This document shows positions 1-64,000 of a DNA stretch of 64,000 bases, in pieces. The notes under the pieces are model-generated. The model was not told the DNA's origin, did not search any database, and worked only from the letters and a program-made list of their open reading frames with translations. The stretch is from positions 4,706,506-4,770,505 of the forward strand of contig OX638316.1 in assembly GCA_951812525.1 (NCBI GenBank), in the 5' to 3' direction. A program made the position numbers and the translations under genes. Positions within the stretch are counted from its first letter, which is position 1. Each line of letters starts with the position of its first letter. The stretch comes from an uncultured Poribacteria bacterium. Its GTDB lineage: Bacteria; Poribacteria; WGA-4E; WGA-3G.

Positions 1-1156
1 AAGTAGCGATCACCCACAGCGACATCCCCATCTTATAGCAGAATCCAATCAGGAAGGCAGCACTCACTATCAACCATATCACTGCCGCTCGATATGAGAT
101 CGGTTCGTCTTGATCTGCAAGTGTCGAACGCATACCGAATAACCTTCGGAAAATTTGGCTCAGGTATCGGCGTGCACTCCAGACTGCAATCAGACCGATA
201 CCGAGATATGCGCCGAAAGATTGCTCCTCGGCGTACGGGAACGGTGCCGACAAACCGACCGAACTGCCTATGACCCGAAGTGCCTGCCAATACAGGTAAA
301 AAAACCAACAGGAAAACGACAACTCCAGCGGCATGAAAAAGGCGAGTCCGACTGCGAATGGATAAATACCGACCGGAAACCATGTAATGGCGTTCCACGG
401 ACGGACAGTAAAGAAATCGGCGATGTCGTAGGCGCGGATGCCGCTGAGGCGCGGCACTTGTGGGAATAGGTAATTAACCCCGTTGAGAAGATCAATGGCA
501 GCTGCGACCCCGAACCCGATCCACATCGCCTTGCTTCGGAAAAACCCGCTCCTCGGGTTTGCCATAGCGAGCGGCAATTGGATGAGTGGGTAGCTTAACT
601 TCTCATTCTCTGTCCACTGTCTTCGGAAGATAAAGTTGATACTCAGCATCACCGAAAACAGCGCAGCGAGAAAGAGTCCCCACCACAACAGCGGCCTTCC
701 CCACGCTTCAAGGTGTGGGTAGAACGTGGAACCGCCATCAAAGAAGTTTGCCAACCCGCGTTTATCGGTAACGGATGTCCACGACGGGATATAGTGCCAA
801 AATAGGGACTGCCAATCGTTCTCTGGGGTTGCGTAGGCGAAGGCGTAACTGATAATTGGGAGGAGAATCTGGACGCACATGTGTCCGCCGATAGCCGTGG
901 AGAGACACAACATCACATAGATCGTCAGGAGTTCACCGGCGGAAAGCGAGAATTGCGGCGAGTATTTTTTGGCGAAGCGGTTTATGATAGTCAGGACGAA
1001 CAGGAGCGTGATGGTGTTATAGAGCAAGGAGATCATCGACATGTGCGCGATGTCCCAACGTAGCCCCATCATCTGCCATACAGCGTTAGCTGGAATCAGG
1101 AGCAGCCCGATGCAAACTGCTTTTAAACTAAGGGGTGAGAATTGGCGTTGACGCAA
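1..1156 (-). CDS. Polytopic membrane protein, DUF6785/DUF6784-like, C-terminus cut by window edge
   Basis: An open frame runs on the minus strand from a stop at about 1181-1183 to the left edge without interruption, so the C-terminus lies outside the window. The reading shows repeated hydrophobic segments (for example around IGLLLIPANAVW near the N-terminus and LLWWGLFLAALFSVMLSINF around 660) and a conserved-looking stretch WTENEKLSYPLIQLPLAM. These match my memory of the large DUF6785/DUF6784 membrane family common in Poribacteria and Armatimonadetes, whose function is unknown. I choose TTG at 1156 as start because the first in-frame ATG (1072) would remove the first membrane helix; the start is uncertain. 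The gene lies about 1.1 kb downstream of hflK and could be read from the same direction. Confidence 0.7.
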   Translation of the reverse strand, partial: MRQRQFSPLSLKAVCIGLLLIPANAVWQMMGLRWDIAHMSMISLLYNTITLLFVLTIINRFAKKYSPQFSLSAGELLTIYVMLCLSTAIGGHMCVQILLPIISYAFAYATPENDWQSLFWHYIPSWTSVTDKRGLANFFDGGSTFYPHLEAWGRPLLWWGLFLAALFSVMLSINFIFRRQWTENEKLSYPLIQLPLAMANPRSGFFRSKAMWIGFGVAAAIDLLNGVNYLFPQVPRLSGIRAYDIADFFTVRPWNAITWFPVGIYPFAVGLAFFMPLELSFSCWFFYLYWQALRVIGSSVGLSAPFPYAEEQSFGAYLGIGLIAVWSARRYLSQIFRRLFGMRSTLADQDEPISYRAAVIWLIVSAAFLIGFCYKMGMSLWVIAT

Positions 1157-1328
1157 AGTAGTTTGTGACAGCGTGAATGCTCATTAGTGGCATTCACACT
1201 GTTTAAGAGGGATTTCCGAATCCCGACGTATGCTCGCAGATGCCTAATGTATACCTGAATATTTTTCCCCTATTTTACCCATCCAAACAGACAACAACTT
1301 CGGTTAAAGGATAAAAAAATAACGAAAC

Positions 1329-2291
1329 CTAACGCCTGTACGTCCCACTGCTTTTCAGATACCTATAAAGATCACTATCGGTTGTTAGAATAAGCTTCGT
1401 ACGCTCACCCGTCGTTTGTCTATAGGTCTCTAAGGTTTGGATAAACGCGTAAAACTCCGGGTCTTGACCGTGTGCTTCGGCATAGATTTGGATCGCCTGC
1501 GCGTCTGCATCGCCTTTAATCTGCTCGGCTGCCTTATACGCCTCAGATTGGATCCGCTCTAACTCCTTCTGTTTTTGTCCCATGATGTCCGCAGCTTCAC
1601 CCGCACCTTCAGATTTGTACTTTTCCGAAATGCGTTGCCGTTCTGAAATCATTTGGTCAAACACCTTTTTACGGACCTCGTCTACATAATTGATGCGTTT
1701 TATCTGAACATCAACGAGTTCAATACCGTATTGCGGAACTGTCTCCTGTACTTTCTCAAGCATCATGCGTGTAATACGTTCCCTGCCAATCTGAATCTCT
1801 TCCAACGGCTCGCCGGCTTGTCCCTCCTCATCCTCAAGGGCTTCCAAATCAAGATCTAAGACGCGATTTGAATCCCGCACAACTTCAATCAACAGTTGGG
1901 CTGTCACTAAATCCCGCGCCGCCGAATCAATAATGTCATCCAAACGCGACTGGGCAAACTGTTCTGTTCCCAAGGCTTGATAAAATTTGAGAGCGTCTTT
2001 AATACGCCACCGCGCCGTGGTATCCAGCCAGATGAACCTCTTGTCCTTCGTTGGAACCTGGTTCGGCGACCCATCCCATTCAAGCACTCGCTTCTCAAAG
2101 CGATGCACCTGTTGAATGAATGGCGTTTTTATTTTTAAACCTGCAGTGACGACCGGTTCTCCAACAGGACGACCGAATTCGGTAATGACTACCTGCTCAC
2201 CCTCATAAACGGAATAGAACATCCCCATAGCAACCGGAACGGCTAAAACTACAACGATAATCAGGATTATCAGTATATTTTTCGATTTCAT
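1329..2291 (-). CDS. hflC: HflC, membrane SPFH-domain modulator of FtsH
   Basis: The product (320 aa) has one N-terminal membrane helix (about residues 5-27) followed by an SPFH/band-7 domain with the typical VYEGEQVVITEFGRPVG start and a charged helical C-terminal part containing ERQRISEKYKSEGAGEAADI. In known bacteria HflC pairs with HflK, forms a large periplasm-facing assembly and restrains the membrane protease FtsH. It follows hflK by about 20 bp in the same direction, so the two are co-transcribed and probably translated together. A purine-rich AAAAGGAGCC lies just before the ATG. Length and domain order are normal for the family. Confidence 0.95.
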   Translation of the reverse strand: MKSKNILIILIIVVVLAVPVAMGMFYSVYEGEQVVITEFGRPVGEPVVTAGLKIKTPFIQQVHRFEKRVLEWDGSPNQVPTKDKRFIWLDTTARWRIKDALKFYQALGTEQFAQSRLDDIIDSAARDLVTAQLLIEVVRDSNRVLDLDLEALEDEEGQAGEPLEEIQIGRERITRMMLEKVQETVPQYGIELVDVQIKRINYVDEVRKKVFDQMISERQRISEKYKSEGAGEAADIMGQKQKELERIQSEAYKAAEQIKGDADAQAIQIYAEAHGQDPEFYAFIQTLETYRQTTGERTKLILTTDSDLYRYLKSSGTYRR

Positions 2292-2313
2292 CAGAGGCTC
2301 CTTTTTAAGTCTA

Positions 2314-3282
2314 TTATTCCTTCAGTTGTAGAAACGGGATAGGCGAGTTCGCATCTCCATCAATAACATAAATCTCTTTGACCTGCGGTAAAATCTCTCG
2401 CATCGCTTCCAAATAGAGGCGGCGGCGTGTGACCTCTTTCGCTTTCTCATACTCCGAACGAATTGCCTTGAACCGATCGGCATCGCCTTGTGCCTCGTTC
2501 ACCCGTTTCAGGGCGTAGCCTTGTGCCTCCGAAATCTTTTGTGCTGCCAACCCTTTCGACTTAGGAACGGATTGGTTGTAATCGCGCCACGCTTCATTGA
2601 TGAGACGCTCCTTCTCCTGCTTCGCCTCGTTAACGGCGTTGAAAGCAGCTTTTACTGCCTCCGGGGGATTTACATCTTGTAGCGTCACTGTCGCAACATC
2701 CAAACCCGTCTGATACAGATCCAGCAGTCGCTGCAAATCCATTTCAACTTCCGCAGCAATTTCAATACGACCGATAGTCAGCACCTCAGTGACTGTCCGA
2801 TCTCCAATGATCCGGCTCATCACGGATTCTGTAAGGTCACGTAAGGCACGCTGCGGATTCCTCACGGAAAACAGGAAATTTTTTGGGTCCTTGATTTTAT
2901 ACTGGACGACCCATTCAACATCGGCGATGCTCAGGTCACCCGATAGCAGAAGCGACTCGTCCGAGTAGTCACGGGTATCATACTGCGTCCGAATACCTGC
3001 ACGCAGCGTCCGAAAACCGAACTCTTCTTTAAAAACCTTTCGGACAGGAACGTTAATGGCTCTCTCAATACCGAGCGGTAACTTGAAGTGGAGTCCAGGT
3101 TCGGCTTGGCGGACAGATTTGCCAAACATCAGTACGACTGCTATTTCGTCTGCTTCAACGGTATAATAACTGGTGGCTAAGGACGCTAAGATGATTATAC
3201 CGAGAATTACGTACAACACACGTTTGGGAGTGATAAGTCGTGTGTACGGATACTGTGCAGTCCATTCATGGAGTTGTTGCAC
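2314..3282 (-). CDS. hflK: HflK, membrane SPFH-domain modulator of FtsH
   Basis: The 322-aa product has a membrane helix at about residues 22-42 (VLYVILGIIILASLATSYYT) and an SPFH domain with the HflK-type phrases EAMREILP near the C-terminus and LQDVNPPEAVKAAFNAVNEA in the middle. It is the first gene of the hflK-hflC pair. The known role is to form, with HflC, the complex around FtsH that controls membrane-protein turnover. The glycine- and proline-rich N-terminal extension of enterobacterial HflK is absent here, which is usual outside Gammaproteobacteria. An AGGAGA motif precedes the ATG. Confidence 0.95.
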   Translation of the reverse strand: MQQLHEWTAQYPYTRLITPKRVLYVILGIIILASLATSYYTVEADEIAVVLMFGKSVRQAEPGLHFKLPLGIERAINVPVRKVFKEEFGFRTLRAGIRTQYDTRDYSDESLLLSGDLSIADVEWVVQYKIKDPKNFLFSVRNPQRALRDLTESVMSRIIGDRTVTEVLTIGRIEIAAEVEMDLQRLLDLYQTGLDVATVTLQDVNPPEAVKAAFNAVNEAKQEKERLINEAWRDYNQSVPKSKGLAAQKISEAQGYALKRVNEAQGDADRFKAIRSEYEKAKEVTRRRLYLEAMREILPQVKEIYVIDGDANSPIPFLQLKE

Positions 3283-3393
3283 AAGAGTTCTCCTTTTTTA
3301 GTTCTGCGAATAATTTAAGGAAGTATACTGTAATCAACATTTGCAATGATAGCGTATCTCGCCGAAGCTGTCAAGGAAAAGTATTGTGGGTTT

Positions 3394-3534
3394 AGGATCA
3401 TTCAATTTTACAACAATTTATATCCGGACGCCCGAACTTGTTCGGGACAATGCATGCAACCCGAATAAATTCGGGCGTCCATCAACAGAAATCCTTTACA
3501 TAGGTAAACTTATTTCCTAAAACTAAATGACCCT
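3394..3534. mobile_element. MITE-like element, copy 1 (degenerate left end)
   Basis: The right end AAAACTAAATGACCCT matches the ends of the 149-bp copies at 58686-58834 and 61210-61358, and the left end AGGATCATTCAATTTTA is a degenerate inverted match. The interior holds a long inverted repeat (GGACGCCCGAA at 3426-3436 with TTCGGGCGTCC at 3470-3480) and a nested hairpin CCCGAAC-TT-GTTCGGG. It fills most of the 314-bp gap between hflK and hsdR. It has no coding capacity. Confidence 0.6.
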
Positions 3535-3596
3535 GTCGTGGGTTAACTGTTGGGGATTGGCAGGATTCGGCAGGTGAAAATCGCCGTTAGAACCCC

Positions 3597-6560
3597 TCAC
3601 ACGGCGGAAGACGATTGCTCAAGATACGCGCGATAGAGACGTTGCTTGATGTCAGCATTAATTTCCGGTTTCGATAATTTCGTATAGAGTTCAAGTTTGT
3701 TATTGACGAAATCCAATAAAATTTCATCAATCACCTGATCAAACTTATACCGTTTGTTGGTCTCCGTATTATCCCCGTCAATCACCTGTCGCAATTCTTC
3801 GTTTTCGCGCACTTTTCGGTGAATGGTCTCAATGTCAACTTTATCTTCCGTTGTGAACTCCGTCTGATAAGCATTGTTCAGAGCATCAATGATATTGGAG
3901 AGGTAATCCTGCTCAGGTTCCCTCAAGGGAGCGACCTCGCTGCCGAACCCTTCAACCTCGCTATCGTTCTTTTCAAGTGAAAGTTGTAGACTGTCATGCG
4001 TTTTCTGTACACGAAATGAATCCAAGTCCACAGACTCAAGGACACCTTGCAGGTCTGAGTGCTCCCGTTTCGGAAGCTTCTTGTTGAGACTGCGACCAAA
4101 GATATACAACTTTTCCAACGCTACATCGGTGAAGGTAATCAACTGTGAGATGTATCCGTAGAGCCGAATATAACTTTGTAAGGAAGAACGAAACTCCTCC
4201 CTGTCACCTGTTTCAAGCTCTGACCACCGCTCGACAACGCGATCGAGGATGCCTTGTAGCGATTCATCTGGACGACCTGCTTCGTAAAAAATGAGGCAGA
4301 AACGATCAATGGTATCCGCCTCATAGAGGTCAAAATTCTCCAGCTGGTCCTGTAGGTCGTACAACCGATTCGGGTCGGTCTCCTCGGCGAGCGATGTGGT
4401 CTGATAGTATTGCTGAAACGCTTCCTGCACCTGATCGGGTTCATTCACAAAATCGAGTACCAGCGTATCGGTTTTCCCAGCAGCGACGCGGTTCAGGCGA
4501 CTCAAGGTCTGGACGCATTGGAGCCCGTCCAACCGCTTATCGACGTACATTGTCTGCAGCATCGGCTCATCGAACCCCGTTTGGAACTTGTTGGCGACAA
4601 TCAGGATACGATATTGCAGACTCTTGAAGGTGTCTGCAATCGAAACACCCGGTGGCAAGTTATTCATCCCGTTTTCAGTGTAGTCCACCCCGTTGTCGGT
4701 GTCGTGAACGGTGCCGCTGAACGCTACCAGACAACCGTAGGGAAACCCCATTTCCCGCATTTGTCTATCGAACTCCAACTTGTATCTGACACAGTGCAGT
4801 CGGGATGAGGTGACCAACATCGCCCGCCCATTTCCTCCGATTGTCTTTGATGTTCGTGCTTTGAAGTGTTCAAGGATAATCCGTGTTTTGGTCTCAATAC
4901 TGTGCGGTTGTAGGTCAACGTAATTGGTGAGTGTTCGGAGCGTCCGTGCCTTCTCGTATTCTTTATCCTCCGGGACGCTTTTGACCAGTTCAAAATATCT
5001 CTTAAAGGTGGTGTAGTTTTGTAGCACGTCCAGTGTAAAGCCTTCACTGATACTCTGGCGCATCGAATAGACGTGGAACGGGAAAAATTTACCTTCGTCG
5101 TCCTTCCGTCCAAAGAGTTCTAAGGTTTTGTTTTTTGGTGTGCCGCTGAAACCAAAATAGGAGATATGATCCTGCATTCTGCGCTGTTCCATCTCCTCAA
5201 GGATCCGAGCATCTATATCCGATACTTCGTCGGCATCATCTTCCGTTGTCTCTCCCTCAATCCCTTTCGAGAGCGAGGCTCTGAGGTTTTTCGCCGACTC
5301 ACCGCTCTGCGAGGAGTGCGCTTCGTCGATAATCACGGCGAAGGTCTTGCTTCTGAGTTTGCCAATCTCCTCAGCAATCACACTGAACTTCTGAATCGTC
5401 GAGATGATGATGTCTTTGCCTAATTCAAGGAAACCCCTGAGTTGTGCCGAATCCTTATCAGCCGCATGAACCACACCCTCGACCTGTTCCACCTGCTTAA
5501 TCGTCTCCCGAAGCTGCCTGTCAAGCACGCGCCGATCAGTCACGACGATCACGGAGTCGAAGATCCGATTTGTATCCGTCCGAGAGCGGTACAGATGCGT
5601 TAGCAGATGCGCCAACCACGCGATGGAGTTTGATTTACCGCTCCCTGTGGTGTGTTGGATGAGGTAGTTGTTCCCAACACCCTTCGCAAGGATATCTGCT
5701 TTCAATTCACGAATCACGTCAAGCTGATGGTATCGCGGGAAAACGAGCACGCCGTGCTTCTCATCTTTCACTTCACCAATTCTGGAATCGTAAACCTTTT
5801 CTGTGGTCTCCTGCTCGTGAATAAAGTTGTTGATTAACTCCATCAGGTTATTGGGGTGTAGGATGTCCTCCCAGAGGTAGGCGGTCTTGTGACCTTCCGG
5901 GTACACTGGATTTTCGATATCCTTGTTGAACGGAAAGAAGCGTGTATTGCCTCCTTGCAATCGGGTTGTCATTGAGACCTTCTCGTTGCCCACCGCAAAG
6001 TGAACCAGACACCGTTTGAATTGCAACAACGGTTCTCTCGGATCGCGATCTGTTCGGTACTGTTTCTCAGCATCTGTCACCACCTGACCGGTGAGGCTGT
6101 TCTTTAGCTCCATTGTTATCAGTGGCAGACCGTTGAGGCACAACACCATATCGAGCGAATTTTCGTTCTGCTGTGAATACTTGAGCTGCCGAATTAGGGA
6201 GAATCGGTTCTGTTCGTATAGCCATTGATGGTCGGGGTTCATGCCACTTGAGGGTTGGAAGTAGGTTAAGTCAAAGGAACAGCCGCGATCCTTAACGCCT
6301 TTCCGCAACACGTCCAGTACTCCACGACGCTCAACCTGGTTGCTGATACGGAGCGTGAGTTTCTGCGGTGTCTCTTCTCCGTACTGGCGTTCGAGTCTCT
6401 GATACGCCTTCGGTTGGGTTGCCCGTATAAATTGCAATACCTCATCGGGTACAAGGCAGAAGTATTTATCGTAGTCAGTAGGTTGCAACGAGGAGTAGCC
6501 CGACTGATTCAGGTGTTGTTCGATGTGTTCTTCAAAATTTTCTTCGGTATACCTCGGCAT
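3597..6560 (-). CDS. hsdR: Type I restriction enzyme, R subunit
   Basis: The 987-aa product is the ATP-dependent translocase and nuclease of a type I restriction system. An N-terminal nuclease region carries the PD-(D/E)xK-type phrase NGLPLITMELKN (about residues 143-154). The helicase core shows Walker A HTTGSGKSNSIAWL (about 305) and the DEAH box AVIIDEAHSSQSGE (about 412), plus FGFSGTP and LIVANKFQTGFDEP-like motifs of the second RecA domain. It is the last gene of hsdM-hsdS-hsdR, starting 3 bp after the hsdS stop. The frame is intact and of ordinary length, so the nuclease is probably active. Confidence 0.96.
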   Translation of the reverse strand: MPRYTEENFEEHIEQHLNQSGYSSLQPTDYDKYFCLVPDEVLQFIRATQPKAYQRLERQYGEETPQKLTLRISNQVERRGVLDVLRKGVKDRGCSFDLTYFQPSSGMNPDHQWLYEQNRFSLIRQLKYSQQNENSLDMVLCLNGLPLITMELKNSLTGQVVTDAEKQYRTDRDPREPLLQFKRCLVHFAVGNEKVSMTTRLQGGNTRFFPFNKDIENPVYPEGHKTAYLWEDILHPNNLMELINNFIHEQETTEKVYDSRIGEVKDEKHGVLVFPRYHQLDVIRELKADILAKGVGNNYLIQHTTGSGKSNSIAWLAHLLTHLYRSRTDTNRIFDSVIVVTDRRVLDRQLRETIKQVEQVEGVVHAADKDSAQLRGFLELGKDIIISTIQKFSVIAEEIGKLRSKTFAVIIDEAHSSQSGESAKNLRASLSKGIEGETTEDDADEVSDIDARILEEMEQRRMQDHISYFGFSGTPKNKTLELFGRKDDEGKFFPFHVYSMRQSISEGFTLDVLQNYTTFKRYFELVKSVPEDKEYEKARTLRTLTNYVDLQPHSIETKTRIILEHFKARTSKTIGGNGRAMLVTSSRLHCVRYKLEFDRQMREMGFPYGCLVAFSGTVHDTDNGVDYTENGMNNLPPGVSIADTFKSLQYRILIVANKFQTGFDEPMLQTMYVDKRLDGLQCVQTLSRLNRVAAGKTDTLVLDFVNEPDQVQEAFQQYYQTTSLAEETDPNRLYDLQDQLENFDLYEADTIDRFCLIFYEAGRPDESLQGILDRVVERWSELETGDREEFRSSLQSYIRLYGYISQLITFTDVALEKLYIFGRSLNKKLPKREHSDLQGVLESVDLDSFRVQKTHDSLQLSLEKNDSEVEGFGSEVAPLREPEQDYLSNIIDALNNAYQTEFTTEDKVDIETIHRKVRENEELRQVIDGDNTETNKRYKFDQVIDEILLDFVNNKLELYTKLSKPEINADIKQRLYRAYLEQSSSAV

Positions 6561-6563
6561 GGT

Positions 6564-7802
6564 CTAAACCTCGCTTCGGACATCAATTTTGCCTGTTACC
6601 GCTTCGGAGATGAGGGACTGACGGTATTCTTTAAGGAGTTCAATTTTTCGGCGTTCTGCGGCAATCAGTTCGTCAATCTGTTTGTTTTTATACTCTAAGA
6701 AATTGACGATTTGGTGTTGTTCTCTAAATGGAGGCGTTATAGTGAACATACTAAAGAATGCATCAGGGTACAATCTCCATCTGGAATGCCAAATCCCTTT
6801 CGACCAACGTATAATTTCCTTGACATGATTTGGAGTACGATAGAGATAATCGTAATATCTTGGCAGGTATTCATCACTTTTTAATTCGTAAACATTGTAG
6901 GAAGGACTTACAATTCCGTCAAACGTTGAAATACCTAATGCCCCCATCCATGCCCACATTGTATTAATAACCAGATTCCCCACAGAACAATGTTTGTATC
7001 CTTCCAGAGTTTCAGCTAGAAACATACCAACATTCTTTTCTGCCCTTGGAGAAACCCCGGTAATATGTGATACTGTCAGCAATTCTTCCTTTCCAGTCGT
7101 TGACCTATCGTCTCTTTGATTGAAAATACGTTTATTTCTTCTCACTTCCCAATGCTTCGGTATCTCCCCAATCCACTCCACGCCCGACGGCTTCATCTCC
7201 ACATTCGGGTCAAGCCCCTTCGTCACTGCCTGATTTATCAGTGTGGTGCGTTGTTCCTGCAGCAGTTCTATCCGTCGTTCTTTGATGCGGATGAGCTCGT
7301 CAATCTGTTCGGTTTTGCGGTCGAGGAAGTTGACGATAGCGCGTTGTGTAGGGAATGCAGGGCACGCCACTGAAAATTCACGTAGATACCTATAGTGTCG
7401 GTTGTAACCCTTATTTGGGATTTTAAGATTCAAAAGTGCGTAGTAAAAAAAACGAGGGTTTAAAATGTCATCGTTTGGATAAAGAAGTTGCGTTCCGTCA
7501 GCACCAAGGGTAAATGGAAAATCGACATACTTGAAAATACGAGTATGATCACCAAAAACCACGACAGGCAAATTATCAGAGATGACAGAGTTAGTAAAAT
7601 CTGTCCAACCTGCAATAAATGATGCGCCTTGGTCAATTACCGGAAATTCACCAGATTCTTGATAGTCCATTTTCGGAATTGACGTTTTTTTCTTGGTTTT
7701 AACCTTTTTCAGACAATGCGTAAAAGGCAAAATTTTCCAATGCTTCGGTAACTCTCCAATCCACTCCATACCACTTTCTTTATATTCAGGATAACGTCTC
7801 AT
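6564..7802 (-). CDS. hsdS: Type I restriction-modification specificity subunit
   Basis: The product (412 aa) has the two-fold HsdS plan. Each half starts with a target-recognition domain headed by W-I-G-E-x-P-K-H-W (residues about 14 and 209) and ends in a conserved helix, QIDELIRIKERRIELLQEQR in the first half and QIDELIAAERRKIELLKEYR in the second. It recognises the bipartite DNA target for methylation and cutting. Its ATG overlaps the hsdM stop by 4 bp (ATGA). The two recognition domains differ clearly from each other, so the target should be an asymmetric bipartite site. I see no second or partial hsdS nearby, hence no sign of a shuffling locus. Confidence 0.96.
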   Translation of the reverse strand: MRRYPEYKESGMEWIGELPKHWKILPFTHCLKKVKTKKKTSIPKMDYQESGEFPVIDQGASFIAGWTDFTNSVISDNLPVVVFGDHTRIFKYVDFPFTLGADGTQLLYPNDDILNPRFFYYALLNLKIPNKGYNRHYRYLREFSVACPAFPTQRAIVNFLDRKTEQIDELIRIKERRIELLQEQRTTLINQAVTKGLDPNVEMKPSGVEWIGEIPKHWEVRRNKRIFNQRDDRSTTGKEELLTVSHITGVSPRAEKNVGMFLAETLEGYKHCSVGNLVINTMWAWMGALGISTFDGIVSPSYNVYELKSDEYLPRYYDYLYRTPNHVKEIIRWSKGIWHSRWRLYPDAFFSMFTITPPFREQHQIVNFLEYKNKQIDELIAAERRKIELLKEYRQSLISEAVTGKIDVRSEV

Positions 7803-9544
7803 AACCCCAACACCTCATTCAGCAAGCCTTCGCTTTTCCGTTCAAGATCCAGCATTTCCTCGGCAATCTCCTTGAGTGACCGCAGCGGCGTGTACTGATA
7901 GAAATACTTGTTAAAGTTAATTTCATAGCCCACCTTATCCTTCTTCCTATCCATCCAACTATCAGATAGGTGCGGTTTCACTTCCCGTTGGTAGTAGTCA
8001 TCTACCTCCTCTGTGAGAGGAACGCGCTCATAGTCTCGCAGCTTGGTATCCGGTTTCGGATTGCCCCGCTTGTCCGTGACAACGACCTCCGTCTCCTCAC
8101 CCAAAATCTCCTGCTTTTCGACCAGCGGTCTCTCAATTGTCACTTTCGTGAATCCGAAAAAGTCGTTTGGATAGATTTTGGAGTGTTCGGTCTCTTCAAA
8201 GTTGGTGTACTGCTCCACTATTTGACGGATATCCCCATCGGAAATGAAAGCATTCTTGTCTCCGAGATTCCTTTTCATATCGTCGTGGAAGTCAACAGCA
8301 TTAATCAGTTGTATTTTACCTTGTCGTGCCTCCGACTTTCGATTCGTTAAGATCCAGATATAGGTGGAAATACTGGTGTTGAAAAAGAGTTTCTCAGGCA
8401 AGGCAACAATACACTCCAGCCAGTCGTTTTCGATGATCCAACGTCGGATTTCACTCTCACCACTGCCTGCATCGCCTGTAAAGAGCGGCGATCCGTTAAA
8501 GACGATGCCGACCCGACTCCCGCGATCCTCCATCTTGGAGAGTATATGTTGCAGAAACAGCAACGCCCCATCTGAGGAGCGAGGTGTCCCAGCAGAAAAT
8601 CTACCGTAGGCGTTCTGCGCTTCCGTTTTTATCACCGCTTCATCAGACTTCCAACTGACACCGAAGGGCGGATTCGTTATCATGTAATCGAAGCGTTCGC
8701 CTTGAAATTGGTCATTAGAGAGACTGGATCCGTGTCGGATAGCACCCGGATTTTCACCTGTAATTAGCATATCCGATTTGCAGATTGCGTAGGTCTGTGC
8801 GTTCAACTCCTGACCTAACAGTCGAATATCAGCTTCGGGATTAATCTGTTCGCGGAAGTATTCCTTCCCGATTGTCAACATGCCGCCTGTCCCGCAACAC
8901 GGATCGAAAATACTGCGGATAACGCCTTGACCGCGCAGGTCTTCACGGTGTTCGGCGAATAGGAGCGAGACCAATAACCGCACGACATCCCGTGGCGTGT
9001 AGTGTTCCCCACTGGTTTCATTGGACATCTCCGAGAATCGGCGGAGCAGCTCTTCAAAGACCTGTCCCATTGTGTGGTTGTCTACCTTATTTGGGTGTAG
9101 ATCGACTTCGGTAAACTTATCGCAGAAGATAAAAAGCCGATCATTTCTGTGTAGCCGCTCAATAAATCCATCAAGGTTGAAGTTTTCGATGATGTCGCGG
9201 ACATCTTGACTGAACCCGTTGAGGTAGTTCTCAAAGTTGAGATGGATATTGTTCGGGTCTGCTTTCAGTCGAGATAGGTCGTACTGGGAGGTGTTGTAGA
9301 AGCTGGTATTTGTTTCTTTCAGGATAATTCGGGGTAACGCTTCTTCTGGTACTTTGTCCTTAAACCGGTTGTAGGTATTGATGGCTTTTTCTTTTCGTCC
9401 GTCTTCGTCTAAGATGCAGTCTAATCGGCGGAGCACGAGGAACGGGAGGGTGATGTCGCCGTATTCGTGGGGTTTGAAGAGTCCTCTGAGTACATCATCG
9501 GCTACAGTCCAGACGAGATTTGCCAGTTCTTGATAATTCGCCAT
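7799..9544 (-). CDS. hsdM: Type I restriction-modification methyltransferase subunit
   Basis: The 581-aa product is the N6-adenine methyltransferase subunit. An N-terminal helical HsdM domain is followed by the AdoMet-binding motif IFDPCCGTGGML and the catalytic motif NPPFG (in DYMITNPPFGVSWK). The phrase SGEHYTPRDVVRLLV is typical of HsdM. It is the first gene of the operon, with an AAAGGAAAC site before the ATG, and it overlaps hsdS by 4 bp. The C-terminal coiled segment (EEMLDLERKSEGLLNEVL) probably contacts HsdS. Confidence 0.97.
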   Translation of the reverse strand: MANYQELANLVWTVADDVLRGLFKPHEYGDITLPFLVLRRLDCILDEDGRKEKAINTYNRFKDKVPEEALPRIILKETNTSFYNTSQYDLSRLKADPNNIHLNFENYLNGFSQDVRDIIENFNLDGFIERLHRNDRLFIFCDKFTEVDLHPNKVDNHTMGQVFEELLRRFSEMSNETSGEHYTPRDVVRLLVSLLFAEHREDLRGQGVIRSIFDPCCGTGGMLTIGKEYFREQINPEADIRLLGQELNAQTYAICKSDMLITGENPGAIRHGSSLSNDQFQGERFDYMITNPPFGVSWKSDEAVIKTEAQNAYGRFSAGTPRSSDGALLFLQHILSKMEDRGSRVGIVFNGSPLFTGDAGSGESEIRRWIIENDWLECIVALPEKLFFNTSISTYIWILTNRKSEARQGKIQLINAVDFHDDMKRNLGDKNAFISDGDIRQIVEQYTNFEETEHSKIYPNDFFGFTKVTIERPLVEKQEILGEETEVVVTDKRGNPKPDTKLRDYERVPLTEEVDDYYQREVKPHLSDSWMDRKKDKVGYEINFNKYFYQYTPLRSLKEIAEEMLDLERKSEGLLNEVLGL

Positions 9545-9690
9545 GCGTTTCCTTTTCGTTAGGTTATGTTTATTACATCGTGATTTGTGTTGTGGATGGG
9601 AAATCTATCCTAACCACGTTCAATGTATTAAAATAATAACAAGTTTCAAGAAAAAATCAAGCCAAAATATCAAATGGGTACCCACAACCC

Positions 9691-9718
9691 CGGTGAAGTC
9701 CATACGGACTTCATACCG
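9691..9718. repeat. Hairpin GAAGTCC-ATAC-GGACTTC
   Basis: A perfect 7-bp stem with a 4-base loop is flanked by a further 4-bp pairing CGGT/ACCG with a two-base bulge. No T-run follows on either strand, so it does not look like an intrinsic terminator. It may be a diverged relative of the other hairpin repeats of the window. Confidence 0.5.
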
Positions 9719-9725
9719 TTGATTC

Positions 9726-9760
9726 AACCCACAACCCACAACCCATAACCCAAAACCCAC
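9726..9760. repeat. Heptamer tandem repeat, AACCCAN x5
   Basis: Five consecutive 7-mers read AACCCAC, AACCCAC, AACCCAT, AACCCAA, AACCCAC. The unit length is the same as in the other heptamer loci of this window although the sequence differs. Confidence 0.85.
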
Positions 9761-9999
9761 CAGTTTATCAGAAACAGCTGAAGCTTCAATGACACCTTTA
9801 GGCAAATAGACGCAGCGAAACCCAACAACAACACAAAGAACGCCTGAGAATGTATACCGTTGCCAACATACACGCTTAGGTCGAACGCACGCTAAGGCAA
9901 ATTTTCTTGTGTATGGGAAACCAAATTTGGAGTTCTATTCTATAGGAAAGTGAATTCGCGCCGGGTTGGGAAGTCGGGATCGGGAAGGAAAAGCACAAG

Positions 10000-11373
10000 C
10001 TAAGGATTTGTGCTCGATTCTCTCAGTCTTGTTTTGATGTGTTCTGGTAAGTCAATACCATATTCCAGGGTATATTCCTCAAGATGACGCAATAAAACTT
10101 CAATACCTTCTTCATCTTCCAGTTCTATCCACTTTTTATAGTCTATAATCGCAAGATTTTCTTTACCTTCTTTCAGGTGAAGCGTGCCTCTATCGCGATA
10201 GAGTATAGCAGTATCGGGTTTCAGCTCTATTGCCCTATTATAATCAGTAAGTGCCATACTAAACATGCCTGTTTTAAAGTAGTGGCACGCTCTCGCATGA
10301 CAGAAATCACATTCGATTACATGATTACCGGGTTTCAACTTCTTCGCTTTGCTAAAGTCTGCGAGTGCCGGACTCAGCCCGCCTGTTTTAAAGTGAGCGC
10401 GGCCTCTAGCATGATAGAAATCGACATTATCATCGGAACTCAGTCTTATTGCCGTACTATAGTCATCAAGTGCATTCTCAGCATCGCCAATTTCATAGTG
10501 AAGATTACCGCGATAGTAATAAGAATCAACATTATCAGGATTGAGTTCTATTGCCATGTTATAATCTTCAAGTGCCTGATCAAAATTGCTCATTTCAAAG
10601 TGAAGACGACCGCGATCTCTATAACCTTCAAAAAAATCAAGTTTCTGTCCAATGGCTCTGGCATAAGCGTCAATAGCTTCCGTATAAGACCCATGGTCTT
10701 CATATTCCTTGCCCTCGATCCATTCTATATAAGATGCCTGGTCCCACGCCAACGACTGAATATATCCGTGGATGTCGTCGTAGACACGTTTGGTAGATAT
10801 ACCGTGGAACCTTTGTAGATAGAAGAGTATGCCTCGCTTGAGGTATTTTGGAATTTCGACTACGTCGTAGTGTTTTGAATCAATAAAACCGTTAGTGGGT
10901 TCAACGAGTACGCTTTTCTGAGAGGCGGCGCGATTAATTATTGAGGGCATTTCCCTGACAGTGTAGTCCTCAGTTGATTCTTTACTCAATAAGATAATTC
11001 TGCCATCTTTGTCATGGGCACGGTCACAAGCGAAGAAGAGTGCTATGAGATAGTCAGTCGTAAAGTCTATGAGGTTTGTTTTGCCACCGTAGTGTTGGAT
11101 TTGTGCAAGTATATTAAAATCTGTGGTATCGTTTAAATACTCTTCAGCTCTCTTTGAAATCATCTCTTGCATTTTCCTAAAAACGTTAACCGGGTTCTTG
11201 ATTCCAAGCTTCTGACCATAGACGCGATAGAGACCTGAGGAAACCTGCCCATAGCATTTATTAGACTCACCTCGATAGATACGTCTATGGTTCTCTTGGG
11301 CTTTCTGCTCAATCTCTTGCAAAATATCGCTTATACTTATGACTTGGAAATTAGATTGGTCTGTTTTGTTCAT
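10000..11373 (-). CDS. FRG-domain protein with C-terminal TPR repeats
   Basis: The 457-aa protein begins with an FRG-type domain. The name-giving motif appears as IYRGESN (residues about 32-38), and a second typical block reads LIDFTTDYLIALFFACD (about 126-142). From about residue 228 to 440 there are six TPR units of the kind YYRGNLHYEIGDAENALDDY. FRG domains have no settled biochemical function; they recur in accessory and defence-type loci, and TPRs usually bind partner proteins. The ATG lies inside the end of the upstream coiled-coil gene (4-bp ATGA overlap), so the two are translationally coupled. The position 0.45 kb from hsdMSR suggests a defence role, which is inference. A retained catalytic residue cannot be assigned because the FRG active site is not established. 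Confidence 0.8.
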   Translation of the reverse strand: MNKTDQSNFQVISISDILQEIEQKAQENHRRIYRGESNKCYGQVSSGLYRVYGQKLGIKNPVNVFRKMQEMISKRAEEYLNDTTDFNILAQIQHYGGKTNLIDFTTDYLIALFFACDRAHDKDGRIILLSKESTEDYTVREMPSIINRAASQKSVLVEPTNGFIDSKHYDVVEIPKYLKRGILFYLQRFHGISTKRVYDDIHGYIQSLAWDQASYIEWIEGKEYEDHGSYTEAIDAYARAIGQKLDFFEGYRDRGRLHFEMSNFDQALEDYNMAIELNPDNVDSYYYRGNLHYEIGDAENALDDYSTAIRLSSDDNVDFYHARGRAHFKTGGLSPALADFSKAKKLKPGNHVIECDFCHARACHYFKTGMFSMALTDYNRAIELKPDTAILYRDRGTLHLKEGKENLAIIDYKKWIELEDEEGIEVLLRHLEEYTLEYGIDLPEHIKTRLRESSTNP

Positions 11374-12581
11374 TTGCTTTTCCTTTGACGGCGATTTGGG
11401 TGGGTCGGACCCGGATAACGTAACGTGTACCCCAACTTCTGAAGGTTATTGATCATTTTAGTAATCGCTGCCGCTTCCTGATGCTTACCTGTGCTCTTCA
11501 ACGAATTGACTAAGTCTTTCATATACCTGAGCATATCTGTGACAAAAGTATCAAGGTTTGACGGGCCTTGTGTTGTGCTTTCCGCACTGACTGTTTGTGG
11601 CAAGGTGTCTTCGATGCCGGTTTGAGCTTTTGGTACAAATGGCAAGAGACTTATCCCTTCAACCGGCATACCAGTCTCAGAAACTTCGGGTGCCACACTG
11701 GCGGGTTCAACCGATCTGATAATATCGTCTGATCCAACTGGATCCCATCCATCAACTTCCTCATCAGCTTCGGTGGCAACATCAAGTATGTCCCCGAGAT
11801 CACCTAAGATGTCAATTAGTGCTAAACCCGGGATGAAAGCTAAAGCGACACCGAGACCTCTTCTAACCAGTCTCTGCCTTGCTTTACTCTTAATATCTTC
11901 ACTGAAATCCTGATAGTTATCAAGGAGGTCATTGTATCTGTTAGCCAGACTCCGGTATTCTTCATCTAAACCTTTGGAGCGATCAAGTTCACGCCGAAGG
12001 GCAATCCCACATGCCTGTAGCGATAACGTAGATAGATAGAGAAGCTGGATGGCGTTGTTGTTACTCTGAGCCACCTGCTGTAGTTCGGTTTCGAGTTCTG
12101 TACTGCGCTGTTCTTCCGCTTTCAGTTTGCTATCGAGTTGTGTACTAAGCCGCTTTGCATCATTCCGTTCACTCTCGAGTTGTGCGCTGCGCTGTTCTTC
12201 CGCTTTCAGTTTGCTATCGAGGTCTGCGCTACGCTGTTTTTCCGCACTCAGTTTGCTATCAAGGTCTGCACTACGCTGTTTTTCCACAGTCAGTTGGGTA
12301 TCAAGTTCTGCGCTGTGCTGTTTTTCCGCACTCAATTGATTATCGAGGTCTGCGCTGCGCTGTTCTTCCGCTTTCAGTTTGCTATCGAGTTGTGTACTAA
12401 GCCGTTTTGCATCATTCCGTTCACCCTCAAGTTGTGCGATACTTTGTTTTGCCGCATCTCGTTCACCCTTAAGTTGCGTGTTCAGTCGGTCTGCCGCGTC
12501 CCGTTTCTTTTTTAGACCTACACCCCATATCAAGGAAGCAGCCAATCCTGCTATCAAAACAATAATGATGCCAATTTCCAT
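11370..12581 (-). CDS. Membrane-anchored coiled-coil protein with 14-residue repeats
   Basis: The 403-aa product has one N-terminal membrane helix (residues about 3-21, IGIIIVLIAGLAASLIWGVG) followed by a basic KKKRD, which places the rest in the cytoplasm. Residues about 36-165 are made of 14-residue units such as LDSKLKAEEQRSAD and LDNQLSAEKQHSAE, two heptads each, encoded by near-identical 42-bp DNA repeats. A second hydrophobic stretch LVRRGLGVALAFIPGLALIDIL follows at about 237-258, and the C-terminus is helical and basic. I recognise no enzyme domain. It is the first gene of the pair with the FRG-TPR protein. AGGAG lies 9 bases before the ATG. A sensor or membrane scaffold for the FRG partner is a guess. 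Confidence 0.75.
   Translation of the reverse strand: MEIGIIIVLIAGLAASLIWGVGLKKKRDAADRLNTQLKGERDAAKQSIAQLEGERNDAKRLSTQLDSKLKAEEQRSADLDNQLSAEKQHSAELDTQLTVEKQRSADLDSKLSAEKQRSADLDSKLKAEEQRSAQLESERNDAKRLSTQLDSKLKAEEQRSTELETELQQVAQSNNNAIQLLYLSTLSLQACGIALRRELDRSKGLDEEYRSLANRYNDLLDNYQDFSEDIKSKARQRLVRRGLGVALAFIPGLALIDILGDLGDILDVATEADEEVDGWDPVGSDDIIRSVEPASVAPEVSETGMPVEGISLLPFVPKAQTGIEDTLPQTVSAESTTQGPSNLDTFVTDMLRYMKDLVNSLKSTGKHQEAAAITKMINNLQKLGYTLRYPGPTHPNRRQRKSK
12120..12500 (-). repeat. 42-bp in-gene repeats encoding 14-residue coiled-coil units
   Basis: The DNA repeats the theme TTTGCTATCGAG...GCTGCGCTGTTCTTCCGC every 42 bases (read on the plus strand), several times in near-identical form (12182-12224, 12350-12390 and others). 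Because 42 is a multiple of 3, copy-number change would lengthen or shorten the coiled coil without breaking the frame. Confidence 0.8.
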
Positions 12582-13844
<1,263 letters not shown>

Positions 13845-15239
13845 ATGGATACAGCGATTGTTCTCGCCGCAGGATTAGGACGTAAGGTATGGCCCTACGG
13901 GGAATTTCGACAGAAATGTACGATTCCCGTTGCCAATACACCGATCGTTCGCCGACTCGTGGAGAGTTTGGTGGAAGCAGGATGTCAACGCATCCTCGTT
14001 GTGGTGGGGCATCACGCCCAACAGGTACGTGGTGCCATTGCTGACCTGCCAAACGTCGTTTTTGTGCCACAAGACTCTCCCGATGGCACTGCAAGCGCGG
14101 TGCTGACCGCCTCAGCGCATCTCGAAGACCAACCCTACCTCGTGGTTCATGGTGACATTGTAACCGCCCCAGATAATCTCCGTAATTTCATTCAAGAATT
14201 CCGTTCGTCTAACGTAGAAGCCGCAGCACTCGTGCAACCGCTTGGCAATGAAGACGCAAGCAATTGGCTTTGTGCGGGTATCGGCACAGAAGCAGCTGAC
14301 AACGAAAGTGTTTCAACGCTCACAGGTATCGAGGGACACCCGCGTGGTGGTTCACATCGGCTCTGTGGTGTGTATGCCTTCCGTAGTAGTGCTACCTCTT
14401 ATCTCTTAAGAAACCCGGGGATTGTTACAAGAGTTCCTGTCGGTGGAATGCCACCCCCTGAATCCGAAATTGCCCAATCTTTGCAACTTATGATTGACGA
14501 AGGAAAAACCGTGTTAGCTGTCCAAACATCGGACTTTCTTGTCGATGTTGACAAGCCGTGGCACGTGTTGGAAGCAAACCATCGATTGGTTGATTATCTG
14601 GCGAAACAGGTCACGGAGAACCAGGTTGCTGAGGGAGCTAAGATTTCAGATGCCGCTGAGATTAATGGACATGTCGTTTTAGGGAAAAACTCTGTGATTG
14701 GTCCCCGCGTCGTGGTGAATGGCACACTCATCGCAGGTGCGAATAATAACATTACAAACGGTGCGATCTTACACGGAAATATTCTCGTCGGAGATCAGTG
14801 CAGGATTAGCGATTATTGTGATGTGGGAAGCAGTGCTATTGGAAATCGGTGTATTATTGGGCACGGTGCTGAGATGTCAGGCGTGCTGTTTGATAAGGTT
14901 TATCTCTACCACTACTGCGAGATGTCCGGGGTTTTCGGATGTGCTACGGATATCGGTGCTGCGACGGTGTGTGGAACGCTTCGATTCGACGATGGGGATA
15001 CGCGTATACGCGTGGAGGGACGTTCCGAGGTGCCGTCATACGGGTCAAACTCAACGTATATGGGTGACTATTGCCGGACTGGTGTGAACGCGATTATTAT
15101 GCCGGGTAGACGCATCGGTTCTTATAGTGTTGTTGGACCTGGGGTTATTTTATACGACGATGTTCCGAGCAAAACGATGGTGATGGCGAAACAGGAGTTG
15201 ATTACTAAACCGTGGGGACCGGAGCGTTATGGATGGTAA
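13845..15239 (+). CDS. GlmU-like sugar-phosphate nucleotidyltransferase with beta-helix domain
   Basis: The 464-aa protein has an N-terminal nucleotidyltransferase domain (IVLAAGLGRKVWPYGEFRQK, residues about 5-24; HGDIV metal-binding Asp near 103) and a C-terminal left-handed beta-helix with hexapeptide rungs (ISDAAEINGHVVLGKNSVIG and similar, about 265-450). Such enzymes activate a sugar-1-phosphate with UTP or another NTP, and the C-terminal part may transfer an acyl group. The usual GlmU LxxGxGTRMxSxxxK motif is altered to LAAGLGRKVWPYGEFRQK, with the second Lys kept, so the exact substrate is uncertain. It starts at the base after the bioD stop, with a weak GGAAAT site. Confidence 0.75.
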   Translation: MDTAIVLAAGLGRKVWPYGEFRQKCTIPVANTPIVRRLVESLVEAGCQRILVVVGHHAQQVRGAIADLPNVVFVPQDSPDGTASAVLTASAHLEDQPYLVVHGDIVTAPDNLRNFIQEFRSSNVEAAALVQPLGNEDASNWLCAGIGTEAADNESVSTLTGIEGHPRGGSHRLCGVYAFRSSATSYLLRNPGIVTRVPVGGMPPPESEIAQSLQLMIDEGKTVLAVQTSDFLVDVDKPWHVLEANHRLVDYLAKQVTENQVAEGAKISDAAEINGHVVLGKNSVIGPRVVVNGTLIAGANNNITNGAILHGNILVGDQCRISDYCDVGSSAIGNRCIIGHGAEMSGVLFDKVYLYHYCEMSGVFGCATDIGAATVCGTLRFDDGDTRIRVEGRSEVPSYGSNSTYMGDYCRTGVNAIIMPGRRIGSYSVVGPGVILYDDVPSKTMVMAKQELITKPWGPERYGW

Positions 15240-15243
15240 GTGC

Positions 15244-15271
15244 GGTTGGCGATTGGCAATTAGCAGTTGGG
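15244..15271. repeat. Heptamer tandem repeat, GRTTGGC-type
   Basis: Four 7-mers: GGTTGGC, GATTGGC, AATTAGC, AGTTGGG. The locus lies just after the nucleotidyltransferase stop codon. Confidence 0.75.
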
Positions 15272-15330
15272 GGTAGGATGACTGCCAGAGGAATGGCTGT
15301 CAGCTATCAGCAGTCTGAAAGAGTAAGAGT

Positions 15331-15353
15331 CGGGATCGGGAGATCCCGCCTAC
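15331..15353 (+). repeat. GATC-stem hairpin followed by CCTAC
   Basis: CGGGATC-GGGA-GATCCCG forms a perfect 7-bp stem with a GNRA-type loop, and GCCTAC overlaps its end. The same design recurs at 21163, 36161, 48819 and 50084 with paired base changes. Confidence 0.75.
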
Positions 15354-15371
15354 AGAAGAGGCAGGCGAAAC

Positions 15372-15773
15372 CTAAGTTGTCAGGAGCTCCTTGAGGAGGT
15401 TTGTGAGTTCATCGTTACCAGCGGCGAGTTCAAAGACGCGTTTGACTTTGTCTTCACGGTCAGTCTGTGTTTCAGTTTGGTCGGTTTGTGATTCCGCGTT
15501 CGGATCCCAGAGAAGCTCAATTTCTTTTGGGTTAAGCCGGTCGTATGTAACTTTGGCGAGTGCGAACGGATAGTTTTCAGGAATGATGACAATCCAATCG
15601 ATGGTTTCACCGCGCGGGGAATATTGTCTATCGACAGTTAGTTTCGATTCCTGATGGGGTACATTTTTTTTAATCCACTGGTTGCGACCGAGGGTGTCTA
15701 TTTCATAATGGCCGACTTCTAACCAATTGCGTCCTGCCCCGTTCGGTTTGGTGGTAATTTCAATGCGCTGCAT
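15372..15773 (-). CDS. Uncharacterised 133-aa protein
   Basis: I do not recognise this protein. It has no signal peptide or membrane segment, is rich in Trp, Asn and Pro (KPNGAGRNWLEVGHYEI, IDWIVIIPENYPF), and has an acidic Gln/Thr-rich linker (ESQTDQTETQTDRED) before a C-terminal helix ending KELLTT. The block VIIPENYPFALAKV resembles the core of ubiquitin-conjugating-fold proteins (the PxxYPxxxP theme), but a catalytic Cys is absent, so I give this only as a hint. The start at 15773 is preferred over an upstream one because GGAGAAAAG lies 7 bases before it. The gene stands alone between repeats. Confidence 0.6.
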   Translation of the reverse strand: MQRIEITTKPNGAGRNWLEVGHYEIDTLGRNQWIKKNVPHQESKLTVDRQYSPRGETIDWIVIIPENYPFALAKVTYDRLNPKEIELLWDPNAESQTDQTETQTDREDKVKRVFELAAGNDELTNLLKELLTT

Positions 15774-15883
15774 GTTATCTTTTCTCCGTTTTGAGAACTC
15801 CAAACGTCAGATATATGAATTTCACTGTGGCAATTCTAACACGTTTTGGGAAAAAAGTCAAGTACAGATAGTTACCAGTTCAA

Positions 15884-15930
15884 GGGCATTCAGTTTTACA
15901 ATAATTTATATCCGGACGCCCGGATTTAGT
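15884..15930. repeat. Left-end fragment of the MITE-like family
   Basis: AGGGCATTCAGTTTTACAAT and then TTTATATCCGGACGCCCG closely follow the left half of the element at 3394-3534. No matching right end is visible within 200 bp, so this is a truncated copy. Confidence 0.5.
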
Positions 15931-15994
15931 CTGGGAATAGACTAAATTTTCCCCATACGCGGCAAAATTTGTCTTTGCTTTACATTTCCATTCC

Positions 15995-16577
15995 TTGACA
16001 TTTCAATGAAGCAGAAAAGTATATCTGATAAATATACTAACGCCTCTATACACACAGACTCTTGAGTCCCGGAAGGACGTTATGTCTATAGAAAACTTCA
16101 GGGTATAAAAATACATTGACATTCCAATGAAACAGAAAAGTATATGTGATAAATATACTAACGCCTCTATACACACAGACTCTTGAGTCCCGGAAGGACG
16201 TTATGTCTATAGAAAACTTCAGGGTATAAAAATACATTGACATTCCAATGAAGCAGAAAAGCGTATCTGATAAATATACTAACGCCTCTATACAGACAAC
16301 CTCTTGAGTCCGGAAGGACATTATGTCTATAGAAAACTTCAGGGTATAAAAATACATTGACATTCCAATGAAGCAGAAAAGCATATCTGATAAATATACT
16401 AACACCTCTATACAGACAACCTCTTGAGTCCCGGAAGGACATTATGTCTATAGAAAACTTCAGGGTATAAAAATACATTGACATTCCAATGAAGCAGAAA
16501 AGCATATCTGATAAATTACTAACACCTCTATACACACAGACTCTTGAGTCCCGGAGGGACGTTATGTCTATAGAAAA
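15995..16577. repeat. Tandem array, about five copies of a 121-bp unit
   Basis: The phrase TTGACATTCCAATGAAGCAG recurs at 15995, 16116, 16237, 16357 and 16478, giving periods of 121, 121, 120 and 121 bp. Each unit contains an inverted repeat AGTATAT...ATATACT in the better copies, then a small hairpin GTCCCGGAAGGAC and the tail GTTATGTCTATAGAAAA. The period is not a multiple of 3, and open frames across it are translations of the repeat. The array ends at the tail of the fifth copy and is followed by a further hairpin plus tail at 16599-16620. It lies 0.45 kb upstream of larA. Confidence 0.9.
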
Positions 16578-16598
16578 TCGTGATCTCCAATCTCTTGA

Positions 16599-16620
16599 AC
16601 CCCAGAGGGGTGACATCTGT
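16599..16620. repeat. CACCCC-type hairpin with ATGTC-like tail
   Basis: ACCCC-AGA-GGGGT followed by GACATCTGT is a diverged copy of the hairpin-plus-tail element found at 22548, 48938 and 48988 and, in altered form, inside the neighbouring tandem array. Confidence 0.6.
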
Positions 16621-17013
16621 AAAACTTTCCACTTGCTCCTCCATTTCATAGCGTCAAAGTAATTATAAAATCTACAAAAAATGTTAGATTTTTCGACAAT
16701 ATTCACAGAATGATACATTTTTTGATAAAAACCGATCCATTTTTGTTGATTTAACTTGTATAACGTAGATGATACGTGATAAAATAGAGTATATCGGTGT
16801 GTGAATTCAGGAAAAATACGGTTATCCAACACTGTCCTGTTATGATTTTCGTGGCTTAATCCGCCGCGATTCACGGATAACTTAGATAAAGTAAAAATAA
16901 ATTTGCTTTTTTTTTCAAAAAACGATACAATATTTAAAGGACATTGTATTTTCTGCCGAATGATGCGCCAGCATTAGTACTTTGTTTATCCAACCCGAAG
17001 GGAAAATTTCAAT
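16621..17013. other. AT-rich non-coding leader region of larA
   Basis: These 393 bases contain no credible gene. They are very AT-rich with poly-T and poly-A runs near 16905-16920. A GAAGGGAAA sequence about 11 bases before the larA ATG may serve as ribosome-binding site. I did not find a convincing -35/-10 pair. Confidence 0.4.
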
Positions 17014-18294
17014 ATGCGAGTGGAAATGAGATATGGCACCGGAACACTACCTATCGAAATTCCGGATAAGAATGTCGTCAAGGTTCTCGAAATCTCAGAC
17101 AGCATTCCACTACCGGATGAAGATGGCGCGGTTCGGGAGGCAATTGCGGCGCCTATCGACTCAGCACCCTTGGCTGAGCTTGCCGAGGGGCGCGAATCGG
17201 CGTGTATCGTAATCTCCGATATAACCCGTCCCGTGCCAAATAAAGTCATCCTCCCACCAATGTTGGAAACCCTTGAAGCGACCGGCATCCCACGCGAGAA
17301 AATTACTATCCTCATTGCAACCGGCATCCACCGTCCCAATAACGCCGAAGAACTCGAAATAATGGTTGGACGCGATATTATGGAGACGTACCGGATTGTC
17401 AACCATTTTTCGCAGAAACCAGAAACTCACACATACTTAGGTAAAACAGAGAGTGGTACGCCTGTTTACATTGATAAAACCTACCTCGAATCGGATCTGA
17501 AAATTATCACTGGATTGATTGAGCCGCACTTAATGGCAGGCTATTCTGGTGGCAGGAAAGCGATCTGTCCAGGGATCGCCTCTGTTGAGACGATGAAGGT
17601 GATGCATGGACCCGAACTGATGGAACATCCCAAGTCGGCTGTCGGCATCTTGGAAGGTAATCCGTTCCACAGAGAAGCGACAAAAATTGCACTAATGGCA
17701 GGGGTTGACTTTAATCTCAACGTTGCAATTGACAAAGAGCGCCGAATTACGGGTGTTTTCGCTGGCGATATGGTCGAATCTCATCGTGTTGGTGCCGAGT
17801 TTGTCGAACAACAGGCAAGGGTTACATTACCCGCACCTGCGGATGCCGTTGTGGTATCGAGTGCGGGCTATCCTTTGGATTCAACATTTTACCAAGCCGT
17901 CAAAGGTTTGCTCACAGCTGTTGAGATTGTGAAACAAGGCGGCAGTATCTTGCTCGTCGCTGCATGCAGCGAAGGTATCGGCAGCAAGCCGTTTACAGAT
18001 TTAATCTTCAAAACTGACGATTTAACTGCGTTTGTGCAAGGACTTTATAACCCGGCGAACTTCGTCATAGATCAGTGGCAACTTGAAGAATTGGCGAAGG
18101 TTGCTCGGAAAGCAGATATTTATTTTTATACCGACGGAATACCGTATCACCAGCGGGCAAAACTGTTTGTGCACCCGTTGAAGCACGCACAGGAAGGCAT
18201 TGAAGAGATTCTGAACCAATATGGGGAAGATGCTCAAATCGCGGTAATTCCTGAAGGTCCGTATGTCTTAGCGCAGTTAGAAACGACTGAATAG
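17014..18294 (+). CDS. larA: LarA-family nickel-pincer racemase/epimerase
   Basis: The 426-aa product belongs to the LarA (DUF2088) family, which uses a nickel pincer cofactor covalently bound to a Lys for racemisation of lactate and other 2-hydroxy acids. Key residues are all present at a constant offset of 2 from Lactobacillus plantarum LarA: H106 (IATGIHRPN), H172 (EPHLMAGYSGG), K182 (GGRKAICPG) and H198 (VMHGPEL), corresponding to H108, H174, K184 and H200. It should therefore be catalytically competent. The cofactor genes larB, larC and larE are not in the window. The family has many members acting on other hydroxy acids, so lactate is not certain. Confidence 0.88.
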   Translation: MRVEMRYGTGTLPIEIPDKNVVKVLEISDSIPLPDEDGAVREAIAAPIDSAPLAELAEGRESACIVISDITRPVPNKVILPPMLETLEATGIPREKITILIATGIHRPNNAEELEIMVGRDIMETYRIVNHFSQKPETHTYLGKTESGTPVYIDKTYLESDLKIITGLIEPHLMAGYSGGRKAICPGIASVETMKVMHGPELMEHPKSAVGILEGNPFHREATKIALMAGVDFNLNVAIDKERRITGVFAGDMVESHRVGAEFVEQQARVTLPAPADAVVVSSAGYPLDSTFYQAVKGLLTAVEIVKQGGSILLVAACSEGIGSKPFTDLIFKTDDLTAFVQGLYNPANFVIDQWQLEELAKVARKADIYFYTDGIPYHQRAKLFVHPLKHAQEGIEEILNQYGEDAQIAVIPEGPYVLAQLETTE

Positions 18295-18302
18295 CAAATC
18301 AC

Positions 18303-18325
18303 GATCGAAAGATCATCTACCGAGG
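18303..18325 (+). repeat. Degenerate GATC-stem hairpin
   Basis: GATC-GAAA-GATC followed by ATCTACC fits the GATC-hairpin plus CCTAC family with a shortened stem. It lies between larA and minC. Confidence 0.4.
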
Positions 18326-18366
18326 CGACATCCTCAATAAGGTTGAATTGAGATTCAAGTATCAAA

Positions 18367-19038
18367 ATGGCAAATTCAACTGTAGCACTCAGGGCATACA
18401 GAGATGGCTTGCATTTAATCATTAAGCCACATCTGTCTATAGCAGACATTGAAGAAGCTATTCAAGAGGAAATTTCTCGGATGAATCGCCCTTTAACGGG
18501 CACCTCTGTGCAAATTGACTTCAAAGGTCCAGATTTGCCAGAGGAGGAAATTGCGATTTTAAGATCCAAACTTCAGGAGTCTTACAACCTGATAGTGCGA
18601 GGCATCATAGTATCTGATGAACCCGCTCCACAGCCTATTGCTGCTGCACCAACGACACATATTATAACGCAAGCCGTGAATACCCCAGACACCCGCGATA
18701 GCGAACCTTCTCGGATTGTGCCGTACACAATTCGTTCAGGACAAACGGAAGATTTCCCACAAGGCAGCCTGATTATCTATGGTGATGTCAATTCAGGTGC
18801 TGAAGTGAAAGCCGGTGGTGATATAGTTATTTTGGGTGCATTACGAGGTAACGCGCACGCCGGTATGAACGGCAGACTTTCATCCGTCATTATTGCTATG
18901 GATTTTGTACCATTGCAGCTGCAGATAGGTAACTATATGAATCGTCTACCCATTGACCAAAAGCCCCGTGGGTATCCAGAAATCGCGCGGATCGGGGGGG
19001 AAGATGTGATTATTGTCGAAAAATTTGTTAAATTTTAA
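18367..19038 (+). CDS. minC: Septum site-determining protein MinC
   Basis: The 223-aa product has a small N-terminal domain, a linker (about residues 82-118) and the C-terminal beta-helix with the MinC signature GSLIIYGDVNSGAEVKAGGD followed by IVILGALRGNAHAG. MinC inhibits FtsZ polymerisation and is placed at the poles by MinD. It is the first gene of minC-minD-minE, all on the plus strand with gaps of 17 and 11 bp. The C-terminal region keeps the RSGQ start used for MinD contact in other species. Confidence 0.94.
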   Translation: MANSTVALRAYRDGLHLIIKPHLSIADIEEAIQEEISRMNRPLTGTSVQIDFKGPDLPEEEIAILRSKLQESYNLIVRGIIVSDEPAPQPIAAAPTTHIITQAVNTPDTRDSEPSRIVPYTIRSGQTEDFPQGSLIIYGDVNSGAEVKAGGDIVILGALRGNAHAGMNGRLSSVIIAMDFVPLQLQIGNYMNRLPIDQKPRGYPEIARIGGEDVIIVEKFVKF

Positions 19039-19055
19039 CATAGGAGGTTCCGGTT

Positions 19056-19850
19056 ATGGGAAAAGTGATCGTAGTAACATCAGGAAAGGGAGGTGTCGGT
19101 AAAACGACGTCTACAGCGAATTTAGGGACAGCCCTTGCCCTCCTGGGTAAGACGGTCGCGCTCGTTGATGCAGATGTCGGGCTTCGGAATCTCGATATTG
19201 TCCTGGGTCTTGAGAGCCGGATCGTTTATACCTCAATGGACGTTATCGATAAGCAGTGCGAACTCTCAAAAGCACTAGTTAGAGATCGTCGGGTTGATGG
19301 TCTTATGCTTCTCGCAGCCTCACAGAAAAACAACAAAGACGATATCCAGCCGGCGCAGATGAAAGCGATTTGCGATAAGCTGCGGACTACACATGATTTT
19401 GTTTTGGTTGATTCGCCTGCCGGTATTGAGCGTGGTTTCAGTAACGCTTCGGCAGGTGCAGACGAAGCCATCATTGTTACAACCCCAGATGTCTCCGCGA
19501 TTCGGGATGCCGACCGAATTATTGGATTGTTGCAACATGCAAGAATCGAACCGATCAACCTTGTTTTAAATCGCTTTTCGCCAGAGCTTGTTGGGAACGG
19601 TAGTATGATGAATCAAGAAGATGTTATAGATATTCTCAACATCGATCTCTTGGGCATTGTTCCCGAAGACGTAGGCGTGATCACGTCGACGAATCGCGGG
19701 ATACCTCTTGTCTATGAAGAAAATTCCTCGGGTGCCCAGGCATATATGCGTATTGCACGACGGATGACGGGTCAGCAAATACCAATCCCAGATTTAGAAC
19801 AGAAGGGTCTGTTCACCAGTATCATGAATTGGTTCACCAGAAATAGTTAA
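19056..19850 (+). CDS. minD: Septum site-determining ATPase MinD
   Basis: The 264-aa product is a ParA/MinD-type ATPase with the deviant Walker A GKGGVGKTTSTANLG (residues about 10-24), ALVDADVGLRNLDIVLGL and DFVLVDSPAG. The C-terminus FTSIMNWFTR is a plausible amphipathic membrane-targeting helix. MinD binds the membrane in its ATP form, recruits MinC and is released by MinE. A strong AGGAGG precedes the ATG. Length is standard. Confidence 0.97.
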   Translation: MGKVIVVTSGKGGVGKTTSTANLGTALALLGKTVALVDADVGLRNLDIVLGLESRIVYTSMDVIDKQCELSKALVRDRRVDGLMLLAASQKNNKDDIQPAQMKAICDKLRTTHDFVLVDSPAGIERGFSNASAGADEAIIVTTPDVSAIRDADRIIGLLQHARIEPINLVLNRFSPELVGNGSMMNQEDVIDILNIDLLGIVPEDVGVITSTNRGIPLVYEENSSGAQAYMRIARRMTGQQIPIPDLEQKGLFTSIMNWFTRNS

Positions 19851-19861
19851 GGAGTCAGCAT

Positions 19862-20134
19862 ATGAGTATAAGCATTAGACAGCTATTCGGGCGCAAACCG
19901 AAATCAAGTAGTATTGCAAAACAGCGCCTGCAGCTTGTCATTACACAAGATAGATTCGATGTTGATGACCGCGTCAACACAAGGTTACTTCACGAATTGA
20001 CAGAGGTATTAGCGAAATACTTTGAGTTTTCGATGAACTCTGTCCAGATGTCGCTGAAACAGGAAGGTAACTCTTACGTACTCGTCGCCGATTTCCCTTA
20101 TAAGAATGGACACGACGTGAGTGGCAATAAATAA
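19862..20134 (+). CDS. minE: Cell division topological specificity factor MinE
   Basis: The 90-aa product shows the MinE layout: an N-terminal amphipathic segment (ISIRQLFG), a MinD-binding/anti-MinCD part (SSIAKQRLQLVITQDR) and the C-terminal dimerisation domain (LLHELTEVLAKYFEFS). It stimulates MinD ATPase activity and sets the division site. It closes the min operon, with AAGGAG before the ATG. A short hairpin GCGTTT-AAG-AAACGC follows at 20156-20170 without a T-run. Confidence 0.93.
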   Translation: MSISIRQLFGRKPKSSSIAKQRLQLVITQDRFDVDDRVNTRLLHELTEVLAKYFEFSMNSVQMSLKQEGNSYVLVADFPYKNGHDVSGNK

Positions 20135-20199
20135 CTGACTGTTTGGAAGATGCGTGCGTTTAAGAAACGCTTAGAGGAAATTGCGATCATTTCACGGTA

Positions 20200-21015
20200 T
20201 CAGAGAATTAATTCCCAGATGGCATTTGCGACCCCGTTATCGTCATTCGTCCCTGTGATATAATCTGCACAGGCACGAATCGGTGGGACTCCGTTCGCCA
20301 TCGCTATGCCGAAACCGGCAGTTTTGAGTAAACTTTCGTCATTGTAGCTATCCCCAAAGGCAACAACAGTATCTATTGGGATGTCAAAGCGATCCGCCAA
20401 AGCTGATAAAGCGCGTCCCTTGGTAACTTCAGGATTCATAAATTCAATATATTCTGGTTGGGTCTGCGTGACGTAAAGTTTTTCTGTGTAATCGGTTTGA
20501 AAATTGCTTAAGAGCACCGGTAATTCTTCGGATGCGTGAATAATAAGCATTTTCGTGGGCGTCTCACCAGCCAACTCACGTAAGTTTCCAACCGCCGTCG
20601 CTGGAACACCAGTCCGCTCTTCATAAAGGTCACTCCAAGCGTTCCGTTCAGCCACATAGAGCTCATCATTCAGACAGAAATTGAGGTGAAGTCCCTGTTG
20701 ATTACAGGCATCAACGATTTCCATGGCGTAATCAGCCGGAACGGGTATGTGATGATATACCTCACCACTTGTGGCATGTCGCACCATCCCACCGTTATAT
20801 GAAATAATGGGGTTTTCTAAGCCAATCTCGTCGCTGATGGGTTGGATAGACCGGTGCATCCTTCCTGATACCAAAACAACCAGAATGTCGTTTGCTGCGA
20901 GTTCTCGAAGTGCCTCGCAGTTCTTTGACGGTAGCACGTGTTCGCTATTTAGCAGCGTACCATCTAAGTCAAAGGCAGCTAAACGACACCGGATTTTTGT
21001 ATTCTCGCCTTCCAT
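20200..21015 (-). CDS. Cof-type HAD-superfamily phosphatase
   Basis: The 271-aa product carries HAD motif I FDLDGTLLNSEH (residues about 15-26), motif II VLVSGR and motif IV VVAFGDSYNDESLL, with the large C2-type cap of the Cof subfamily between them. These enzymes dephosphorylate sugar phosphates, flavin or vitamin-B6 phosphates; the substrate cannot be read from sequence. GGAGGAAAAAAGAA precedes the ATG. It faces the min operon and ends 65 bp from minE. Confidence 0.88.
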   Translation of the reverse strand: MEGENTKIRCRLAAFDLDGTLLNSEHVLPSKNCEALRELAANDILVVLVSGRMHRSIQPISDEIGLENPIISYNGGMVRHATSGEVYHHIPVPADYAMEIVDACNQQGLHLNFCLNDELYVAERNAWSDLYEERTGVPATAVGNLRELAGETPTKMLIIHASEELPVLLSNFQTDYTEKLYVTQTQPEYIEFMNPEVTKGRALSALADRFDIPIDTVVAFGDSYNDESLLKTAGFGIAMANGVPPIRACADYITGTNDDNGVANAIWELIL

Positions 21016-21162
21016 TTCTTTTTTCCTCCATTTTAGTATGAATACGAAGATGTAAAATATTAGGTTGACCGACGTGCGATGAATCGCACTACTACGTACC
21101 TCTCCTCGTCAGATATAGAACTCCGAAATCAACGCCGAACCGGCGTGCAAGGGTTATAAGTC

Positions 21163-21184
21163 GGGATCAGGAGATCCCACCTAC
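21163..21184 (+). repeat. GATC-stem hairpin followed by ACCTAC
   Basis: GGGATC-AGGA-GATCCC gives a 6-bp perfect stem and is followed by ACCTAC. It lies just 3' of the ABC ATPase gene. Confidence 0.7.
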
Positions 21185-21204
21185 AAGGATTTACGTAGTC
21201 TCAA

Positions 21205-22323
21205 CTATAAGAGTACTCGCTCGGTTTTCCGATCGAAGAGGTGCATCTCTGCCTCATTGAAATCTAACCAGATCGTATCCCCAACTTCAACACGAAACGT
21301 GGGATGGGTTCTAACCCGAAGTAGGATCGGTTCTTGGGTCTGCAAGTGTGTGCCGAGACGAATGTCAAGAATGTTTACTGCACCGAGCGGCTCAACCAGG
21401 TGGACCTCGGCGGAGATTTTTTGGGCATCGGGTTGATGCGCAGCGGTGATGTGCTCGGGACGGATTCCGAAGACTAAGCCGTTCTCTTGTGCAGCGGTGG
21501 TGATGGCTGCCTGTCTTTTTGGCGATAGCGGTAGGTAAACATCGGTGTGGCTGAGTCGTAGGACGGATTCACCTTCGTGTGCGGTGAGTTCAGCGTCAAG
21601 CAGGTTCATCGTGGGCATACCCATAAATCCGGCAACGAAGAGGCTTTCTGGTCTGTTATAGACTTCGTACGGCGTTCCAATTTGCTGCAGGAGACCTTGG
21701 TGAATGACGGCTATTCTGTCTGCCAAGGACATGGCTTCGACTTGGTCATGGGTCACAAAAATGGTTGTTGCCCCGATTTCGTGTTGGAGTCGCTTAATCT
21801 CGGCACGGGTATCCACTCGCATTTTGGCATCTAAATTCGCCATGGGCTCATCAAGGAGGTAAACTTTGGGCTGGCGGACCATTGCGCGTCCAAGTGCGAC
21901 GCGTTGCATCTCTCCGCCACTGAGCATACTCGGTTTCCGGTTCAGCATATTGGATATTTGCAAAATATCGGCAACTCGCTTGACTTGTGTGTCAATCTCT
22001 GATTTTGAGACCTTCACGGCTTTGAGTGGAAAGGCGATGTTATCGTAGACGCTCAGATGGGGGTAGAGTGCGTAGAATTGGAAGACGAAGGCTATGTCTC
22101 GATCTGCTGGTGAGAGATCGTTGACCCGCTCGTTATCAATGCGGATATCGCCTTCTTCTGGGTGTTCTAAGCCTGCGATGAGACGGAGTGTAGTGGTTTT
22201 GCCACAGCCTGAGGGACCGAGAAAGACAACAAATTCTTTGTCCTGGATTTCCAAGTTAAAATCTCTGACAGCAATAACATCGCCGTAGCGTTTTACAATA
22301 TTTTCAAGTTTGATGTTTGCCAT
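21205..22323 (-). CDS. Carbohydrate-type ABC importer ATPase (MsmK/UgpC family)
   Basis: The 372-aa product has Walker A GPSGCGKTTTLRL, signature LSGGEMQRVALGRAM, Walker B VYLLDEPMANLD and the switch His in FVTHD. A C-terminal TOBE/MalK-type regulatory domain follows (from about residue 235). Such ATPases energise sugar or glycerol-3-phosphate importers and may serve several permease pairs. No permease or binding protein is adjacent, so it is an orphan here; the dipeptide-type permeases at 54-56 kb belong to another class. The ATG has no strong ribosome-binding site and lies next to a heptamer array. Confidence 0.9.
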   Translation of the reverse strand: MANIKLENIVKRYGDVIAVRDFNLEIQDKEFVVFLGPSGCGKTTTLRLIAGLEHPEEGDIRIDNERVNDLSPADRDIAFVFQFYALYPHLSVYDNIAFPLKAVKVSKSEIDTQVKRVADILQISNMLNRKPSMLSGGEMQRVALGRAMVRQPKVYLLDEPMANLDAKMRVDTRAEIKRLQHEIGATTIFVTHDQVEAMSLADRIAVIHQGLLQQIGTPYEVYNRPESLFVAGFMGMPTMNLLDAELTAHEGESVLRLSHTDVYLPLSPKRQAAITTAAQENGLVFGIRPEHITAAHQPDAQKISAEVHLVEPLGAVNILDIRLGTHLQTQEPILLRVRTHPTFRVEVGDTIWLDFNEAEMHLFDRKTERVLL

Positions 22324-22329
22324 GATTTG

Positions 22330-22357
22330 GGGTTATGGGTTGTCGGTTGTGGGTTAT
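22330..22357. repeat. Heptamer tandem repeat, GGGTTRT-type
   Basis: Four 7-mers: GGGTTAT, GGGTTGT, CGGTTGT, GGGTTAT. The array sits directly upstream of the ABC ATPase start, in its expected leader. Confidence 0.75.
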
Positions 22358-22430
22358 GAGTCCGAGGGGTTCATTTTCTGAATCGCAGATTTTAAGATGT
22401 TGGCTATAGACAGATTCCTTATACTGTAAG

Positions 22431-22457
22431 CCGGCAAGGTTAGAAACCTCGCCTACC
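22431..22457. repeat. GGTAGGC-type hairpin (copy 1)
   Basis: CCGGCAAGGTT-AGA-AACCTCGCC then TACC. The same stem-loop plus CCTACC/GGTAGG border occurs at 23547, 47675, 50019, 52363, 58756 and 61279 with changed stem bases. Confidence 0.7.
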
Positions 22458-22487
22458 ATAGAATGACATTGGATACCTCGCCTACTA

Positions 22488-22580
22488 TAACGCAAGTTGC
22501 TACTAACAAATATTGGACATCTCAATAACCTTTTTCAGGCACTTCCTCACCCTGGAGGGGTGACATGTCTATAGAAAACT
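22488..22580. repeat. TAACGCAAGTTGC element with CACCC hairpin and ATGTCTATAGAAAA tail
   Basis: TAACGCAAGTTGCTACTAACA opens the element. CACCCTGGAGGGGTG (22548-22562) and ACATGTCTATAGAAAA close it. The same order is found at 48879-48968, and the two intervening stretches are also similar (both end in CTTTTT...CCTCACCC). Confidence 0.65.
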
Positions 22581-22588
22581 ACAGCGCG

Positions 22589-23167
22589 CTAAAAACCAAA
22601 GGATCCTTGCATTAGAAAGTGCATCACTGCGCCTGATACCAATGGGACAGTGAGGTTGTCGTCAATTGGAACTGGCATCATCTCTACGATTGTGGCGACT
22701 AAGGCTCCGATAATCCCTATAACAGGAGGTAATTTGACTAATGCGATTGCGGTACAAACGACGAAACACGCGAGACTTCCCTCTAAACTCTTTGTGCCCA
22801 AGAGTTTTGTTTTTCCCCACATTCTTCCTATCAACGCCGCTGCGAGATCCCCTAACACCATAAAAAAGATACAGACGATAGCGAGCGTCTTAGCAAAAAA
22901 AAGAATACATAAGAAGGTACTGATGATGTAGTAGGTTGCGCCTGTCATGGCACCCTTGCGTTCATGTCCCCGGAGCATGGGTGCGAAGACTTGAAAAAAG
23001 AAATTACCAAAATCAGGAGAAAACCGTTTTACTAATTCCACGGTAAGCGCAATGCCAGTCAATACACCCATCCCGATTAACATCGTAGGCTTATCGAGAA
23101 AGAAATAGATAACCGGTAGAATAAGTCCTGCTAAATGAATGCTTTTCCGAAGAAGTTCGCTTAACAT
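22589..23167 (-). CDS. Diacylglycerol/polyprenol kinase-family membrane protein
   Basis: The 192-aa product is very hydrophobic, with about six membrane helices. It begins with the family-typical ELLRKSIHLAGLILP and contains the cytidylyl/kinase signature region GDLAAALIGRMWGKTKL...KSLEGSLACF. Relatives are CTP-dependent polyprenol, dolichol or diacylglycerol kinases and phosphatidate-cytidylyltransferase-like proteins of the membrane. The ATG at 23167 is preferred over an upstream TTG because GGAAGG lies 7 bases before it. The substrate is not determined by the sequence. Confidence 0.82.
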   Translation of the reverse strand: MLSELLRKSIHLAGLILPVIYFFLDKPTMLIGMGVLTGIALTVELVKRFSPDFGNFFFQVFAPMLRGHERKGAMTGATYYIISTFLCILFFAKTLAIVCIFFMVLGDLAAALIGRMWGKTKLLGTKSLEGSLACFVVCTAIALVKLPPVIGIIGALVATIVEMMPVPIDDNLTVPLVSGAVMHFLMQGSFGF

Positions 23168-23633
23168 GAATTGCCTTCCATACAAGAGTATAACGTCTGC
23201 TTAATTATTATAGGGTTTATAGGGGAAAAATATCAAGAGGAAATACATAGTTGTGAGTTGTGGGTTGTCAGCGTCATATTTATTTTTTTATTTTTTGACA
23301 AAAAAATAACACATTTTTGTATCATTCAGAGATTATAATTTTTATACCATTGGATTAGTGTTGAGAATAGAAATGTTGACGAAGCACCGTTGGACGTTCT
23401 ATGTAAAGTTGGACGTTCTATGTAAAGTAGAAAGGACGGATTTTTACATCCGTCCGCTCCGCTGGGTAAGCAGATTAATAACTATGGTGAATTATGAAAA
23501 TACATTCACATTTCAGCAAACCATGAACTGAAAAACGTAACACACCGGTAGGCGAAGTTTCCTAACTTCGCCGAGCAGAGAGTATAGGTAATTCTAAAAT
23601 CTACCATAAGTGAGGAATCAATACGGGTATAAA
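23168..23633. other. Non-coding divergent region with tandem 19-mer and hairpins
   Basis: The 466-bp gap between divergent genes carries a direct repeat of TTGGACGTTCTATGTAAAG (about 23389 and 23408), a hairpin GGACGGAT-TTTTAC-ATCCGTCC near 23435, and the GGTAGGC-type hairpin at 23547-23573. Long T/A runs lie around 23280-23310. Promoters for both flanking genes must be here, but I could not assign a good -35/-10 pair. Confidence 0.5.
23547..23573. repeat. GGTAGGC-type hairpin (copy 2)
   Basis: GGTAGGCGAAGTT-TCCT-AACTTCGCCG. The stem GGCGAAGTT/AACTTCGCC differs from GGCGAGGTT/AACCTCGCC of other copies by a compensated pair. Confidence 0.75.
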
Positions 23634-26498
23634 ATGAGAAGACTCCTAAATATAGGTTGGCAAACCCTATCCTTCGGGGAATGTTTCTGCATCGGCTTGT
23701 TGGTTTTGCTCCTTGGGACGGGACTCGGACTTGCGGAAACAAGTGCAGCCGACGAACAAACGCAAGAGGTCGTAAAAATCACAGGTATTGTTGTCGATAG
23801 TGAAACAGAAGCACCGCTATCGGGTGTAGTCATTCGGGTTATTGATACACAGATTCAGGTGACGACAGATGAAACTGGTGCATTTTCACTAGACTTGCCG
23901 AGAGGTAGCTACAGGATCCATGCAGGTGCACCGTTTTATAACACGTATGTGGTCCCTGATTTTCAAATCAATGAGACAGAAGCCCCGCAACCGTTACAAA
24001 TACCACTGGTTCCGCAAGTGGTCAAACTTGACGCCGTCAAGTTGCCTGTGCAGTTAAGCCAGTCGAGTGAGCGCGGTCTGCTTGAAAAACGGATGCGCAG
24101 CTCACAGATTGAGGACAGTATTAGTACCGAAGAAATTAGTCGGCTTCCAGCATCATCCGCGGGTGATGCGATTAAACGGGTAACAGGTGTTAGCATCGTT
24201 GGCGGTCGTTATGTATTTGTCCGCGGATTGGGGGAACGCTATAGCAACACACTTCTCAACAACGTTGAGATCCCGAGTCCTGAACCGAACCGACGGGTTG
24301 TACCGTTGGATATTTTTCCAGCGAGCCTGCTTGCGAGTTTACAGACAGTCAAAACATTCACGCCCGACCAGCCTGGCGGTTTCGCGGGTGGCTCTGTCCA
24401 AGTGTTTACGAAAGACTTTCCAGAAGAGTTGAACATATCGCTGTCGATGTCAAGCGGTTTCAACACACAAGCGACAGGTACAGACGGCTTGACGTATCCG
24501 GGTGGTAATTATGATTTTTTAGGGTTTGATGACGGCTCGCGCGATTTACCTGGGATTGTTCAAAATCAGGCAGCAGATTTACCGATTCGTGAACGTGGGC
24601 GTTTTACCCCTTTAGGGTTCACCCAGGAACAGATTCAAGAGTTCGGTCAATCGTTTTCTAATGTCTGGTCGCCGGAACGACAGGTGATTCCTGTCAATCA
24701 AAGCTACAAATTCAGTCTTGGCAATAGCAACACGCTTTTCGGTAAAGAGTTCGGTTACTTAGGCGTTGTCTCTTATGGTAATAGTCACAGTTATGACACA
24801 CAGGTCCGTAACGCCTTCCGTATTGGCTTAAACGAGACGCTTTCACCCGTAACCTCGTATGACATTGAACGGAGCGGAAATGAAGTAGACTGGGGTAGCG
24901 TAGTGAACGCGAGCCTTCGCTTCTCTCCAGAACATCAACTCAGCATCCGCACGCTTTTCACACATACGGCTGAAGACGAAACCCGGACATGGGAAGGTTT
25001 CAATGCAGACAGAAATACCGATATGCGCAGCTTCCGTCTCCGCTACGTTGAACGTGAACTCTTCTCTGGACAGGTCGCTGGGACCCATGACTTCAATTTC
25101 GGTGAACCGAGTTTGGAAGGTCCAAAGCAGCCGGATGTTTCGATGGAGTGGCGGCTTACTTATTCTCGTGCTTCACGAGATGAACCCGACACACGCGAGA
25201 ATATCTACGAAGATAGGGGGGACGGCACCTACACGTTCCGCGATGTGACGCACAGCGGTAGCAGATTCTTCTTCGACCTTGAAGATGATGAATACAACGC
25301 TCGCGTTGATTGGAAAGTTCCGATTGGTGCGGAAGGGCTCTTCAAATTTGGAGGTCTTCTGCGAGATAGATCGCGGACGTTTGATGCCCGTCGATTTAGA
25401 TTTTTGCCTTCAGACGGGGTAAATGCCACTGTCAATCTCTCCGACCCGCCTGAAATACTTTTCCAAACCCAAAATATAGCACCTCGTGTTTTTGAATTGC
25501 GTGAATCCACGCGGGCAACGGATAACTATTTGGCAGATCACTCTATTTACTCAGGCTACCTCATGCTAGATATGCCAGTTAACACGAAATGGCAGTTCAT
25601 GACGGGGTTGAGATTGGAATCTTCTGGGCAAAAGGTTACAACCTACGATCCGTTCTCTGCCGCGGCAGCCCCGATTGTAGCCGACTTGGAAACCCTCGAT
25701 TTACTCCCCGGAGCGAACTTGACGTACCGCTTAACGGAGCGAATGAATTTGCGATTCGCAGCATCTCGTACTATCACGCGACCGGACTTCCGGGAACTTG
25801 CACCGTTTGAATTTACAGATTTCGTTGGTGGCAGAACAATCTTGGGTAACCCGGAGTTGGAACGAACCCAGATCAATAATTTTGACTTCCGCTGGGAAGC
25901 GTTTCCACAGATAGGTGGCATTTTGGCGGTAAGTGCGTTCTATAAACGGTTCCAAAAACCGATTGAGCAGATTGTCCAACCGCAGGCAGAGGTCCGAATC
26001 ACCTACGAAAACGCCGAAGGTGCTAACAATTACGGCTTGGAGTTAGAAGCACGCCAAAATTTAGGTGTTCTCACAAATGCACTGCGTAAATTCTCGATTA
26101 ACACAAACGCTGCACTGATCTCCTCGCAAGTCGTCTTGCCGGAGGATGTCGGCATTCAGACATCTTCCGAGCGTCCGCTACAGGGTCAGTGTCCATATAT
26201 TGTTAACATGTCCATCGGTTTTGAAGACCCTGACTGGGGCATTTCAAGTGCGGTTGCGTACAACATTTTTGGACGTAGGCTCTCTGAAGTGGGTAACCAC
26301 GGGGTGCCAGATGTATACGAACAACCACGCGGTCAACTCGACGTGAGTTTCAGCCGGGTCGTTGCCGATTACTATAAGATTAGTTTTGCTGCGAAAAACC
26401 TACTCGATCCCAATGTCCATTTCAAACAGGGCGAGGCGACTTATGTTCGGTATAAATTGGGCAGAGCGTTCTCGTTTGGCATAAGCTACAATCTGTAG
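23634..26498 (+). CDS. TonB-dependent outer-membrane receptor with N-terminal CarboxypepD-reg-like domain
   Basis: The product (954 aa from the ATG at 23634) starts with a signal sequence ending near GLGLAETSA. It continues with a small beta-sandwich carboxypeptidase-regulatory-like domain (ITGIVVDSETEAPLSGVVI), then the plug (SIVGGRYVFVRGLGERYSNT, PGGFAGGSVQVFTKDFPEE) and a large beta-barrel ending in a TonB-receptor C-terminus (FSFGISYNL). It is a ligand-gated importer of the outer membrane energised by TonB. The ligand is not evident. The ATG is preferred over a GTG 24 bases upstream. The next genes encode two lipoproteins and a TonB-like protein, so a dedicated uptake unit is likely. Confidence 0.9.
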   Translation: MRRLLNIGWQTLSFGECFCIGLLVLLLGTGLGLAETSAADEQTQEVVKITGIVVDSETEAPLSGVVIRVIDTQIQVTTDETGAFSLDLPRGSYRIHAGAPFYNTYVVPDFQINETEAPQPLQIPLVPQVVKLDAVKLPVQLSQSSERGLLEKRMRSSQIEDSISTEEISRLPASSAGDAIKRVTGVSIVGGRYVFVRGLGERYSNTLLNNVEIPSPEPNRRVVPLDIFPASLLASLQTVKTFTPDQPGGFAGGSVQVFTKDFPEELNISLSMSSGFNTQATGTDGLTYPGGNYDFLGFDDGSRDLPGIVQNQAADLPIRERGRFTPLGFTQEQIQEFGQSFSNVWSPERQVIPVNQSYKFSLGNSNTLFGKEFGYLGVVSYGNSHSYDTQVRNAFRIGLNETLSPVTSYDIERSGNEVDWGSVVNASLRFSPEHQLSIRTLFTHTAEDETRTWEGFNADRNTDMRSFRLRYVERELFSGQVAGTHDFNFGEPSLEGPKQPDVSMEWRLTYSRASRDEPDTRENIYEDRGDGTYTFRDVTHSGSRFFFDLEDDEYNARVDWKVPIGAEGLFKFGGLLRDRSRTFDARRFRFLPSDGVNATVNLSDPPEILFQTQNIAPRVFELRESTRATDNYLADHSIYSGYLMLDMPVNTKWQFMTGLRLESSGQKVTTYDPFSAAAAPIVADLETLDLLPGANLTYRLTERMNLRFAASRTITRPDFRELAPFEFTDFVGGRTILGNPELERTQINNFDFRWEAFPQIGGILAVSAFYKRFQKPIEQIVQPQAEVRITYENAEGANNYGLELEARQNLGVLTNALRKFSINTNAALISSQVVLPEDVGIQTSSERPLQGQCPYIVNMSIGFEDPDWGISSAVAYNIFGRRLSEVGNHGVPDVYEQPRGQLDVSFSRVVADYYKISFAAKNLLDPNVHFKQGEATYVRYKLGRAFSFGISYNL

Positions 26499-26576
26499 CT
26501 TATGACTGTCAGCAATCAGCAAAGAGGGCGTAAAAGTCTTGGGAAATTGTAAAAAAATCATAATATTGTCATTTTC

Positions 26577-26605
26577 TTGCAACAATCTATCGGTATCCTT
26601 ATAGT
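26577..26605 (+). promoter_or_regulatory. Promoter of the beta-helix lipoprotein gene
   Basis: TTGCAA (26577-26582) and TATAGT (26600-26605) are 17 bp apart. The same -35 word TTGCAA with a 17-bp spacer is used by the tRNA-Asn promoter at 63720. Confidence 0.55.
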
Positions 26606-26638
26606 GAAGGAAATTTACAACAGCGACTTAAAATTGAG

Positions 26639-26696
26639 GGCGATATACATCGCCGAGTCGCGACCATTGGTGCCTATCCCTCTAATCGGTTAGGCA
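26639..26696 (+). promoter_or_regulatory. Structured 5' leader with two hairpins
   Basis: Downstream of the promoter and upstream of the ATG are GGCGAT-ATAC-ATCGCC (26639-26654) and TGCCTA...TAGGCA (26671-26696, 14-base loop), followed by an A-rich stretch and AAAAAAGGAGC before the ATG. This could be a regulatory or stabilising leader. It does not match any riboswitch class I know. Confidence 0.4.
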
Positions 26697-26729
26697 TAAA
26701 ATAAAAATAAAAAAGGAGCTTAGTTACTC

Positions 26730-28100
26730 ATGTTAAATGTTGGGTCCGCCCCTACATCCACAGAAAGAATGCGTTTATATCAGAATTGGCTGTTCCTGCT
26801 AATGGCCATTTTCACGGTTGGGTTAGCACTCACTTATGTCGGTTGTGGTACCGATGAAGAAGACACCGAAGAAACCGAAGTAGCATTGGTCCTCGAAGAG
26901 ACTGTTATTGATGTTGATGGGCACCAAGTTGTCGTCCTTGAAGGCAGATTGAATGCCGATAAAACGCTCTCGGCGGCTTACGATTATCTCCTCCGGGGTG
27001 CAGTGTTTGTCGAAGGAGGCGCGACGTTGACCATTGAGCCTGGTGTTAAAATTTTCGGTGAGCAAGCAACCAATGGCACACTCGTTATTGCGCAAGGATC
27101 CAAAATTATGGCAAATGGCACAGCGTCTGCCCCTATCGTTATGTCCAGTGATGCCGCTATAGGGAGCCGCGCACGGGGACAGTGGGGTGGTTTGATTGTC
27201 AACGGTAGTGCCCCGACGAACCAAGGCATAACTTTCGGTGAAGGTGACACAGGTGCATTCGGTGGAAATAATCCTGCTGACAGTAGTGGTGTTCTCCGCT
27301 ACGTCCGTGTCGAGTACGCAGGCATCGAATTCAGTCCTGACAACGAGTTGAACGGCATCGCCTTCCAAGGTGTTGGATCCGGTACTGTCGTCGATCACGT
27401 CCAAGTGCACATGAACCAAGATGATGGCGTTGAGATGTTCGGTGGCACCGTCAACCTTAAATATGTCATGGTTACGGGTGCCCGCGATGATTCCTTTGAC
27501 TGGACAGATGGCTGGACAGGTAAGGGGCAATTCCTCGTCGTACAGCAGTATGGCGATGATGCAGACAACGGCTTTGAAGTTGATAACAGCAGTAAAGATA
27601 ACGAGGCAACACCACGTTCGGCTGCGACTATCTATAATGTGACGCTCGTTGGCGATCCATCCGGTCCAGAAAGCGACAACGGTATGCTGATTCGTGAAGG
27701 TGCCGCTGGTACATTCGCAAATTTCATCGTTACTGGATTTAATAAAGTCGGACTCGATATTAACAACGAAGCAACCCATGCCCAAGCAGATAGCGGTAAA
27801 CTGGTTGTAAAAAACAGTATTTTCTTTGAGAACAAAAATGGCAACTTCGGTGATGAGAAAGACGACGACGGTTTTGATGAAGCCGATTTTGCGGCTTCCA
27901 ATGGTAACAAAGAAACAGATCCAGGTTTGAAAGATCCGTTCAACAAGAGCGCACCCGATTTCACACCCGGTGCGGGCGCGGCGGCAGTGTCCCCTGCAGC
28001 TCCACCTGCCGACGGTTTCTTTGAAAACGTCAACTTCATCGGTGGTGTGAGTCCGTCGAACAACTGGACAACCGGATGGACGACGAGTGCTCAGAATTAA
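26730..28100 (+). CDS. Secreted beta-helix-type lipoprotein of a TonB-linked cluster
   Basis: The 456-aa product has a hydrophobic N-terminal segment ending in LTYVGCGTDEED, an imperfect lipobox with Cys at about residue 39. It is followed by an acidic linker and a long repetitive region with beta-helix character (GATLTIEPGVKIFG, GVLRYVRVEYAGIEF, NGIAFQGVGSGTVVDHVQVH, DGVEMFGGTVNLKYVMVTG). Proteins of this look are often encoded next to TonB receptors in marine Gram-negatives and are sometimes mislabelled as multidrug transporters. A surface or periplasmic ligand-binding partner of the upstream receptor is my inference. AAGGAGC lies before the ATG. It has its own promoter-like sequence. Confidence 0.75.
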   Translation: MLNVGSAPTSTERMRLYQNWLFLLMAIFTVGLALTYVGCGTDEEDTEETEVALVLEETVIDVDGHQVVVLEGRLNADKTLSAAYDYLLRGAVFVEGGATLTIEPGVKIFGEQATNGTLVIAQGSKIMANGTASAPIVMSSDAAIGSRARGQWGGLIVNGSAPTNQGITFGEGDTGAFGGNNPADSSGVLRYVRVEYAGIEFSPDNELNGIAFQGVGSGTVVDHVQVHMNQDDGVEMFGGTVNLKYVMVTGARDDSFDWTDGWTGKGQFLVVQQYGDDADNGFEVDNSSKDNEATPRSAATIYNVTLVGDPSGPESDNGMLIREGAAGTFANFIVTGFNKVGLDINNEATHAQADSGKLVVKNSIFFENKNGNFGDEKDDDGFDEADFAASNGNKETDPGLKDPFNKSAPDFTPGAGAAAVSPAAPPADGFFENVNFIGGVSPSNNWTTGWTTSAQN

Positions 28101-28605
28101 TGAACGTACGGTTTACATATCTCGTATACTCCTCATCGGGCTGCTGGTTTACAGCGGCTTGATGGGGTGTGAGAAACCGGTATGGAAAAATAGTCTCGAC
28201 TCGCCAGACCAACTCGGTCATGCAGTCGTTGACGCATTGAATGCGAAAGACATTGAGGCGTTAAATCGCTTACGTGTAGAACGCGCGGCGTATCTCGATT
28301 GGATTTGGCCGGCGTTCCCAGCGAGTCGCCCGCCTAATAATTTTCCAGGTGATTTTGCTTGGTCAAATTTGAATCGGAAATGTAATACGGGTATGAAGAA
28401 ATGGATCGCTCGTTATGGAGGGTATGACCTGAAGTTTGTGGGTATCCGGTTCGATCAACGGCGTGAGACTTATGACGGATTCCAACTTCTGCGTGGAACC
28501 GTTTTGACGTTACAGAACACCGCCGGGGAAAAACGTGAATTGGAAATACTCGGCTCGGTAGTTGTTAAGGACGAGAGGTATAAGCTGCTGAGTTACAAAG
28601 ATTGA
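28087..28605 (+). CDS. Small lipoprotein of unknown function
   Basis: The 172-aa product starts with a signal peptide ending in a good lipobox, SGLMGC (Cys at about residue 28), followed by a mature part with NTF2-like features (AVVDALNAKDIEALNRLRVER; a C-terminal beta-rich part ending VVVKDERYKLLSYKD). The start is GTG at 28087, overlapping the previous gene by 14 bp, since no in-frame ATG precedes the signal peptide. The overlap argues for co-translation with the beta-helix lipoprotein and a shared role in the TonB-linked cluster. I cannot name a function. Confidence 0.7.
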   Translation: MLRINERTVYISRILLIGLLVYSGLMGCEKPVWKNSLDSPDQLGHAVVDALNAKDIEALNRLRVERAAYLDWIWPAFPASRPPNNFPGDFAWSNLNRKCNTGMKKWIARYGGYDLKFVGIRFDQRRETYDGFQLLRGTVLTLQNTAGEKRELEILGSVVVKDERYKLLSYKD

Positions 28606-28722
28606 CGAAGATGTCGAAATCGCATATATTATGGCTTAGGTTTACCCGCGAAAGTATTTGTGATAGTAAGTACTTCATAAACATTCCGCTCATATAGGAG
28701 ATTGAGGAGGGTTAGATTTTTT

Positions 28723-29634
28723 ATGAGTAAGGCTTTTTCCAATAACAGTATAGGTAAAGAGAAAATAACCATGGCTGATCTCCAACGACAGAATCGAGAA
28801 GCTGCCCAAAGACGGAAAAAACTGGCGATGCGGATCGCCGGTGGCTTCGCAATCGGACTGCACGTTATCGGGATTATCTTCGGAGCTATCTACTTCATAC
28901 GAAGAACAGTGTTAGATCCGAACAAGGATAAAGTCGAGAGTGTTGTCCTGGAGGCGACGAAACCACAGCCGAAACGTCGCACACCGCCTCGTACAGCACG
29001 AAAGCCCTCAAAACCGAAGTTTTCCAAGGTCCGTGCCCCTCAGGGACAAGCCGTCACAACGAGTGCTAAAATCCCGGTAGGCAATGCACGTTTTACACTA
29101 CCAGCGAGCGACGTTCCTACACGTCCTGTGATGGCACCGAGTGCCACTGGGATTGGCAAAAATCTGTTTAGGGAATCCCAACAGGCGAACATTGTTACAA
29201 CGATGCCGAAGTTTGAAGTGCCGAAGTTTGAAAACACCAGCTTGGTTTCAAGACTGGATATGGGAACCAATCTTGCGCAAACTGAATTCAATGATACGGG
29301 AAATCTTGAACTCAATTCAGTCAACTTGGGAGATGCGACACAGTCGTTTAACGAGTATCTAAATGCGGTGCGGGATCGGATTAAACAGGTACAACGTTTC
29401 CCGCCGCGCGTCCGTAATTTGGAAGATGGGAGCATGGCAACTATTCGGTTCACACTCTTCAACGATGGATCCGTTCGGAATCCGGAAGTTTTTATTTCGT
29501 CCGGCTCAAAGGTATTGGACAATGCTGCACTCGCAGCGGTTCGTAACGCTGTACCTTATCCACCTTTCCCTGATGGACAAAAGAGTTTCAGTTTACGGCT
29601 TGAGATTCCGATCATTTTTCAACTGGCGAATTAA
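28723..29634 (+). CDS. TonB-family energy transducer
   Basis: The product (303 aa) has a cytoplasmic basic N-terminus (AAQRRKKLAMR), one membrane helix (IAGGFAIGLHVIGIIFGAIYF), a Pro/Lys-rich periplasmic spacer (KPQPKRRTPPRTARKPSKPK) and a C-terminal TonB domain (YLNAVRDRIKQVQRFPPR, IRFTLFNDGSVRNPEVFISS, VPYPPFPDG). It would couple the proton gradient to the outer-membrane receptor encoded 2.2 kb upstream. ExbB/ExbD are not in the window. GAGGAGG lies 12 bases before the ATG at 28723; an ATG at 28771 is an alternative start. Confidence 0.88.
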   Translation: MSKAFSNNSIGKEKITMADLQRQNREAAQRRKKLAMRIAGGFAIGLHVIGIIFGAIYFIRRTVLDPNKDKVESVVLEATKPQPKRRTPPRTARKPSKPKFSKVRAPQGQAVTTSAKIPVGNARFTLPASDVPTRPVMAPSATGIGKNLFRESQQANIVTTMPKFEVPKFENTSLVSRLDMGTNLAQTEFNDTGNLELNSVNLGDATQSFNEYLNAVRDRIKQVQRFPPRVRNLEDGSMATIRFTLFNDGSVRNPEVFISSGSKVLDNAALAAVRNAVPYPPFPDGQKSFSLRLEIPIIFQLAN

Positions 29635-29659
29635 GATTATTTATAGCACTTGATGCAAG

Positions 29660-29686
29660 GGGCGACCTAGGGGTCGCCCTTTTTTT
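29660..29686 (+). terminator. Intrinsic terminator after the TonB gene
   Basis: GGGCGACC-TAGG-GGTCGCCC forms a perfect 8-bp GC-rich stem and is followed by seven T residues. It ends the receptor-lipoprotein-TonB cluster 26 bp after the last stop codon. Confidence 0.92.
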
Positions 29687-29739
29687 ATTCTATAAACATG
29701 ACACCCTTACAGGGTTGAAGACGCAAAGGCAACGTTTTC

Positions 29740-31050
29740 TTAGAATGCAAGTTTGTCTGCTTTTGCTTGTTCGTCGTCTACGAATCCTAAGAGGATTAAT
29801 CCGGTGATGAAGAAAATCATGAGTGAAATAATTGCGAGACGGGCACTGCCGGTCATCTGTTTGATGAGGCCGAAAGTCACTGGACCCCAGATTGATGAGA
29901 ACTTACTAAAGACGGAATAGAACCCATAAAATTCTGCGCTTGCACTTTCCGGGATCATTGCGCCATACATGGAACGGCTCAGTGCCTGTGTCCCGCCGAG
30001 GACGATACCGACAATCATGCCTAAAACGAAGAACTCTGTTGCGGTATGGATGAAATAGCCGTAGGTGACGACGCCGCTCCATAGTACTAAAGCACACATC
30101 ACAGCGCGTTTTGCGCCTATACGGCTTGCCAATCGACTGAATATGAGAGCACCCCCTATTGCAACGACTTGTACGAGTAGGAGCGTCACCATGAGTGATG
30201 TGGTTGTCAGTTTTAATTCTTCTGTGCCGTAGATTGTTGCCATGCTGGTGACGGTGTGGATCCCGTCGTTGTAAATCATATAGGCGATGAGGAAGAGTGT
30301 GAGGTGTTTGAAGCGTCCGACTTTTTTCGCTGTTGAGATCGTGCGACTGATGCCAAGCGTAAGATACGCTATCGGTTTGGGTCGATTGTGGTAGGCTTCT
30401 GGGAGTTCGTAGTGCGTTTTTACCTCTTTTAGGTATTTCATGGTCAGTAGGGTCCAGCCTGCCCACCAAATCCCTGTCATTGCCATTCCGATGCGGGCTG
30501 CCATTGTTATGCTAATACCTACTGCTTCGTGCATGGCGACAAGCGTAAGAGCGATGGCAAATTGGAGTGAGCCGCCGACATATCCGAAAGCATAACCTCT
30601 GGCGGAGACAGAATCGAGCTTGTCTTCGGATGCGATCTGTGGTAAAAATGCGTCGTAAAAAACGTTTGCCCCAACGAAGCAGGCTTGGGAACCGATGAAC
30701 AGCGCGACTGTTAGCCATACATCACCGGATTTGGAAAAAAAGAGCATCATTGCGAAGACACTTCCGGTGTATGCGAAGCCTGTGAGGAATCTCTTTTTGG
30801 CTGAGGAAAAATCGGCGATGGCACCGAGCACTGGAGCGAAAATAAATACGAGGAATGCGGCTGTTCCCAACATATAACCCCATAAGGTAGTAGCACTCAG
30901 GTTCATTCCGAAGAGGTTAATACCGGCTTCACCGACAACGGCTCTAGCGAAATAATCCGGTAATAAGGCAACAGCGGCAGTTGTGATATAAGCAGAATTC
31001 GCCCAGTCGTACATGCACCAACCGAAGATTGTTCTCTTATCGTTTTTCAT
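29740..31050 (-). CDS. MFS transporter, UMF1/Atg22-like
   Basis: The 436-aa product has about twelve membrane helices and the UMF1-type opening IFGWCMYDWANSAYITTAA, the loop FAPVLGAIADFSSAKKRFL between helices 2 and 3, and YDAFLPQIA in the first half. The family is related to yeast Atg22 vacuolar amino-acid effluxers; bacterial substrates are unknown. It stands alone, convergent with the TonB gene. TAAGGAG-type sequence lies upstream of the ATG. Confidence 0.85.
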   Translation of the reverse strand: MKNDKRTIFGWCMYDWANSAYITTAAVALLPDYFARAVVGEAGINLFGMNLSATTLWGYMLGTAAFLVFIFAPVLGAIADFSSAKKRFLTGFAYTGSVFAMMLFFSKSGDVWLTVALFIGSQACFVGANVFYDAFLPQIASEDKLDSVSARGYAFGYVGGSLQFAIALTLVAMHEAVGISITMAARIGMAMTGIWWAGWTLLTMKYLKEVKTHYELPEAYHNRPKPIAYLTLGISRTISTAKKVGRFKHLTLFLIAYMIYNDGIHTVTSMATIYGTEELKLTTTSLMVTLLLVQVVAIGGALIFSRLASRIGAKRAVMCALVLWSGVVTYGYFIHTATEFFVLGMIVGIVLGGTQALSRSMYGAMIPESASAEFYGFYSVFSKFSSIWGPVTFGLIKQMTGSARLAIISLMIFFITGLILLGFVDDEQAKADKLAF

Positions 31051-31101
31051 AAGGAGATAATAACAGATACGTGGGAAAAGTCAATAGATAGTTGTGAGAG
31101 G

Positions 31102-31180
31102 GTTGGCAGTCAGCTATCAGCTGCCAGTTGTCAGGATTTTCAGGATATTGGTGATTGGCGATTGGCAATTAGCAATTGGT
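31102..31180. repeat. Two adjacent heptamer arrays
   Basis: 31113-31133 reads GCTATCA, GCTGCCA, GTTGTCA, and 31153-31180 reads GATTGGC, GATTGGC, AATTAGC, AATTGGT. Different unit sequences with the same 7-base period lie side by side. Confidence 0.75.
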
Positions 31181-31208
31181 GGATGGTGGTTGATGATTGG
31201 AGAGGGGT

Positions 31209-31232
31209 GGGAGCGTGGGGTGCCACGCTCCC
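31209..31232. repeat. Strong hairpin GGGAGCGTGG-GGTG-CCACGCTCCC
   Basis: A perfect 10-bp stem with a 4-base loop lies 20 bp 3' of the katG stop. No T-run follows on the katG strand, so it is either a Rho-type 3' protector or another hairpin repeat rather than a standard terminator. Confidence 0.65.
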
Positions 31233-31251
31233 GCTTTCTACTTTGCGGAGA

Positions 31252-33895
<2,644 letters not shown>

Positions 33896-36127
33896 ATGGA
33901 TTATCTATGTAGATGGCTATCAATTTTACTCCTCCTTTGCATCAGTGCTGGCGCGTATGCCGAAACGGCGGTTTTTCAGGCAGAGGCGTATCGCACATAC
34001 GAGAGCGTCGAGGTCGATGGTGAACTCTCAGAGGCTGATTGGGAGAAAGCAATACCCATCCGTCAATTTACGCAATATGAACCCAATGAAGGTGCGCCGA
34101 TGACGGAGCCAACAGAGGTTAGAATTCTTTATGACGACAGACACATCTATTTCGGTTTTGTCTGCAGTGAATCGGAGCGTGCGAAAATTGTTGCTAATAA
34201 GATGCGGCGCGATACGATGCTATATGATAACGACAACGTTTTTGTTCTGCTGGATACTTACAACGACCAACGGAGTGGTTTCTTTTTCCGGGTTAATCCG
34301 TTGGGTGCGAAGGAAGATGTTGCGATAATGGATAGTGGAGACAGCCGCAACGAGAACTGGAATGCGGTCTGGGACAGTCGAGCAAAAATTAATGGCGATA
34401 ATTGGACAACAGAGATTGCGATTCCGTTTAGTCAGCTTAGGTTTAAAGACGAAGAAGCGTTAACATGGGGTTTGAACCTCGGGCGGACAATCCAGAAGAA
34501 TCAGGAAGAGGGTACATGGGCACCGGTGCCAGCGGCGTATACGTATCTGGCGCGTTATCGGACAACGCAGCTTGGATCACTAAAGGGTTTATCGGGTATT
34601 TCACAACGACGGAATATTGAGTTCCTACCGTATTTTCTCCCCGGCGTCGCTCGAACAGAGGGAGAAGGCACAGCGGGTGTGTTTGACTTGGGTGGAGATG
34701 TAAAGGTGAGTCTCACCTCGAATCTGACAGCCGATCTCACTGTTAACACAGACTTCGCACAGGTCGAAGCGGACCAAGAGCAAGCGAATTTAACACGGTT
34801 TAGTCTCTTCTTTCCCGAAAAGCGTCAATTCTTTTTGGAGGGTGCGGGTTTATTCGATTTTGGTATTCCACGTACGAGTTTCAATGCACCACCGCCGCTC
34901 CTACTTTTCTATAGTCGTCGGATTGGCATTGAAGAAGGACACGCAATCCCGATTATGGCAGGCGGAAAAGTGACGGGTAAAGTGGGAGGCTTCGGCGTAG
35001 GGCTGTTAAACGTTCTGACCGATAAGTATGGGGCTGATGCGACGGAGGATACGGATGCTGTTGATGTCGATAGGAGAAACTATTCGGTATTGCGTATCAA
35101 GCGAGATCTTTTCACCGGGTCGAGCGTTGGTGTGATTGCGATCAATAAGCAAGGTCTTGACACGTATAATCGTGCTACTGGCGTTGATTTTATCTATCGT
35201 CCGACTGGCGAGATGAATTTTCGCGGACTCTGGGCACGCACCTTCGAATCGAGCGGAATCAGTGGTCAAGCCTCTCCAGGAAATAGCATTTTGTCTGATG
35301 AATCTCCTGCGGCAAACCCGAATGCGCTGTACTTCGGTGGCAATTGGCAGAGTTCACTTGCACGCGTGAATGCCTCTTACACGGACATCGGTGAGGATTT
35401 CAACCCTGAAATCGGTTATGTCTATCGTACAGGTTCACGTTGGATCCGCGGAGAAGCCCGCGCCACGCCCTACCTTAATTGGAACGGATTTCGTCGATTG
35501 TGGACTGGACCGGAGATCGATATTATTCTCGATTCAGACAATGAATTAGAGACACGAACTTTTATCTGGAGTACGTGGCTTGAATTGGATACGAGCGGTT
35601 GGGGTGGTCTCCGAGTCTCCCGGAATTTTGAGAATCTCACTGATGACTTTGAAATCCGAGAAGGGATTATCATTCCGCGTGGCCGGTACAGTTACAATAA
35701 CTATAATCTCATGCTCAATGCTCAAGGTCAGGTCTTCAACGGACGTTTTGGATTCAATGTTGGGGACTTCTACAACGGCACCCGACGTGGGTTTGACCTT
35801 CGTTTCGATATTCGGTTCTCGGGACGGCTGAGTTTGGAGCCGCGATATGAGTTTAATCGCGTCACACTGCCTGAGGGTTCGTTTGACACCAATATCTTCG
35901 GTGGACGCGCTATTTATTCCTTCTCCACGGACCTCTTTACTAAACTGTATGTACAATGGAACAGTGATCGGAATTTGGTTACTACGAATTTTTTAGTTAA
36001 CTATATCTACCGACCGGGTAGTGATTTCTATTTCGTTTTCAATCAGACTTATGGGACAGACAGTGTATCAACAGGGTTGCTGGACACGACCTTGGTTGGT
36101 AAAGTAACGTATTGGTGGAATCCGTGA
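33896..36127 (+). CDS. DUF5916 protein: CBM9-like domain plus outer-membrane-type beta-barrel
   Basis: The 743-aa product has a signal peptide cleaved near AYAETAV. An N-terminal CBM9-like beta-sandwich follows (VDGELSEADWEKAIPIRQF, YDDRHIYFGFVC, about residues 38-230). The large C-terminal DUF5916 region carries the hallmark FFPEKRQFFLEGAGLFDFG and alternating aromatic strands ending TYWWNP. Such proteins are thought to sit in the outer membrane; their function is unknown, possibly binding of glycans. The likely ribosome-binding site is GCGGAGGTAGAGG upstream. The following enolase-superfamily gene could share its transcript. Confidence 0.85.
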   Translation: MDYLCRWLSILLLLCISAGAYAETAVFQAEAYRTYESVEVDGELSEADWEKAIPIRQFTQYEPNEGAPMTEPTEVRILYDDRHIYFGFVCSESERAKIVANKMRRDTMLYDNDNVFVLLDTYNDQRSGFFFRVNPLGAKEDVAIMDSGDSRNENWNAVWDSRAKINGDNWTTEIAIPFSQLRFKDEEALTWGLNLGRTIQKNQEEGTWAPVPAAYTYLARYRTTQLGSLKGLSGISQRRNIEFLPYFLPGVARTEGEGTAGVFDLGGDVKVSLTSNLTADLTVNTDFAQVEADQEQANLTRFSLFFPEKRQFFLEGAGLFDFGIPRTSFNAPPPLLLFYSRRIGIEEGHAIPIMAGGKVTGKVGGFGVGLLNVLTDKYGADATEDTDAVDVDRRNYSVLRIKRDLFTGSSVGVIAINKQGLDTYNRATGVDFIYRPTGEMNFRGLWARTFESSGISGQASPGNSILSDESPAANPNALYFGGNWQSSLARVNASYTDIGEDFNPEIGYVYRTGSRWIRGEARATPYLNWNGFRRLWTGPEIDIILDSDNELETRTFIWSTWLELDTSGWGGLRVSRNFENLTDDFEIREGIIIPRGRYSYNNYNLMLNAQGQVFNGRFGFNVGDFYNGTRRGFDLRFDIRFSGRLSLEPRYEFNRVTLPEGSFDTNIFGGRAIYSFSTDLFTKLYVQWNSDRNLVTTNFLVNYIYRPGSDFYFVFNQTYGTDSVSTGLLDTTLVGKVTYWWNP

Positions 36128-36160
36128 TTTTGTGGCTGTTAATTGTCTGACTGAAGTGTC

Positions 36161-36182
36161 GCGATCAGGAGATCGCTCCTAC
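36161..36182 (+). repeat. GATC-stem hairpin followed by TCCTAC
   Basis: GCGATC-AGGA-GATCGC then TCCTAC. Compared with GGGATC...GATCCC at 21163, the second base pair is exchanged on both strands. The repeat ends just before the ribosome-binding site of the next gene. Confidence 0.75.
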
Positions 36183-36200
36183 CAGAGAAGGAGAGGCGTA

Positions 36201-37319
36201 ATGAAAATTGTTGATGTGAAAACTTATCTTGTTGATGTACCGCCACCGCATTGGGGTGGAAGGCGTTGGATTTTCGTCAAACTGGTAACCGATGAGGGTA
36301 TTGAGGGTGTAGGCGAATGTACGTATCATACACAATTGAACCACGTCGTGATTGAGCTGATTAAGGATTGGGGCGAACGCTACCTGATTGGTGTGGATCC
36401 ATTTCGGATTGAGCGGATTTGGTCTACGCTTTATGAGGGACCGTGTGTGCGGCATTCGGGTCCGCTGACGAGTCCGGCGATGAGTGCGATTGAGATGGCG
36501 TGCTGGGACATTGTTGGAAAAGCGTTAAACCAGCCGATTTATAATCTGTTGGGTGGTATGTTCCACGAGAAGCTACGCGCCTATTCCTATCTGTTGCCAT
36601 GGCGACGCGGCGACTCTCCTGAAAAAACGGGAGAACTGGCACTCTCTTACGTCGAAAAAGGCTTTACGGCTGTTAAGTTTGACCCCGTTGATCCGAGCAC
36701 CGCAGATAGATTGGAAACACTCGATTATGCCGAGAGTGTCATCCGAGGGATTCGCGATGCTGTTGGCGATAGGTGTGATATTCTGATCGGCACGCACGGA
36801 CAGTTCAATACAAACAGTGCGATCCGTTTTGCGAAACGCGTCGAGCCGTACGATCCGCTCTGGTTTGAGGAGCCGCTACCACCAGAGAATGTCAAGGAGA
36901 TGGCACGCGTCGCACAGTCCACGAGTATCCCGATTGCTACTGGAGAACGGTTATTGACGAAATATGAGTTCGTGGATCTGCTGGAACAACAAGCAGCGTC
37001 TATTTTGCAGATGGATTTGACAATCACAGGCGGTATCCTTGAAGCGAAGAAGATTGCATCGATGGGCGAGGCACATTATGCCCAGATCGCACCACACCTG
37101 TACGGTGGTCCGATTGGCGGTGCAGCGAATATCCAGTTGGATGTCTGTAGTCCGAATTTCTTGATTCAGGAAGGTATTCATACATGGGACGGCTTTCACA
37201 CTGATATTCTTAAGGAGCCGATACAGTGGGAAGATGGATACGTCATTCCATCAACGAAACCGGGACTTGGTGTTGAATTGAACGATGAAGTTTTGGAGAA
37301 GCATTCCGTTGAGGTTTAA
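36201..37319 (+). CDS. Enolase-superfamily dehydratase (mandelate racemase/galactonate dehydratase-like)
   Basis: The 372-aa product has the capping N-domain (MKIVDVKTYLVDV) and the barrel. The Lys motif appears as AVKFDP (K159). Metal-ligand Glu residues are in WFEEPLPPEN (E223/224) and ATGERLLTKYEF (E249), and a later His in QIAPHLYGG could belong to the His-Asp dyad. Where DgoD-type enzymes have LDFHGR with the first metal Asp, this protein reads IGTHGQ, so the Asp is replaced by Gly (about 197) while the His is kept. It probably dehydrates an acid sugar; the substrate is unknown. The start at 36201 is set by AAGGAGAGG 6 bases before the ATG. Confidence 0.85.
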   Translation: MKIVDVKTYLVDVPPPHWGGRRWIFVKLVTDEGIEGVGECTYHTQLNHVVIELIKDWGERYLIGVDPFRIERIWSTLYEGPCVRHSGPLTSPAMSAIEMACWDIVGKALNQPIYNLLGGMFHEKLRAYSYLLPWRRGDSPEKTGELALSYVEKGFTAVKFDPVDPSTADRLETLDYAESVIRGIRDAVGDRCDILIGTHGQFNTNSAIRFAKRVEPYDPLWFEEPLPPENVKEMARVAQSTSIPIATGERLLTKYEFVDLLEQQAASILQMDLTITGGILEAKKIASMGEAHYAQIAPHLYGGPIGGAANIQLDVCSPNFLIQEGIHTWDGFHTDILKEPIQWEDGYVIPSTKPGLGVELNDEVLEKHSVEV

Positions 37320-37444
37320 AGCGGTTGTTAATTGTCTGAATAGAATTGCGATTCAGATGTTGATTTTTTGAATTAAATTGGGAGATAGGGATTTTAAAGG
37401 TTATTATCCAAGATTTGGAGACACAGCAAACAGGAATATTTGTT

Positions 37445-37666
37445 ATGTACTTGGTTTGTTATTCGTGCAGGCGAGGTTATCGCGTGCATCAAGATAGTAT
37501 TGACTTTGTTGAGAAAAAGACCTGCTCAAGTGGACATGTTCACGATCTGCAGTGCAGGTGTGGTCGGAAGATATATGTTGTTCAACGCGTTGATTCAACG
37601 CGTTGGAAGTCGATCGATCGCAAAGTCCCTTGGAAGCATCCAGACGAACGCACGCTTGGAAGGTAA
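37445..37666 (+). CDS. Small zinc-ribbon-like protein
   Basis: The 73-aa product contains CYSCRRGYRVH near its start and CSSGH followed by LQCRCGRKIYVVQR, giving Cys pairs spaced as in a small zinc ribbon. The stop lies 21 bp before the start of the ABC exporter, which itself carries a Cys4 ribbon (CQSCGLPLP...CPACTKK), so a common role is possible. An AGGAAT sequence lies 9 bases before the ATG. A TTG 30 bases upstream is an alternative start. I do not recognise the family. Confidence 0.55.
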   Translation: MYLVCYSCRRGYRVHQDSIDFVEKKTCSSGHVHDLQCRCGRKIYVVQRVDSTRWKSIDRKVPWKHPDERTLGR

Positions 37667-37687
37667 TCAAGGAGGTATAAGGAAGGA

Positions 37688-40009
37688 ATGTCAACTGCAG
37701 AGACACCAACGGGTACGCTTGATCCGATACCCGATTTGGTTAAAGATACACTAAAAAAATTAAATATCCGTCCAGAACAGATCCGATTTGCCGTTCAAAG
37801 TGATGTGAGTTCAGCGGGCAGTTACGGTGAAGAATGGTTCGTGCTAACTGAAGCCGCGATCTTTACGGTAACAGGTGAAGGTGAGGTGCTTCACTATATT
37901 CCGTACGAGAAGGTGCTTGGCATTCGCGCCGAAGTCGTAGTGGACGCTGGGATCCTTGTTCTGGAGACACAAGAAGGCACCGTTGATCTCATTCGGTACT
38001 CCAACGGCTGTGCAGCGAAGTTTGGGTTTGTTGCTCGATTCATCGGAGACGAGATTGAGTTCCGAAGCGGAAAACGGGATGAAGCACCGATATGGGACTA
38101 TAAACCGGAAGAGCAATTTTGTCAGTCGTGCGGTTTACCGCTGCCAGATGAGTTTTCACCTTGCCCAGCATGTACCAAGAAACACAAGGTGATGTTACGG
38201 ATTTTGTCCTACATAAAACCGTATCGCGGTAGGGCAATTCTGTTTATGGTATTTGTGATCGCTGGAACACTCATATCGCTTGTGCCACCTTACTTTTCTC
38301 GCATTTTGATTGATGATATTCTGCAGTTGAACGAGGCTGCCGTTGCTGCACAAGATGCATCGGGAACATGGTTAGGCAATATTTTCCGGGGGCTTCAACC
38401 TGCAGCGTTAGCTTTGTCCATCGCTGTAGGTGCGTTATTAGCTATACAAGTGATCCGTGAAATTTTTACAGTTTTTCGGTTACGTATTGGGGCTTGGCTG
38501 ACGTTCCGAGTCGCAGCGAATATTCGGTCGCACGTCTACCAGCACCTGCACAATTTGTCTATCCGATTTTTCGATAAACGGAAAACAGGGACGGTTATTT
38601 CGCATATCACAGAGGATAGCGAACGGCTCCAAGACTTTATGTTAGAAGGGCTGTCGTTTCTGGCGGTAGAGTTGTTGCTTTTCTTCGGGATTGGGGGAAT
38701 GCTTTTCTGGATGAACTGGCGCTTGGCGTGTTTCATCTTAATCCCTATTCCGATCATCGTCTTTGGCGCAGGTTGGTTCTGGAAAAAAGTGCGAAGTCTT
38801 TGGCACCGTGCTTGGCGCCGCCGCTCAAAGTTGTTCGATGTCGTCAACGACTCTGTATCGGGTATTCGAGTTGTCCGTGCTTTTGGACAACAACGGAGTG
38901 AAGTCAATCGGTTCGCCGAAGCGAATGTAGATGCGCGGGACTATGAAACCAATGCTGAGTTGATTTGGGCAACCTACTATCCGCCCCTGATGTTTGCTGT
39001 GCAATTGGGTTCTCTCATCGTTTGGTACGTCGGTGGTTTGAACATTATCGCCGGGAGCATGACGCTCGGAACGTTGATGGCTTTCCATGCCTATCTGATG
39101 ATGTTTTACGAACCGTTGCGCTATATTAGCCCGTTGATTAACTGGGCTTCGCGTTCGATGACGGCAGCGGAACGGCTTTTCGAGGTGATAGACTCACAAC
39201 CGGAGCAGTTAGACGATGGAACGCTTAAGTCAATGCCTAACATCACAGGAGAAGTCAAGTTCCACAACATGACATTTGGTTACGACTCACACAAACCTGT
39301 GCTTCGGGACATTAATCTGCACGTGAAACCGGGTGAGATGATTGGGTTGGTGGGACATTCGGGTGCGGGGAAATCGACCCTTATTAATCTTATCTGTCGA
39401 TTCTATACGCCGGACTCTGGACGTTTAGAGGTCGATGGCGAGGACATCAAGGATATCGATCTCAAGGATTTACGTCAACAAATCGGGGTGGTGTTACAAG
39501 AACCGTATCTGTTCAGTGGGACTATCGCCGAGAATATTGCATACGCGCATCCTGATGCCACTATGGAAGATATTATCACGGCGGCGAAGGCGGCAAACGC
39601 TCACGAATTTATCGCTAAGTTCCCAGATGGTTACGATACAGAAGTCGGTGAACGTGGGGGTCGTTTGTCTGGTGGCGAGCGGCAACGCATATCTATCGCG
39701 CGGGCAATTTTACACAACCCCCGGATTCTGATTCTCGATGAAGCCACTTCATCTGTAGACGTGGAAACTGAGAAGAAGATTCAACAGGCGATTGACCGGC
39801 TCGTGCAAAATCGGACGACGTTTGCTATTGCGCATCGGCTTTCAACGCTCCGAAATGCCGACCGCCTTTTCGTGATTGAAAAGGGTAAAGGTGTTGAATG
39901 CGGTTCCCATGAGGAGCTGATGGAGCAAAAAGGCATCTATTATAAACTGGTAGAAACCCAACGCGAAGCCGCCAATGTTCGTGCAGCAGCGCAAGCAGTG
40001 GAGAGATAG
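37688..40009 (+). CDS. ABC exporter, fused permease-ATPase with N-terminal zinc-ribbon domain
   Basis: The 773-aa product has about 145 N-terminal residues of PH-like beta-rich sequence, then a Cys4 ribbon (FCQSCGLPLPDEFSPCPAC, about 151-169). A six-helix exporter domain follows (from about 185), and then the ATPase with Walker A GHSGAGKSTLINL, signature LSGGERQRISIARA, Walker B ILILDEATSSVD and H-loop AIAHRL. It is followed after 2 bp by a DUF1854 gene. Pairs like this are annotated near cyanophycin genes in Proteobacteria, but no cyanophycin synthetase or cyanophycinase is in the window. The substrate is unknown. AAGGAGGTATAAGGAAGGA precedes the ATG. Confidence 0.9.
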   Translation: MSTAETPTGTLDPIPDLVKDTLKKLNIRPEQIRFAVQSDVSSAGSYGEEWFVLTEAAIFTVTGEGEVLHYIPYEKVLGIRAEVVVDAGILVLETQEGTVDLIRYSNGCAAKFGFVARFIGDEIEFRSGKRDEAPIWDYKPEEQFCQSCGLPLPDEFSPCPACTKKHKVMLRILSYIKPYRGRAILFMVFVIAGTLISLVPPYFSRILIDDILQLNEAAVAAQDASGTWLGNIFRGLQPAALALSIAVGALLAIQVIREIFTVFRLRIGAWLTFRVAANIRSHVYQHLHNLSIRFFDKRKTGTVISHITEDSERLQDFMLEGLSFLAVELLLFFGIGGMLFWMNWRLACFILIPIPIIVFGAGWFWKKVRSLWHRAWRRRSKLFDVVNDSVSGIRVVRAFGQQRSEVNRFAEANVDARDYETNAELIWATYYPPLMFAVQLGSLIVWYVGGLNIIAGSMTLGTLMAFHAYLMMFYEPLRYISPLINWASRSMTAAERLFEVIDSQPEQLDDGTLKSMPNITGEVKFHNMTFGYDSHKPVLRDINLHVKPGEMIGLVGHSGAGKSTLINLICRFYTPDSGRLEVDGEDIKDIDLKDLRQQIGVVLQEPYLFSGTIAENIAYAHPDATMEDIITAAKAANAHEFIAKFPDGYDTEVGERGGRLSGGERQRISIARAILHNPRILILDEATSSVDVETEKKIQQAIDRLVQNRTTFAIAHRLSTLRNADRLFVIEKGKGVECGSHEELMEQKGIYYKLVETQREAANVRAAAQAVER

Positions 40010-40011
40010 AC

Positions 40012-40581
40012 ATGCGTAACGAAAATGGAGATAGGCAAACTACTCTTGCAGCAGCACCAACGGTAAATCCTGTGCCGACTGAATCAGATGATTTCACGCC
40101 GCGTTACTTGGATGCAGCCGAACTGACGCTCACGCGTTCTGAGGTAGGGACAGCACGACTCGAAATTCGGAATGAAGCCTGTTATCTGCGTGTGATGGTG
40201 CGGCGGCTCATGCCCCTTAGCAAGCCTGACAGTTACATCTCACTTGCCGCGGATGAGGATACTGAAATCGGGATTCTCGTGAATCCGTCAGAACTCGCGC
40301 CGGAGAGTCTGAAAATCCTGCAGGAGGAACTGGATAAACGCTACTTCACGCCGACAATTCAGAAGGTTTATGGGGTGAAGGAGCAATTCGGTATCCATGT
40401 GTGGGAGGTCGAAACGGAACGCGGACGTGTGACCTTCTCGGTGCGTGGATTGAATCAGAATATCAAACAGGTGCCACCCGCTCGGCTTTTTGTGACAGAC
40501 GTGCGGGGAAATCGATACGATATTCCGGATTATCGGGAGTTAGATGCCGAGAGTTATTTACATATCCAACGACATCTATAA
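40012..40581 (+). CDS. DUF1854-family protein
   Basis: The 189-aa cytoplasmic product matches DUF1854: YLDAAELTLTRSEVGTARLE at the N-terminus, VMVRRLMPLSKPDSYISLAA, IGILVNPSELAPESLKIL in the middle and RLFVTDVRGNRYDIPDYREL near the C-terminus. It starts 2 bp after the ABC exporter stop, and this pair is a conserved arrangement in other bacteria. A role as accessory to the exporter is likely but unproven. Confidence 0.85.
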   Translation: MRNENGDRQTTLAAAPTVNPVPTESDDFTPRYLDAAELTLTRSEVGTARLEIRNEACYLRVMVRRLMPLSKPDSYISLAADEDTEIGILVNPSELAPESLKILQEELDKRYFTPTIQKVYGVKEQFGIHVWEVETERGRVTFSVRGLNQNIKQVPPARLFVTDVRGNRYDIPDYRELDAESYLHIQRHL

Positions 40582-40589
40582 AGATTGCC

Positions 40590-41924
40590 ATGAGACAGAG
40601 ACGTTTTCACGCAGCTATCGCTTCGGTCGGATTGCATCTGCTGTTTGTTGTGATTGCGGCGTTTCTGTTTTCAGGGCAGCCGGAGTTGAACCAAGATGGG
40701 TTTGAGGGTGCGTTCGTCACGGTCAGCCCTACAAGGACAGACGTTCCCACCCGTCCGACCCGCCGAAATGTGGCGGTTAGCACGCCTCAGGTAAGCACCG
40801 CCGCGACTGTTCATGCGCCGAAGCAGCTGTCAAATCTAACGCAGCTTCCGACTGAGCAATCAACGGTTGTACGCCGGATTCCAGATCTGAAGGTTGACAC
40901 CGATGCCCTGAATCCGGTAGAGATGGCTGTGTCCCCCACGCTGCCCGGCGTTGAAAAACGGACTACATCATCCACACATCCAACTGATGCATCCGTAACG
41001 GACCTACCAGTAATTGAAAAAAGTCAATTGCCCGTGGTGCAAAGAGGTGCTACTGGATCAGCCAATAGCGGGTTATCCGAATTCCTCGACGGATCTCTAC
41101 CGACAACCGGTTTAGACGATGGGTTTGATACTGCCTTTCGGGACCTTGTACGGCTGCCTAAAGGAAAATTAGGCGGTATCCTTGAAGGCACGGGAAGCGA
41201 GATTCGCGGGCATATCCGACTGATTCGGCTTAAACATTCACTTTCAGATTGGTGGCAAGATCCAACAGCGATTCCTGCGCTCATTAAGTGGTTGGAAGAC
41301 CACACCCCAATTCGAGCGGATATGAATTTTAAAGGCGGTGCCTTACCGCTTACCGATCCGCACATCATGGATGCCCCTCTCATCATTATGACAGGTCACG
41401 ATAAAGATATTACTGTTGGGCGTGGGCTTGCGAAAGATGGTCCCTTACAGGTGGGTTTTTCATCGCAAGAACGTGCTGCGCTTCGGAAATATATCATTGA
41501 AAAGGGTGGGATGCTGTTTTTTGACGATTGCGGTTTCAACGGTTTGTTTGCACATATCGTGGCTGATGAACTTCAGCAGATTTTTCCAGAATATCCACTC
41601 GACATCCTACCTCATGACCACGAGCTCTATAGCATCCACTATGAAATGTCGAAACCTCCGACGGGTGGCGATGTGTTCTGGGGGAATGAGAATAACGCAC
41701 AGCCGACGCAGTTCCGTTTTCAGAAAGGGATTACTATCGACGATCGGTTAGCGGTGGTTTATAACCGTAAGGACTATATGTGCGCGATGGAGACTGCGGA
41801 GATTGAGAGTCGTACGATGCTGCGACTCCGGCGTTCTACGGATGTCTATCGGTTTATGTCGAATCTATTGATATATGCCCTGAAGTATGGCGGGAATACG
41901 GATAGGACGGGGTATAAGGAGTAG
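40590..41924 (+). CDS. DUF4159 protein with N-terminal membrane anchor
   Basis: The product (444 aa) has one N-terminal membrane helix (IASVGLHLLFVVIAAFLF, about 9-26), a long Thr/Pro/Val-rich spacer (to about residue 195) like that of TonB proteins, and a C-terminal DUF4159 domain of glutamine-amidotransferase-like fold (DAPLIIMTGHDK; KYIIEKGGMLFFDDCGFNG; LLIYALKYGG). DUF4159 proteins occur with MoxR/DUF58 membrane clusters elsewhere, but none is here. The start at 40590 is chosen because the membrane helix follows it directly; an upstream frame of 63 codons only overlaps the DUF1854 gene. It is probably the last gene of the exporter operon. Confidence 0.82.
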   Translation: MRQRRFHAAIASVGLHLLFVVIAAFLFSGQPELNQDGFEGAFVTVSPTRTDVPTRPTRRNVAVSTPQVSTAATVHAPKQLSNLTQLPTEQSTVVRRIPDLKVDTDALNPVEMAVSPTLPGVEKRTTSSTHPTDASVTDLPVIEKSQLPVVQRGATGSANSGLSEFLDGSLPTTGLDDGFDTAFRDLVRLPKGKLGGILEGTGSEIRGHIRLIRLKHSLSDWWQDPTAIPALIKWLEDHTPIRADMNFKGGALPLTDPHIMDAPLIIMTGHDKDITVGRGLAKDGPLQVGFSSQERAALRKYIIEKGGMLFFDDCGFNGLFAHIVADELQQIFPEYPLDILPHDHELYSIHYEMSKPPTGGDVFWGNENNAQPTQFRFQKGITIDDRLAVVYNRKDYMCAMETAEIESRTMLRLRRSTDVYRFMSNLLIYALKYGGNTDRTGYKE

Positions 41925-41926
41925 CG

Positions 41927-41954
41927 GCGGTCAGCGGTCAGCTATCAGTAGCCG
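41927..41954. repeat. Heptamer tandem repeat, GCGGTCA-type
   Basis: GCGGTCA, GCGGTCA, GCTATCA, GTAGCCG, immediately after the DUF4159 stop. Confidence 0.7.
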
Positions 41955-41996
41955 GTTAGTAGATCGCGAATTGATTCGGTATGTTGTAGAAGAGAA

Positions 41997-42344
41997 TTAG
42001 AGGGTGTTGGTTATTGCGTCTTCAAGGTTCTTGGGGAAATCGAAAAGTGATGTTAGGTTTGTTCGGATTAACATGCGTCTGATGCTTCTGTTGAGGTTCA
42101 GGAGGACGACGCGTCCGCCCATTTGACGGATCTGAGTGCTGGTTGTGATAAGCACGCCTAAACCGGCACTGTCGATTGTTTGGGTGCGCTCCATATTGAA
42201 TACCAACATCGGTGTTACGCCCTGATTTCCAAGTTCTTGGATGTGTTCCTCAAGCATGGTTTTGAGGACGAGCGCGTCTTGTCCGATAATGTTTCCTTGG
42301 ATTTCAAGGAGTGTGAAGTTTTTGGATTGTATGTCGATTTGCAT
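41997..42344 (-). CDS. STAS-domain anti-sigma factor antagonist
   Basis: The 115-aa product is a single STAS domain (ILVLHG-like strands; VFNMERTQTIDSAGLGVLIT with the phosphorylatable Ser in DSAG; LLNLNRSIRRMLIRTNL). It resembles SpoIIAA/RsbV proteins, which bind anti-sigma kinases. No kinase or phosphatase gene is adjacent. I use the ATG at 42344, which gives the normal STAS length; the 41-codon upstream extension crosses a TCTGAGTCGCAGATT repeat and has no STAS homology. The start lacks a clear ribosome-binding site. Confidence 0.8.
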   Translation of the reverse strand: MQIDIQSKNFTLLEIQGNIIGQDALVLKTMLEEHIQELGNQGVTPMLVFNMERTQTIDSAGLGVLITTSTQIRQMGGRVVLLNLNRSIRRMLIRTNLTSLFDFPKNLEDAITNTL

Positions 42345-42520
42345 GGGTTTTTGTTGTTGTCTGAGTCGCAGATTACGCAGATTGGAAGTGTCGTATCCTT
42401 GTTGTTTTCCGCACAATATGAATCCTTCTGATTTCAAATTATATAATGCAACATATCTATCTGTCAATCTGAATTGTCTGAGTCGCAGATTGGGTGTAGG
42501 TGAAAGGGTTACAAGCCATC

Positions 42521-43294
42521 CTAAATAGACAGGGTGGAAAGGTCATCACTGTGCCAACTTACAGTGCGATCGTCAATCTTCGTCGCACCTCGTTTCAGGT
42601 ACCCGTCAATTGATTTACCTTCGAGGACCCGGATTTCAAATGCATAAGGTGGATGGATTTTAAATGGAGGGATATCAGTGATGTTTCGGCAAGCAGTTGC
42701 AGCAGTCTCTCGAATCAGTTCTCGCGATCGTTGGGGTGATAGATGTAAGGCGAGTTCCTGTCCAAGTCCTTGTTTGGTTTCAACACCGTAAATACCGGGG
42801 ATGAGTTGCTTGGCTTCTATAACGGCTTTATCGTCTCCAGAGATGAAAACGGTTGGAACATTGAAAGTGCCTGCCAAGGCTGCACGGCATCCGAATTCCC
42901 CGATCATTTTCCCGTTGAGTTTGTAGTATTCGATTGACAAAGAAGAATAGGTGTGACTCAATGGGGCGTTTGGGGTGCCTGCCATAGCGTGCTGTCCTAA
43001 GAAAAAGAGGGCGTCATAGGTGTTGTCAAGATAGTAGGGTGGACGAATGGGTCCCCGCGCGATTAACTTCGCCTTGGGGTGAAATTCGAGTACATCAATC
43101 CCGCCAGTCCCGTGTCCATCCCAGACGACAATTTCTGCGTCTGCGTCCACATCAAGAACGCCATCAACGGCAGCATTTACTTCCTGCGTCAATAACCGCA
43201 TGGCGGTCTGTTTCTGGGGACCTTCTTCACGGGTTTGAGTGAAGCGGGATACCATAGCAACGCCTTCTAAGTCGGTTAGAATGTAGATCTTCAT
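42521..43294 (-). CDS. M55-family metallopeptidase (D-aminopeptidase DppA-like)
   Basis: The 257-aa product starts MKIYILTDLEGVAMV with D8 and E10, the same positions as the zinc ligands of DppA. Further ligands are plausible in WDGHGTGG, LGQHAMAG and GEFGCRAALAG. Such enzymes cleave D-amino-acid peptides and act as decamers in the cytoplasm. It lies 53 bp downstream of the KorB gene in the same direction. Length is normal for the family. Confidence 0.9.
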   Translation of the reverse strand: MKIYILTDLEGVAMVSRFTQTREEGPQKQTAMRLLTQEVNAAVDGVLDVDADAEIVVWDGHGTGGIDVLEFHPKAKLIARGPIRPPYYLDNTYDALFFLGQHAMAGTPNAPLSHTYSSLSIEYYKLNGKMIGEFGCRAALAGTFNVPTVFISGDDKAVIEAKQLIPGIYGVETKQGLGQELALHLSPQRSRELIRETAATACRNITDIPPFKIHPPYAFEIRVLEGKSIDGYLKRGATKIDDRTVSWHSDDLSTLSI

Positions 43295-43347
43295 TGTCAG
43301 AATCCTACCAAATTTGACAGGTGATCAACTTTGCGCATATCGCCAAG

Positions 43348-44418
43348 CTATGACACAGTCCACGTTTCACCGGCGTTGAGGAGTGCCTCGATGTCGCCTT
43401 CGCCCATCCGGTCCTTTGCGCTGCGGATCTGGTTGGTCATTGCGTCTTCGTAACAGGGATGCCGGACACTGCGGAAAATGCCGATGGGATGTGGCATGTC
43501 AGGTGTGTCACTCATACCCGCGAGGAAGTTTGCTAAGGTGGTGTCCTCAGTGTACTGATCATGGACGATGAGGTCGTCGGTGGTATAGTCGCCGTTTGAG
43601 GTTTCGACGACTTCGGGTTGGAACCCGTTTAACCGGATGCCCTTGTTCCGCTCTGTACCAAAAACGAGCGGTTCACCGTGCTCCAAAAACACCGTATTGT
43701 CAGCCTTCGTGTCCTTCTCTGTGTACTGGAAGAAGGTGCCATCGTTAAAGATGTTGCAGTTCTGGTAGATTTCGATGAAGGAGGTGCCCTTATGTTCAAA
43801 TGCTGACTTGATAATCATTCGCAAGTGATCGGGATCTCGGTCGAGAGATCGGGCGACAAAAGTAGCACCTGAAGCCAAGGCGAGGCTAATCGGATTAAAG
43901 GGTGCCTCCAGAGAACCGAGCGGTGTCGAGTAGGTCTGTTTCCCTTGCTCTGAAGTGGGTGAGTATTGACCTTTGGTGAGTCCGTAGATGCGGTTGTTGA
44001 AGAGCAAAACGTTGAGGTCGAAATTGCGCCGCATCAAATGGATAAAGTGGTTTCCACCAATTGAGAGTGCATCGCCATCCCCTGTAATGACCCAGACAGA
44101 GAGGTCGGGGTTTGCCATCTTGACACCAGAGGCGATCGTCGGAGCTCTACCGTGGATGGTATGGAAGCCGTAGGTGTTCATGTAGTAGGGGAATCGACTT
44201 GAACATCCGATGCCGGAGATAAAGACGATATCCTCGCGAGGAACGCCGAGTTCAGGCATAATGCGTTGTGTCTGTGCAAGAATAGAATAGTCGCCGCAAC
44301 CGGGACACCAACGTGTGTCTTGGTCGGATTCAAAATCCTTTTTTGAGAGGGTAGGTACGCCAGCGGGAATGTGTGAGGTTCTTTTCCTTTTAGGACGTGA
44401 AGATCTTTCTTTTTTCAT
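43348..44418 (-). CDS. korB: 2-oxoacid:ferredoxin oxidoreductase, beta subunit
   Basis: The 356-aa product is the thiamine-diphosphate subunit. Its CPGCGDYSILAQTQ and ITGDGDALSIGGNHFIHLMR carry the cofactor-binding pattern, and LLFNNRIYGLTKGQYSPTS is typical of 2-oxoglutarate- or pyruvate-type enzymes. With the alpha subunit it oxidatively decarboxylates a 2-oxoacid to the acyl-CoA and reduces ferredoxin, as in anaerobic or reductive TCA metabolism. It follows korA by 125 bp. The exact oxoacid (2-oxoglutarate or other) is not proved by sequence; the two-subunit form favours 2-oxoglutarate. Confidence 0.92.
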   Translation of the reverse strand: MKKERSSRPKRKRTSHIPAGVPTLSKKDFESDQDTRWCPGCGDYSILAQTQRIMPELGVPREDIVFISGIGCSSRFPYYMNTYGFHTIHGRAPTIASGVKMANPDLSVWVITGDGDALSIGGNHFIHLMRRNFDLNVLLFNNRIYGLTKGQYSPTSEQGKQTYSTPLGSLEAPFNPISLALASGATFVARSLDRDPDHLRMIIKSAFEHKGTSFIEIYQNCNIFNDGTFFQYTEKDTKADNTVFLEHGEPLVFGTERNKGIRLNGFQPEVVETSNGDYTTDDLIVHDQYTEDTTLANFLAGMSDTPDMPHPIGIFRSVRHPCYEDAMTNQIRSAKDRMGEGDIEALLNAGETWTVS

Positions 44419-44543
44419 AACGTTTTACCGCCTTTTACAGTAAAGCCGATAACTAAGGATATATTGTTGCTGACGGGATGAAATCTCTTTGGAATGCGAA
44501 AGGCACTCCTTCTTTGCCAGCAAGAGGCATTTTAGATACAAGG

Positions 44544-46400
44544 TTAAAAGTGGCCTAATTCTTTAAATATGGCATCAATTTTAGCCTGCAACTCAAAAAC
44601 GTGGAAGGGTTGTCCCTCCACCTTGTTCAGCCCGATTACATCGATAAAATAGGTGCTTCGGATGAGTTGAAGGAGTTGACCACTGTTTAGTTCAGGGATT
44701 AAAACTTTTTTAAATCTGTTCAGAATGTCGGCTAAATCGTTGGGGAAGGGATTGAGGTGTCGTAGATGGACGTGTGCTATTGAGAGTCCGTCTTCAACGG
44801 AGTGTTCGACGGCGGTTCGGATTGCGCCGTAAGTGCCACCCCATCCGAGAAGGAGAAGGTCGCCTTCCTGTGCGCCAAATACTTCCGTCGGCGGTATTTC
44901 ATTAGCGATGCGAGCGACTTTTTCTGCCCGGATTTCTACCATCCGCTGGTGATTCTCAGCGTCATAACTGACGTGTCCGGTTATATCGGATTTTTCTAAG
45001 CCACCGATGCGGTGTTCTAAGCCGGGAGTGCCAGGTTTCGCCCACGGACGCGCTAAGGTCTCTGGATCGCGTTGATAGGGTTCAAATCCGTTCCCGTGCG
45101 CATATTCACGTCCTGCAAAATCCGCTTTAATCTCTGGCAATTCAGAAAGTTTGGGAATCCTCCAAGGCTCAGCTCCCATACCGATATAGAGGTCTGAGAG
45201 GAAGATCACCGGAGTTCTATACTTCACGGCAATACGGCAGGCTTCATAAATTGTCTCAAAACAGTCAAACGGACGTGAGGGAGCAATAATAGGAATTGGA
45301 GATTCCCCGTTTCTACCGTAAAACATTTGCAACAGGTCAGATTGTTCCGTCTTTGTAGGCATTCCGGTTGAGGGACCTGCACGTTGGATATTGCACACCA
45401 CGAGCGGCAGCTCGGCAATCATTGCGAGATTAATGGCTTCCGACTTAAGTGCGAGCCCTGGACCGCTACTACCTGTAACACCGAGTGATCCACTAAATGC
45501 TGCCCCGATTGCGACACCAACGGCTGCGATCTCGTCTTCCATCTGCATCGTTACGACCCCGAAATTCCGATATTGGGCGAGACCGTGTAGGATATCGCTT
45601 GCGGGCGTTATGGGGTAACTACCGTAAACGAGCGGAAGACCGGACTGATGCGATGCTGCGATGAGTCCAAGCACCGTTGCCATGTTGCCTTCGATGTTGC
45701 GGTATGTTCCGGGTTCAAAAGATGCAGGTTTGACATCATAGGAGACAGCAAACTGTTCAGTGGCTTCACAATAAACGTTGCCAGCGCGAAGTGCGAGAAT
45801 GTTTGCTTCAATATACTGCGGTCTTCTGGCGAACTTTGTTTTCACCCACTTCATTGTATATTCCATGGGTCGATTGTAGAGCCACAAGATCATACCGAGT
45901 GCAAAGAAGTTTTTACACCGATCAATTTCCCGCGTCGAGAGGTCTGTTGTTTCGAGTGCTTTTCGGGTGAGTCGCGTTAATTCGACTGGAAAAACCTGGT
46001 ACTTTGCGAGGGTGCCATCTTCAAGCGGATTATCCTCATATCCAGCGAGACGCAGCGAGCGCCGTGCGAAATTATCAATATTAACAATAAGAATGCCGTT
46101 GGGTTTGAGTTTATGAAGGTGAACTTTAAGAGCGGCGGGATTCATCGCTACGAGTACATCGCAGAGATCACCTGGTGTATGAATTTGTTCGCTTGAGAAA
46201 TGGAGTTGGAACCCGGAGACACCTGCTAACGATCCAGCGGGCGCGCGAATTTCGGCAGGATAATCGGGTAGCGTAGCGACATCATTACCAATGAGTGCAG
46301 TGGTCTCTGTCATTTGTGTGCCAATGGTCTGCGACCCATCTCCAGAGTCGCCAGCAAACAGGATAGTCGCCTCCTCAATTTGCTCTACTGGCTTGCGCAT
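44544..46400 (-). CDS. korA: 2-oxoacid:ferredoxin oxidoreductase, fused gamma-alpha subunit
   Basis: The product (618 aa) joins an N-terminal gamma domain (ATILFAGDSGDGSQTIGTQM) to the alpha domain (GNMATVLGLIAASHQSGLPL, YGSYPITPASDILHGLA, MEDEIAAVGVAIGAAFSG). It forms the heterodimer with KorB. The ATG at 46400 is preferred over one 30 bases upstream because AAAAGGAAG lies before it. Two CBS-domain genes precede it in the same direction with short gaps, so it is likely part of a CBS-CBS-korA-korB operon, which suggests control by adenine nucleotides. Confidence 0.93.
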   Translation of the reverse strand: MRKPVEQIEEATILFAGDSGDGSQTIGTQMTETTALIGNDVATLPDYPAEIRAPAGSLAGVSGFQLHFSSEQIHTPGDLCDVLVAMNPAALKVHLHKLKPNGILIVNIDNFARRSLRLAGYEDNPLEDGTLAKYQVFPVELTRLTRKALETTDLSTREIDRCKNFFALGMILWLYNRPMEYTMKWVKTKFARRPQYIEANILALRAGNVYCEATEQFAVSYDVKPASFEPGTYRNIEGNMATVLGLIAASHQSGLPLVYGSYPITPASDILHGLAQYRNFGVVTMQMEDEIAAVGVAIGAAFSGSLGVTGSSGPGLALKSEAINLAMIAELPLVVCNIQRAGPSTGMPTKTEQSDLLQMFYGRNGESPIPIIAPSRPFDCFETIYEACRIAVKYRTPVIFLSDLYIGMGAEPWRIPKLSELPEIKADFAGREYAHGNGFEPYQRDPETLARPWAKPGTPGLEHRIGGLEKSDITGHVSYDAENHQRMVEIRAEKVARIANEIPPTEVFGAQEGDLLLLGWGGTYGAIRTAVEHSVEDGLSIAHVHLRHLNPFPNDLADILNRFKKVLIPELNSGQLLQLIRSTYFIDVIGLNKVEGQPFHVFELQAKIDAIFKELGHF

Positions 46401-46473
46401 CACAATCGCTTCCTTTTCTAATAGGTGCATGCTTGGGAAGTCGCACCTATAGGATATGAAAAATTCTAAACAT

Positions 46474-47007
46474 TTACGCGCCCTCTCGGGCTTTCATGGC
46501 ATCTCGAACGGGCCTCGGAGGTAGCGATAAAACTTCTTGCGAAAATTCTCCAACGAGATAAGAGACAACATCACGGATCGACACCATACCGATCGGGCGG
46601 TTCTGTGCATCAACAATAGGGACATGTCGGTAGTTGCCGCGTGCCATATAGAGAATAGCGGCGTTCAAGGAATCTTCGGGTTTCGCCGTCTGTGGATCAG
46701 CTATCATGAATTGTCTAACACCGACGTGGTCAAGGTCGCCCACCTGTTTGTTGAGAATTTTGTTTAGGATATCTCTTTCACTAAAAATCCCGCGGAGATA
46801 CCCATCTTCGACGACGGGTGCTGCACCGACGTTGTTTGCTAAGAATAAGTCAATCGCCTCGTTTACGCTACAGTCGATGTCAATGGTGACAATAGGGCGC
46901 ATCAACTCTTTCAGTGAGACCTGAATTTCTTGTGCGCTCCATGCTTTTAAGGCAGCATCTTCGTCCATCTGTTCCAATTCTTCGTCAATTGCCAAGTCAT
47001 AAAGCAT
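46474..47007 (-). CDS. Tandem CBS-domain protein (177 aa)
   Basis: Two CBS motifs are visible after an acidic N-terminal helical extension (LAIDEELEQMDEDAALKAWS): the first with VNEAIDLFLANNVGAAPVVEDGYLRGIFSERDIL, the second with SLNAAILYMARGNYRHVPIVD. CBS pairs bind AMP, ATP or AdoMet and usually regulate a partner. It sits between another CBS gene and korA with gaps of 11 and 43-73 bp. A role in regulating the oxidoreductase is inferred from position only. Confidence 0.85.
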   Translation of the reverse strand: MLYDLAIDEELEQMDEDAALKAWSAQEIQVSLKELMRPIVTIDIDCSVNEAIDLFLANNVGAAPVVEDGYLRGIFSERDILNKILNKQVGDLDHVGVRQFMIADPQTAKPEDSLNAAILYMARGNYRHVPIVDAQNRPIGMVSIRDVVSYLVGEFSQEVLSLPPRPVRDAMKAREGA

Positions 47008-47018
47008 GATTACGCCCC

Positions 47019-47447
47019 CTACTCTTGATTTTCTATAAATATAGCGATATGGTCGAGAAGATCGCGGGTCGAGATTATTCCGATGGGATACGCCTCCCCT
47101 TGGTCGTCCCAGACACAGAGAGGCAAGTGCCGGAAATGTCCAAGGTGCATTAGGTTTAATGCGAAGGCAATCGGGTCACTGGCGCGAAGTGTTTCTGGAT
47201 CCGCTGTCATTACCTGCTCAACCCTAAATTCGGCAGGTGCGGCACGCTGTCCACTGACGTGACGAATCAGATCGCGTTCAGTAATGATTCCAAGCAATTG
47301 TTCATCGTCATCAACGACGAGGACACACCCTCTTCCCTCTTCCTGCATCATATCAATAGCAACAGATACTGGAGAGCCAATTTGCACGGTGACAGGCTGC
47401 TTGTAATCGAGGGTGCTAATTGGTAAAGACAGCGTTCTTGCGTCCAT
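47019..47447 (-). CDS. Tandem CBS-domain protein (142 aa)
   Basis: The product consists almost entirely of one CBS pair: SVAIDMMQEEGRGCVLVVDD...LGIITERDLIRHVSG and then IAFALNLMHLGHFRHLPLCVW...IGIISTRDLLDHIAIF. It is the first gene of the series leading to korA-korB and 11 bp ahead of the second CBS gene. The two proteins may form a heterodimer. No enzymatic domain is present. Confidence 0.85.
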   Translation of the reverse strand: MDARTLSLPISTLDYKQPVTVQIGSPVSVAIDMMQEEGRGCVLVVDDDEQLLGIITERDLIRHVSGQRAAPAEFRVEQVMTADPETLRASDPIAFALNLMHLGHFRHLPLCVWDDQGEAYPIGIISTRDLLDHIAIFIENQE

Positions 47448-47553
47448 CGTATATCTTCCTTATAGTATAACGTCAGAAAACAGAATTTAGTTTCTTATCT
47501 TTCTATTAAAGGATACCACATTTCTTGCCGACTTGCAAGTATATTTTCGGAGA

Positions 47554-47588
47554 AGTTAGCAGTCGCCAGTCGCCAGTCAGCAGTCAGT
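47554..47588. repeat. Heptamer tandem repeat, AGTCRSC-type x5
   Basis: AGTTAGC, AGTCGCC, AGTCGCC, AGTCAGC, AGTCAGT. It lies upstream of the CBS genes. Confidence 0.8.
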
Positions 47589-47674
47589 TTTTAAGCGATT
47601 GGCAGTTGGCGAATAGCAATTGCGGTTGTTATAGGAAGTTGGGGAATGTAAAGCAAAGGTAATGCTCGGATAGA

Positions 47675-47701
47675 CCGGCGAGGTTAAAAACCTCGCCTAC
47701 C
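47675..47701. repeat. GGTAGGC-type hairpin (copy 3)
   Basis: CCGGCGAGGTT-AAA-AACCTCGCC then TACC, a perfect 9-bp stem. Confidence 0.75.
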
Positions 47702-47731
47702 AGTTTGGCTGTTAGCAGTCAGTTTCAGCGG

Positions 47732-48673
47732 TCAGACTACCATTGTGATCGCACGAGAGGACGGTGAACCCCATCCAGGGACGGCAATCGTCCACCTACC
47801 TGCCGGACCACCTGCCACCATGAGGAGCAAACCATCTGCGGTGTATTGTTCTGTGTTATCAGCGATGTACTGTCGGATGTCGGCTTTGCTGAGTCCGTCC
47901 TCCCAGATTGTTTTTGCGTGCTCGACACCCATAACAAGGAGGGTTTCACCGCCGGTGTTGCCAGGGGCATCGATGTTCTGTGCAATTGTGTTGAGGATGC
48001 CTTCTGCGGTGTTGTTGCCGTGATCGTTTACGGCTTGCGGGGCAGCAGCAGCAAAAACGGTAACAGTGCTATCATCGGCTTGGAATCCACGATCGACATG
48101 CAGTGCCTGCCAGGGGCTTTCCTCTTCCTTTTCAGCGATACAGCAAGTATATTTTCCAGCGTGTCCGAATGCGGCACGGTCAAGTTCACCGGGTAAACTG
48201 CCGCCGATGTTCGTACAGACGAGTCGCAACGCACGACCGATCGTGGCGTTCGCTCGCCAGCCTTGTCCGAAGAGGTTAAATCCGTCGTTAATTTCCAATT
48301 GCTTCCGAATAGGTCCGTTTACAATGACCATAGGACCAACATGAGAGGTTGTGACCTGAACGCCGTGGAGATTGAACTGTTCGGCGGTTACCGCTTCGAC
48401 TGCGGTGAGGATAAGGGGTAGATACGCCGGTTTGCATCCCGCCATGACAGCGTTGATGGCGACTTTTTCGACGGTGGCTCTGCCCCATTTTGGTGGAACT
48501 GCGGCGATGAGTTCGTCTGGATCGCGGTCAGTCCCAGCAAGCATACGCTCAACACGTTCGGGCGTTGGTGGAACAACCGGAAGTCCATCTGTCCAGCCGT
48601 TCTCATAGCATACCTCAACGAGGTCTTCGGTTTCATCAATTTCTAGTTGTGTGGAGTGCCATTCTTGAGCCAT
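47732..48673 (-). CDS. Conserved protein of unknown function with GWTDGLPVVPPT motif
   Basis: The 313-aa product has no signal peptide or membrane helix. It begins with NGWTDGLPVVPPTPERVERM and contains KVAINAVMAGCKPAYLPLIL and GFNLFGQGWRANATIGRALR, phrases that I have seen in a family common in uncultured marine bacteria and Actinobacteria. A Cys pair (YTCCIAEKE) lies near the middle. No biochemical function is known to me. The gene is separate from the korAB operon by a heptamer array and a hairpin, and is bounded upstream by a repeat-rich gap. Confidence 0.75.
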   Translation of the reverse strand: MAQEWHSTQLEIDETEDLVEVCYENGWTDGLPVVPPTPERVERMLAGTDRDPDELIAAVPPKWGRATVEKVAINAVMAGCKPAYLPLILTAVEAVTAEQFNLHGVQVTTSHVGPMVIVNGPIRKQLEINDGFNLFGQGWRANATIGRALRLVCTNIGGSLPGELDRAAFGHAGKYTCCIAEKEEESPWQALHVDRGFQADDSTVTVFAAAAPQAVNDHGNNTAEGILNTIAQNIDAPGNTGGETLLVMGVEHAKTIWEDGLSKADIRQYIADNTEQYTADGLLLMVAGGPAGRWTIAVPGWGSPSSRAITMVV

Positions 48674-48769
48674 AGATGTTTCCTTCCTATGCGATTAATT
48701 TTGATATACCTGTTCATGGTATGTTATCATATTAGCATAGATTCTTTAGGTTTGCAAGATAGTATTTTG

Positions 48770-48797
48770 GCGATCAGCGATCAGCGGTCAGTAGTCA
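48770..48797. repeat. Heptamer tandem repeat, GCGRTCA-type
   Basis: GCGATCA, GCGATCA, GCGGTCA, GTAGTCA. Confidence 0.75.
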
Positions 48798-48818
48798 ATT
48801 TTCAGCATAGATATTATC

Positions 48819-48840
48819 GCGATCGGGAGATCGCTCCTAC
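48819..48840 (+). repeat. GATC-stem hairpin followed by TCCTAC
   Basis: GCGATC-GGGA-GATCGC then TCCTAC, with a GNRA-type loop. Confidence 0.75.
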
Positions 48841-48878
48841 AAGAAAGCTATTTATTTTTTCAGCATTATTTATTTATT

Positions 48879-49034
48879 TAACCCAAATTGCTACTAACAG
48901 GTTTTGCACATTTCAGAAGTATTTTTGTCTTTTTCCTCACCCTGGAGGGGTGACATGTCTATAGAAAATGGTGTATTTAAGCAACCGCACCCCGGAGGGG
49001 TGCTATGTGTATAAATAGGTGGTAACTTGCGTTA
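48879..49034. mobile_element. MITE-like element with TAAC(C/G)CAA(A/G)TT ends and two hairpins
   Basis: The left end TAACCCAAATTGCTAC (48879) and the right end TAACTTGCGTTA (49023-49034) are imperfect inverted repeats. Inside are CACCCTGGAGGGGTG (48938) and CACCCCGGAGGGGTG (48988), each followed by an ATGT-TATA tail. The left part is shared with 22488-22580, whose end TAACGCAAGTTGC fits the right end even better. Confidence 0.5.
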
Positions 49035-49054
49035 TTTATTGAGAAGGAGTTATC

Positions 49055-50017
49055 GTGAAAACTTTAAGATTTCAAGACATTATTGCTGCGAGAAAGATCG
49101 TGGCGCGATTTTTAAAAGAGACACCCTTAATTCACTATCCAGAATTGTCCGAGCGACTCGGATTTCAAGCATATATCAAGCACGAAAACCATAACACAAC
49201 AGGCAGTTTTAAGGTGCGCGGTGGCGTGAATTTCATGCATCACCTGCCAGAAGCACAACGGAAAAAAGGTGTAATTACAGCAACCCGTGGGAATCACGGG
49301 CAGTCTATTGCTTACGCGGCGGCGCAGTTTGGGGTCAAGGCAACTGTTGTAGTGCCATACGGAAATAACCCAGAAAAGAACAGCGCAATGCGAGCATTTG
49401 GTGCGGAGTTGATAGAGCACGGTGCGGATTTTGACCAAGCATTGGCACTGTGCGAAAAGCTTCAAGCCGAGCGCGGACTCTACTACGTTCATCCATGTAT
49501 GGAACTCGCACTCTTTCACGGGGTCGGTACCTATTCGCTTGAGATTTTTGAAAGTCTCCCAGATGTGGATGCGATTATTGTGCCTATTGGTGGGGGAAGT
49601 GGCTGTTGTGGGGCTATTACTGTCTCCAAAGCGATTAATCCGAATGTCAAAGTCATAGGTGTGCAAGCGGAAAATGCCTCTGCTTTCTATCGCTCGTGGA
49701 AAGCAGGGATGCGTATAGAAACCGATTCTTGCGATACAATTGCGGATGGTCTGGCAACGCGTGCCCCATTTCCGATGCCGCTTTCCATCATCAAAAAAGG
49801 CATCCACGATATGGTCTTGGTTAGCGAGGCAGAACTTCAGGAGGGCATGCGCTCAGCGTTACGCTGGACACACAATTTGGCGGAAGGCGCGGGTGCGGCA
49901 CCCCTTGCAGGAGCGCATAAACTCACCGATATGTTGGCTGGTAAAAACGTAGTGATGGTGATGAGCGGTGGGAATTTGGATACAGAGACGCTTAAGTCGG
50001 TACTGGGCACATGCTGA
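49055..50017 (+). CDS. Threonine/serine dehydratase-like PLP enzyme
   Basis: The 320-aa product is a fold-type II PLP enzyme. The Schiff-base Lys lies in NTTGSFKVRGGVNF (residues about 47-60), the Asn-bearing loop in TATRGNHGQSIAYAA, and the phosphate-binding glycine loop in PIGGGSGCCGAI. Enzymes of this type deaminate threonine or serine to the 2-oxoacid and ammonia, or racemise serine. There is no C-terminal ACT domain, so it should be of the catabolic rather than the feedback-regulated type. GTG is the start, with GAGAAGGAG before it. Confidence 0.88.
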   Translation: MKTLRFQDIIAARKIVARFLKETPLIHYPELSERLGFQAYIKHENHNTTGSFKVRGGVNFMHHLPEAQRKKGVITATRGNHGQSIAYAAAQFGVKATVVVPYGNNPEKNSAMRAFGAELIEHGADFDQALALCEKLQAERGLYYVHPCMELALFHGVGTYSLEIFESLPDVDAIIVPIGGGSGCCGAITVSKAINPNVKVIGVQAENASAFYRSWKAGMRIETDSCDTIADGLATRAPFPMPLSIIKKGIHDMVLVSEAELQEGMRSALRWTHNLAEGAGAAPLAGAHKLTDMLAGKNVVMVMSGGNLDTETLKSVLGTC

Positions 50018-50018
50018 A

Positions 50019-50045
50019 CCGGCGAGGTTAGAAACCGCGCCTACC
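50019..50045. repeat. GGTAGGC-type hairpin (copy 4)
   Basis: CCGGCGAGGTT-AGA-AACCGCGCC then TACC; one mismatch in the stem. It begins 2 bp after the dehydratase stop. Confidence 0.7.
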
Positions 50046-50083
50046 ACGATTAGGTAGGGAAATTTAAAACTAAGTAAGAGTCC

Positions 50084-50104
50084 GGATCGGGAGATCCCTC
50101 CTAC
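50084..50104 (+). repeat. GATC-stem hairpin followed by TCCTAC
   Basis: GGATC-GGGA-GATCC then CTCCTAC. It lies between the convergent dehydratase and thiN genes. Confidence 0.65.
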
Positions 50105-50114
50105 GTATTTAAAT

Positions 50115-50828
50115 CTACCAGTTGTGAATCACGTAGACAGGGGCAGAGCCTTCAGCTAACTGGAGGCTTGCCCACTCTGCGTCTTCTACGAACTCGTTTC
50201 GGAGTGCGTTCGTTAAGTCAGGATGGATATGTAACGACGCTAAATCCCAACGCAAATTTTCGCTTTTTTCCACGATGACATTCGGAACCTCGGAAACGAG
50301 TGAAACGCGTTGTAACCCACCGCTTTTCCGTGGCAATCGTACTGTTGATAAGACATAGTGGATGGTTTGCTTCGGGTCCCGCATCTCGGCTCTGTAGTAT
50401 TCGTCTGTGGAGAGTCGGTAATGTCCAAAACGCATCAGTTTTAGGTTGCCAAGAAACTGATCTGTCTCATATTCGTCTTGACGCGGTAAACCGCCGTAGA
50501 TGATGATATGTCGGCAGCCGTATTGTTCCAAGGCGTAGTCCACGGCGAGCTGTCCATCCGTATAATCTTTGTCTGTCCGTCCTACCCACTCCTGAACGGT
50601 CAATTTTGCTTTCGTTATGCTATCCGACACCGAGTCCATGTCGCCTATGCATATATCTGGAACAAGCGGAGTGTCTCCACGGCGATTTAATTCATCAAAT
50701 ATACGGATACCTCCATCAGCACAGATGAGTGGAAAACAATTTTTCACTGCGGTTTCAATCTCGGAGCGATAAAAACCGAGATGGCACTGATCGTAATAGC
50801 CGTTGAGAAAAATAAGTGATGCTTTCAT
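50115..50828 (-). CDS. thiN: Thiamine pyrophosphokinase
   Basis: The 237-aa product shows the thiamine pyrophosphokinase motifs CADGGIRIFDEL, PDICIGDMDSVSDSI and TDKDYTDGQLAVDYAL followed by IIYGGLPRQDEYETDQFLG (canonical GGxxGRxDH is altered). It transfers pyrophosphate from ATP to thiamine. It is the third gene of the YkgJ-DUF2156-ThiN series, 14 bp after the DUF2156 gene. The altered GGLPRQDEYE block (no GRFDH) is unusual and could affect binding of the substrate. Confidence 0.82.
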   Translation of the reverse strand: MKASLIFLNGYYDQCHLGFYRSEIETAVKNCFPLICADGGIRIFDELNRRGDTPLVPDICIGDMDSVSDSITKAKLTVQEWVGRTDKDYTDGQLAVDYALEQYGCRHIIIYGGLPRQDEYETDQFLGNLKLMRFGHYRLSTDEYYRAEMRDPKQTIHYVLSTVRLPRKSGGLQRVSLVSEVPNVIVEKSENLRWDLASLHIHPDLTNALRNEFVEDAEWASLQLAEGSAPVYVIHNW

Positions 50829-50842
50829 GTTTTGCTCTCGGT

Positions 50843-51766
50843 TCAGGACGGTCTGTTAGTACTCACCACATTGTATGATGGAATTAGCCGAGTAGGGTGA
50901 TAGGAGTATTTGACGCGTCTTAGGCTTTCTAATCCAGAATCGCTCATAGCGTTAATCCACTTGTAAGCACCCATCAATTCACGGCAGAATTCGCGATAGA
51001 TAAACTGTGCCAATCCCTTTGTGTTGAGGTCGGCGACTTCAAACATCACACAGAATGTGTCGGCGTTCAGGGGATAGCCGAAGGTATAAGCCTTAATTTC
51101 TCCGTCGATACGGACAACTCTGCCGAGAAGTCCGAGTGCGTCTGCATGTGCGATAGCGATTCGGTGTGCGGACTGAGAATCGTTAAGCATTGCGCAATAG
51201 ATCTCGTCGTCAGATTGTGCTGCACGCTCGGTTCCCCAAGTGTCATAGAGCATGAAACATCCATCGCGATCCGTGGGGCAATACGGATCGAGGGTTGCTG
51301 ACGGGTAACGTGCAGCAAAAGCGTTATATGCACTCCGTTTGCTCTTGTAACGGTTGCCTCTTAACGTACCAAGTGCCTCTGTTTCATAGAGGTATTCGGT
51401 CTCCTTCAATGTAGCACAAAACCCATTCTTTTCAAAGAAAGAGAGCATCTCCTGTGGCACATTTTCGATTCGGGCGATGTGCGAATTTCGACTTGATTCC
51501 AACATTAGTTGATATGCTTCGCGAACCACACTCAAATAACTACAACTGTTGACCTCAGACGGCATCGGCAAGATCGGCATGAAATAGTCGTCGTTTTGCC
51601 GTGCGAAAATGCATAGATATTCCGCCAACCGCGTCCAATAAAACTGAAAATGATTCTGCCAGATATAAAGCGGAGCAAAGGCATAACTGGACAAACAGGG
51701 ACACATCTGATGCACATATTTTTCAAACATTGGTTTGTCATTGAGGGTGAGCGGTTGCAGTTGCAT
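50843..51766 (-). CDS. DUF2156-family acyl/aminoacyl-transferase-like protein
   Basis: The 307-aa cytoplasmic product has the DUF2156 layout of two GNAT-like halves: LTLNDKPMFEKYVHQMCPCLSSYAFAPLYIW at the N-terminus, then a segment with FFEKNGFCATLKETEYLYE and RGNRYKSKRSAYNAF, and a C-terminal half with FCVMFEVADLNTKGLAQFIYREF. Relatives include the soluble part of lysyl-phosphatidylglycerol synthase. The substrate is unknown. It starts 3 bp after the YkgJ-type gene, so the two are translationally linked. Confidence 0.85.
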   Translation of the reverse strand: MQLQPLTLNDKPMFEKYVHQMCPCLSSYAFAPLYIWQNHFQFYWTRLAEYLCIFARQNDDYFMPILPMPSEVNSCSYLSVVREAYQLMLESSRNSHIARIENVPQEMLSFFEKNGFCATLKETEYLYETEALGTLRGNRYKSKRSAYNAFAARYPSATLDPYCPTDRDGCFMLYDTWGTERAAQSDDEIYCAMLNDSQSAHRIAIAHADALGLLGRVVRIDGEIKAYTFGYPLNADTFCVMFEVADLNTKGLAQFIYREFCRELMGAYKWINAMSDSGLESLRRVKYSYHPTRLIPSYNVVSTNRPS

Positions 51767-51769
51767 TTT

Positions 51770-52339
51770 TCATTCTTTTTCAATCGTCTTGATTAGGAGA
51801 TCGCTCTTACTGAGTGTGTGAACAATCTTCACGGTGTCTTGATAATCGCCGACGATGCTCCAATTCGCGACGATCTGTGCGGTAATCTCTTGGGATTCAA
51901 TGTAATTGATAACATCGCGGATGTGTCGCTGAAAGGCTTCTGTTTCGAGATGTTCCTCGCCAAAGGGACAGAGGGTATCGACGCCGAGTACAACTGCGTT
52001 CCTGTCCTCACTGAACATAAGGGCGAATGGATAGAGTTGGCAATCGAGTGGACGGATCGGATAAATGGTACAGTGGCTTGTTTCTGGGTCAAAAAAGGGG
52101 CAGATGTAGAAATCTTCGTGCGGTTTTAGTTGGATCTGCGCGCTATTTGCGTCTGCTTGTGGATGGAACAGTGAAGGATTAGCACCGTGGGTGATTACTT
52201 TTTGTGTTTCCGTTTCTGTGAAGATAGGCGCGAGCGGACTGTCTGCTTCTAAGAACCTGCAGCAGACATCACACGAAAAGCATACCTCGGTGGGGATGAT
52301 TTGGTAGAGTGTAGTGTTTGAGGGGTTAGAGGTCTCCAT
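51770..52339 (-). CDS. YkgJ-family cysteine-cluster protein
   Basis: The 189-aa product has the metal-binding Cys cluster CFSCDVCCRFLE near the N-terminus and later Cys residues in YICPFFDPETSHCTIYPIRPLDCQLYPF, as in the YkgJ/UPF0153 family of putative zinc or iron-sulfur proteins. Its function is unknown. It is first in the operon with DUF2156 and thiN. The 3' end overlaps a degenerate GATC-hairpin repeat (CTTGATTAGGAGATCGCTCTTAC), so a repeat may have been recruited into the coding sequence. Confidence 0.85.
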   Translation of the reverse strand: METSNPSNTTLYQIIPTEVCFSCDVCCRFLEADSPLAPIFTETETQKVITHGANPSLFHPQADANSAQIQLKPHEDFYICPFFDPETSHCTIYPIRPLDCQLYPFALMFSEDRNAVVLGVDTLCPFGEEHLETEAFQRHIRDVINYIESQEITAQIVANWSIVGDYQDTVKIVHTLSKSDLLIKTIEKE

Positions 52340-52362
52340 TTTTTGTTATGATACAGTTTGAA

Positions 52363-52389
52363 CCGGCGAGGTTAGAAACCTCGCCTACC
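52363..52389. repeat. GGTAGGC-type hairpin (copy 5)
   Basis: CCGGCGAGGTT-AGA-AACCTCGCC then TACC, located between two minus-strand genes. Confidence 0.75.
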
Positions 52390-52423
52390 TATTTTATGGG
52401 GAGACGATATTTTTTCCCGTTGG

Positions 52424-53569
52424 CTATTGTCCAACAATTTTTCCTATCTCATCAATTACGATATGTATCTCCTCTTCGGTTAACGCTGGATGGAGCGGGA
52501 GACTTACGACGCGTTCAAATGCTGCTTCAGCACACGGGAAATCGCCGATGCCATAGTCGTATTCCTTCTGATAAAACTCGAACAGGTGTAACGGGATATA
52601 GTGGACACTGCATTCAATGTTTGCCTCGCGCAATGCTCCGACAAATCCGTCGCGTTCACCGGGTGGGAGTTGGATAATGTAAAGATGATACGAATGCTCG
52701 CGGGGATTATCCGGGACTACTGGTGTGCTAATCTGCGGGAAATTCGCCAGTTCGGTTTGATAAATCTGGGCGAGATCTCGACGGCGTTCATGCTGCTTGT
52801 TGAGCTTCATGAGTTGGCACAATCCCATTGCCGCTTGAATATCGGTCATGTTGTATTTATAGCCTTCAGTGGCGATGTCATATCGCCAGATATCGCGTTG
52901 CGATTGCCGTGCCCAAGCGTCCTTGTCGATGCCGTGGAGTCGCATTGTACGGAGTGGTTTGGCGAATGCGTCATTATTGGTGGTAACCATCCCACCTTCC
53001 GCTGTTGTCATATTTTTATTCGCATAAAAACTGAAAGCGGATAGGTCGCCGATGCCGCCAATGTATTGCCCTTTGTATTCTGTTGGAATGGCGTGGGCTG
53101 CGTCGTCAATGAGCGCGAGGTCGTGATTTCGACAGATGTCCTGCAGAACATCCATGTTGCACGGAAGTCCAGCGAAATGGACGGGTAGTATCGCTTTCGT
53201 GCGCCGTGTTATCGCCTGCTCAATCTTGGTTATGTCGATGTTCAACGTATCGGGCTGGATGTCTACAAAAACAGGTTTTGCTCCGACGTAGCGGATCGCT
53301 TCAGCGGTGGCGGTGAAGGTGTAAGGTGTTGTGATGACTTCGTCGCCGCTACTGATACCTGCTACAACGAGGCTCAGATGCAAGGCTGCGGTGCAAGAAC
53401 TAACAGCAATCGCGTGCTTGACACCGAGGTACTCGGCGAAGGCGCGTTCAAACTCACGTACCTTGGTCCCTGTGCTGATCCACTTGGAAGCGAGAACTTG
53501 GCTGACGGCTTCGATTTCGGTGTCATCAATCCAAGGACGACTAAAAGGTATAAACGGTTTTTTTGCCAT
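52424..53569 (-). CDS. DegT/DnrJ/EryC1/StrS-family sugar aminotransferase
   Basis: The 381-aa product is a fold-type I PLP enzyme. Its start FIPFSRPWIDDTEIEAVSQVL, the AVSSCTAALHLSLVVAGI block, LIDDAAHAIPTEYKGQYIG and the PLP-Lys region SFYANKNMTTAEGGMVTT are all typical. It would aminate a keto-sugar nucleotide for surface polysaccharide, using glutamate. No other sugar-nucleotide gene is next to it, so the pathway is open. Length is normal. Confidence 0.92.
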   Translation of the reverse strand: MAKKPFIPFSRPWIDDTEIEAVSQVLASKWISTGTKVREFERAFAEYLGVKHAIAVSSCTAALHLSLVVAGISSGDEVITTPYTFTATAEAIRYVGAKPVFVDIQPDTLNIDITKIEQAITRRTKAILPVHFAGLPCNMDVLQDICRNHDLALIDDAAHAIPTEYKGQYIGGIGDLSAFSFYANKNMTTAEGGMVTTNNDAFAKPLRTMRLHGIDKDAWARQSQRDIWRYDIATEGYKYNMTDIQAAMGLCQLMKLNKQHERRRDLAQIYQTELANFPQISTPVVPDNPREHSYHLYIIQLPPGERDGFVGALREANIECSVHYIPLHLFEFYQKEYDYGIGDFPCAEAAFERVVSLPLHPALTEEEIHIVIDEIGKIVGQ

Positions 53570-53772
53570 AAACGGATTCCTTTTTTCCAGGTGATATCGT
53601 ATTATTTTGGTTTTGTTTAATATTTAATATTTTAACGTCAGTTCGACTTATGGTAAATTATGAAGTAATTGAATATTTTAACCAACTTTAGGCACCAGAA
53701 TGACTGACAAGGATCCTTGGTATTTTACCGATCAATCCAACCTACGTCTATTAATTTTTTAGTTTCAAATGT

Positions 53773-54231
53773 TTATACCGATGGCTCCAATTTTTGTTGT
53801 AAAATCTGGATCATTGCTTCAAGGGCGAGGGTGTAACTATGTGTTCCGAAGCCACCGATGACACCGACAGCAACCGCTGATATGTAAGAATGATGCCGAA
53901 ATTCTTCGCGGGCATAAATGTTGGAGAGATGAATCTCAACGACGGGCAGTGCGACTGTAGAGAGTGCGTCCCGGATGGCAACACTGGTATGTGTGTAGGC
54001 TGCAGGATTAATCAAGATGCCATCTGCCCAGTCGATATGTTCTCCGATGATGGAGACGAGTTCGCCTTCGTGGTTAGATTGGAAAATTTTGAGTGTAATC
54101 TCATGCGGCGATGCTGTGGCGTGTCGGTCGAGTGTAGCGTTAATGTCTGCTAAGGTTTGGTGTCCATAGATCTCCGGTTGGCGTTTCCCCAAGAGATGTA
54201 GGTTCGGTCCGTGAAGGACGAGGATGTTCAT
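53773..54231 (-). CDS. aroQ: Type II 3-dehydroquinate dehydratase
   Basis: The 152-aa product has the AroQ signatures [17 protein letters not shown] (catalytic Arg and Tyr region), [31 protein letters not shown] and [18 protein letters not shown]. It dehydrates 3-dehydroquinate in the shikimate pathway as a dodecamer. The usual NLNLLG is NLHLLG here. No other aro gene is in the window. The start MNILVLHG is the normal N-terminus. Confidence 0.95.
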
Positions 54232-54373
54232 GTATAGGTTCCCTTTTTTCGTGAAATATTGCCTTTGCCGTGAAGAGTATATAGTGGGTTAGAAAAATTT
54301 GCAAGGGTTTTTGAAGAGGTAGGGAATATTTTCGCGTTTGTAGTTCACTGAAATGACTACATACTTCGATCAC

Positions 54374-55228
54374 TCAATCGATTTGCGGGTCGAGCGCGTC
54401 TCTGAGTGCATCGCCGAGAAGATTAAAACCTAAGACAATCAGGAAAATAGCAATACCCGGAGCAGTGACAGTGAGCGGTGCGCGGCGGATAAACTTTCTG
54501 TTTTCATTGAGCATTGCACCCCATTCCGGTTCGCCGATCTCGGCACCGAGTCCTAAGAAACTGAGTCCTGCGGCATCTAAAATCGCTGCACCGATGCCCA
54601 AAGTGGCTTGGACAATTAGCGGTGCTATACAGTTCGGCAGAACAGTCGTCAGGAGGATACGACCATCGCTCGCACCGATCACCTTGGCGGCGACAACGTA
54701 GTCTAACTCGCGGACTTTCAGGACTGCAGCGCGCAAAATTCGGGCGTACTGAGGGATATAAACGATAGAAACAGCGATAATCGCATTCGTGAGGCTCTGT
54801 CCTAAAATAGTGACAATAACCATGGCGAGGAGGATGCTCGGCATGGCAAGCATCATATCCATCACGCGCATAACCAAGTTATCAAGCCTACCACCGTAAT
54901 AACCAGCGATTGCCCCGAATAGTGTGCCGAACCCGATCGAAAAGGTCATAGCGACGAACCCAACCTTCAGAGAAATCCGGGTGCCGTAGACGATCCTGCT
55001 GAAGATGTCTCGTCCAACGCCATCGGTACCGAGATAATGTACATTCGACCAACCTTTAAGGCGTTCAACAACGTCCGCGTGCCTCGGATCGTGTGTCGCA
55101 ATCAACGGTGCAAAGATAGCAACAACAACAAAGAATAGTATGATGGATGCTCCGATAGTGGCGGAACGGTGTCGTAGTAACTTCCGAAAGACCTGTTGTT
55201 GACTGGTAACGGTTTCCAGCGTGTTCAT
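54374..55228 (-). CDS. Dipeptide/oligopeptide-type ABC permease, DppC-like
   Basis: The 284-aa product has six membrane helices and the N-terminal OppC/DppC pattern (FRKLLRHRSATIGASIILFFVVVAIFAPLIA, HYLGTDGVGRDIFSRIVYGTR). The coupling motif EAA-like loop is in VKVIGASDGRILLTTVLPNCIAPLI. It forms the channel with the upstream DppB-like protein, whose stop codon overlaps its ATG by 4 bp. Neither the substrate-binding protein nor the ATPases are present in the window. Confidence 0.92.
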   Translation of the reverse strand: MNTLETVTSQQQVFRKLLRHRSATIGASIILFFVVVAIFAPLIATHDPRHADVVERLKGWSNVHYLGTDGVGRDIFSRIVYGTRISLKVGFVAMTFSIGFGTLFGAIAGYYGGRLDNLVMRVMDMMLAMPSILLAMVIVTILGQSLTNAIIAVSIVYIPQYARILRAAVLKVRELDYVVAAKVIGASDGRILLTTVLPNCIAPLIVQATLGIGAAILDAAGLSFLGLGAEIGEPEWGAMLNENRKFIRRAPLTVTAPGIAIFLIVLGFNLLGDALRDALDPQID

Positions 55229-56247
55229 CTGGTCGCTTCCTCCACTCGGATGCGCGGGTCGAAATAGGCATACAACATATCTACGATAAGGTTGACGAAC
55301 ATAAAGACGGTTGCGACGAAAAGTACACCGCCTTGTACGGCACGAACGTCGCGCGCCTCAACGGCGGCACGCAACCACGACCCGAGTCCGGGCCAAGAAA
55401 AAATATGCTCGGTTAAGATGGCACCACCCATGAGGTAGCCGAATTCCAACCCGATAATTGTCAAAACAGGTACCATACTATTTTTCATCGCATGCTTGCT
55501 GATGACTTTCCAACGAGGCAAGCCTTTCGCATACGCTGTCGTAATATAAGGCTGGTTCAGCACTTCAAGTAGACTGGAACGGGTCATTCGGGCGATAATC
55601 GCTAACGGGATCGTGCCTAATGTAACTGCGGGAAGGATTAGATGGGCGATGGCGTTCCGAAAGGCGGCAAAGTTTCCTGCAAGCAGTGTATCAATAAGAT
55701 AGAAACCTGTGCGGGACTGGATGTCTAAATCCAAGATGACATCTAAGCGTCCTGTACTTGGGAATATTGGAAAAAAATAGGAAAAAAGTAGGATGAGCAT
55801 CAATCCGAGCCAGAAAATGGGCATTGAGATTCCAGCAAGGGAAACGGACATGGAAAAATAGTCCCAAAACGTTCCACGAGAGACGGCAGCAATAACCCCA
55901 GCAGCGATGCCGAAGAGGATCGAAAAAGCCATCGCTGCGAGGGTCAGCTCAACAGTTGCCGGGAAATAGCGTCTAATTTCGTCGATTACGGGTTGTTTTG
56001 TTTTAAAGGAGCGTCCAAAATCAAGGTGTGCGATATCCCACAAGAATTTGCCGTATTGGTAATACAGGGGCTTGTCTAGACCCATATCCTTTCGGAGCTC
56101 GATGAGTGCTTTTTCGGTAGCACGTTCCCCCAAAATAGCGACAGCGGCATCGCCGGGGATGAGATGCACCATGAAAAACACAAGGAGCGATACGGCTAAA
56201 AGGGACAGACCGATCGAAAGGAAACGTTGGATCAGATATGAGAACAT
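55225..56247 (-). CDS. Dipeptide/oligopeptide-type ABC permease, DppB-like
   Basis: The product (340 aa from 56247) has the DppB N-terminus FSYLIQRFLSIGLSLLAVSLLVFFMVHLIPGD, the DLGRSFKTKQPVIDEI extracellular loop and the cytoplasmic loop TTAYAKGLPRWKVISKHAMKNSMVPVLT. It pairs with the DppC-like protein. The start at 56247 places the first helix at the N-terminus as usual. The 24-codon upstream extension covers a heptamer array and is not convincing. No Shine-Dalgarno sequence is visible, because the array occupies that position. Confidence 0.9.
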   Translation of the reverse strand: MFSYLIQRFLSIGLSLLAVSLLVFFMVHLIPGDAAVAILGERATEKALIELRKDMGLDKPLYYQYGKFLWDIAHLDFGRSFKTKQPVIDEIRRYFPATVELTLAAMAFSILFGIAAGVIAAVSRGTFWDYFSMSVSLAGISMPIFWLGLMLILLFSYFFPIFPSTGRLDVILDLDIQSRTGFYLIDTLLAGNFAAFRNAIAHLILPAVTLGTIPLAIIARMTRSSLLEVLNQPYITTAYAKGLPRWKVISKHAMKNSMVPVLTIIGLEFGYLMGGAILTEHIFSWPGLGSWLRAAVEARDVRAVQGGVLFVATVFMFVNLIVDMLYAYFDPRIRVEEATR

Positions 56248-56250
56248 TAA

Positions 56251-56285
56251 GTTTACAGTTATCAGTTTACAGTTATCAGTTTCTA
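56251..56285. repeat. Heptamer tandem repeat, GTTWWCA-type x5
   Basis: GTTTACA, GTTATCA, GTTTACA, GTTATCA, GTTTCTA. It sits immediately before the DppB-like start codon. Confidence 0.8.
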
Positions 56286-56350
56286 TGAACACAGCACTTC
56301 GCTGACGTACATGAAACAATCATATACTGTGGACGAACGACCGGTGAGGT

Positions 56351-57178
56351 TTAGAAAAATGGGTTGTGTAATTTCTCTTCACCTACGGTAGTGGCAGGAC
56401 CGTGCCCTGGAAAGATTCTAACCGTGTCAGGCAGTGAGAGTAGATTGTCCCGGACGCTGTCAATTTCAGCTTGTAGCGAGATGTTGGGACCTCCGACAGA
56501 ACCGGCGAAGATTGCATCGCCGACGAACGCTGCACTCTGTGTCAGGAAGCTACAACCGCCAGGTGTATGACCCGGTGTATTAACAACGGTTACCATGAGT
56601 TGACCAACAGAGAGGACATCCCCGTGTGCGACTTCAAGGAGTTGCCTATTACTCGGCGGTTTCGGTTCATTCTTATGGATGTAGGTTTCGCATCCGGTAG
56701 CAGTTTGGAGTCGCGTTAGTCCATCGGCGTGGTCCCTATGGGCATGGGTCAAAAGGATTGCGGTCGGATTTACGTTGCGTGTGTCTACTTGTTCCAAAAT
56801 GAGTGCGGGGTGCCCTGCAGTATCAATAATCGCAGCGTCATCGGTGGCTTTGCATATCAAAAGATAGGCATTAACGGGCCATCCACCGAATGGGGCACTA
56901 ATAGTAATAACCTCAAGATTGGTATTGCTTGTCTGCTGAACGACTTCTGGTTCCCACTGCTCTGTCGCAATATCGAGCAATTTGGCACCATCTAAATTGA
57001 GGATTTCTGCGAGACGAAAAACTTGCGATTCTGTCGGTTTTAAGGTATACTGTTCCATACGAGCAAGTTCTGCCTCTGTGATACCTGCAGCGGTGGCGGT
57101 TTGGCTCTGAGACATGTTCTGCCCGCGTCGGGCTTTACCGATGATGTCACCAAATTCATCTTCAAGTGCATAAGCCAT
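56351..57178 (-). CDS. Fusion of XRE-type HTH and metallo-beta-lactamase hydrolase
   Basis: The 275-aa product starts with a lambda-repressor-like helix-turn-helix (IGKARRGQNMSQSQTATAAGITEAELARMEQ, residues about 13-43). A metallo-beta-lactamase domain follows with THAHRDHADGL (H-x-H-x-D-H), a third His in VVNTPGHTPGGC, FVGDAIF and FPGHGPAT. The catalytic domain resembles glyoxalase-II-like thioester hydrolases. A fusion of DNA-binding and hydrolase domains suggests a metabolite-responsive regulator, which is inference. The ATG at 57178 has AAGGAG 9 bases upstream; an upstream in-frame start would overlap the divergent gene. Confidence 0.87.
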   Translation of the reverse strand: MAYALEDEFGDIIGKARRGQNMSQSQTATAAGITEAELARMEQYTLKPTESQVFRLAEILNLDGAKLLDIATEQWEPEVVQQTSNTNLEVITISAPFGGWPVNAYLLICKATDDAAIIDTAGHPALILEQVDTRNVNPTAILLTHAHRDHADGLTRLQTATGCETYIHKNEPKPPSNRQLLEVAHGDVLSVGQLMVTVVNTPGHTPGGCSFLTQSAAFVGDAIFAGSVGGPNISLQAEIDSVRDNLLSLPDTVRIFPGHGPATTVGEEKLHNPFF

Positions 57179-57278
57179 GGTGGTGTTCTCCTTACTTTTT
57201 AATTTTGGGAACATTATAGCAAAAAATTCGGTATAACACAATTGAAAATGCGTTATATAAAAACAAGGAGGCATCCTG

Positions 57279-57851
57279 ATGGGCATTCTAAAAGAAGGTC
57301 ACGAACAGGCAGCGGTATCCCTCGCGCCTATAGAAACGGACATGACGTTGCAGGATTTTCTTGAAAGCGATATAGAGGGGTATGAGTATGTGAAGGGAGC
57401 ATTAATACCAATGCCACCGACTTCAGGAGAACATGGAGATATTAGCACCAACATTTTCTTGTTTTTAGGTCCGTATGTCCATCAAAATCAATTAGGACGT
57501 GTCTATACATCGGACACAGGTTTCCAGATTGGAGATAGGGTGTTGATGCCAGATATTGCGTTCGTTTCATCAGCACGGCTGCCTGAAGACAGGCACAGGG
57601 CATTTGCAATTCCACCAGATCTCGCTGTTGAGGTAGTTTCGCGGACAGATATTCAGTATCGTGTTACTGAAAAGGCATTCGCCTATCTGAACGCCGGGGT
57701 GCGGCTTGTCTGGGTGATTGATCCTGTGGGAAAGACGGTGACAGTATATCGATCAGAAACAGATATCAAAACCCTCACGTACGACGATACACTTAGTGGT
57801 GAGGATGTCGTTGAAGGATTTTCGTGTCAGGTAGCGACACTTTTTGAATAA
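57279..57851 (+). CDS. Uma2-family (DUF820) restriction-endonuclease-fold protein
   Basis: The 190-aa product matches Uma2: TLQDFLESDIEGYEYVKGALIPM at the N-terminus, MPDIAFVS, PPDLAVEVVSRTD and KAFAYLNAGVRLVWVIDP, which together carry the Asp, Glu and Lys of a PD-(D/E)xK nuclease fold. The function of these very widespread proteins is unclear. It is divergent from the XRE-hydrolase gene, and its stop is 9 bp before the isomerase gene. AAGGAGG precedes the ATG. Confidence 0.88.
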   Translation: MGILKEGHEQAAVSLAPIETDMTLQDFLESDIEGYEYVKGALIPMPPTSGEHGDISTNIFLFLGPYVHQNQLGRVYTSDTGFQIGDRVLMPDIAFVSSARLPEDRHRAFAIPPDLAVEVVSRTDIQYRVTEKAFAYLNAGVRLVWVIDPVGKTVTVYRSETDIKTLTYDDTLSGEDVVEGFSCQVATLFE

Positions 57852-57860
57852 GGAGATTTT

Positions 57861-58619
57861 ATGAAGCTTGGTTTAGTTACGTATAATATGGCAAAAGATT
57901 GGGATGTTCCTACAATCATTGAAAAATGTGTGGAAACAGGGTTCAAAGGGGTAGAACTGCGGACAACGCATGCCCACGGTGTTGAAGTTGCGCTTTCGGC
58001 AAGCGAACGTGCAGCAGTGAAGCGACAATTTGATGACTCCCCGATTGAGATTGCTGGCTTAGGCTCGGCGTTTGACTATCATTCCGTGGATCAGGCTGAG
58101 GTTCGTGAGAATATAGAAGGGACAAAGCTGTATTCGCAATTGGCGGCTGACGTTGGTGCTCCGGGCGTTAAGGTGCGTCCGAACGGTCTCCCCGAAGAAG
58201 TGCCTGTTGAAAAGACGCTGGAGCAAATTGGACTGTCATTGCGGGAATGTGGCGCGTTCGCCGCAGACCTTGGTGTACAGATTCGGTTGGAAGTACACGG
58301 CGGTGGCACCTCTGAACTTCGGCATATCCGTACCATTATCGACATCGCTGACCATAAGAATGTTTACGTCTGCTGGAACTCCAACTTTGGTGAGGTGGAA
58401 AACGGCTCTATCCAGAACAATTTCAATCTCGTGAAAGGCAGGATCGGTTTGGTACATATCACGGAACTGCATCGACGCGAGTATCCGTGGCGCGAACTCT
58501 TTACATCGTTGAAAGCGTCTGGATATTCGGGCTATACTCTCGCGGAAATAGCGGGAAGTTCCGATCCGGTGCGCGTGATGAGTTTTTATCGTGCGTTGTG
58601 GGAAGAGTTATCAAGGTAA
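57861..58619 (+). CDS. Sugar phosphate isomerase/epimerase (TIM barrel)
   Basis: The 252-aa product has the xylose-isomerase-like TIM-barrel form: KLGLVTYNMAKDWDVPTIIEKC, GFKGVELRTTHAHGVE, VQIRLEVHGGGTSELRHI, VYVCWNSNF and GLVHITELHRREYPW supply likely metal ligands (Glu, His, Asn). Relatives act on myo-inositol derivatives, tagatose or hydroxypyruvate; the substrate cannot be decided. AAGGAG lies before the ATG. A secreted glycosidase-like gene follows after a MITE. Confidence 0.85.
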   Translation: MKLGLVTYNMAKDWDVPTIIEKCVETGFKGVELRTTHAHGVEVALSASERAAVKRQFDDSPIEIAGLGSAFDYHSVDQAEVRENIEGTKLYSQLAADVGAPGVKVRPNGLPEEVPVEKTLEQIGLSLRECGAFAADLGVQIRLEVHGGGTSELRHIRTIIDIADHKNVYVCWNSNFGEVENGSIQNNFNLVKGRIGLVHITELHRREYPWRELFTSLKASGYSGYTLAEIAGSSDPVRVMSFYRALWEELSR

Positions 58620-58685
58620 ATCAACGTGGGCGCGCCTCCGAGCGCGTCGTTCTCACGGTGCGGAATTGATAACATAGATGGGGAC

Positions 58686-58834
58686 AGGGTCATTTAGTTT
58701 ATATATTTATTTTATATTTGTTATCATATTTCACACTTTTTTACTCCTACAACCCGGTAGGCACGGTTTCCTAACCGTGCCGGAACCGAGAAAAAAATTC
58801 TGAACCACATAATTTCTTAAAACTAAATGACCCT
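58686..58834. mobile_element. MITE-like element, copy 2 (149 bp)
   Basis: AGGGTCATTTAGTTTATAT at the left end and TTAAAACTAAATGACCCT at the right end are inverted repeats. The core is the GGTAGGC-type hairpin (58756-58783). The length equals the copy at 61210-61358. The flanks AGATGGGGAC (left) and AGATGGAGAT (right, 58836) may be a decayed target duplication. The element ends 19 bp before the ATG of the next gene, so it may supply or disrupt that gene's promoter. Confidence 0.8.
58756..58783. repeat. GGTAGGC-type hairpin (copy 6, inside MITE)
   Basis: GGTAGGCACGGTT-TCCT-AACCGTGCCGG. The stem GGCACGGTT/AACCGTGCC differs from the GGCGAGGTT/AACCTCGCC type by paired changes. Confidence 0.8.
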
Positions 58835-58853
58835 AAGATGGAGATAGTTTACA

Positions 58854-61190
58854 TTGTGCAAGTTGCGATTTTACATCTTATCTATAGGGGTATTCTTGTT
58901 GGCTGCTATCGGCATGAGTGCTACACCTGAAACGGTTCGTCTCAGTAACACTACTTGGGACATTGAAATTGTTCCCCAGTCGCTTGCTGTGAATGCCTAC
59001 CCGGTAGACACAGCAATAACAGTACCCGTCTCATCGCGACAGACTGGATTTGGCACTGCCACGGACTTTTCTCATGATGGCAACGTCGTTAGTTGGAAAC
59101 TGCCAGAGCGATTTCTTACCGTTCGTATTGAGCTAATGGAAGACGCACTAATGGTCGAATTCACTCAAGAGGGTCCTGCGGACGAGACACAAACTCTAAC
59201 GTTTCCGGTTATCGAAGACACTGAATCCATCCAGGGCTATATCTTCCCCTTTTTTGAAGGGAGCTATGTACCCAAAGATGATACTACGTGGCAGGACTTT
59301 TTACACGAACAGGGACCGATAAACACAACAGCGGGTCTTTCTATGCCGTTCTGGGGTCTGGACCTTGGCGAGAGAACACTTACCTATATTTTGACGAACC
59401 CATTTAACAATAAGATCTCGTTCAGTAAAACCGCAGGTGCTGCCTTAGGTATGCGGGTATCGCACGCCTTCACACCGAATTGGGAACGGAAAACATACGG
59501 GATGCGTATCTCACTCGGTGCGGGGTCAGCTGTTGCTCCTGCTAAACAATATCGGGAGTGGTTGCAGCAGAACGGAGAATTTGTTTCGTTTGCTGAAAAA
59601 GTTAAGCAGACGCCTGAAGCAGAAAAGTTACTCGGTGCCGCCCATGTCTATTTGTGGGGTGGCAAGCTGCTCAGTCAATACGATGTGACAGATTGGAAGA
59701 AATTCGCTGCGCAACTCAGCCGCGGCGGCGATGAATGGACAGCGAAGAATGTTGAGGCGCGTATCTTCTCGCGTCTGAACACAGAAACGAAGGTCGCAGT
59801 CCGAGAGATTGTTCAGGCACCACACCCATCCAATTACATCCTACGGGGTGTGAGTCGTGCGATAAGTGAACAACTTGAGAAACCGGATTTTTACGATCCA
59901 TACGCTTGGGCAGGGATCTCTGTTATGTCAGAAACAGAGAAGTTGCTTTCGCGAGAGACATCGACATTATCGCTCCCGGAGCTTTATCGGCGCAACTGTC
60001 TTCTGCTCTACGCGGCGTTCCCAAACACATTACGGCATCCGAATGAGTGGGGCGAGGGTCTGTCTGTGAAGCTGCTGGAACGGTTCGCGAGAAATGGGTT
60101 GGATAGGCTCTGGCTCGGTGCTGACTCATGGAAGGACGGGTTTCGGCATCCGACTGCCGTTGCGAAGGCGAAGAAACTCGGTTATCTGGTTGGACCCTAC
60201 GATTCCTACCATAGTATCCATCATCCGAACGAAAAAAATACATGGGAAACCGCACAGTTTGACCTGTCGCTTTATGAAAGTGGGCCGATTGTCAACGCCG
60301 ATGGCAGAAAGAATAAAGGGTTTAAACAGAAGGGGTATCACTTAAGTCCGCTCGTTGCCCAGCCTTATGTTGAAGATCGCGTTAACGGCATTGTTTCGCA
60401 GATGACGACGGACTTTAATTCGTGGTTTATTGATTGTGATGCTTATGGTGAACTTTTTGACGACTATTCCCCATTGCATCCTGCAACGCAGTTTGATGAT
60501 ATGAATGCCCGGCTTGCCCGTATTGCGTGGATTCGGGATGCGCATAATATGGTCGTGGGTTCGGAAGGGGGTGCTGCCTACGCTGCGACGACACTCCACT
60601 TCGCACACGGAATAATGACTCCGGTTATTGGATGGAGTGATCCCGATATGAAAGATAAAACGTCGCCCTACTACATAGGCGGGTACTGGCCCCCTGAAGC
60701 TCCTGCGATCCATGTGAAACAGGTGCCTCTCAAATCGCGTTATTTCTATCTCTATTATGATCCGCGTTTCCGCCTACCGCTCTACCAGATCGTGTTTCAC
60801 GATTCGGTGGTAACGACGAATCATTGGCATTCTGGCAGTCTCAAGTTTAAAAATACGGTGGAGACATTAGCACTGTTAGAGTTGCTCTATAATGTGCCAC
60901 CTTTGTATCATCTGAATACAGCAAGATTTGCCAAGCATAAAGTGTGGATAAAGCGACATTACGCGTTCTTTTCGCCGTTGCATCGGCATGCCGGTGGAAA
61001 GGCAATGACAGACTTTGAGTGGTTAAGTAATGATAAGTTGGTGCAGCGGACTGAATTTGGGGATACGGTTGAGATCTTCGCGAATTTCGGGACAGAGCGG
61101 TTTGAATATGAAGATGTCGCTATTCCAGGACGCGGTGTTGCAGCACGGTGGATTGATACGGGTAAGATTGAGGTGTTTACTGTGGAGTGA
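58854..61190 (+). CDS. Large secreted glycosidase-like protein
   Basis: The 778-aa product has a signal peptide ending near AAIGMSATPE, an N-terminal beta-sandwich (to about residue 260) and a predicted TIM barrel with SQMTTDFNSWFIDCDAYGELFDDYSP (about 525-545). Its Asp residues sit where GH101/GH129-like retaining enzymes carry their nucleophile. GRGVAARWIDTGKIEVFTVE forms a beta-rich end. I recognise the overall plan as glycoside-hydrolase-like but not a precise family. The substrate may be an alpha-linked glycan. The ATG follows GGAGATAG. Its final 100 bp are repeated in decayed form at 63161-63257. Confidence 0.65.
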   Translation: MCKLRFYILSIGVFLLAAIGMSATPETVRLSNTTWDIEIVPQSLAVNAYPVDTAITVPVSSRQTGFGTATDFSHDGNVVSWKLPERFLTVRIELMEDALMVEFTQEGPADETQTLTFPVIEDTESIQGYIFPFFEGSYVPKDDTTWQDFLHEQGPINTTAGLSMPFWGLDLGERTLTYILTNPFNNKISFSKTAGAALGMRVSHAFTPNWERKTYGMRISLGAGSAVAPAKQYREWLQQNGEFVSFAEKVKQTPEAEKLLGAAHVYLWGGKLLSQYDVTDWKKFAAQLSRGGDEWTAKNVEARIFSRLNTETKVAVREIVQAPHPSNYILRGVSRAISEQLEKPDFYDPYAWAGISVMSETEKLLSRETSTLSLPELYRRNCLLLYAAFPNTLRHPNEWGEGLSVKLLERFARNGLDRLWLGADSWKDGFRHPTAVAKAKKLGYLVGPYDSYHSIHHPNEKNTWETAQFDLSLYESGPIVNADGRKNKGFKQKGYHLSPLVAQPYVEDRVNGIVSQMTTDFNSWFIDCDAYGELFDDYSPLHPATQFDDMNARLARIAWIRDAHNMVVGSEGGAAYAATTLHFAHGIMTPVIGWSDPDMKDKTSPYYIGGYWPPEAPAIHVKQVPLKSRYFYLYYDPRFRLPLYQIVFHDSVVTTNHWHSGSLKFKNTVETLALLELLYNVPPLYHLNTARFAKHKVWIKRHYAFFSPLHRHAGGKAMTDFEWLSNDKLVQRTEFGDTVEIFANFGTERFEYEDVAIPGRGVAARWIDTGKIEVFTVE

Positions 61191-61208
61191 TTTGAGATTG
61201 ACAGAGGT
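61178..61208 (+). repeat. 31-bp direct repeat, left copy
   Basis: TACTGTGGAGTGATTTGAGA and the next 11 bases are repeated without change at 61358-61388. This copy includes the last codons and the stop of the glycosidase-like gene. Confidence 0.95.
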
Positions 61209-61209
61209 A

Positions 61210-61358
61210 AGGGGCATTTAGTTTATATATTTACTTTATATTTGTGAATCTTTTCCACCTTTTTTACCTATCCAACCCGGTAGGCACGGTTTCCTAACCG
61301 TGCCGGGCTGACAAAAGAGAACGTTAAACCCAATAATTTCTTAAAACTAAATGACCCT
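61210..61358. mobile_element. MITE-like element, copy 3 (149 bp)
   Basis: AGGGGCATTTAGTTTATAT at the left and TTAAAACTAAATGACCCT at the right are inverted ends, and the GGTAGGC-type hairpin (61279-61306) is in the middle. The copy closely resembles the one at 58686-58834 in length and sequence. It lies exactly between the two 31-bp direct repeats. Confidence 0.85.
61279..61306. repeat. GGTAGGC-type hairpin (copy 7, inside MITE)
   Basis: GGTAGGCACGGTT-TCCT-AACCGTGCCGGG, the same variant as in MITE copy 2. Confidence 0.8.
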
Positions 61359-61388
61359 ACTGTGGAGTGATTTGAGATTGACAGAGGT
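61358..61388 (+). repeat. 31-bp direct repeat, right copy
   Basis: Identical to 61178-61208; it begins at the last base of the MITE-like element. Confidence 0.95.
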
Positions 61389-61443
61389 GAGAAAATGTGA
61401 TATATTTTTGGAAATTTATTTGTAAGGAGATTATTGCAGTACT

Positions 61444-62958
61444 ATGATGAAATATCCCAATCGGACTGCACTTTATGAAGCACATAATATATACCGCGAT
61501 GTTATGCAAGGTTTCATTGTCAGGCGTTTAAAAAAGGTTCAAGGCATAACACCAAAGGAACTAATCAGTGAGATATTGAAGTGCGAATCAATTGACGATC
61601 CCGAAGCAATGATAGATATTAGAGATTTCCCGCGTATTATGAGAGACAGAAACTGTTGGTTTGATGCATTTAGCCAGCTGTTTGGTTCCAGAGGTGCACC
61701 GGATGTCCGGAGTATGACAGGCTTCATAGCGGACGGTCGAAAGCTCTGGGCACACCCACAGAAAAAAGAAGATGTAGATTCCGAACACACTCGAACACAT
61801 CTATCTATTATTGCCGATCTACTCGGAGCAATTAACGAGCTAGACGCAAGAGACGACGTTGAGAATATTCGAGATCAACTTTTTTCAGATGAAGTCGAAG
61901 AACACCCCACGGAAGTAGAGAATGCTGCCCTCAACAAACGCCTCGCTGATACGTCTGACAAACTTGCAGCAGTGGAAGCAGATAAAATTGAATGTGAGAA
62001 ACGCCTTCAAGACGCTCAAGAGCGGTTAGAAGAACTAGAGGAGATAGAAACAGCATGGATGGATAGTGAGAAACAAGCCGAAAAGATGTTGAATGAGTTG
62101 GAAGCAGCCAAAGCGAAACAAAGAGCCAGTGAGAAAAAACGCAAGTCTATAGTAAGTGAACTTGAATCAGCTAAAACAGAGAAGTCTAAATTGACGGAAG
62201 ACCTTAACACTGCGTCAAGTTGGCTGGAAGATGTGGAAAAAGAGAAAGTTGAACTGAAAAAACGGCTAAAGAAAGCGGAAACAGAGAAGACTGAATTAAA
62301 GGAAAATCTTAAAAGTAGGTCTGACCGGTTAGAAAAATTAGAGAAAGTGAAAAAAGAAAATGCTGAACTAAAGAAAGATTTAGAGACAGTGGCAGAAGAG
62401 AAGGCTGAATTGGAGAAACAGCTCAAGACCAAGTCTGATAGTAATATACCCGATTCTGTCACTTTCCAAGATACCATCTTTACGATGGATTTGGACAAGT
62501 ACCGTGTGGTAGGAGACGATATTGCACAAACTTTCTGGCGTTATTGGCATGCACAAAGAAGTGAAGGAAAACAAGCGATGCGGGATGCCGGGTGGAGTGT
62601 TGAAAAAGTAGATGGAGATTGGGAAATAACAATTTCTACAGAAGATTTCCAAGCATGGACAAAAAATGAAGGATCGACAACACAACCTACCGCGCCATTT
62701 CAGGAAAGAACGGAACTGCCCACGGGTAAAGAAATGGAGCAACCTGCTCTTGAACTCCTCAGCGACAGAAGAGAATATCCTCGAAGTGAGATTATAGATG
62801 TACTTACACAGCATTTCTCCCTTAATAATAATCAGCGGAAGAAGTTAAGTCGAAGTGGAAAAGCAGAAGTTTACTTGAGAAATAAGGGGTTGATAGAACG
62901 AACCAGAACAGGTTACTACCGAATAACTTCTCGTGGGCTTGATGTCCTTAGGTCGTAA
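61444..62958 (+). CDS. HEPN (Swt1-like) - coiled coil - Mrr_N-like winged-helix protein
   Basis: The 504-aa product has an N-terminal helical domain with the HEPN motif R99-x4-H104 in ADGRKLWAHPQ, in the arrangement of Swt1-type HEPN domains. A long Lys/Glu-rich coiled coil follows (about residues 155-335, with repeated AEKTELKENL-like heptads) and then a small unassigned domain (about 338-415). The C-terminal winged helix (ELLSDRREYPRSEIIDVLTQ, RKKLSRSGKAEVYL, LIERTRTGYYRITSRGLDVL) is like the N-domain of Mrr restriction proteins, but the Mrr nuclease domain is missing. HEPN domains are frequent RNases in toxin and antiviral systems. A defence role is therefore likely but inferred. It stands alone, without an obvious antitoxin. 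Confidence 0.8.
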   Translation: MMKYPNRTALYEAHNIYRDVMQGFIVRRLKKVQGITPKELISEILKCESIDDPEAMIDIRDFPRIMRDRNCWFDAFSQLFGSRGAPDVRSMTGFIADGRKLWAHPQKKEDVDSEHTRTHLSIIADLLGAINELDARDDVENIRDQLFSDEVEEHPTEVENAALNKRLADTSDKLAAVEADKIECEKRLQDAQERLEELEEIETAWMDSEKQAEKMLNELEAAKAKQRASEKKRKSIVSELESAKTEKSKLTEDLNTASSWLEDVEKEKVELKKRLKKAETEKTELKENLKSRSDRLEKLEKVKKENAELKKDLETVAEEKAELEKQLKTKSDSNIPDSVTFQDTIFTMDLDKYRVVGDDIAQTFWRYWHAQRSEGKQAMRDAGWSVEKVDGDWEITISTEDFQAWTKNEGSTTQPTAPFQERTELPTGKEMEQPALELLSDRREYPRSEIIDVLTQHFSLNNNQRKKLSRSGKAEVYLRNKGLIERTRTGYYRITSRGLDVLRS

Positions 62959-63160
62959 GGAAAATTCATACTACATTTCATTTTGAGACGCAAGCAGTGG
63001 CATGAACTGGTACAATATAACGTGCGTTTGATTTTAGTGTGTAGATGGGATGTTGGGTTTCGCTGGGTTTTTGGAATATCCAAGTATTTTGAAAATGCGA
63101 TGTTTCCGGTGTTATAAGAGTCTGATTTTTTATATTCCGCTCAACCCAACCTACGTGCTT

Positions 63161-63257
63161 TGGGACAGAGCGGTTTGAATATGAGATGTCGCGATCCTAG
63201 GACGGGATGTTGCCGCACGGTGGATCGATATAGGTAAAGTTGAGATGTTTACTGTCC
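63161..63257 (+). pseudogene. Decayed copy of the 3' end of the glycosidase-like gene
   Basis: GGGACAGAGCGGTTTGAATA and the following 77 bases correspond to 61090-61186 at about 85-90 percent identity, with single-base gains and losses that break the frame (GAAGATG becomes GAGATG). It has no start and no upstream part. It lies downstream of the HEPN gene and upstream of the rhodanese gene. Confidence 0.85.
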
Positions 63258-63282
63258 ACCCGTAGAAAACGAAAGAAAAATT

Positions 63283-63672
63283 ATGAATCAAACTGAATTT
63301 TACCAAGCAAAATTAAATTATGAAACAGACGCATGGGATCTCTTTGAAGCAATTAATAACGGGGAGCCTATCGTTGTAATAGATGCACGCTCTCCAGAGG
63401 CTTATGAACTTGAACATATACCAACATCAATAAATATCCCGCACAGATTAATGTCTGAGGCGACTACAAATCATCTCAATAAGTCAAAGTTGTATGTTAC
63501 GTATTGTGACGGTATCGGCTGTAATGCCTCCACCAAGGGTGCTCTGAATATGGCGAAATTGGGATTTCAGGTTAAGGAGTTGATGGGAGGTTTAGATTGG
63601 TGGCGGCGTGATGGTTATGAAACGAGGGGTAAAAAAGGCACTCCGGGAATTGAAGTTGTGTGTGGGTGCTAA
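63283..63672 (+). CDS. Rhodanese-domain protein
   Basis: The 129-aa product is a single rhodanese domain: IVVIDARSPEAYELEHIPTSINIPH, the active-site loop VTYCDGIGCNAST with the likely persulfide Cys, and ELMGGLDWWRRDGYET. Such proteins transfer sulfur, typically to cyanide or to biosynthetic sulfur carriers. The C-terminal VVCGC supplies two more Cys. It is a single gene before tRNA-Asn. GAAAGAAAAAT lies upstream of the ATG. Confidence 0.9.
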   Translation: MNQTEFYQAKLNYETDAWDLFEAINNGEPIVVIDARSPEAYELEHIPTSINIPHRLMSEATTNHLNKSKLYVTYCDGIGCNASTKGALNMAKLGFQVKELMGGLDWWRRDGYETRGKKGTPGIEVVCGC

Positions 63673-63719
63673 ATCCGGAAGATCTATTTATTATAATCCA
63701 CCATAAAGTAAAATTTAAT

Positions 63720-63748
63720 TTGCAATCGCTGGCAAGATGGGTTATAAT
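63720..63748 (+). promoter_or_regulatory. Promoter of tRNA-Asn
   Basis: TTGCAA (63720-63725) and TATAAT (63743-63748) with a 17-bp spacer lie 12 bp before the tRNA. The expected transcription start is about 6 bases upstream of the mature 5' end. Confidence 0.7.
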
Positions 63749-63760
63749 TAATTCTAACAT

Positions 63761-63833
63761 TCCCCCATAGCTCAGTTGGTAGAGCAGATGGCTGTTAACC
63801 ATCGTGTCGGCGGTTCGAGTCCGTCTGGGGGAG
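63761..63833 (+). tRNA. tRNA-Asn (anticodon GTT)
   Basis: A full cloverleaf is visible: acceptor TCCCCCA/TGGGGGA, D-arm with GCTCAGTTGGTAGAGC, anticodon stem GATGG/CCATC with loop CTGTTAA (anticodon GTT), T-arm GGCGGTTCGAGTCCGTC with the usual TTCGA core, and discriminator G. The 3' CCA is not encoded. I found no attachment-site-like duplication of its 3' end within the window. Confidence 0.97.
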
Positions 63834-63934
63834 TTCCCAATTTTGCTGGTGGATTTTGCTCTTCAAAGTTCATCAGCAAAAATTTTTAATGTATCTCTGT
63901 TCAAACCCGCCCTACGTCTCCAATGGAGGTAATC

Positions 63935-64000
63935 ATGCCAAAAAAATTTACTGATGCACAGCTTGATGAACTCATTGCGAAAGGCTACTTAATTGTACCC
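63935..64000 (+). CDS. Start of a gene, possibly phytanoyl-CoA dioxygenase family (cut by right edge)
   Basis: Only the first 22 codons are present. After GGAGG the ATG opens MPKKFTDAQLDELIAKGYLI followed by VP. The pattern TDxQxxxxxxxGYLxVP is the usual start of PhyH-type Fe(II)/2-oxoglutarate dioxygenases, which are very abundant in Poribacteria. The assignment rests on this short start alone. Confidence 0.45.
   Translation, partial: MPKKFTDAQLDELIAKGYLIVP

Follow-up and report, generated by a model that had tools for sequence, protein, structure and literature searches.

An overlapping FRG-TPR and membrane coiled-coil gene pair, a candidate defence module in a hotspot of Poribacteria

Introduction

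Is a two-gene unit that lies beside a type I restriction-modification (RM) locus in a Poribacteria chromosome a defence module and, if so, what would each of its two products do? The question is raised by a stretch of 64,000 nucleotides (hereafter the window) from a 5.06-Mb genome contained in one contig, in which a gene for a membrane coiled-coil protein precedes and overlaps one for a protein combining an FRG domain with TPRs. FRG is already catalogued as a phage-defence candidate under the PADLOC entry PDC-S15, itself an unproven candidate. Here we consider the anatomy of the two genes, the chromosomal site that they occupy and the company kept by their homologues across the phylum, and we weigh the possible roles of the pair against each other.

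The Gene Pair and Its Products

Both genes are encoded on the minus strand, the coiled-coil membrane protein (11370-12581, 403 aa) being followed by the FRG-TPR protein (10000-11373, 457 aa), and they share the four bases of an ATGA start/stop overlap (11370-11373). A purine-rich stretch lies 5' of each start codon (AGGAG and AAAGGAAAAG). The open reading frames agree in this with the original prediction, which had described a two-gene unit with a 4-bp overlap.

The N-terminal FRG domain and the six TPRs that had been proposed for the second protein are confirmed by Pfam, with a match to PF08867 (E 5e-16, 59.7 bits against a cut-off of 25; 62.9 bits for the FRG model in a whole-genome search) and about six TPRs C-terminal to it (PF00515, E 8e-32). 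The FRG-type domain spans approximately residues 9-226 and the TPR array residues 208-420, while the PDC-S15 model matches with an E-value of 3.8e-24 and its best stretch, residues 7-134 of 457, covers the FRG part only. The AlphaFold2 (AF2) model of the protein has a mean pLDDT of 90. Judged by its invariant residues the FRG domain is intact, as all nine columns that are invariant among 54 homologues are kept in the alignment, and the changes at near-invariant sites are an arginine at residue 31 (usually Y) and a leucine at residue 156 (usually F). Conservation among the homologues reaches 97% for R34, 89% for D103 and 94% for S154. The protein thus resembles the FRG family (PF08867, PDC-S15) in having a clear domain with every family-invariant residue and in its genomic company (RM, TIR, CRISPR, AAA ATPases), but it differs in the TPR array fused to the domain and in the overlapping membrane coiled-coil gene in front. 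In five other loci (L104, L126, L131, L115, and L119) FRG and TPR are encoded by separate genes overlapping by 8-32 bp, which supports a functional link between the two domains.

The coiled-coil protein carries hydrophobic segments (Kyte-Doolittle) at residues 3-21 (2.59) and 242-260 (2.01), and its coil consists of 14-residue repeats that derive from a 42-bp tandem repeat (about seven copies in 12091-12391). Hydrophobicity and DNA repeats therefore bear out the membrane anchor, the repeated coil and the second hydrophobic patch that had been read in this protein, although a weaker third segment at residues 177-195 (1.51) had been overlooked. Pfam returned no family beyond a chance-level match to Tht1, and no match to SLATT or any other membrane-effector model, whereas the weak PADLOC matches were to coiled-coil proteins. 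In the AF2 model (pLDDT 57) the long helix alone is credible. According to the positive-inside rule, the charges after a membrane helix mark the cytoplasmic side, and the KKKR that follows the N-terminal helix suggests that the coil is cytoplasmic.

The bioD-hflKC Defence Hotspot

The site at which the pair resides, between bioD and hflKC, is a genus-wide defence hotspot of Poribacteria. Among the 20 relatives sampled (L074-L093), three have contigs too short to tell (L077, L083, and L087), and in all 17 of those with enough contig the bioD-hflK interval holds type I RM genes, CRISPR-Cas genes or RM remnants. The hsdM gene is found at the site in 10 relatives, together with hsdS and hsdR wherever the contig extends far enough, and CRISPR-Cas genes in six (L082, L084, L086, L088, L089, and L091). 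The latter are of type I-D in L082 and L091, as recognized by the Cas3d and Cas10d models, and the other four have the same gene set by inspection, while L093 retains an HsdS-like fragment. Across the window (1329-15239) and the relatives, the occupant of the site is a type I RM locus whose cargo varies or, alternatively, a set of CRISPR-Cas genes. The cargo among the relatives' hsd genes includes a bSEFIR/TIR protein, a HEC-03B-like AAA ATPase and an Argonaute-associated REase-PNTD protein. The last is encoded between hsdM and hsdS (L078:5179-8039, minus strand; PADLOC E 7e-155) and adjoins a gene that may encode a short Argonaute. Two genomes carry beside hsdS a protein of about 810-840 aa (MNNIRVDIRLRPIRFGFLVRPDD...; L085:8360-10879 and L092:7222-9654), for whose copy in L092 neither Pfam nor PADLOC gave a match.

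In the window, an insert of about 3.4 kb between bioD and hsdM (9675-13097) carries the pair. By blastn against the loci of the 20 relatives, the DNA of the window is similar at 9001-9557, at approximately 9623-9674 and again from approximately 13098, with no similarity in between. Two relatives, L085 and L080, have near-empty sites in which the gap between bioD and hsdM is shorter than 200 bp. Given this break in similarity and these short gaps, the pair is cargo that entered the site next to a type I RM locus of greater age. The latter comprises hsdM, hsdS, and hsdR (3597-9544, minus strand; ORFs, Pfam, PADLOC), an older resident of the hotspot that is context for the pair and not part of the module.

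The original prediction had placed the pair beside hsdMSR on the same strand, which is correct, but a single transcription unit is unlikely, since 455 bp separate the pair from hsdM and a conserved element lies 5' of hsdM (9623-9674, minus strand), with a promoter-like TTGATT-16-TATTAT. The element is kept in relatives that do not have the pair, and the pair therefore probably lies outside the hsd transcription unit; the promoter-like match toward hsdM in these relatives likewise makes hsdMSR probably independent of the pair's transcript. Moreover, hsdMSR is conserved in relatives with other cargo or none, and the pair is not a conserved component of the type I RM operon.

FRG-TPR Genes Across the Phylum

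The FRG-TPR proteins are a large paralogous family whose members mostly occur alone or with other partners. A search with the FRG-TPR protein gave matches in 85/85 genomes, many of them through the TPR part alone, and the FRG model located 45 sites in nine near-complete genomes, i.e., about five per genome. Counting the methylases among the matches listed, an N6-methylase lies within 5 kb of 9 of the 45 sites, against 1.4 expected from circular shifts (0/5000 as high), and of 8 of 39 FRG clusters when each cluster is counted once (1.2 expected); the cut-off of the methylase listing bears equally on the observed and the expected values. At 20 kb the values, for the same listed matches, were 11 sites against 5.6 (p 0.04) and 8 clusters against 4.6 (p 0.09); the excess of N6-methylases near FRG is confined to short range. 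A broader survey of neighbours gave a weaker signal: type IIG RM models matched 4/117 FRG neighbours and 0/96 control neighbours (Fisher p 0.13), and most FRG neighbours are not recognisable as defence genes.

The source genome has three other FRG-TPR genes. One adjoins the gene of a HEC-05-like DUF262 protein, the second lies beside a DprA-like/phosphoribosyltransferase pair matching PsyrA/ShosA and PsyrT (PsyrTA/ShosTA-like), and the third is found beside a CRISPR-like array of 10 repeats with a spacing of 72-79 bp (L007:7030-7765), with no cas genes noted across the surrounding 18 kb. The immediate partners of FRG genes on the same strand include TIR-like proteins, DNA methylases, RecF/SMC-like ATPases, separate TPR proteins and trypsin-TPR proteins (names partly by inspection), so varied that FRG-TPR genes must be said to have many different partners. 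Hydrophobic N-termini were found in 5/40 of the partners and in 83/274 control genes, and a membrane partner was consequently rejected as a general feature of FRG. Very large FRG-TPR genes (886-1758 aa; L061, L105, L106, and L112) overlap a RecF/SMC-like ATPase gene by 4-7 bases, and in L061, L106, and L112 a methylase/RM-like gene of about 1230-1250 aa lies upstream. This three-gene arrangement is recurrent and is conserved better than the pair in the window.

The original prediction looked to the FRG-TPR homologues for company of either the coiled-coil gene or defence genes: the former is mostly absent, yet defence genes are near more often than expected. Its broader claim, a defence-type locus with the FRG protein as candidate effector, is upheld by the hotspot, the methylase/RM enrichment, the neighbours of the other FRG-TPR genes and the PDC-S15 listing; the abortive-infection-like action that it proposed stands as a hypothesis. 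The pair, swappable cargo of the hotspot, is probably a defence module, though the pairing as such is rare.

Discussion

Whether the two genes constitute a unit is a separate matter. The coiled-coil family, by a profile search of 85 genomes, has five members, all in Poribacteria: that of the window and those of G021, G029, G066, and G084. In G084, of the same genus as the window genome, the homologue measures 272 aa with a short coil, and a 405-aa FRG-TPR gene follows 85 bp downstream on the same strand, in the order and orientation of the window. No FRG neighbour was present in the regions fetched from G021, G029, and G066 (the G029 contig begins 91 bp before the gene), and the surroundings in G021 are housekeeping-like. 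An FRG gene thus adjoins the coiled-coil gene in 2/5 members, window included, and the pairing is counted as seen twice, in the neighbourhoods of the window and G084. Outside these two genomes no pairing was detected in the other genome contigs, in the collection of plasmids or in a single scan of viral sequences. Likewise, relatives of the coiled-coil protein were found neither in GTDB contigs (bar G084's own record; two short patterns of low sensitivity), nor in viral contigs (one scan with a single protein as query), nor in the plasmid collection, the sensitivity of these searches being limited. The N-terminal helix and core hydrophobic segments are common to the family, although the last segment is not seen in the L094 member, and the length of the coil varies, which suggests that the coil serves as a spacer. 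Four further matches of the profile (L096, L097, L098, and L101) were set aside as family members, since by inspection only the coil is shared and a methyltransferase-like domain is fused to it. They represent a separate Poribacteria family with an N-terminal membrane helix, a coil and an apparent SAM-methyltransferase domain (L096:6603-7973, L097:5530-6816, L098:6400-7719, and L101:5947-7311), adjoined by an AlkB-like gene in 3/4 cases.

The combination of coiled-coil and FRG-TPR proteins as an established unit is hence not sustained, given a large FRG-TPR family usually devoid of the coiled-coil partner and a coiled-coil gene beside FRG in two of five genomes, and the pair is at best weakly indicated as a conserved unit. 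Such a distribution is what would be expected if the FRG-TPR protein alone were the defence effector and the coiled-coil gene were incidental on the same insert, coupled to it by compact packing: FRG-TPR homologues mostly lack the partner, three of the five coiled-coil homologues lack an FRG neighbour, and the two FRG proteins paired with coiled-coil proteins are not sisters in the tree. Co-descent of these two was indeed rejected on the tree, weakly, as both have long branches. A lone effector would nonetheless leave the ATGA overlap in the window to packing, and the divergent second neighbourhood in G084, with the same order and orientation, to chance, which is unlikely, because, at about five FRG genes per genome, a random neighbour would be FRG in about 0.2% of cases, i.e., about 1% for one match among four homologues (rough estimate). 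We consider this explanation unlikely, though it is the alternative to be taken most seriously.

The reading that we favour, tentatively and with a probability approaching even, is that the FRG-TPR protein is an ART-like effector, NAD+-consuming or ADP-ribosylating, whose tethering or regulation at the membrane falls to the coiled-coil protein; the two roles are both inferred. In the AF2 model R34 lies on strand 31-36 and D103 on strand 102-105, while Q152/S154 start strand 154-159, and this order of strands and residues (R34 on the first strand, D103 on the second, Q152-x-S154 at a later one) resembles the ART core. A published analysis places Frg in the ART superfamily and proposes that it might act as a NADase in prokaryotic immunity (PMC9503650), and active-site Arg and Ser residues have been reported for RES-family NAD+ phosphorylases (PMC11535050). 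The likeness to the RES toxins MbcT/NatT and to DarT consists of an Arg on the first core strand, a similar order of strands and helices and a Ser residue conserved at a late strand. However, no sequence similarity was revealed by hhalign of FRG with the DarT and RES alignments, where the positive control (DarT vs. RES) was also unmatched, no residue obviously corresponds to the canonical ART glutamate and no classical catalytic Glu motif was seen, nor is there an antitoxin gene that belongs to a known family. Poribacteria have too few RES and KptA proteins to build deep alignments, the lists of Foldseek/VIA matches of the AF2 model were filled by the TPR part, and the FRG profile matched none of 177,635 distinct PDB sequences at E up to 10. 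As structure, PDB-sequence and profile searches did not confirm the fold, the ART-type identity of FRG is suggested by the literature and by the consistent anatomy of the model. DarT-type ART genes are present in 42/83 Poribacteria genomes, where tandem copies are frequent (L165-L194).

According to the favoured reading, the pair would be a compact cargo module with the FRG-TPR protein as its effector. The FRG domain, of ART-type fold, would consume NAD+ or ADP-ribosylate a target on sensing infection, with the TPR array binding the trigger or keeping the enzyme in check. The N-terminal helix would anchor the coiled-coil protein in the inner membrane, the coil facing the cytoplasm, and through contact with the FRG-TPR protein the coiled-coil protein would tether, gate or regulate it there, while the ATGA coupling could fix the ratio of the two proteins. 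That they form a new two-component anti-phage system, in which an FRG-TPR enzyme depletes NAD+ or ADP-ribosylates a host target and is positioned or gated by the coiled-coil protein at the membrane, seems doubtful.

The pair might also be a signal-and-pore system, the FRG-TPR protein making an NAD+-derived signal and the coiled-coil protein acting as the membrane-damaging effector. A precedent exists in nucleotide-related effector domains paired with predicted pore-forming SLATT membrane proteins (PMC7159879), in which an enzyme-like gene similarly adjoins a small membrane protein, and the core hydrophobic segments, common to the coiled-coil family while the coil varies, would suit such a role. 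Nevertheless, the coiled-coil protein differs from those systems in having one clear N-terminal helix, a long coil and no SLATT or membrane-effector match, and it is found also without the enzyme; moreover, its inner segments are moderately hydrophobic (1.4-2.1), the second of them is not seen in L094, and AF2 gives them no confident fold. This arrangement appears improbable.

Equally improbable is a housekeeping or stress module unrelated to defence that happens to occupy a variable chromosomal site. TPR proteins are very abundant in Poribacteria genomes, some FRG-TPR partners have no defence annotation (the trypsin-TPR proteins and, by inspection, a cytochrome-like protein), and the literature searched contains no FRG protein with shown anti-phage activity. 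Against it are the patchy distribution, the position in the hotspot, the association with methylases and the occurrence of FRG domains in numerous plasmid sequences (226 PLSDB records). Finally, the position beside hsdM on the same strand, together with FRG genes adjoining type IIG RM genes elsewhere, might indicate that the pair serves the neighbouring type I RM system as an accessory, e.g., as a guard triggered by RM inhibition, an idea rendered very improbable by the relatives that keep hsdMSR with other or no cargo and the promoter-like element of hsdM without the pair.

Conclusions

FRG domains are widespread, on plasmids too; the prediction for them is a role as NAD+-using immune effectors, but no settled biochemical function was found. 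The pair described here offers a compact test case of two intact genes, for which named residues and a confident model of the FRG-TPR protein are at hand, and, if the two-component system were true, the biochemical function of an FRG protein would become definable and the protein would have a membrane partner dedicated to it. In addition, defence systems can readily be sought at the bioD-hflKC site, in a phylum that is associated with sponges and largely uncultured.

Follow-up and report, generated by a model that had tools for sequence, protein, structure and literature searches.

Seven short hairpins lie scattered between the genes of the window, a 64,000-nucleotide stretch of the genome of an uncultured Poribacteria bacterium, and their dispersal raises the question of what they are, what spreads them and whether the pairing of their stems is selected. 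The initial annotation had likened them to REP elements mobilised by RAYT transposases. We followed this comparison from the window to the whole genome and to related Poribacteria.

Hairpin families of the window

All seven hairpins were recovered where they had been placed (22431, 23547, 47675, 50019, 52363, 58756 and 61279), and a covariance-model search of the window, with a model itself built from those seven copies, returned exactly these at E <= 1e-4 (REP family 1, Table 1). On the tagged strand the consensus reads G-GTAG-GCNNGGTT-(TCCT or TCT/TTT)-AACCNNGC-CGG, the first loop base being nearly always T. The border first described as symmetric, GGTAGG/CCTACC, proved to be otherwise: GGTAG stands only 5' of the stem, while the opposite side is CCGG or CCGA. 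A palindromic pattern with tags on both sides (GGTAGGC...GCCTACC) gave 0 matches, so the tag is one-sided, and a 5'-only GTAG is the hallmark of GTAG-type REPs; this unpaired GTAG at one end of the stem-loop is found in 7 of 7 window copies and in most genome copies. The 9-bp stem holds if the last G of GTAG is taken to pair with the following C, and is perfect in five of the seven copies, with a G.T wobble in 22431 and a C/T mismatch in 50019. Five copies lie 3' of a stop codon; the other two, 22431 and 23547, are found either upstream of gene starts or between them. The copies at 47675, 50019 and 52363 are spaced exactly 2344 nt apart, which we treat as coincidence because a repeat search of the window found no longer shared repeat behind this spacing.

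A loose scan for GTAG hairpins found 12 in the window against a mean of 5.75 and a maximum of 9 in Markov-chain randomised sequence, modestly above chance, and we therefore based the analysis on the covariance model and the tagged pattern. Scanning the whole 5.06-Mb single-contig genome with the seven-copy model, as the initial annotation had proposed, gave 159 matches at E <= 1. Such abundance greatly exceeds chance: with the stem positions left free, the tagged pattern matches the genome 133 times and its reversed control 0 times. Outside the RAYT locus described below, 113 of 118 sampled copies (~96%) are intergenic, in sequence that is only 13.8% intergenic by a simple ORF caller. Length (20-40 bp), copy number and intergenic placement are those of GTAG-type REPs, as is the presence of stem subfamilies with complementary changes.

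A second hairpin, GTAGGAGNGATC-TCCN-GATCNCGAC in this or a closely similar form, occurs six times in the window; we call it REP family 2. Other repeats lie beside these two families. At 15948-16577 a ~121-bp unit that ends in GTCCCGGAAGGAC-GTTATGTCTATAGAAAA is repeated five times in tandem, and 22543, 48933 and 48983 again show a related hairpin together with ATGTCTATAG pieces. A 42-bp tandem repeat of at least eight overlapping units spans 12040-12501.

Table 1. Repeat features located in the window
Feature	Coordinates	Strand	Details
REP family 1	22433..22456	-	stem GCGAGGTT/AACCTTGC, one G.T; loop TCT
REP family 1	23548..23572	+	stem GCGAAGTT/AACTTCGC; loop TCCT
REP family 1	47677..47700	-	stem GCGAGGTT/AACCTCGC; loop TTT; no copy detected here in the 19 relatives compared
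REP family 1	50021..50044	-	stem GCGCGGTT/AACCTCGC, one mismatch; loop TCT
REP family 1	52365..52388	-	stem GCGAGGTT/AACCTCGC; loop TCT; common to G012 (loop TGC), not detected in the other 18 relatives
REP family 1	58757..58781	+	stem GCACGGTT/AACCGTGC; loop TCCT; within 149-bp inverted-repeat element
REP family 1	61280..61304	+	stem GCACGGTT/AACCGTGC; loop TCCT; within 149-bp inverted-repeat element
REP family 2	15329..15353	-	GTAGG-N-GGGATC-TCCC-GATCCC-GAC
REP family 2	21160..21184	-	
REP family 2	36158..36182	-	GTAGGAGCGATCTCCTGATCGCGAC
REP family 2	48816..48840	-	
REP family 2	50080..50104	-	one stem mismatch
REP family 2, degenerate copy	51786..51810	-	
MITE-like element, 149 bp	58686..58834	.	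terminal inverted repeats AGGGTCATTTAGTTT(T)A; carries one REP
MITE-like element, 149 bp	61210..61358	.	terminal inverted repeats AGGGTCATTTAGTTT(T)A; carries one REP

RAYT genes and the hairpins around them

The remark that no RAYT gene is present is correct for the window, and the search for a Y1/RAYT transposase that had been suggested located one elsewhere in the same genome (L004, C1:2370012-2370482), amid the same hairpins. The genome contains five Y1_Tnp genes, of which three resemble ordinary IS200 transposases by eye; for one of the three, L002, the NCBIfam scan fits IS200 better than RAYT. L004, which also matches Y1_Tnp, scores 128.4 bits with NF047646 (REP_Tyr_transpos), for which the curated NCBIfam cut-off is 80, and its sequence reads MPDHVH at the HUH motif and RYCYANPV around a downstream tyrosine. 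Y1 domain, HUH motif, catalytic Tyr and a score over the curated cut-off together identify it as a RAYT. Its closest PDB matches by sequence are weak (E about 1e-5), TnpAREP 4er8 among them.

More than 14 family 1 hairpins lie within ~2.2 kb of L004, where ~0.07 would be expected at the genome mean. They form runs at about 49-54 bp spacing, some copies having other sequences inserted in the loop, and the same repeats flank the RAYT gene as in GTAG-type REP systems; the locus is a REPtron in the sense of PMC3733652. In two stretches of this locus (L044 555-620 and 945-1010) the loop of the REPs contains a ~32-bp insert, GCGGCGTACTCGACCAAATGCGACCTGCAT, whose first part is also present in REPs of other genomes. 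At 9694-9713 of the window there is a palindrome, CCGGTGAAGTCCATACGGACTTCATACCGTTG, a near copy of which is nested in a REP insertion beside the RAYT gene (L044 about 790-890).

The main REP stem beside L004 is GCACGGTT. The most abundant free stem is GCGAGGTT, with 40 copies in a sample of 39 of 40 fetched 20-kb stretches plus the window, the stretches having been picked to include copies, and it is not the main type beside L004. Since the commonest free stem differs from the RAYT-side stem, the resident RAYT may not have spread most copies in this genome.

The relatives of L004 in the named genome collection all come from Candidatus Poribacteria metagenome-assembled genomes. Every clade A RAYT (at least 62% identity, 15 genomes including that of the window) has family 1 hairpins on its flanks, in most cases with a stem of its own (GTTCGG, GTGCGG, GCGCGG, GCGAGG and others). 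The flanking stem is GTTCGGTT in G004, G025, G029 and G016, GTGCGGTT in G023 and G031, GCGCGGTT in G024, and GCGAGGTT in G010 and G018, two genomes in which many tags are degenerate; more distant RAYTs, in another family, have the stems GCGCGGCA (G038) and GCGGGGCA (G041). The RAYT-flanking type of G004, GTTCGGTT, is also the dominant REP stem of that genome (54 of 93), and 86 of its 93 stems are fully complementary as against 39.8 with arms shuffled. A second RAYT of G004 adjoins TGC-loop copies, and this loop variant is dispersed as well. RAYT lineage and flanking REP type co-diverge in these relatives.

Besides the window's own genome, 35 genomes of the same genus were searched with the family 1 model and every one gave matches, while ten genomes of other classes gave none. 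About 50 REPs each were found in G006 and G019, with no close RAYT detected, possibly because of assembly gaps or loss. In G044, a RAYT reading frame with a stop codon (L099) is flanked by a further hairpin type, GTAGGAGAGGCATCCCTGCCTCGA, and the family 1 model finds no matches there.

Individual insertion sites differ between species. Both G000 and G012 have the REP that follows the gene at 52424, which was not detected in 18 other genomes; the one 3' of 47732 is present only in G000 among 20 genomes; G005 has a differing downstream context, so it is not a clean empty site. Between species the REP sites are thus variable, some relatives having the hairpin and others an empty site, and this presence or absence suggests mobility.

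RAYTs of a distinct clade B, in G007 and G036, are flanked by REP family 2. No clade B RAYT is among the RAYT hits of the window's genome, so the family 2 copies of the window look like orphans, their RAYT being found only in relatives. A second RAYT-like protein of the genome, L005 (88 bits), has around it six repeats that read CCCGAACAAGTTCGGG-CGTCC or nearly so, a repeat family that is also in the window. We do not claim L005 as the missing transposase of published CGTC REPs, since its repeats, when read on the CGTC strand, have the tag 3' of their stem; the known CGTC repeats presumably carry CGTC on the 5' side, unlike the repeats of L005.

Pairing, transcripts and carrier elements

The comparison with REP/RAYT systems is borne out by the RAYT in a dense cluster of the same hairpins, by RAYT/REP co-divergence and by polymorphic sites. 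In our judgement the hairpins are very probably GTAG-type REPs mobilised by a RAYT, with pairing maintained and a GCACGGTT subset captured by an inverted-repeat element. By analogy with other systems, an IS200-like HUH/tyrosine transposase (RAYT, TnpAREP) would recognise the single-stranded hairpin in its folded form together with the GTAG on its 5' side, and this genome encodes one close cognate RAYT. The enzyme would need an intact stem and particular loop bases, and would move or copy a ~26-nt unit into intergenic DNA. Recognition and cleavage of the single strand we infer from the published biochemistry of other TnpAREP; for group 3 the substrates are REPs in the form of perfect palindromes, with determinants in GTAG and in the loop (PMC8266576). 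Stems would drift as complementary pairs if only a paired stem were a substrate, each RAYT lineage amplifying its own variant, and the GCACGGTT-stem subset, once captured by the ~149-bp element, would now spread mainly as cargo.

The initial annotation had read the paired stem changes as pairing that is selected or copied together, and had set against this the possibility of a few subfamilies each derived from one perfect palindrome. Standard pairs fill 96.6% of pair cells in 132 sampled copies, and double-changed cells number 91, where shuffles give 29 and slid partners no more than 6, in an alignment fitted to the model, which favours structure. Within the window's genome, 76 of the 128 full copies have one of six perfect stem types, and covariation within one genome is largely a handful of stem subfamilies (about six perfect types plus decay). 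Here the subfamily reading is partly correct, and the GCACGG type did spread mainly as cargo; in its full form the reading holds that pairing is under no selection, compensation being mere copying. The comparison across RAYT lineages speaks against this: along the clade A RAYT tree one flanking stem type gave way to another at least five times, and pairing was kept each time, a count obtained by parsimony on a quick FastTree phylogeny with stem types assigned by hand. This repeated swap of both arms supports selected pairing, as do the share of paired cells and the finding that a stem mismatch impairs cleavage in vitro in group 3 systems (PMC8266576), and we hold an absence of selection to be unlikely. 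Complementary stem changes have been reported in other REPs as well (PMC2817692, PMC3733652).

The pairing might instead be selected on transcripts, the hairpins being terminators or mRNA-stabilising elements and their dispersal secondary. Such a role would suit the five of seven window copies that lie 3' of genes, the G.U pairs that occur among the stems, and the over-representation in convergent gaps (12.5 kb of such gaps hold 25 copies, while 31 kb of divergent gap hold 14), and transcribed roles have been suggested for other REPs (PMC3733652). However, an intrinsic terminator is a G+C-rich hairpin followed by a T run, and the commonest 3' flanks here (CGGTC, CGGTT and CGGAA) have none; an Rfam search found no family matching the hairpins and returned only a tRNA. 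The same genes stand without the hairpin in relatives, and the unpaired GTAG tag and the clustering at the RAYT gene are left unexplained, making selection at the RNA level improbable as the main account.

Carrier elements do exist. The REPs at 58757 and 61280 are passengers of a ~149-bp inverted-repeat element (Table 1), whose family has terminal repeats AGGGTCATTTAGTTTTA and, in several members, apparent flanking duplications of ~10-11 bp, read by eye. Outside the RAYT locus, 9 of 11 sampled GCACGGTT copies sit inside this element, so that the paired GGCACGGTT change is mostly one event copied with its carrier and not an independent spread of that change. Terminal inverted repeats flank the unit only in these two window copies and in most GCACGGTT copies, and not in family 1 as a whole. 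That the hairpins are merely internal parts of such larger elements (MITEs) and not themselves the mobile unit is true for 58757 and 61280 and refuted for most copies, hence very improbable in general: none of 68 sampled copies with other stems is inside the element, sites 47675 and 52363 differ from the empty sites of relatives by a hairpin without such repeats, and the RAYT locus carries bare hairpins. A 141-bp inverted-repeat relative of the element lies at 3394-3534 of the window, with ends AGGATCATT.../...AAATGACCCT, and carries instead an inverted pair of CCCGAACTTGTTCGGG-type palindromes (CCCGAAC), a type that also flanks L005.

A broader reading of the RAYT/REP system has two routes of spread, by its own RAYT and by capture as cargo of an unrelated DNA transposon's inverted-repeat element, together with orphan REPs that outlive or move between transposases, the cognate RAYT surviving only in related species; to this combination, orphans included, we give an even chance.

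Relation to known REP/RAYT systems

RAYT/REP is a known kind of mobile DNA, of which a search of an open-access library gave no earlier report in Poribacteria. The present data extend it to these uncultured sponge symbionts, across at least three families of one order. The 36 same-genus genomes, in many of which the RAYT and REP variants are matched, form a natural series for studying the co-evolution of stem and loop with the transposase, and the same series is suited to asking what becomes of REPs after transposase loss or capture by another element.

The closest parallel is the GTAG superfamily of REPs with RAYTs (Nunvar 2010, PMC2817692; Di Nocera 2013, PMC3733652), with the same unpaired 5' GTAG, 8-9 bp stem and 3-4 nt loop, the same more than 100 mostly intergenic copies, complementary stem subfamilies, and REPs beside the RAYT gene. 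The phyla listed there are Proteobacteria, Cyanobacteria, Chloroflexi and PVC, whereas ours is Poribacteria; the likeness drawn here is one of layout, 24 consensus sequences having been published for that superfamily, and in our genome an inverted-repeat element has some of the copies as its cargo. Perfect palindromes and short loops are shared with the group 3 TnpAREP/REP systems of Stenotrophomonas and Marinomonas (PMC8266576); in the present family a T almost always opens the loop and the stem stays intact. Family 2 (GTAGGAGCGATCTCCTGATCGCGAC) has the layout of the GTAG-1 REPs of Pseudomonas and Xanthomonas (e.g. GTAGGAGCGCACCtGGGCGCGAC, PMC2817692), namely GTAG, two unpaired bases, stem and GAC tail, but differs in stem and loop sequence, and its cognate clade B RAYT was not found in the window's genome. 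Finally, the GTAG-15 REPs of Anabaena variabilis likewise lie within another repeat, there a long palindrome (PMC3733652), whereas the carrier described here has terminal inverted repeats and apparent target duplications and is MITE-like.
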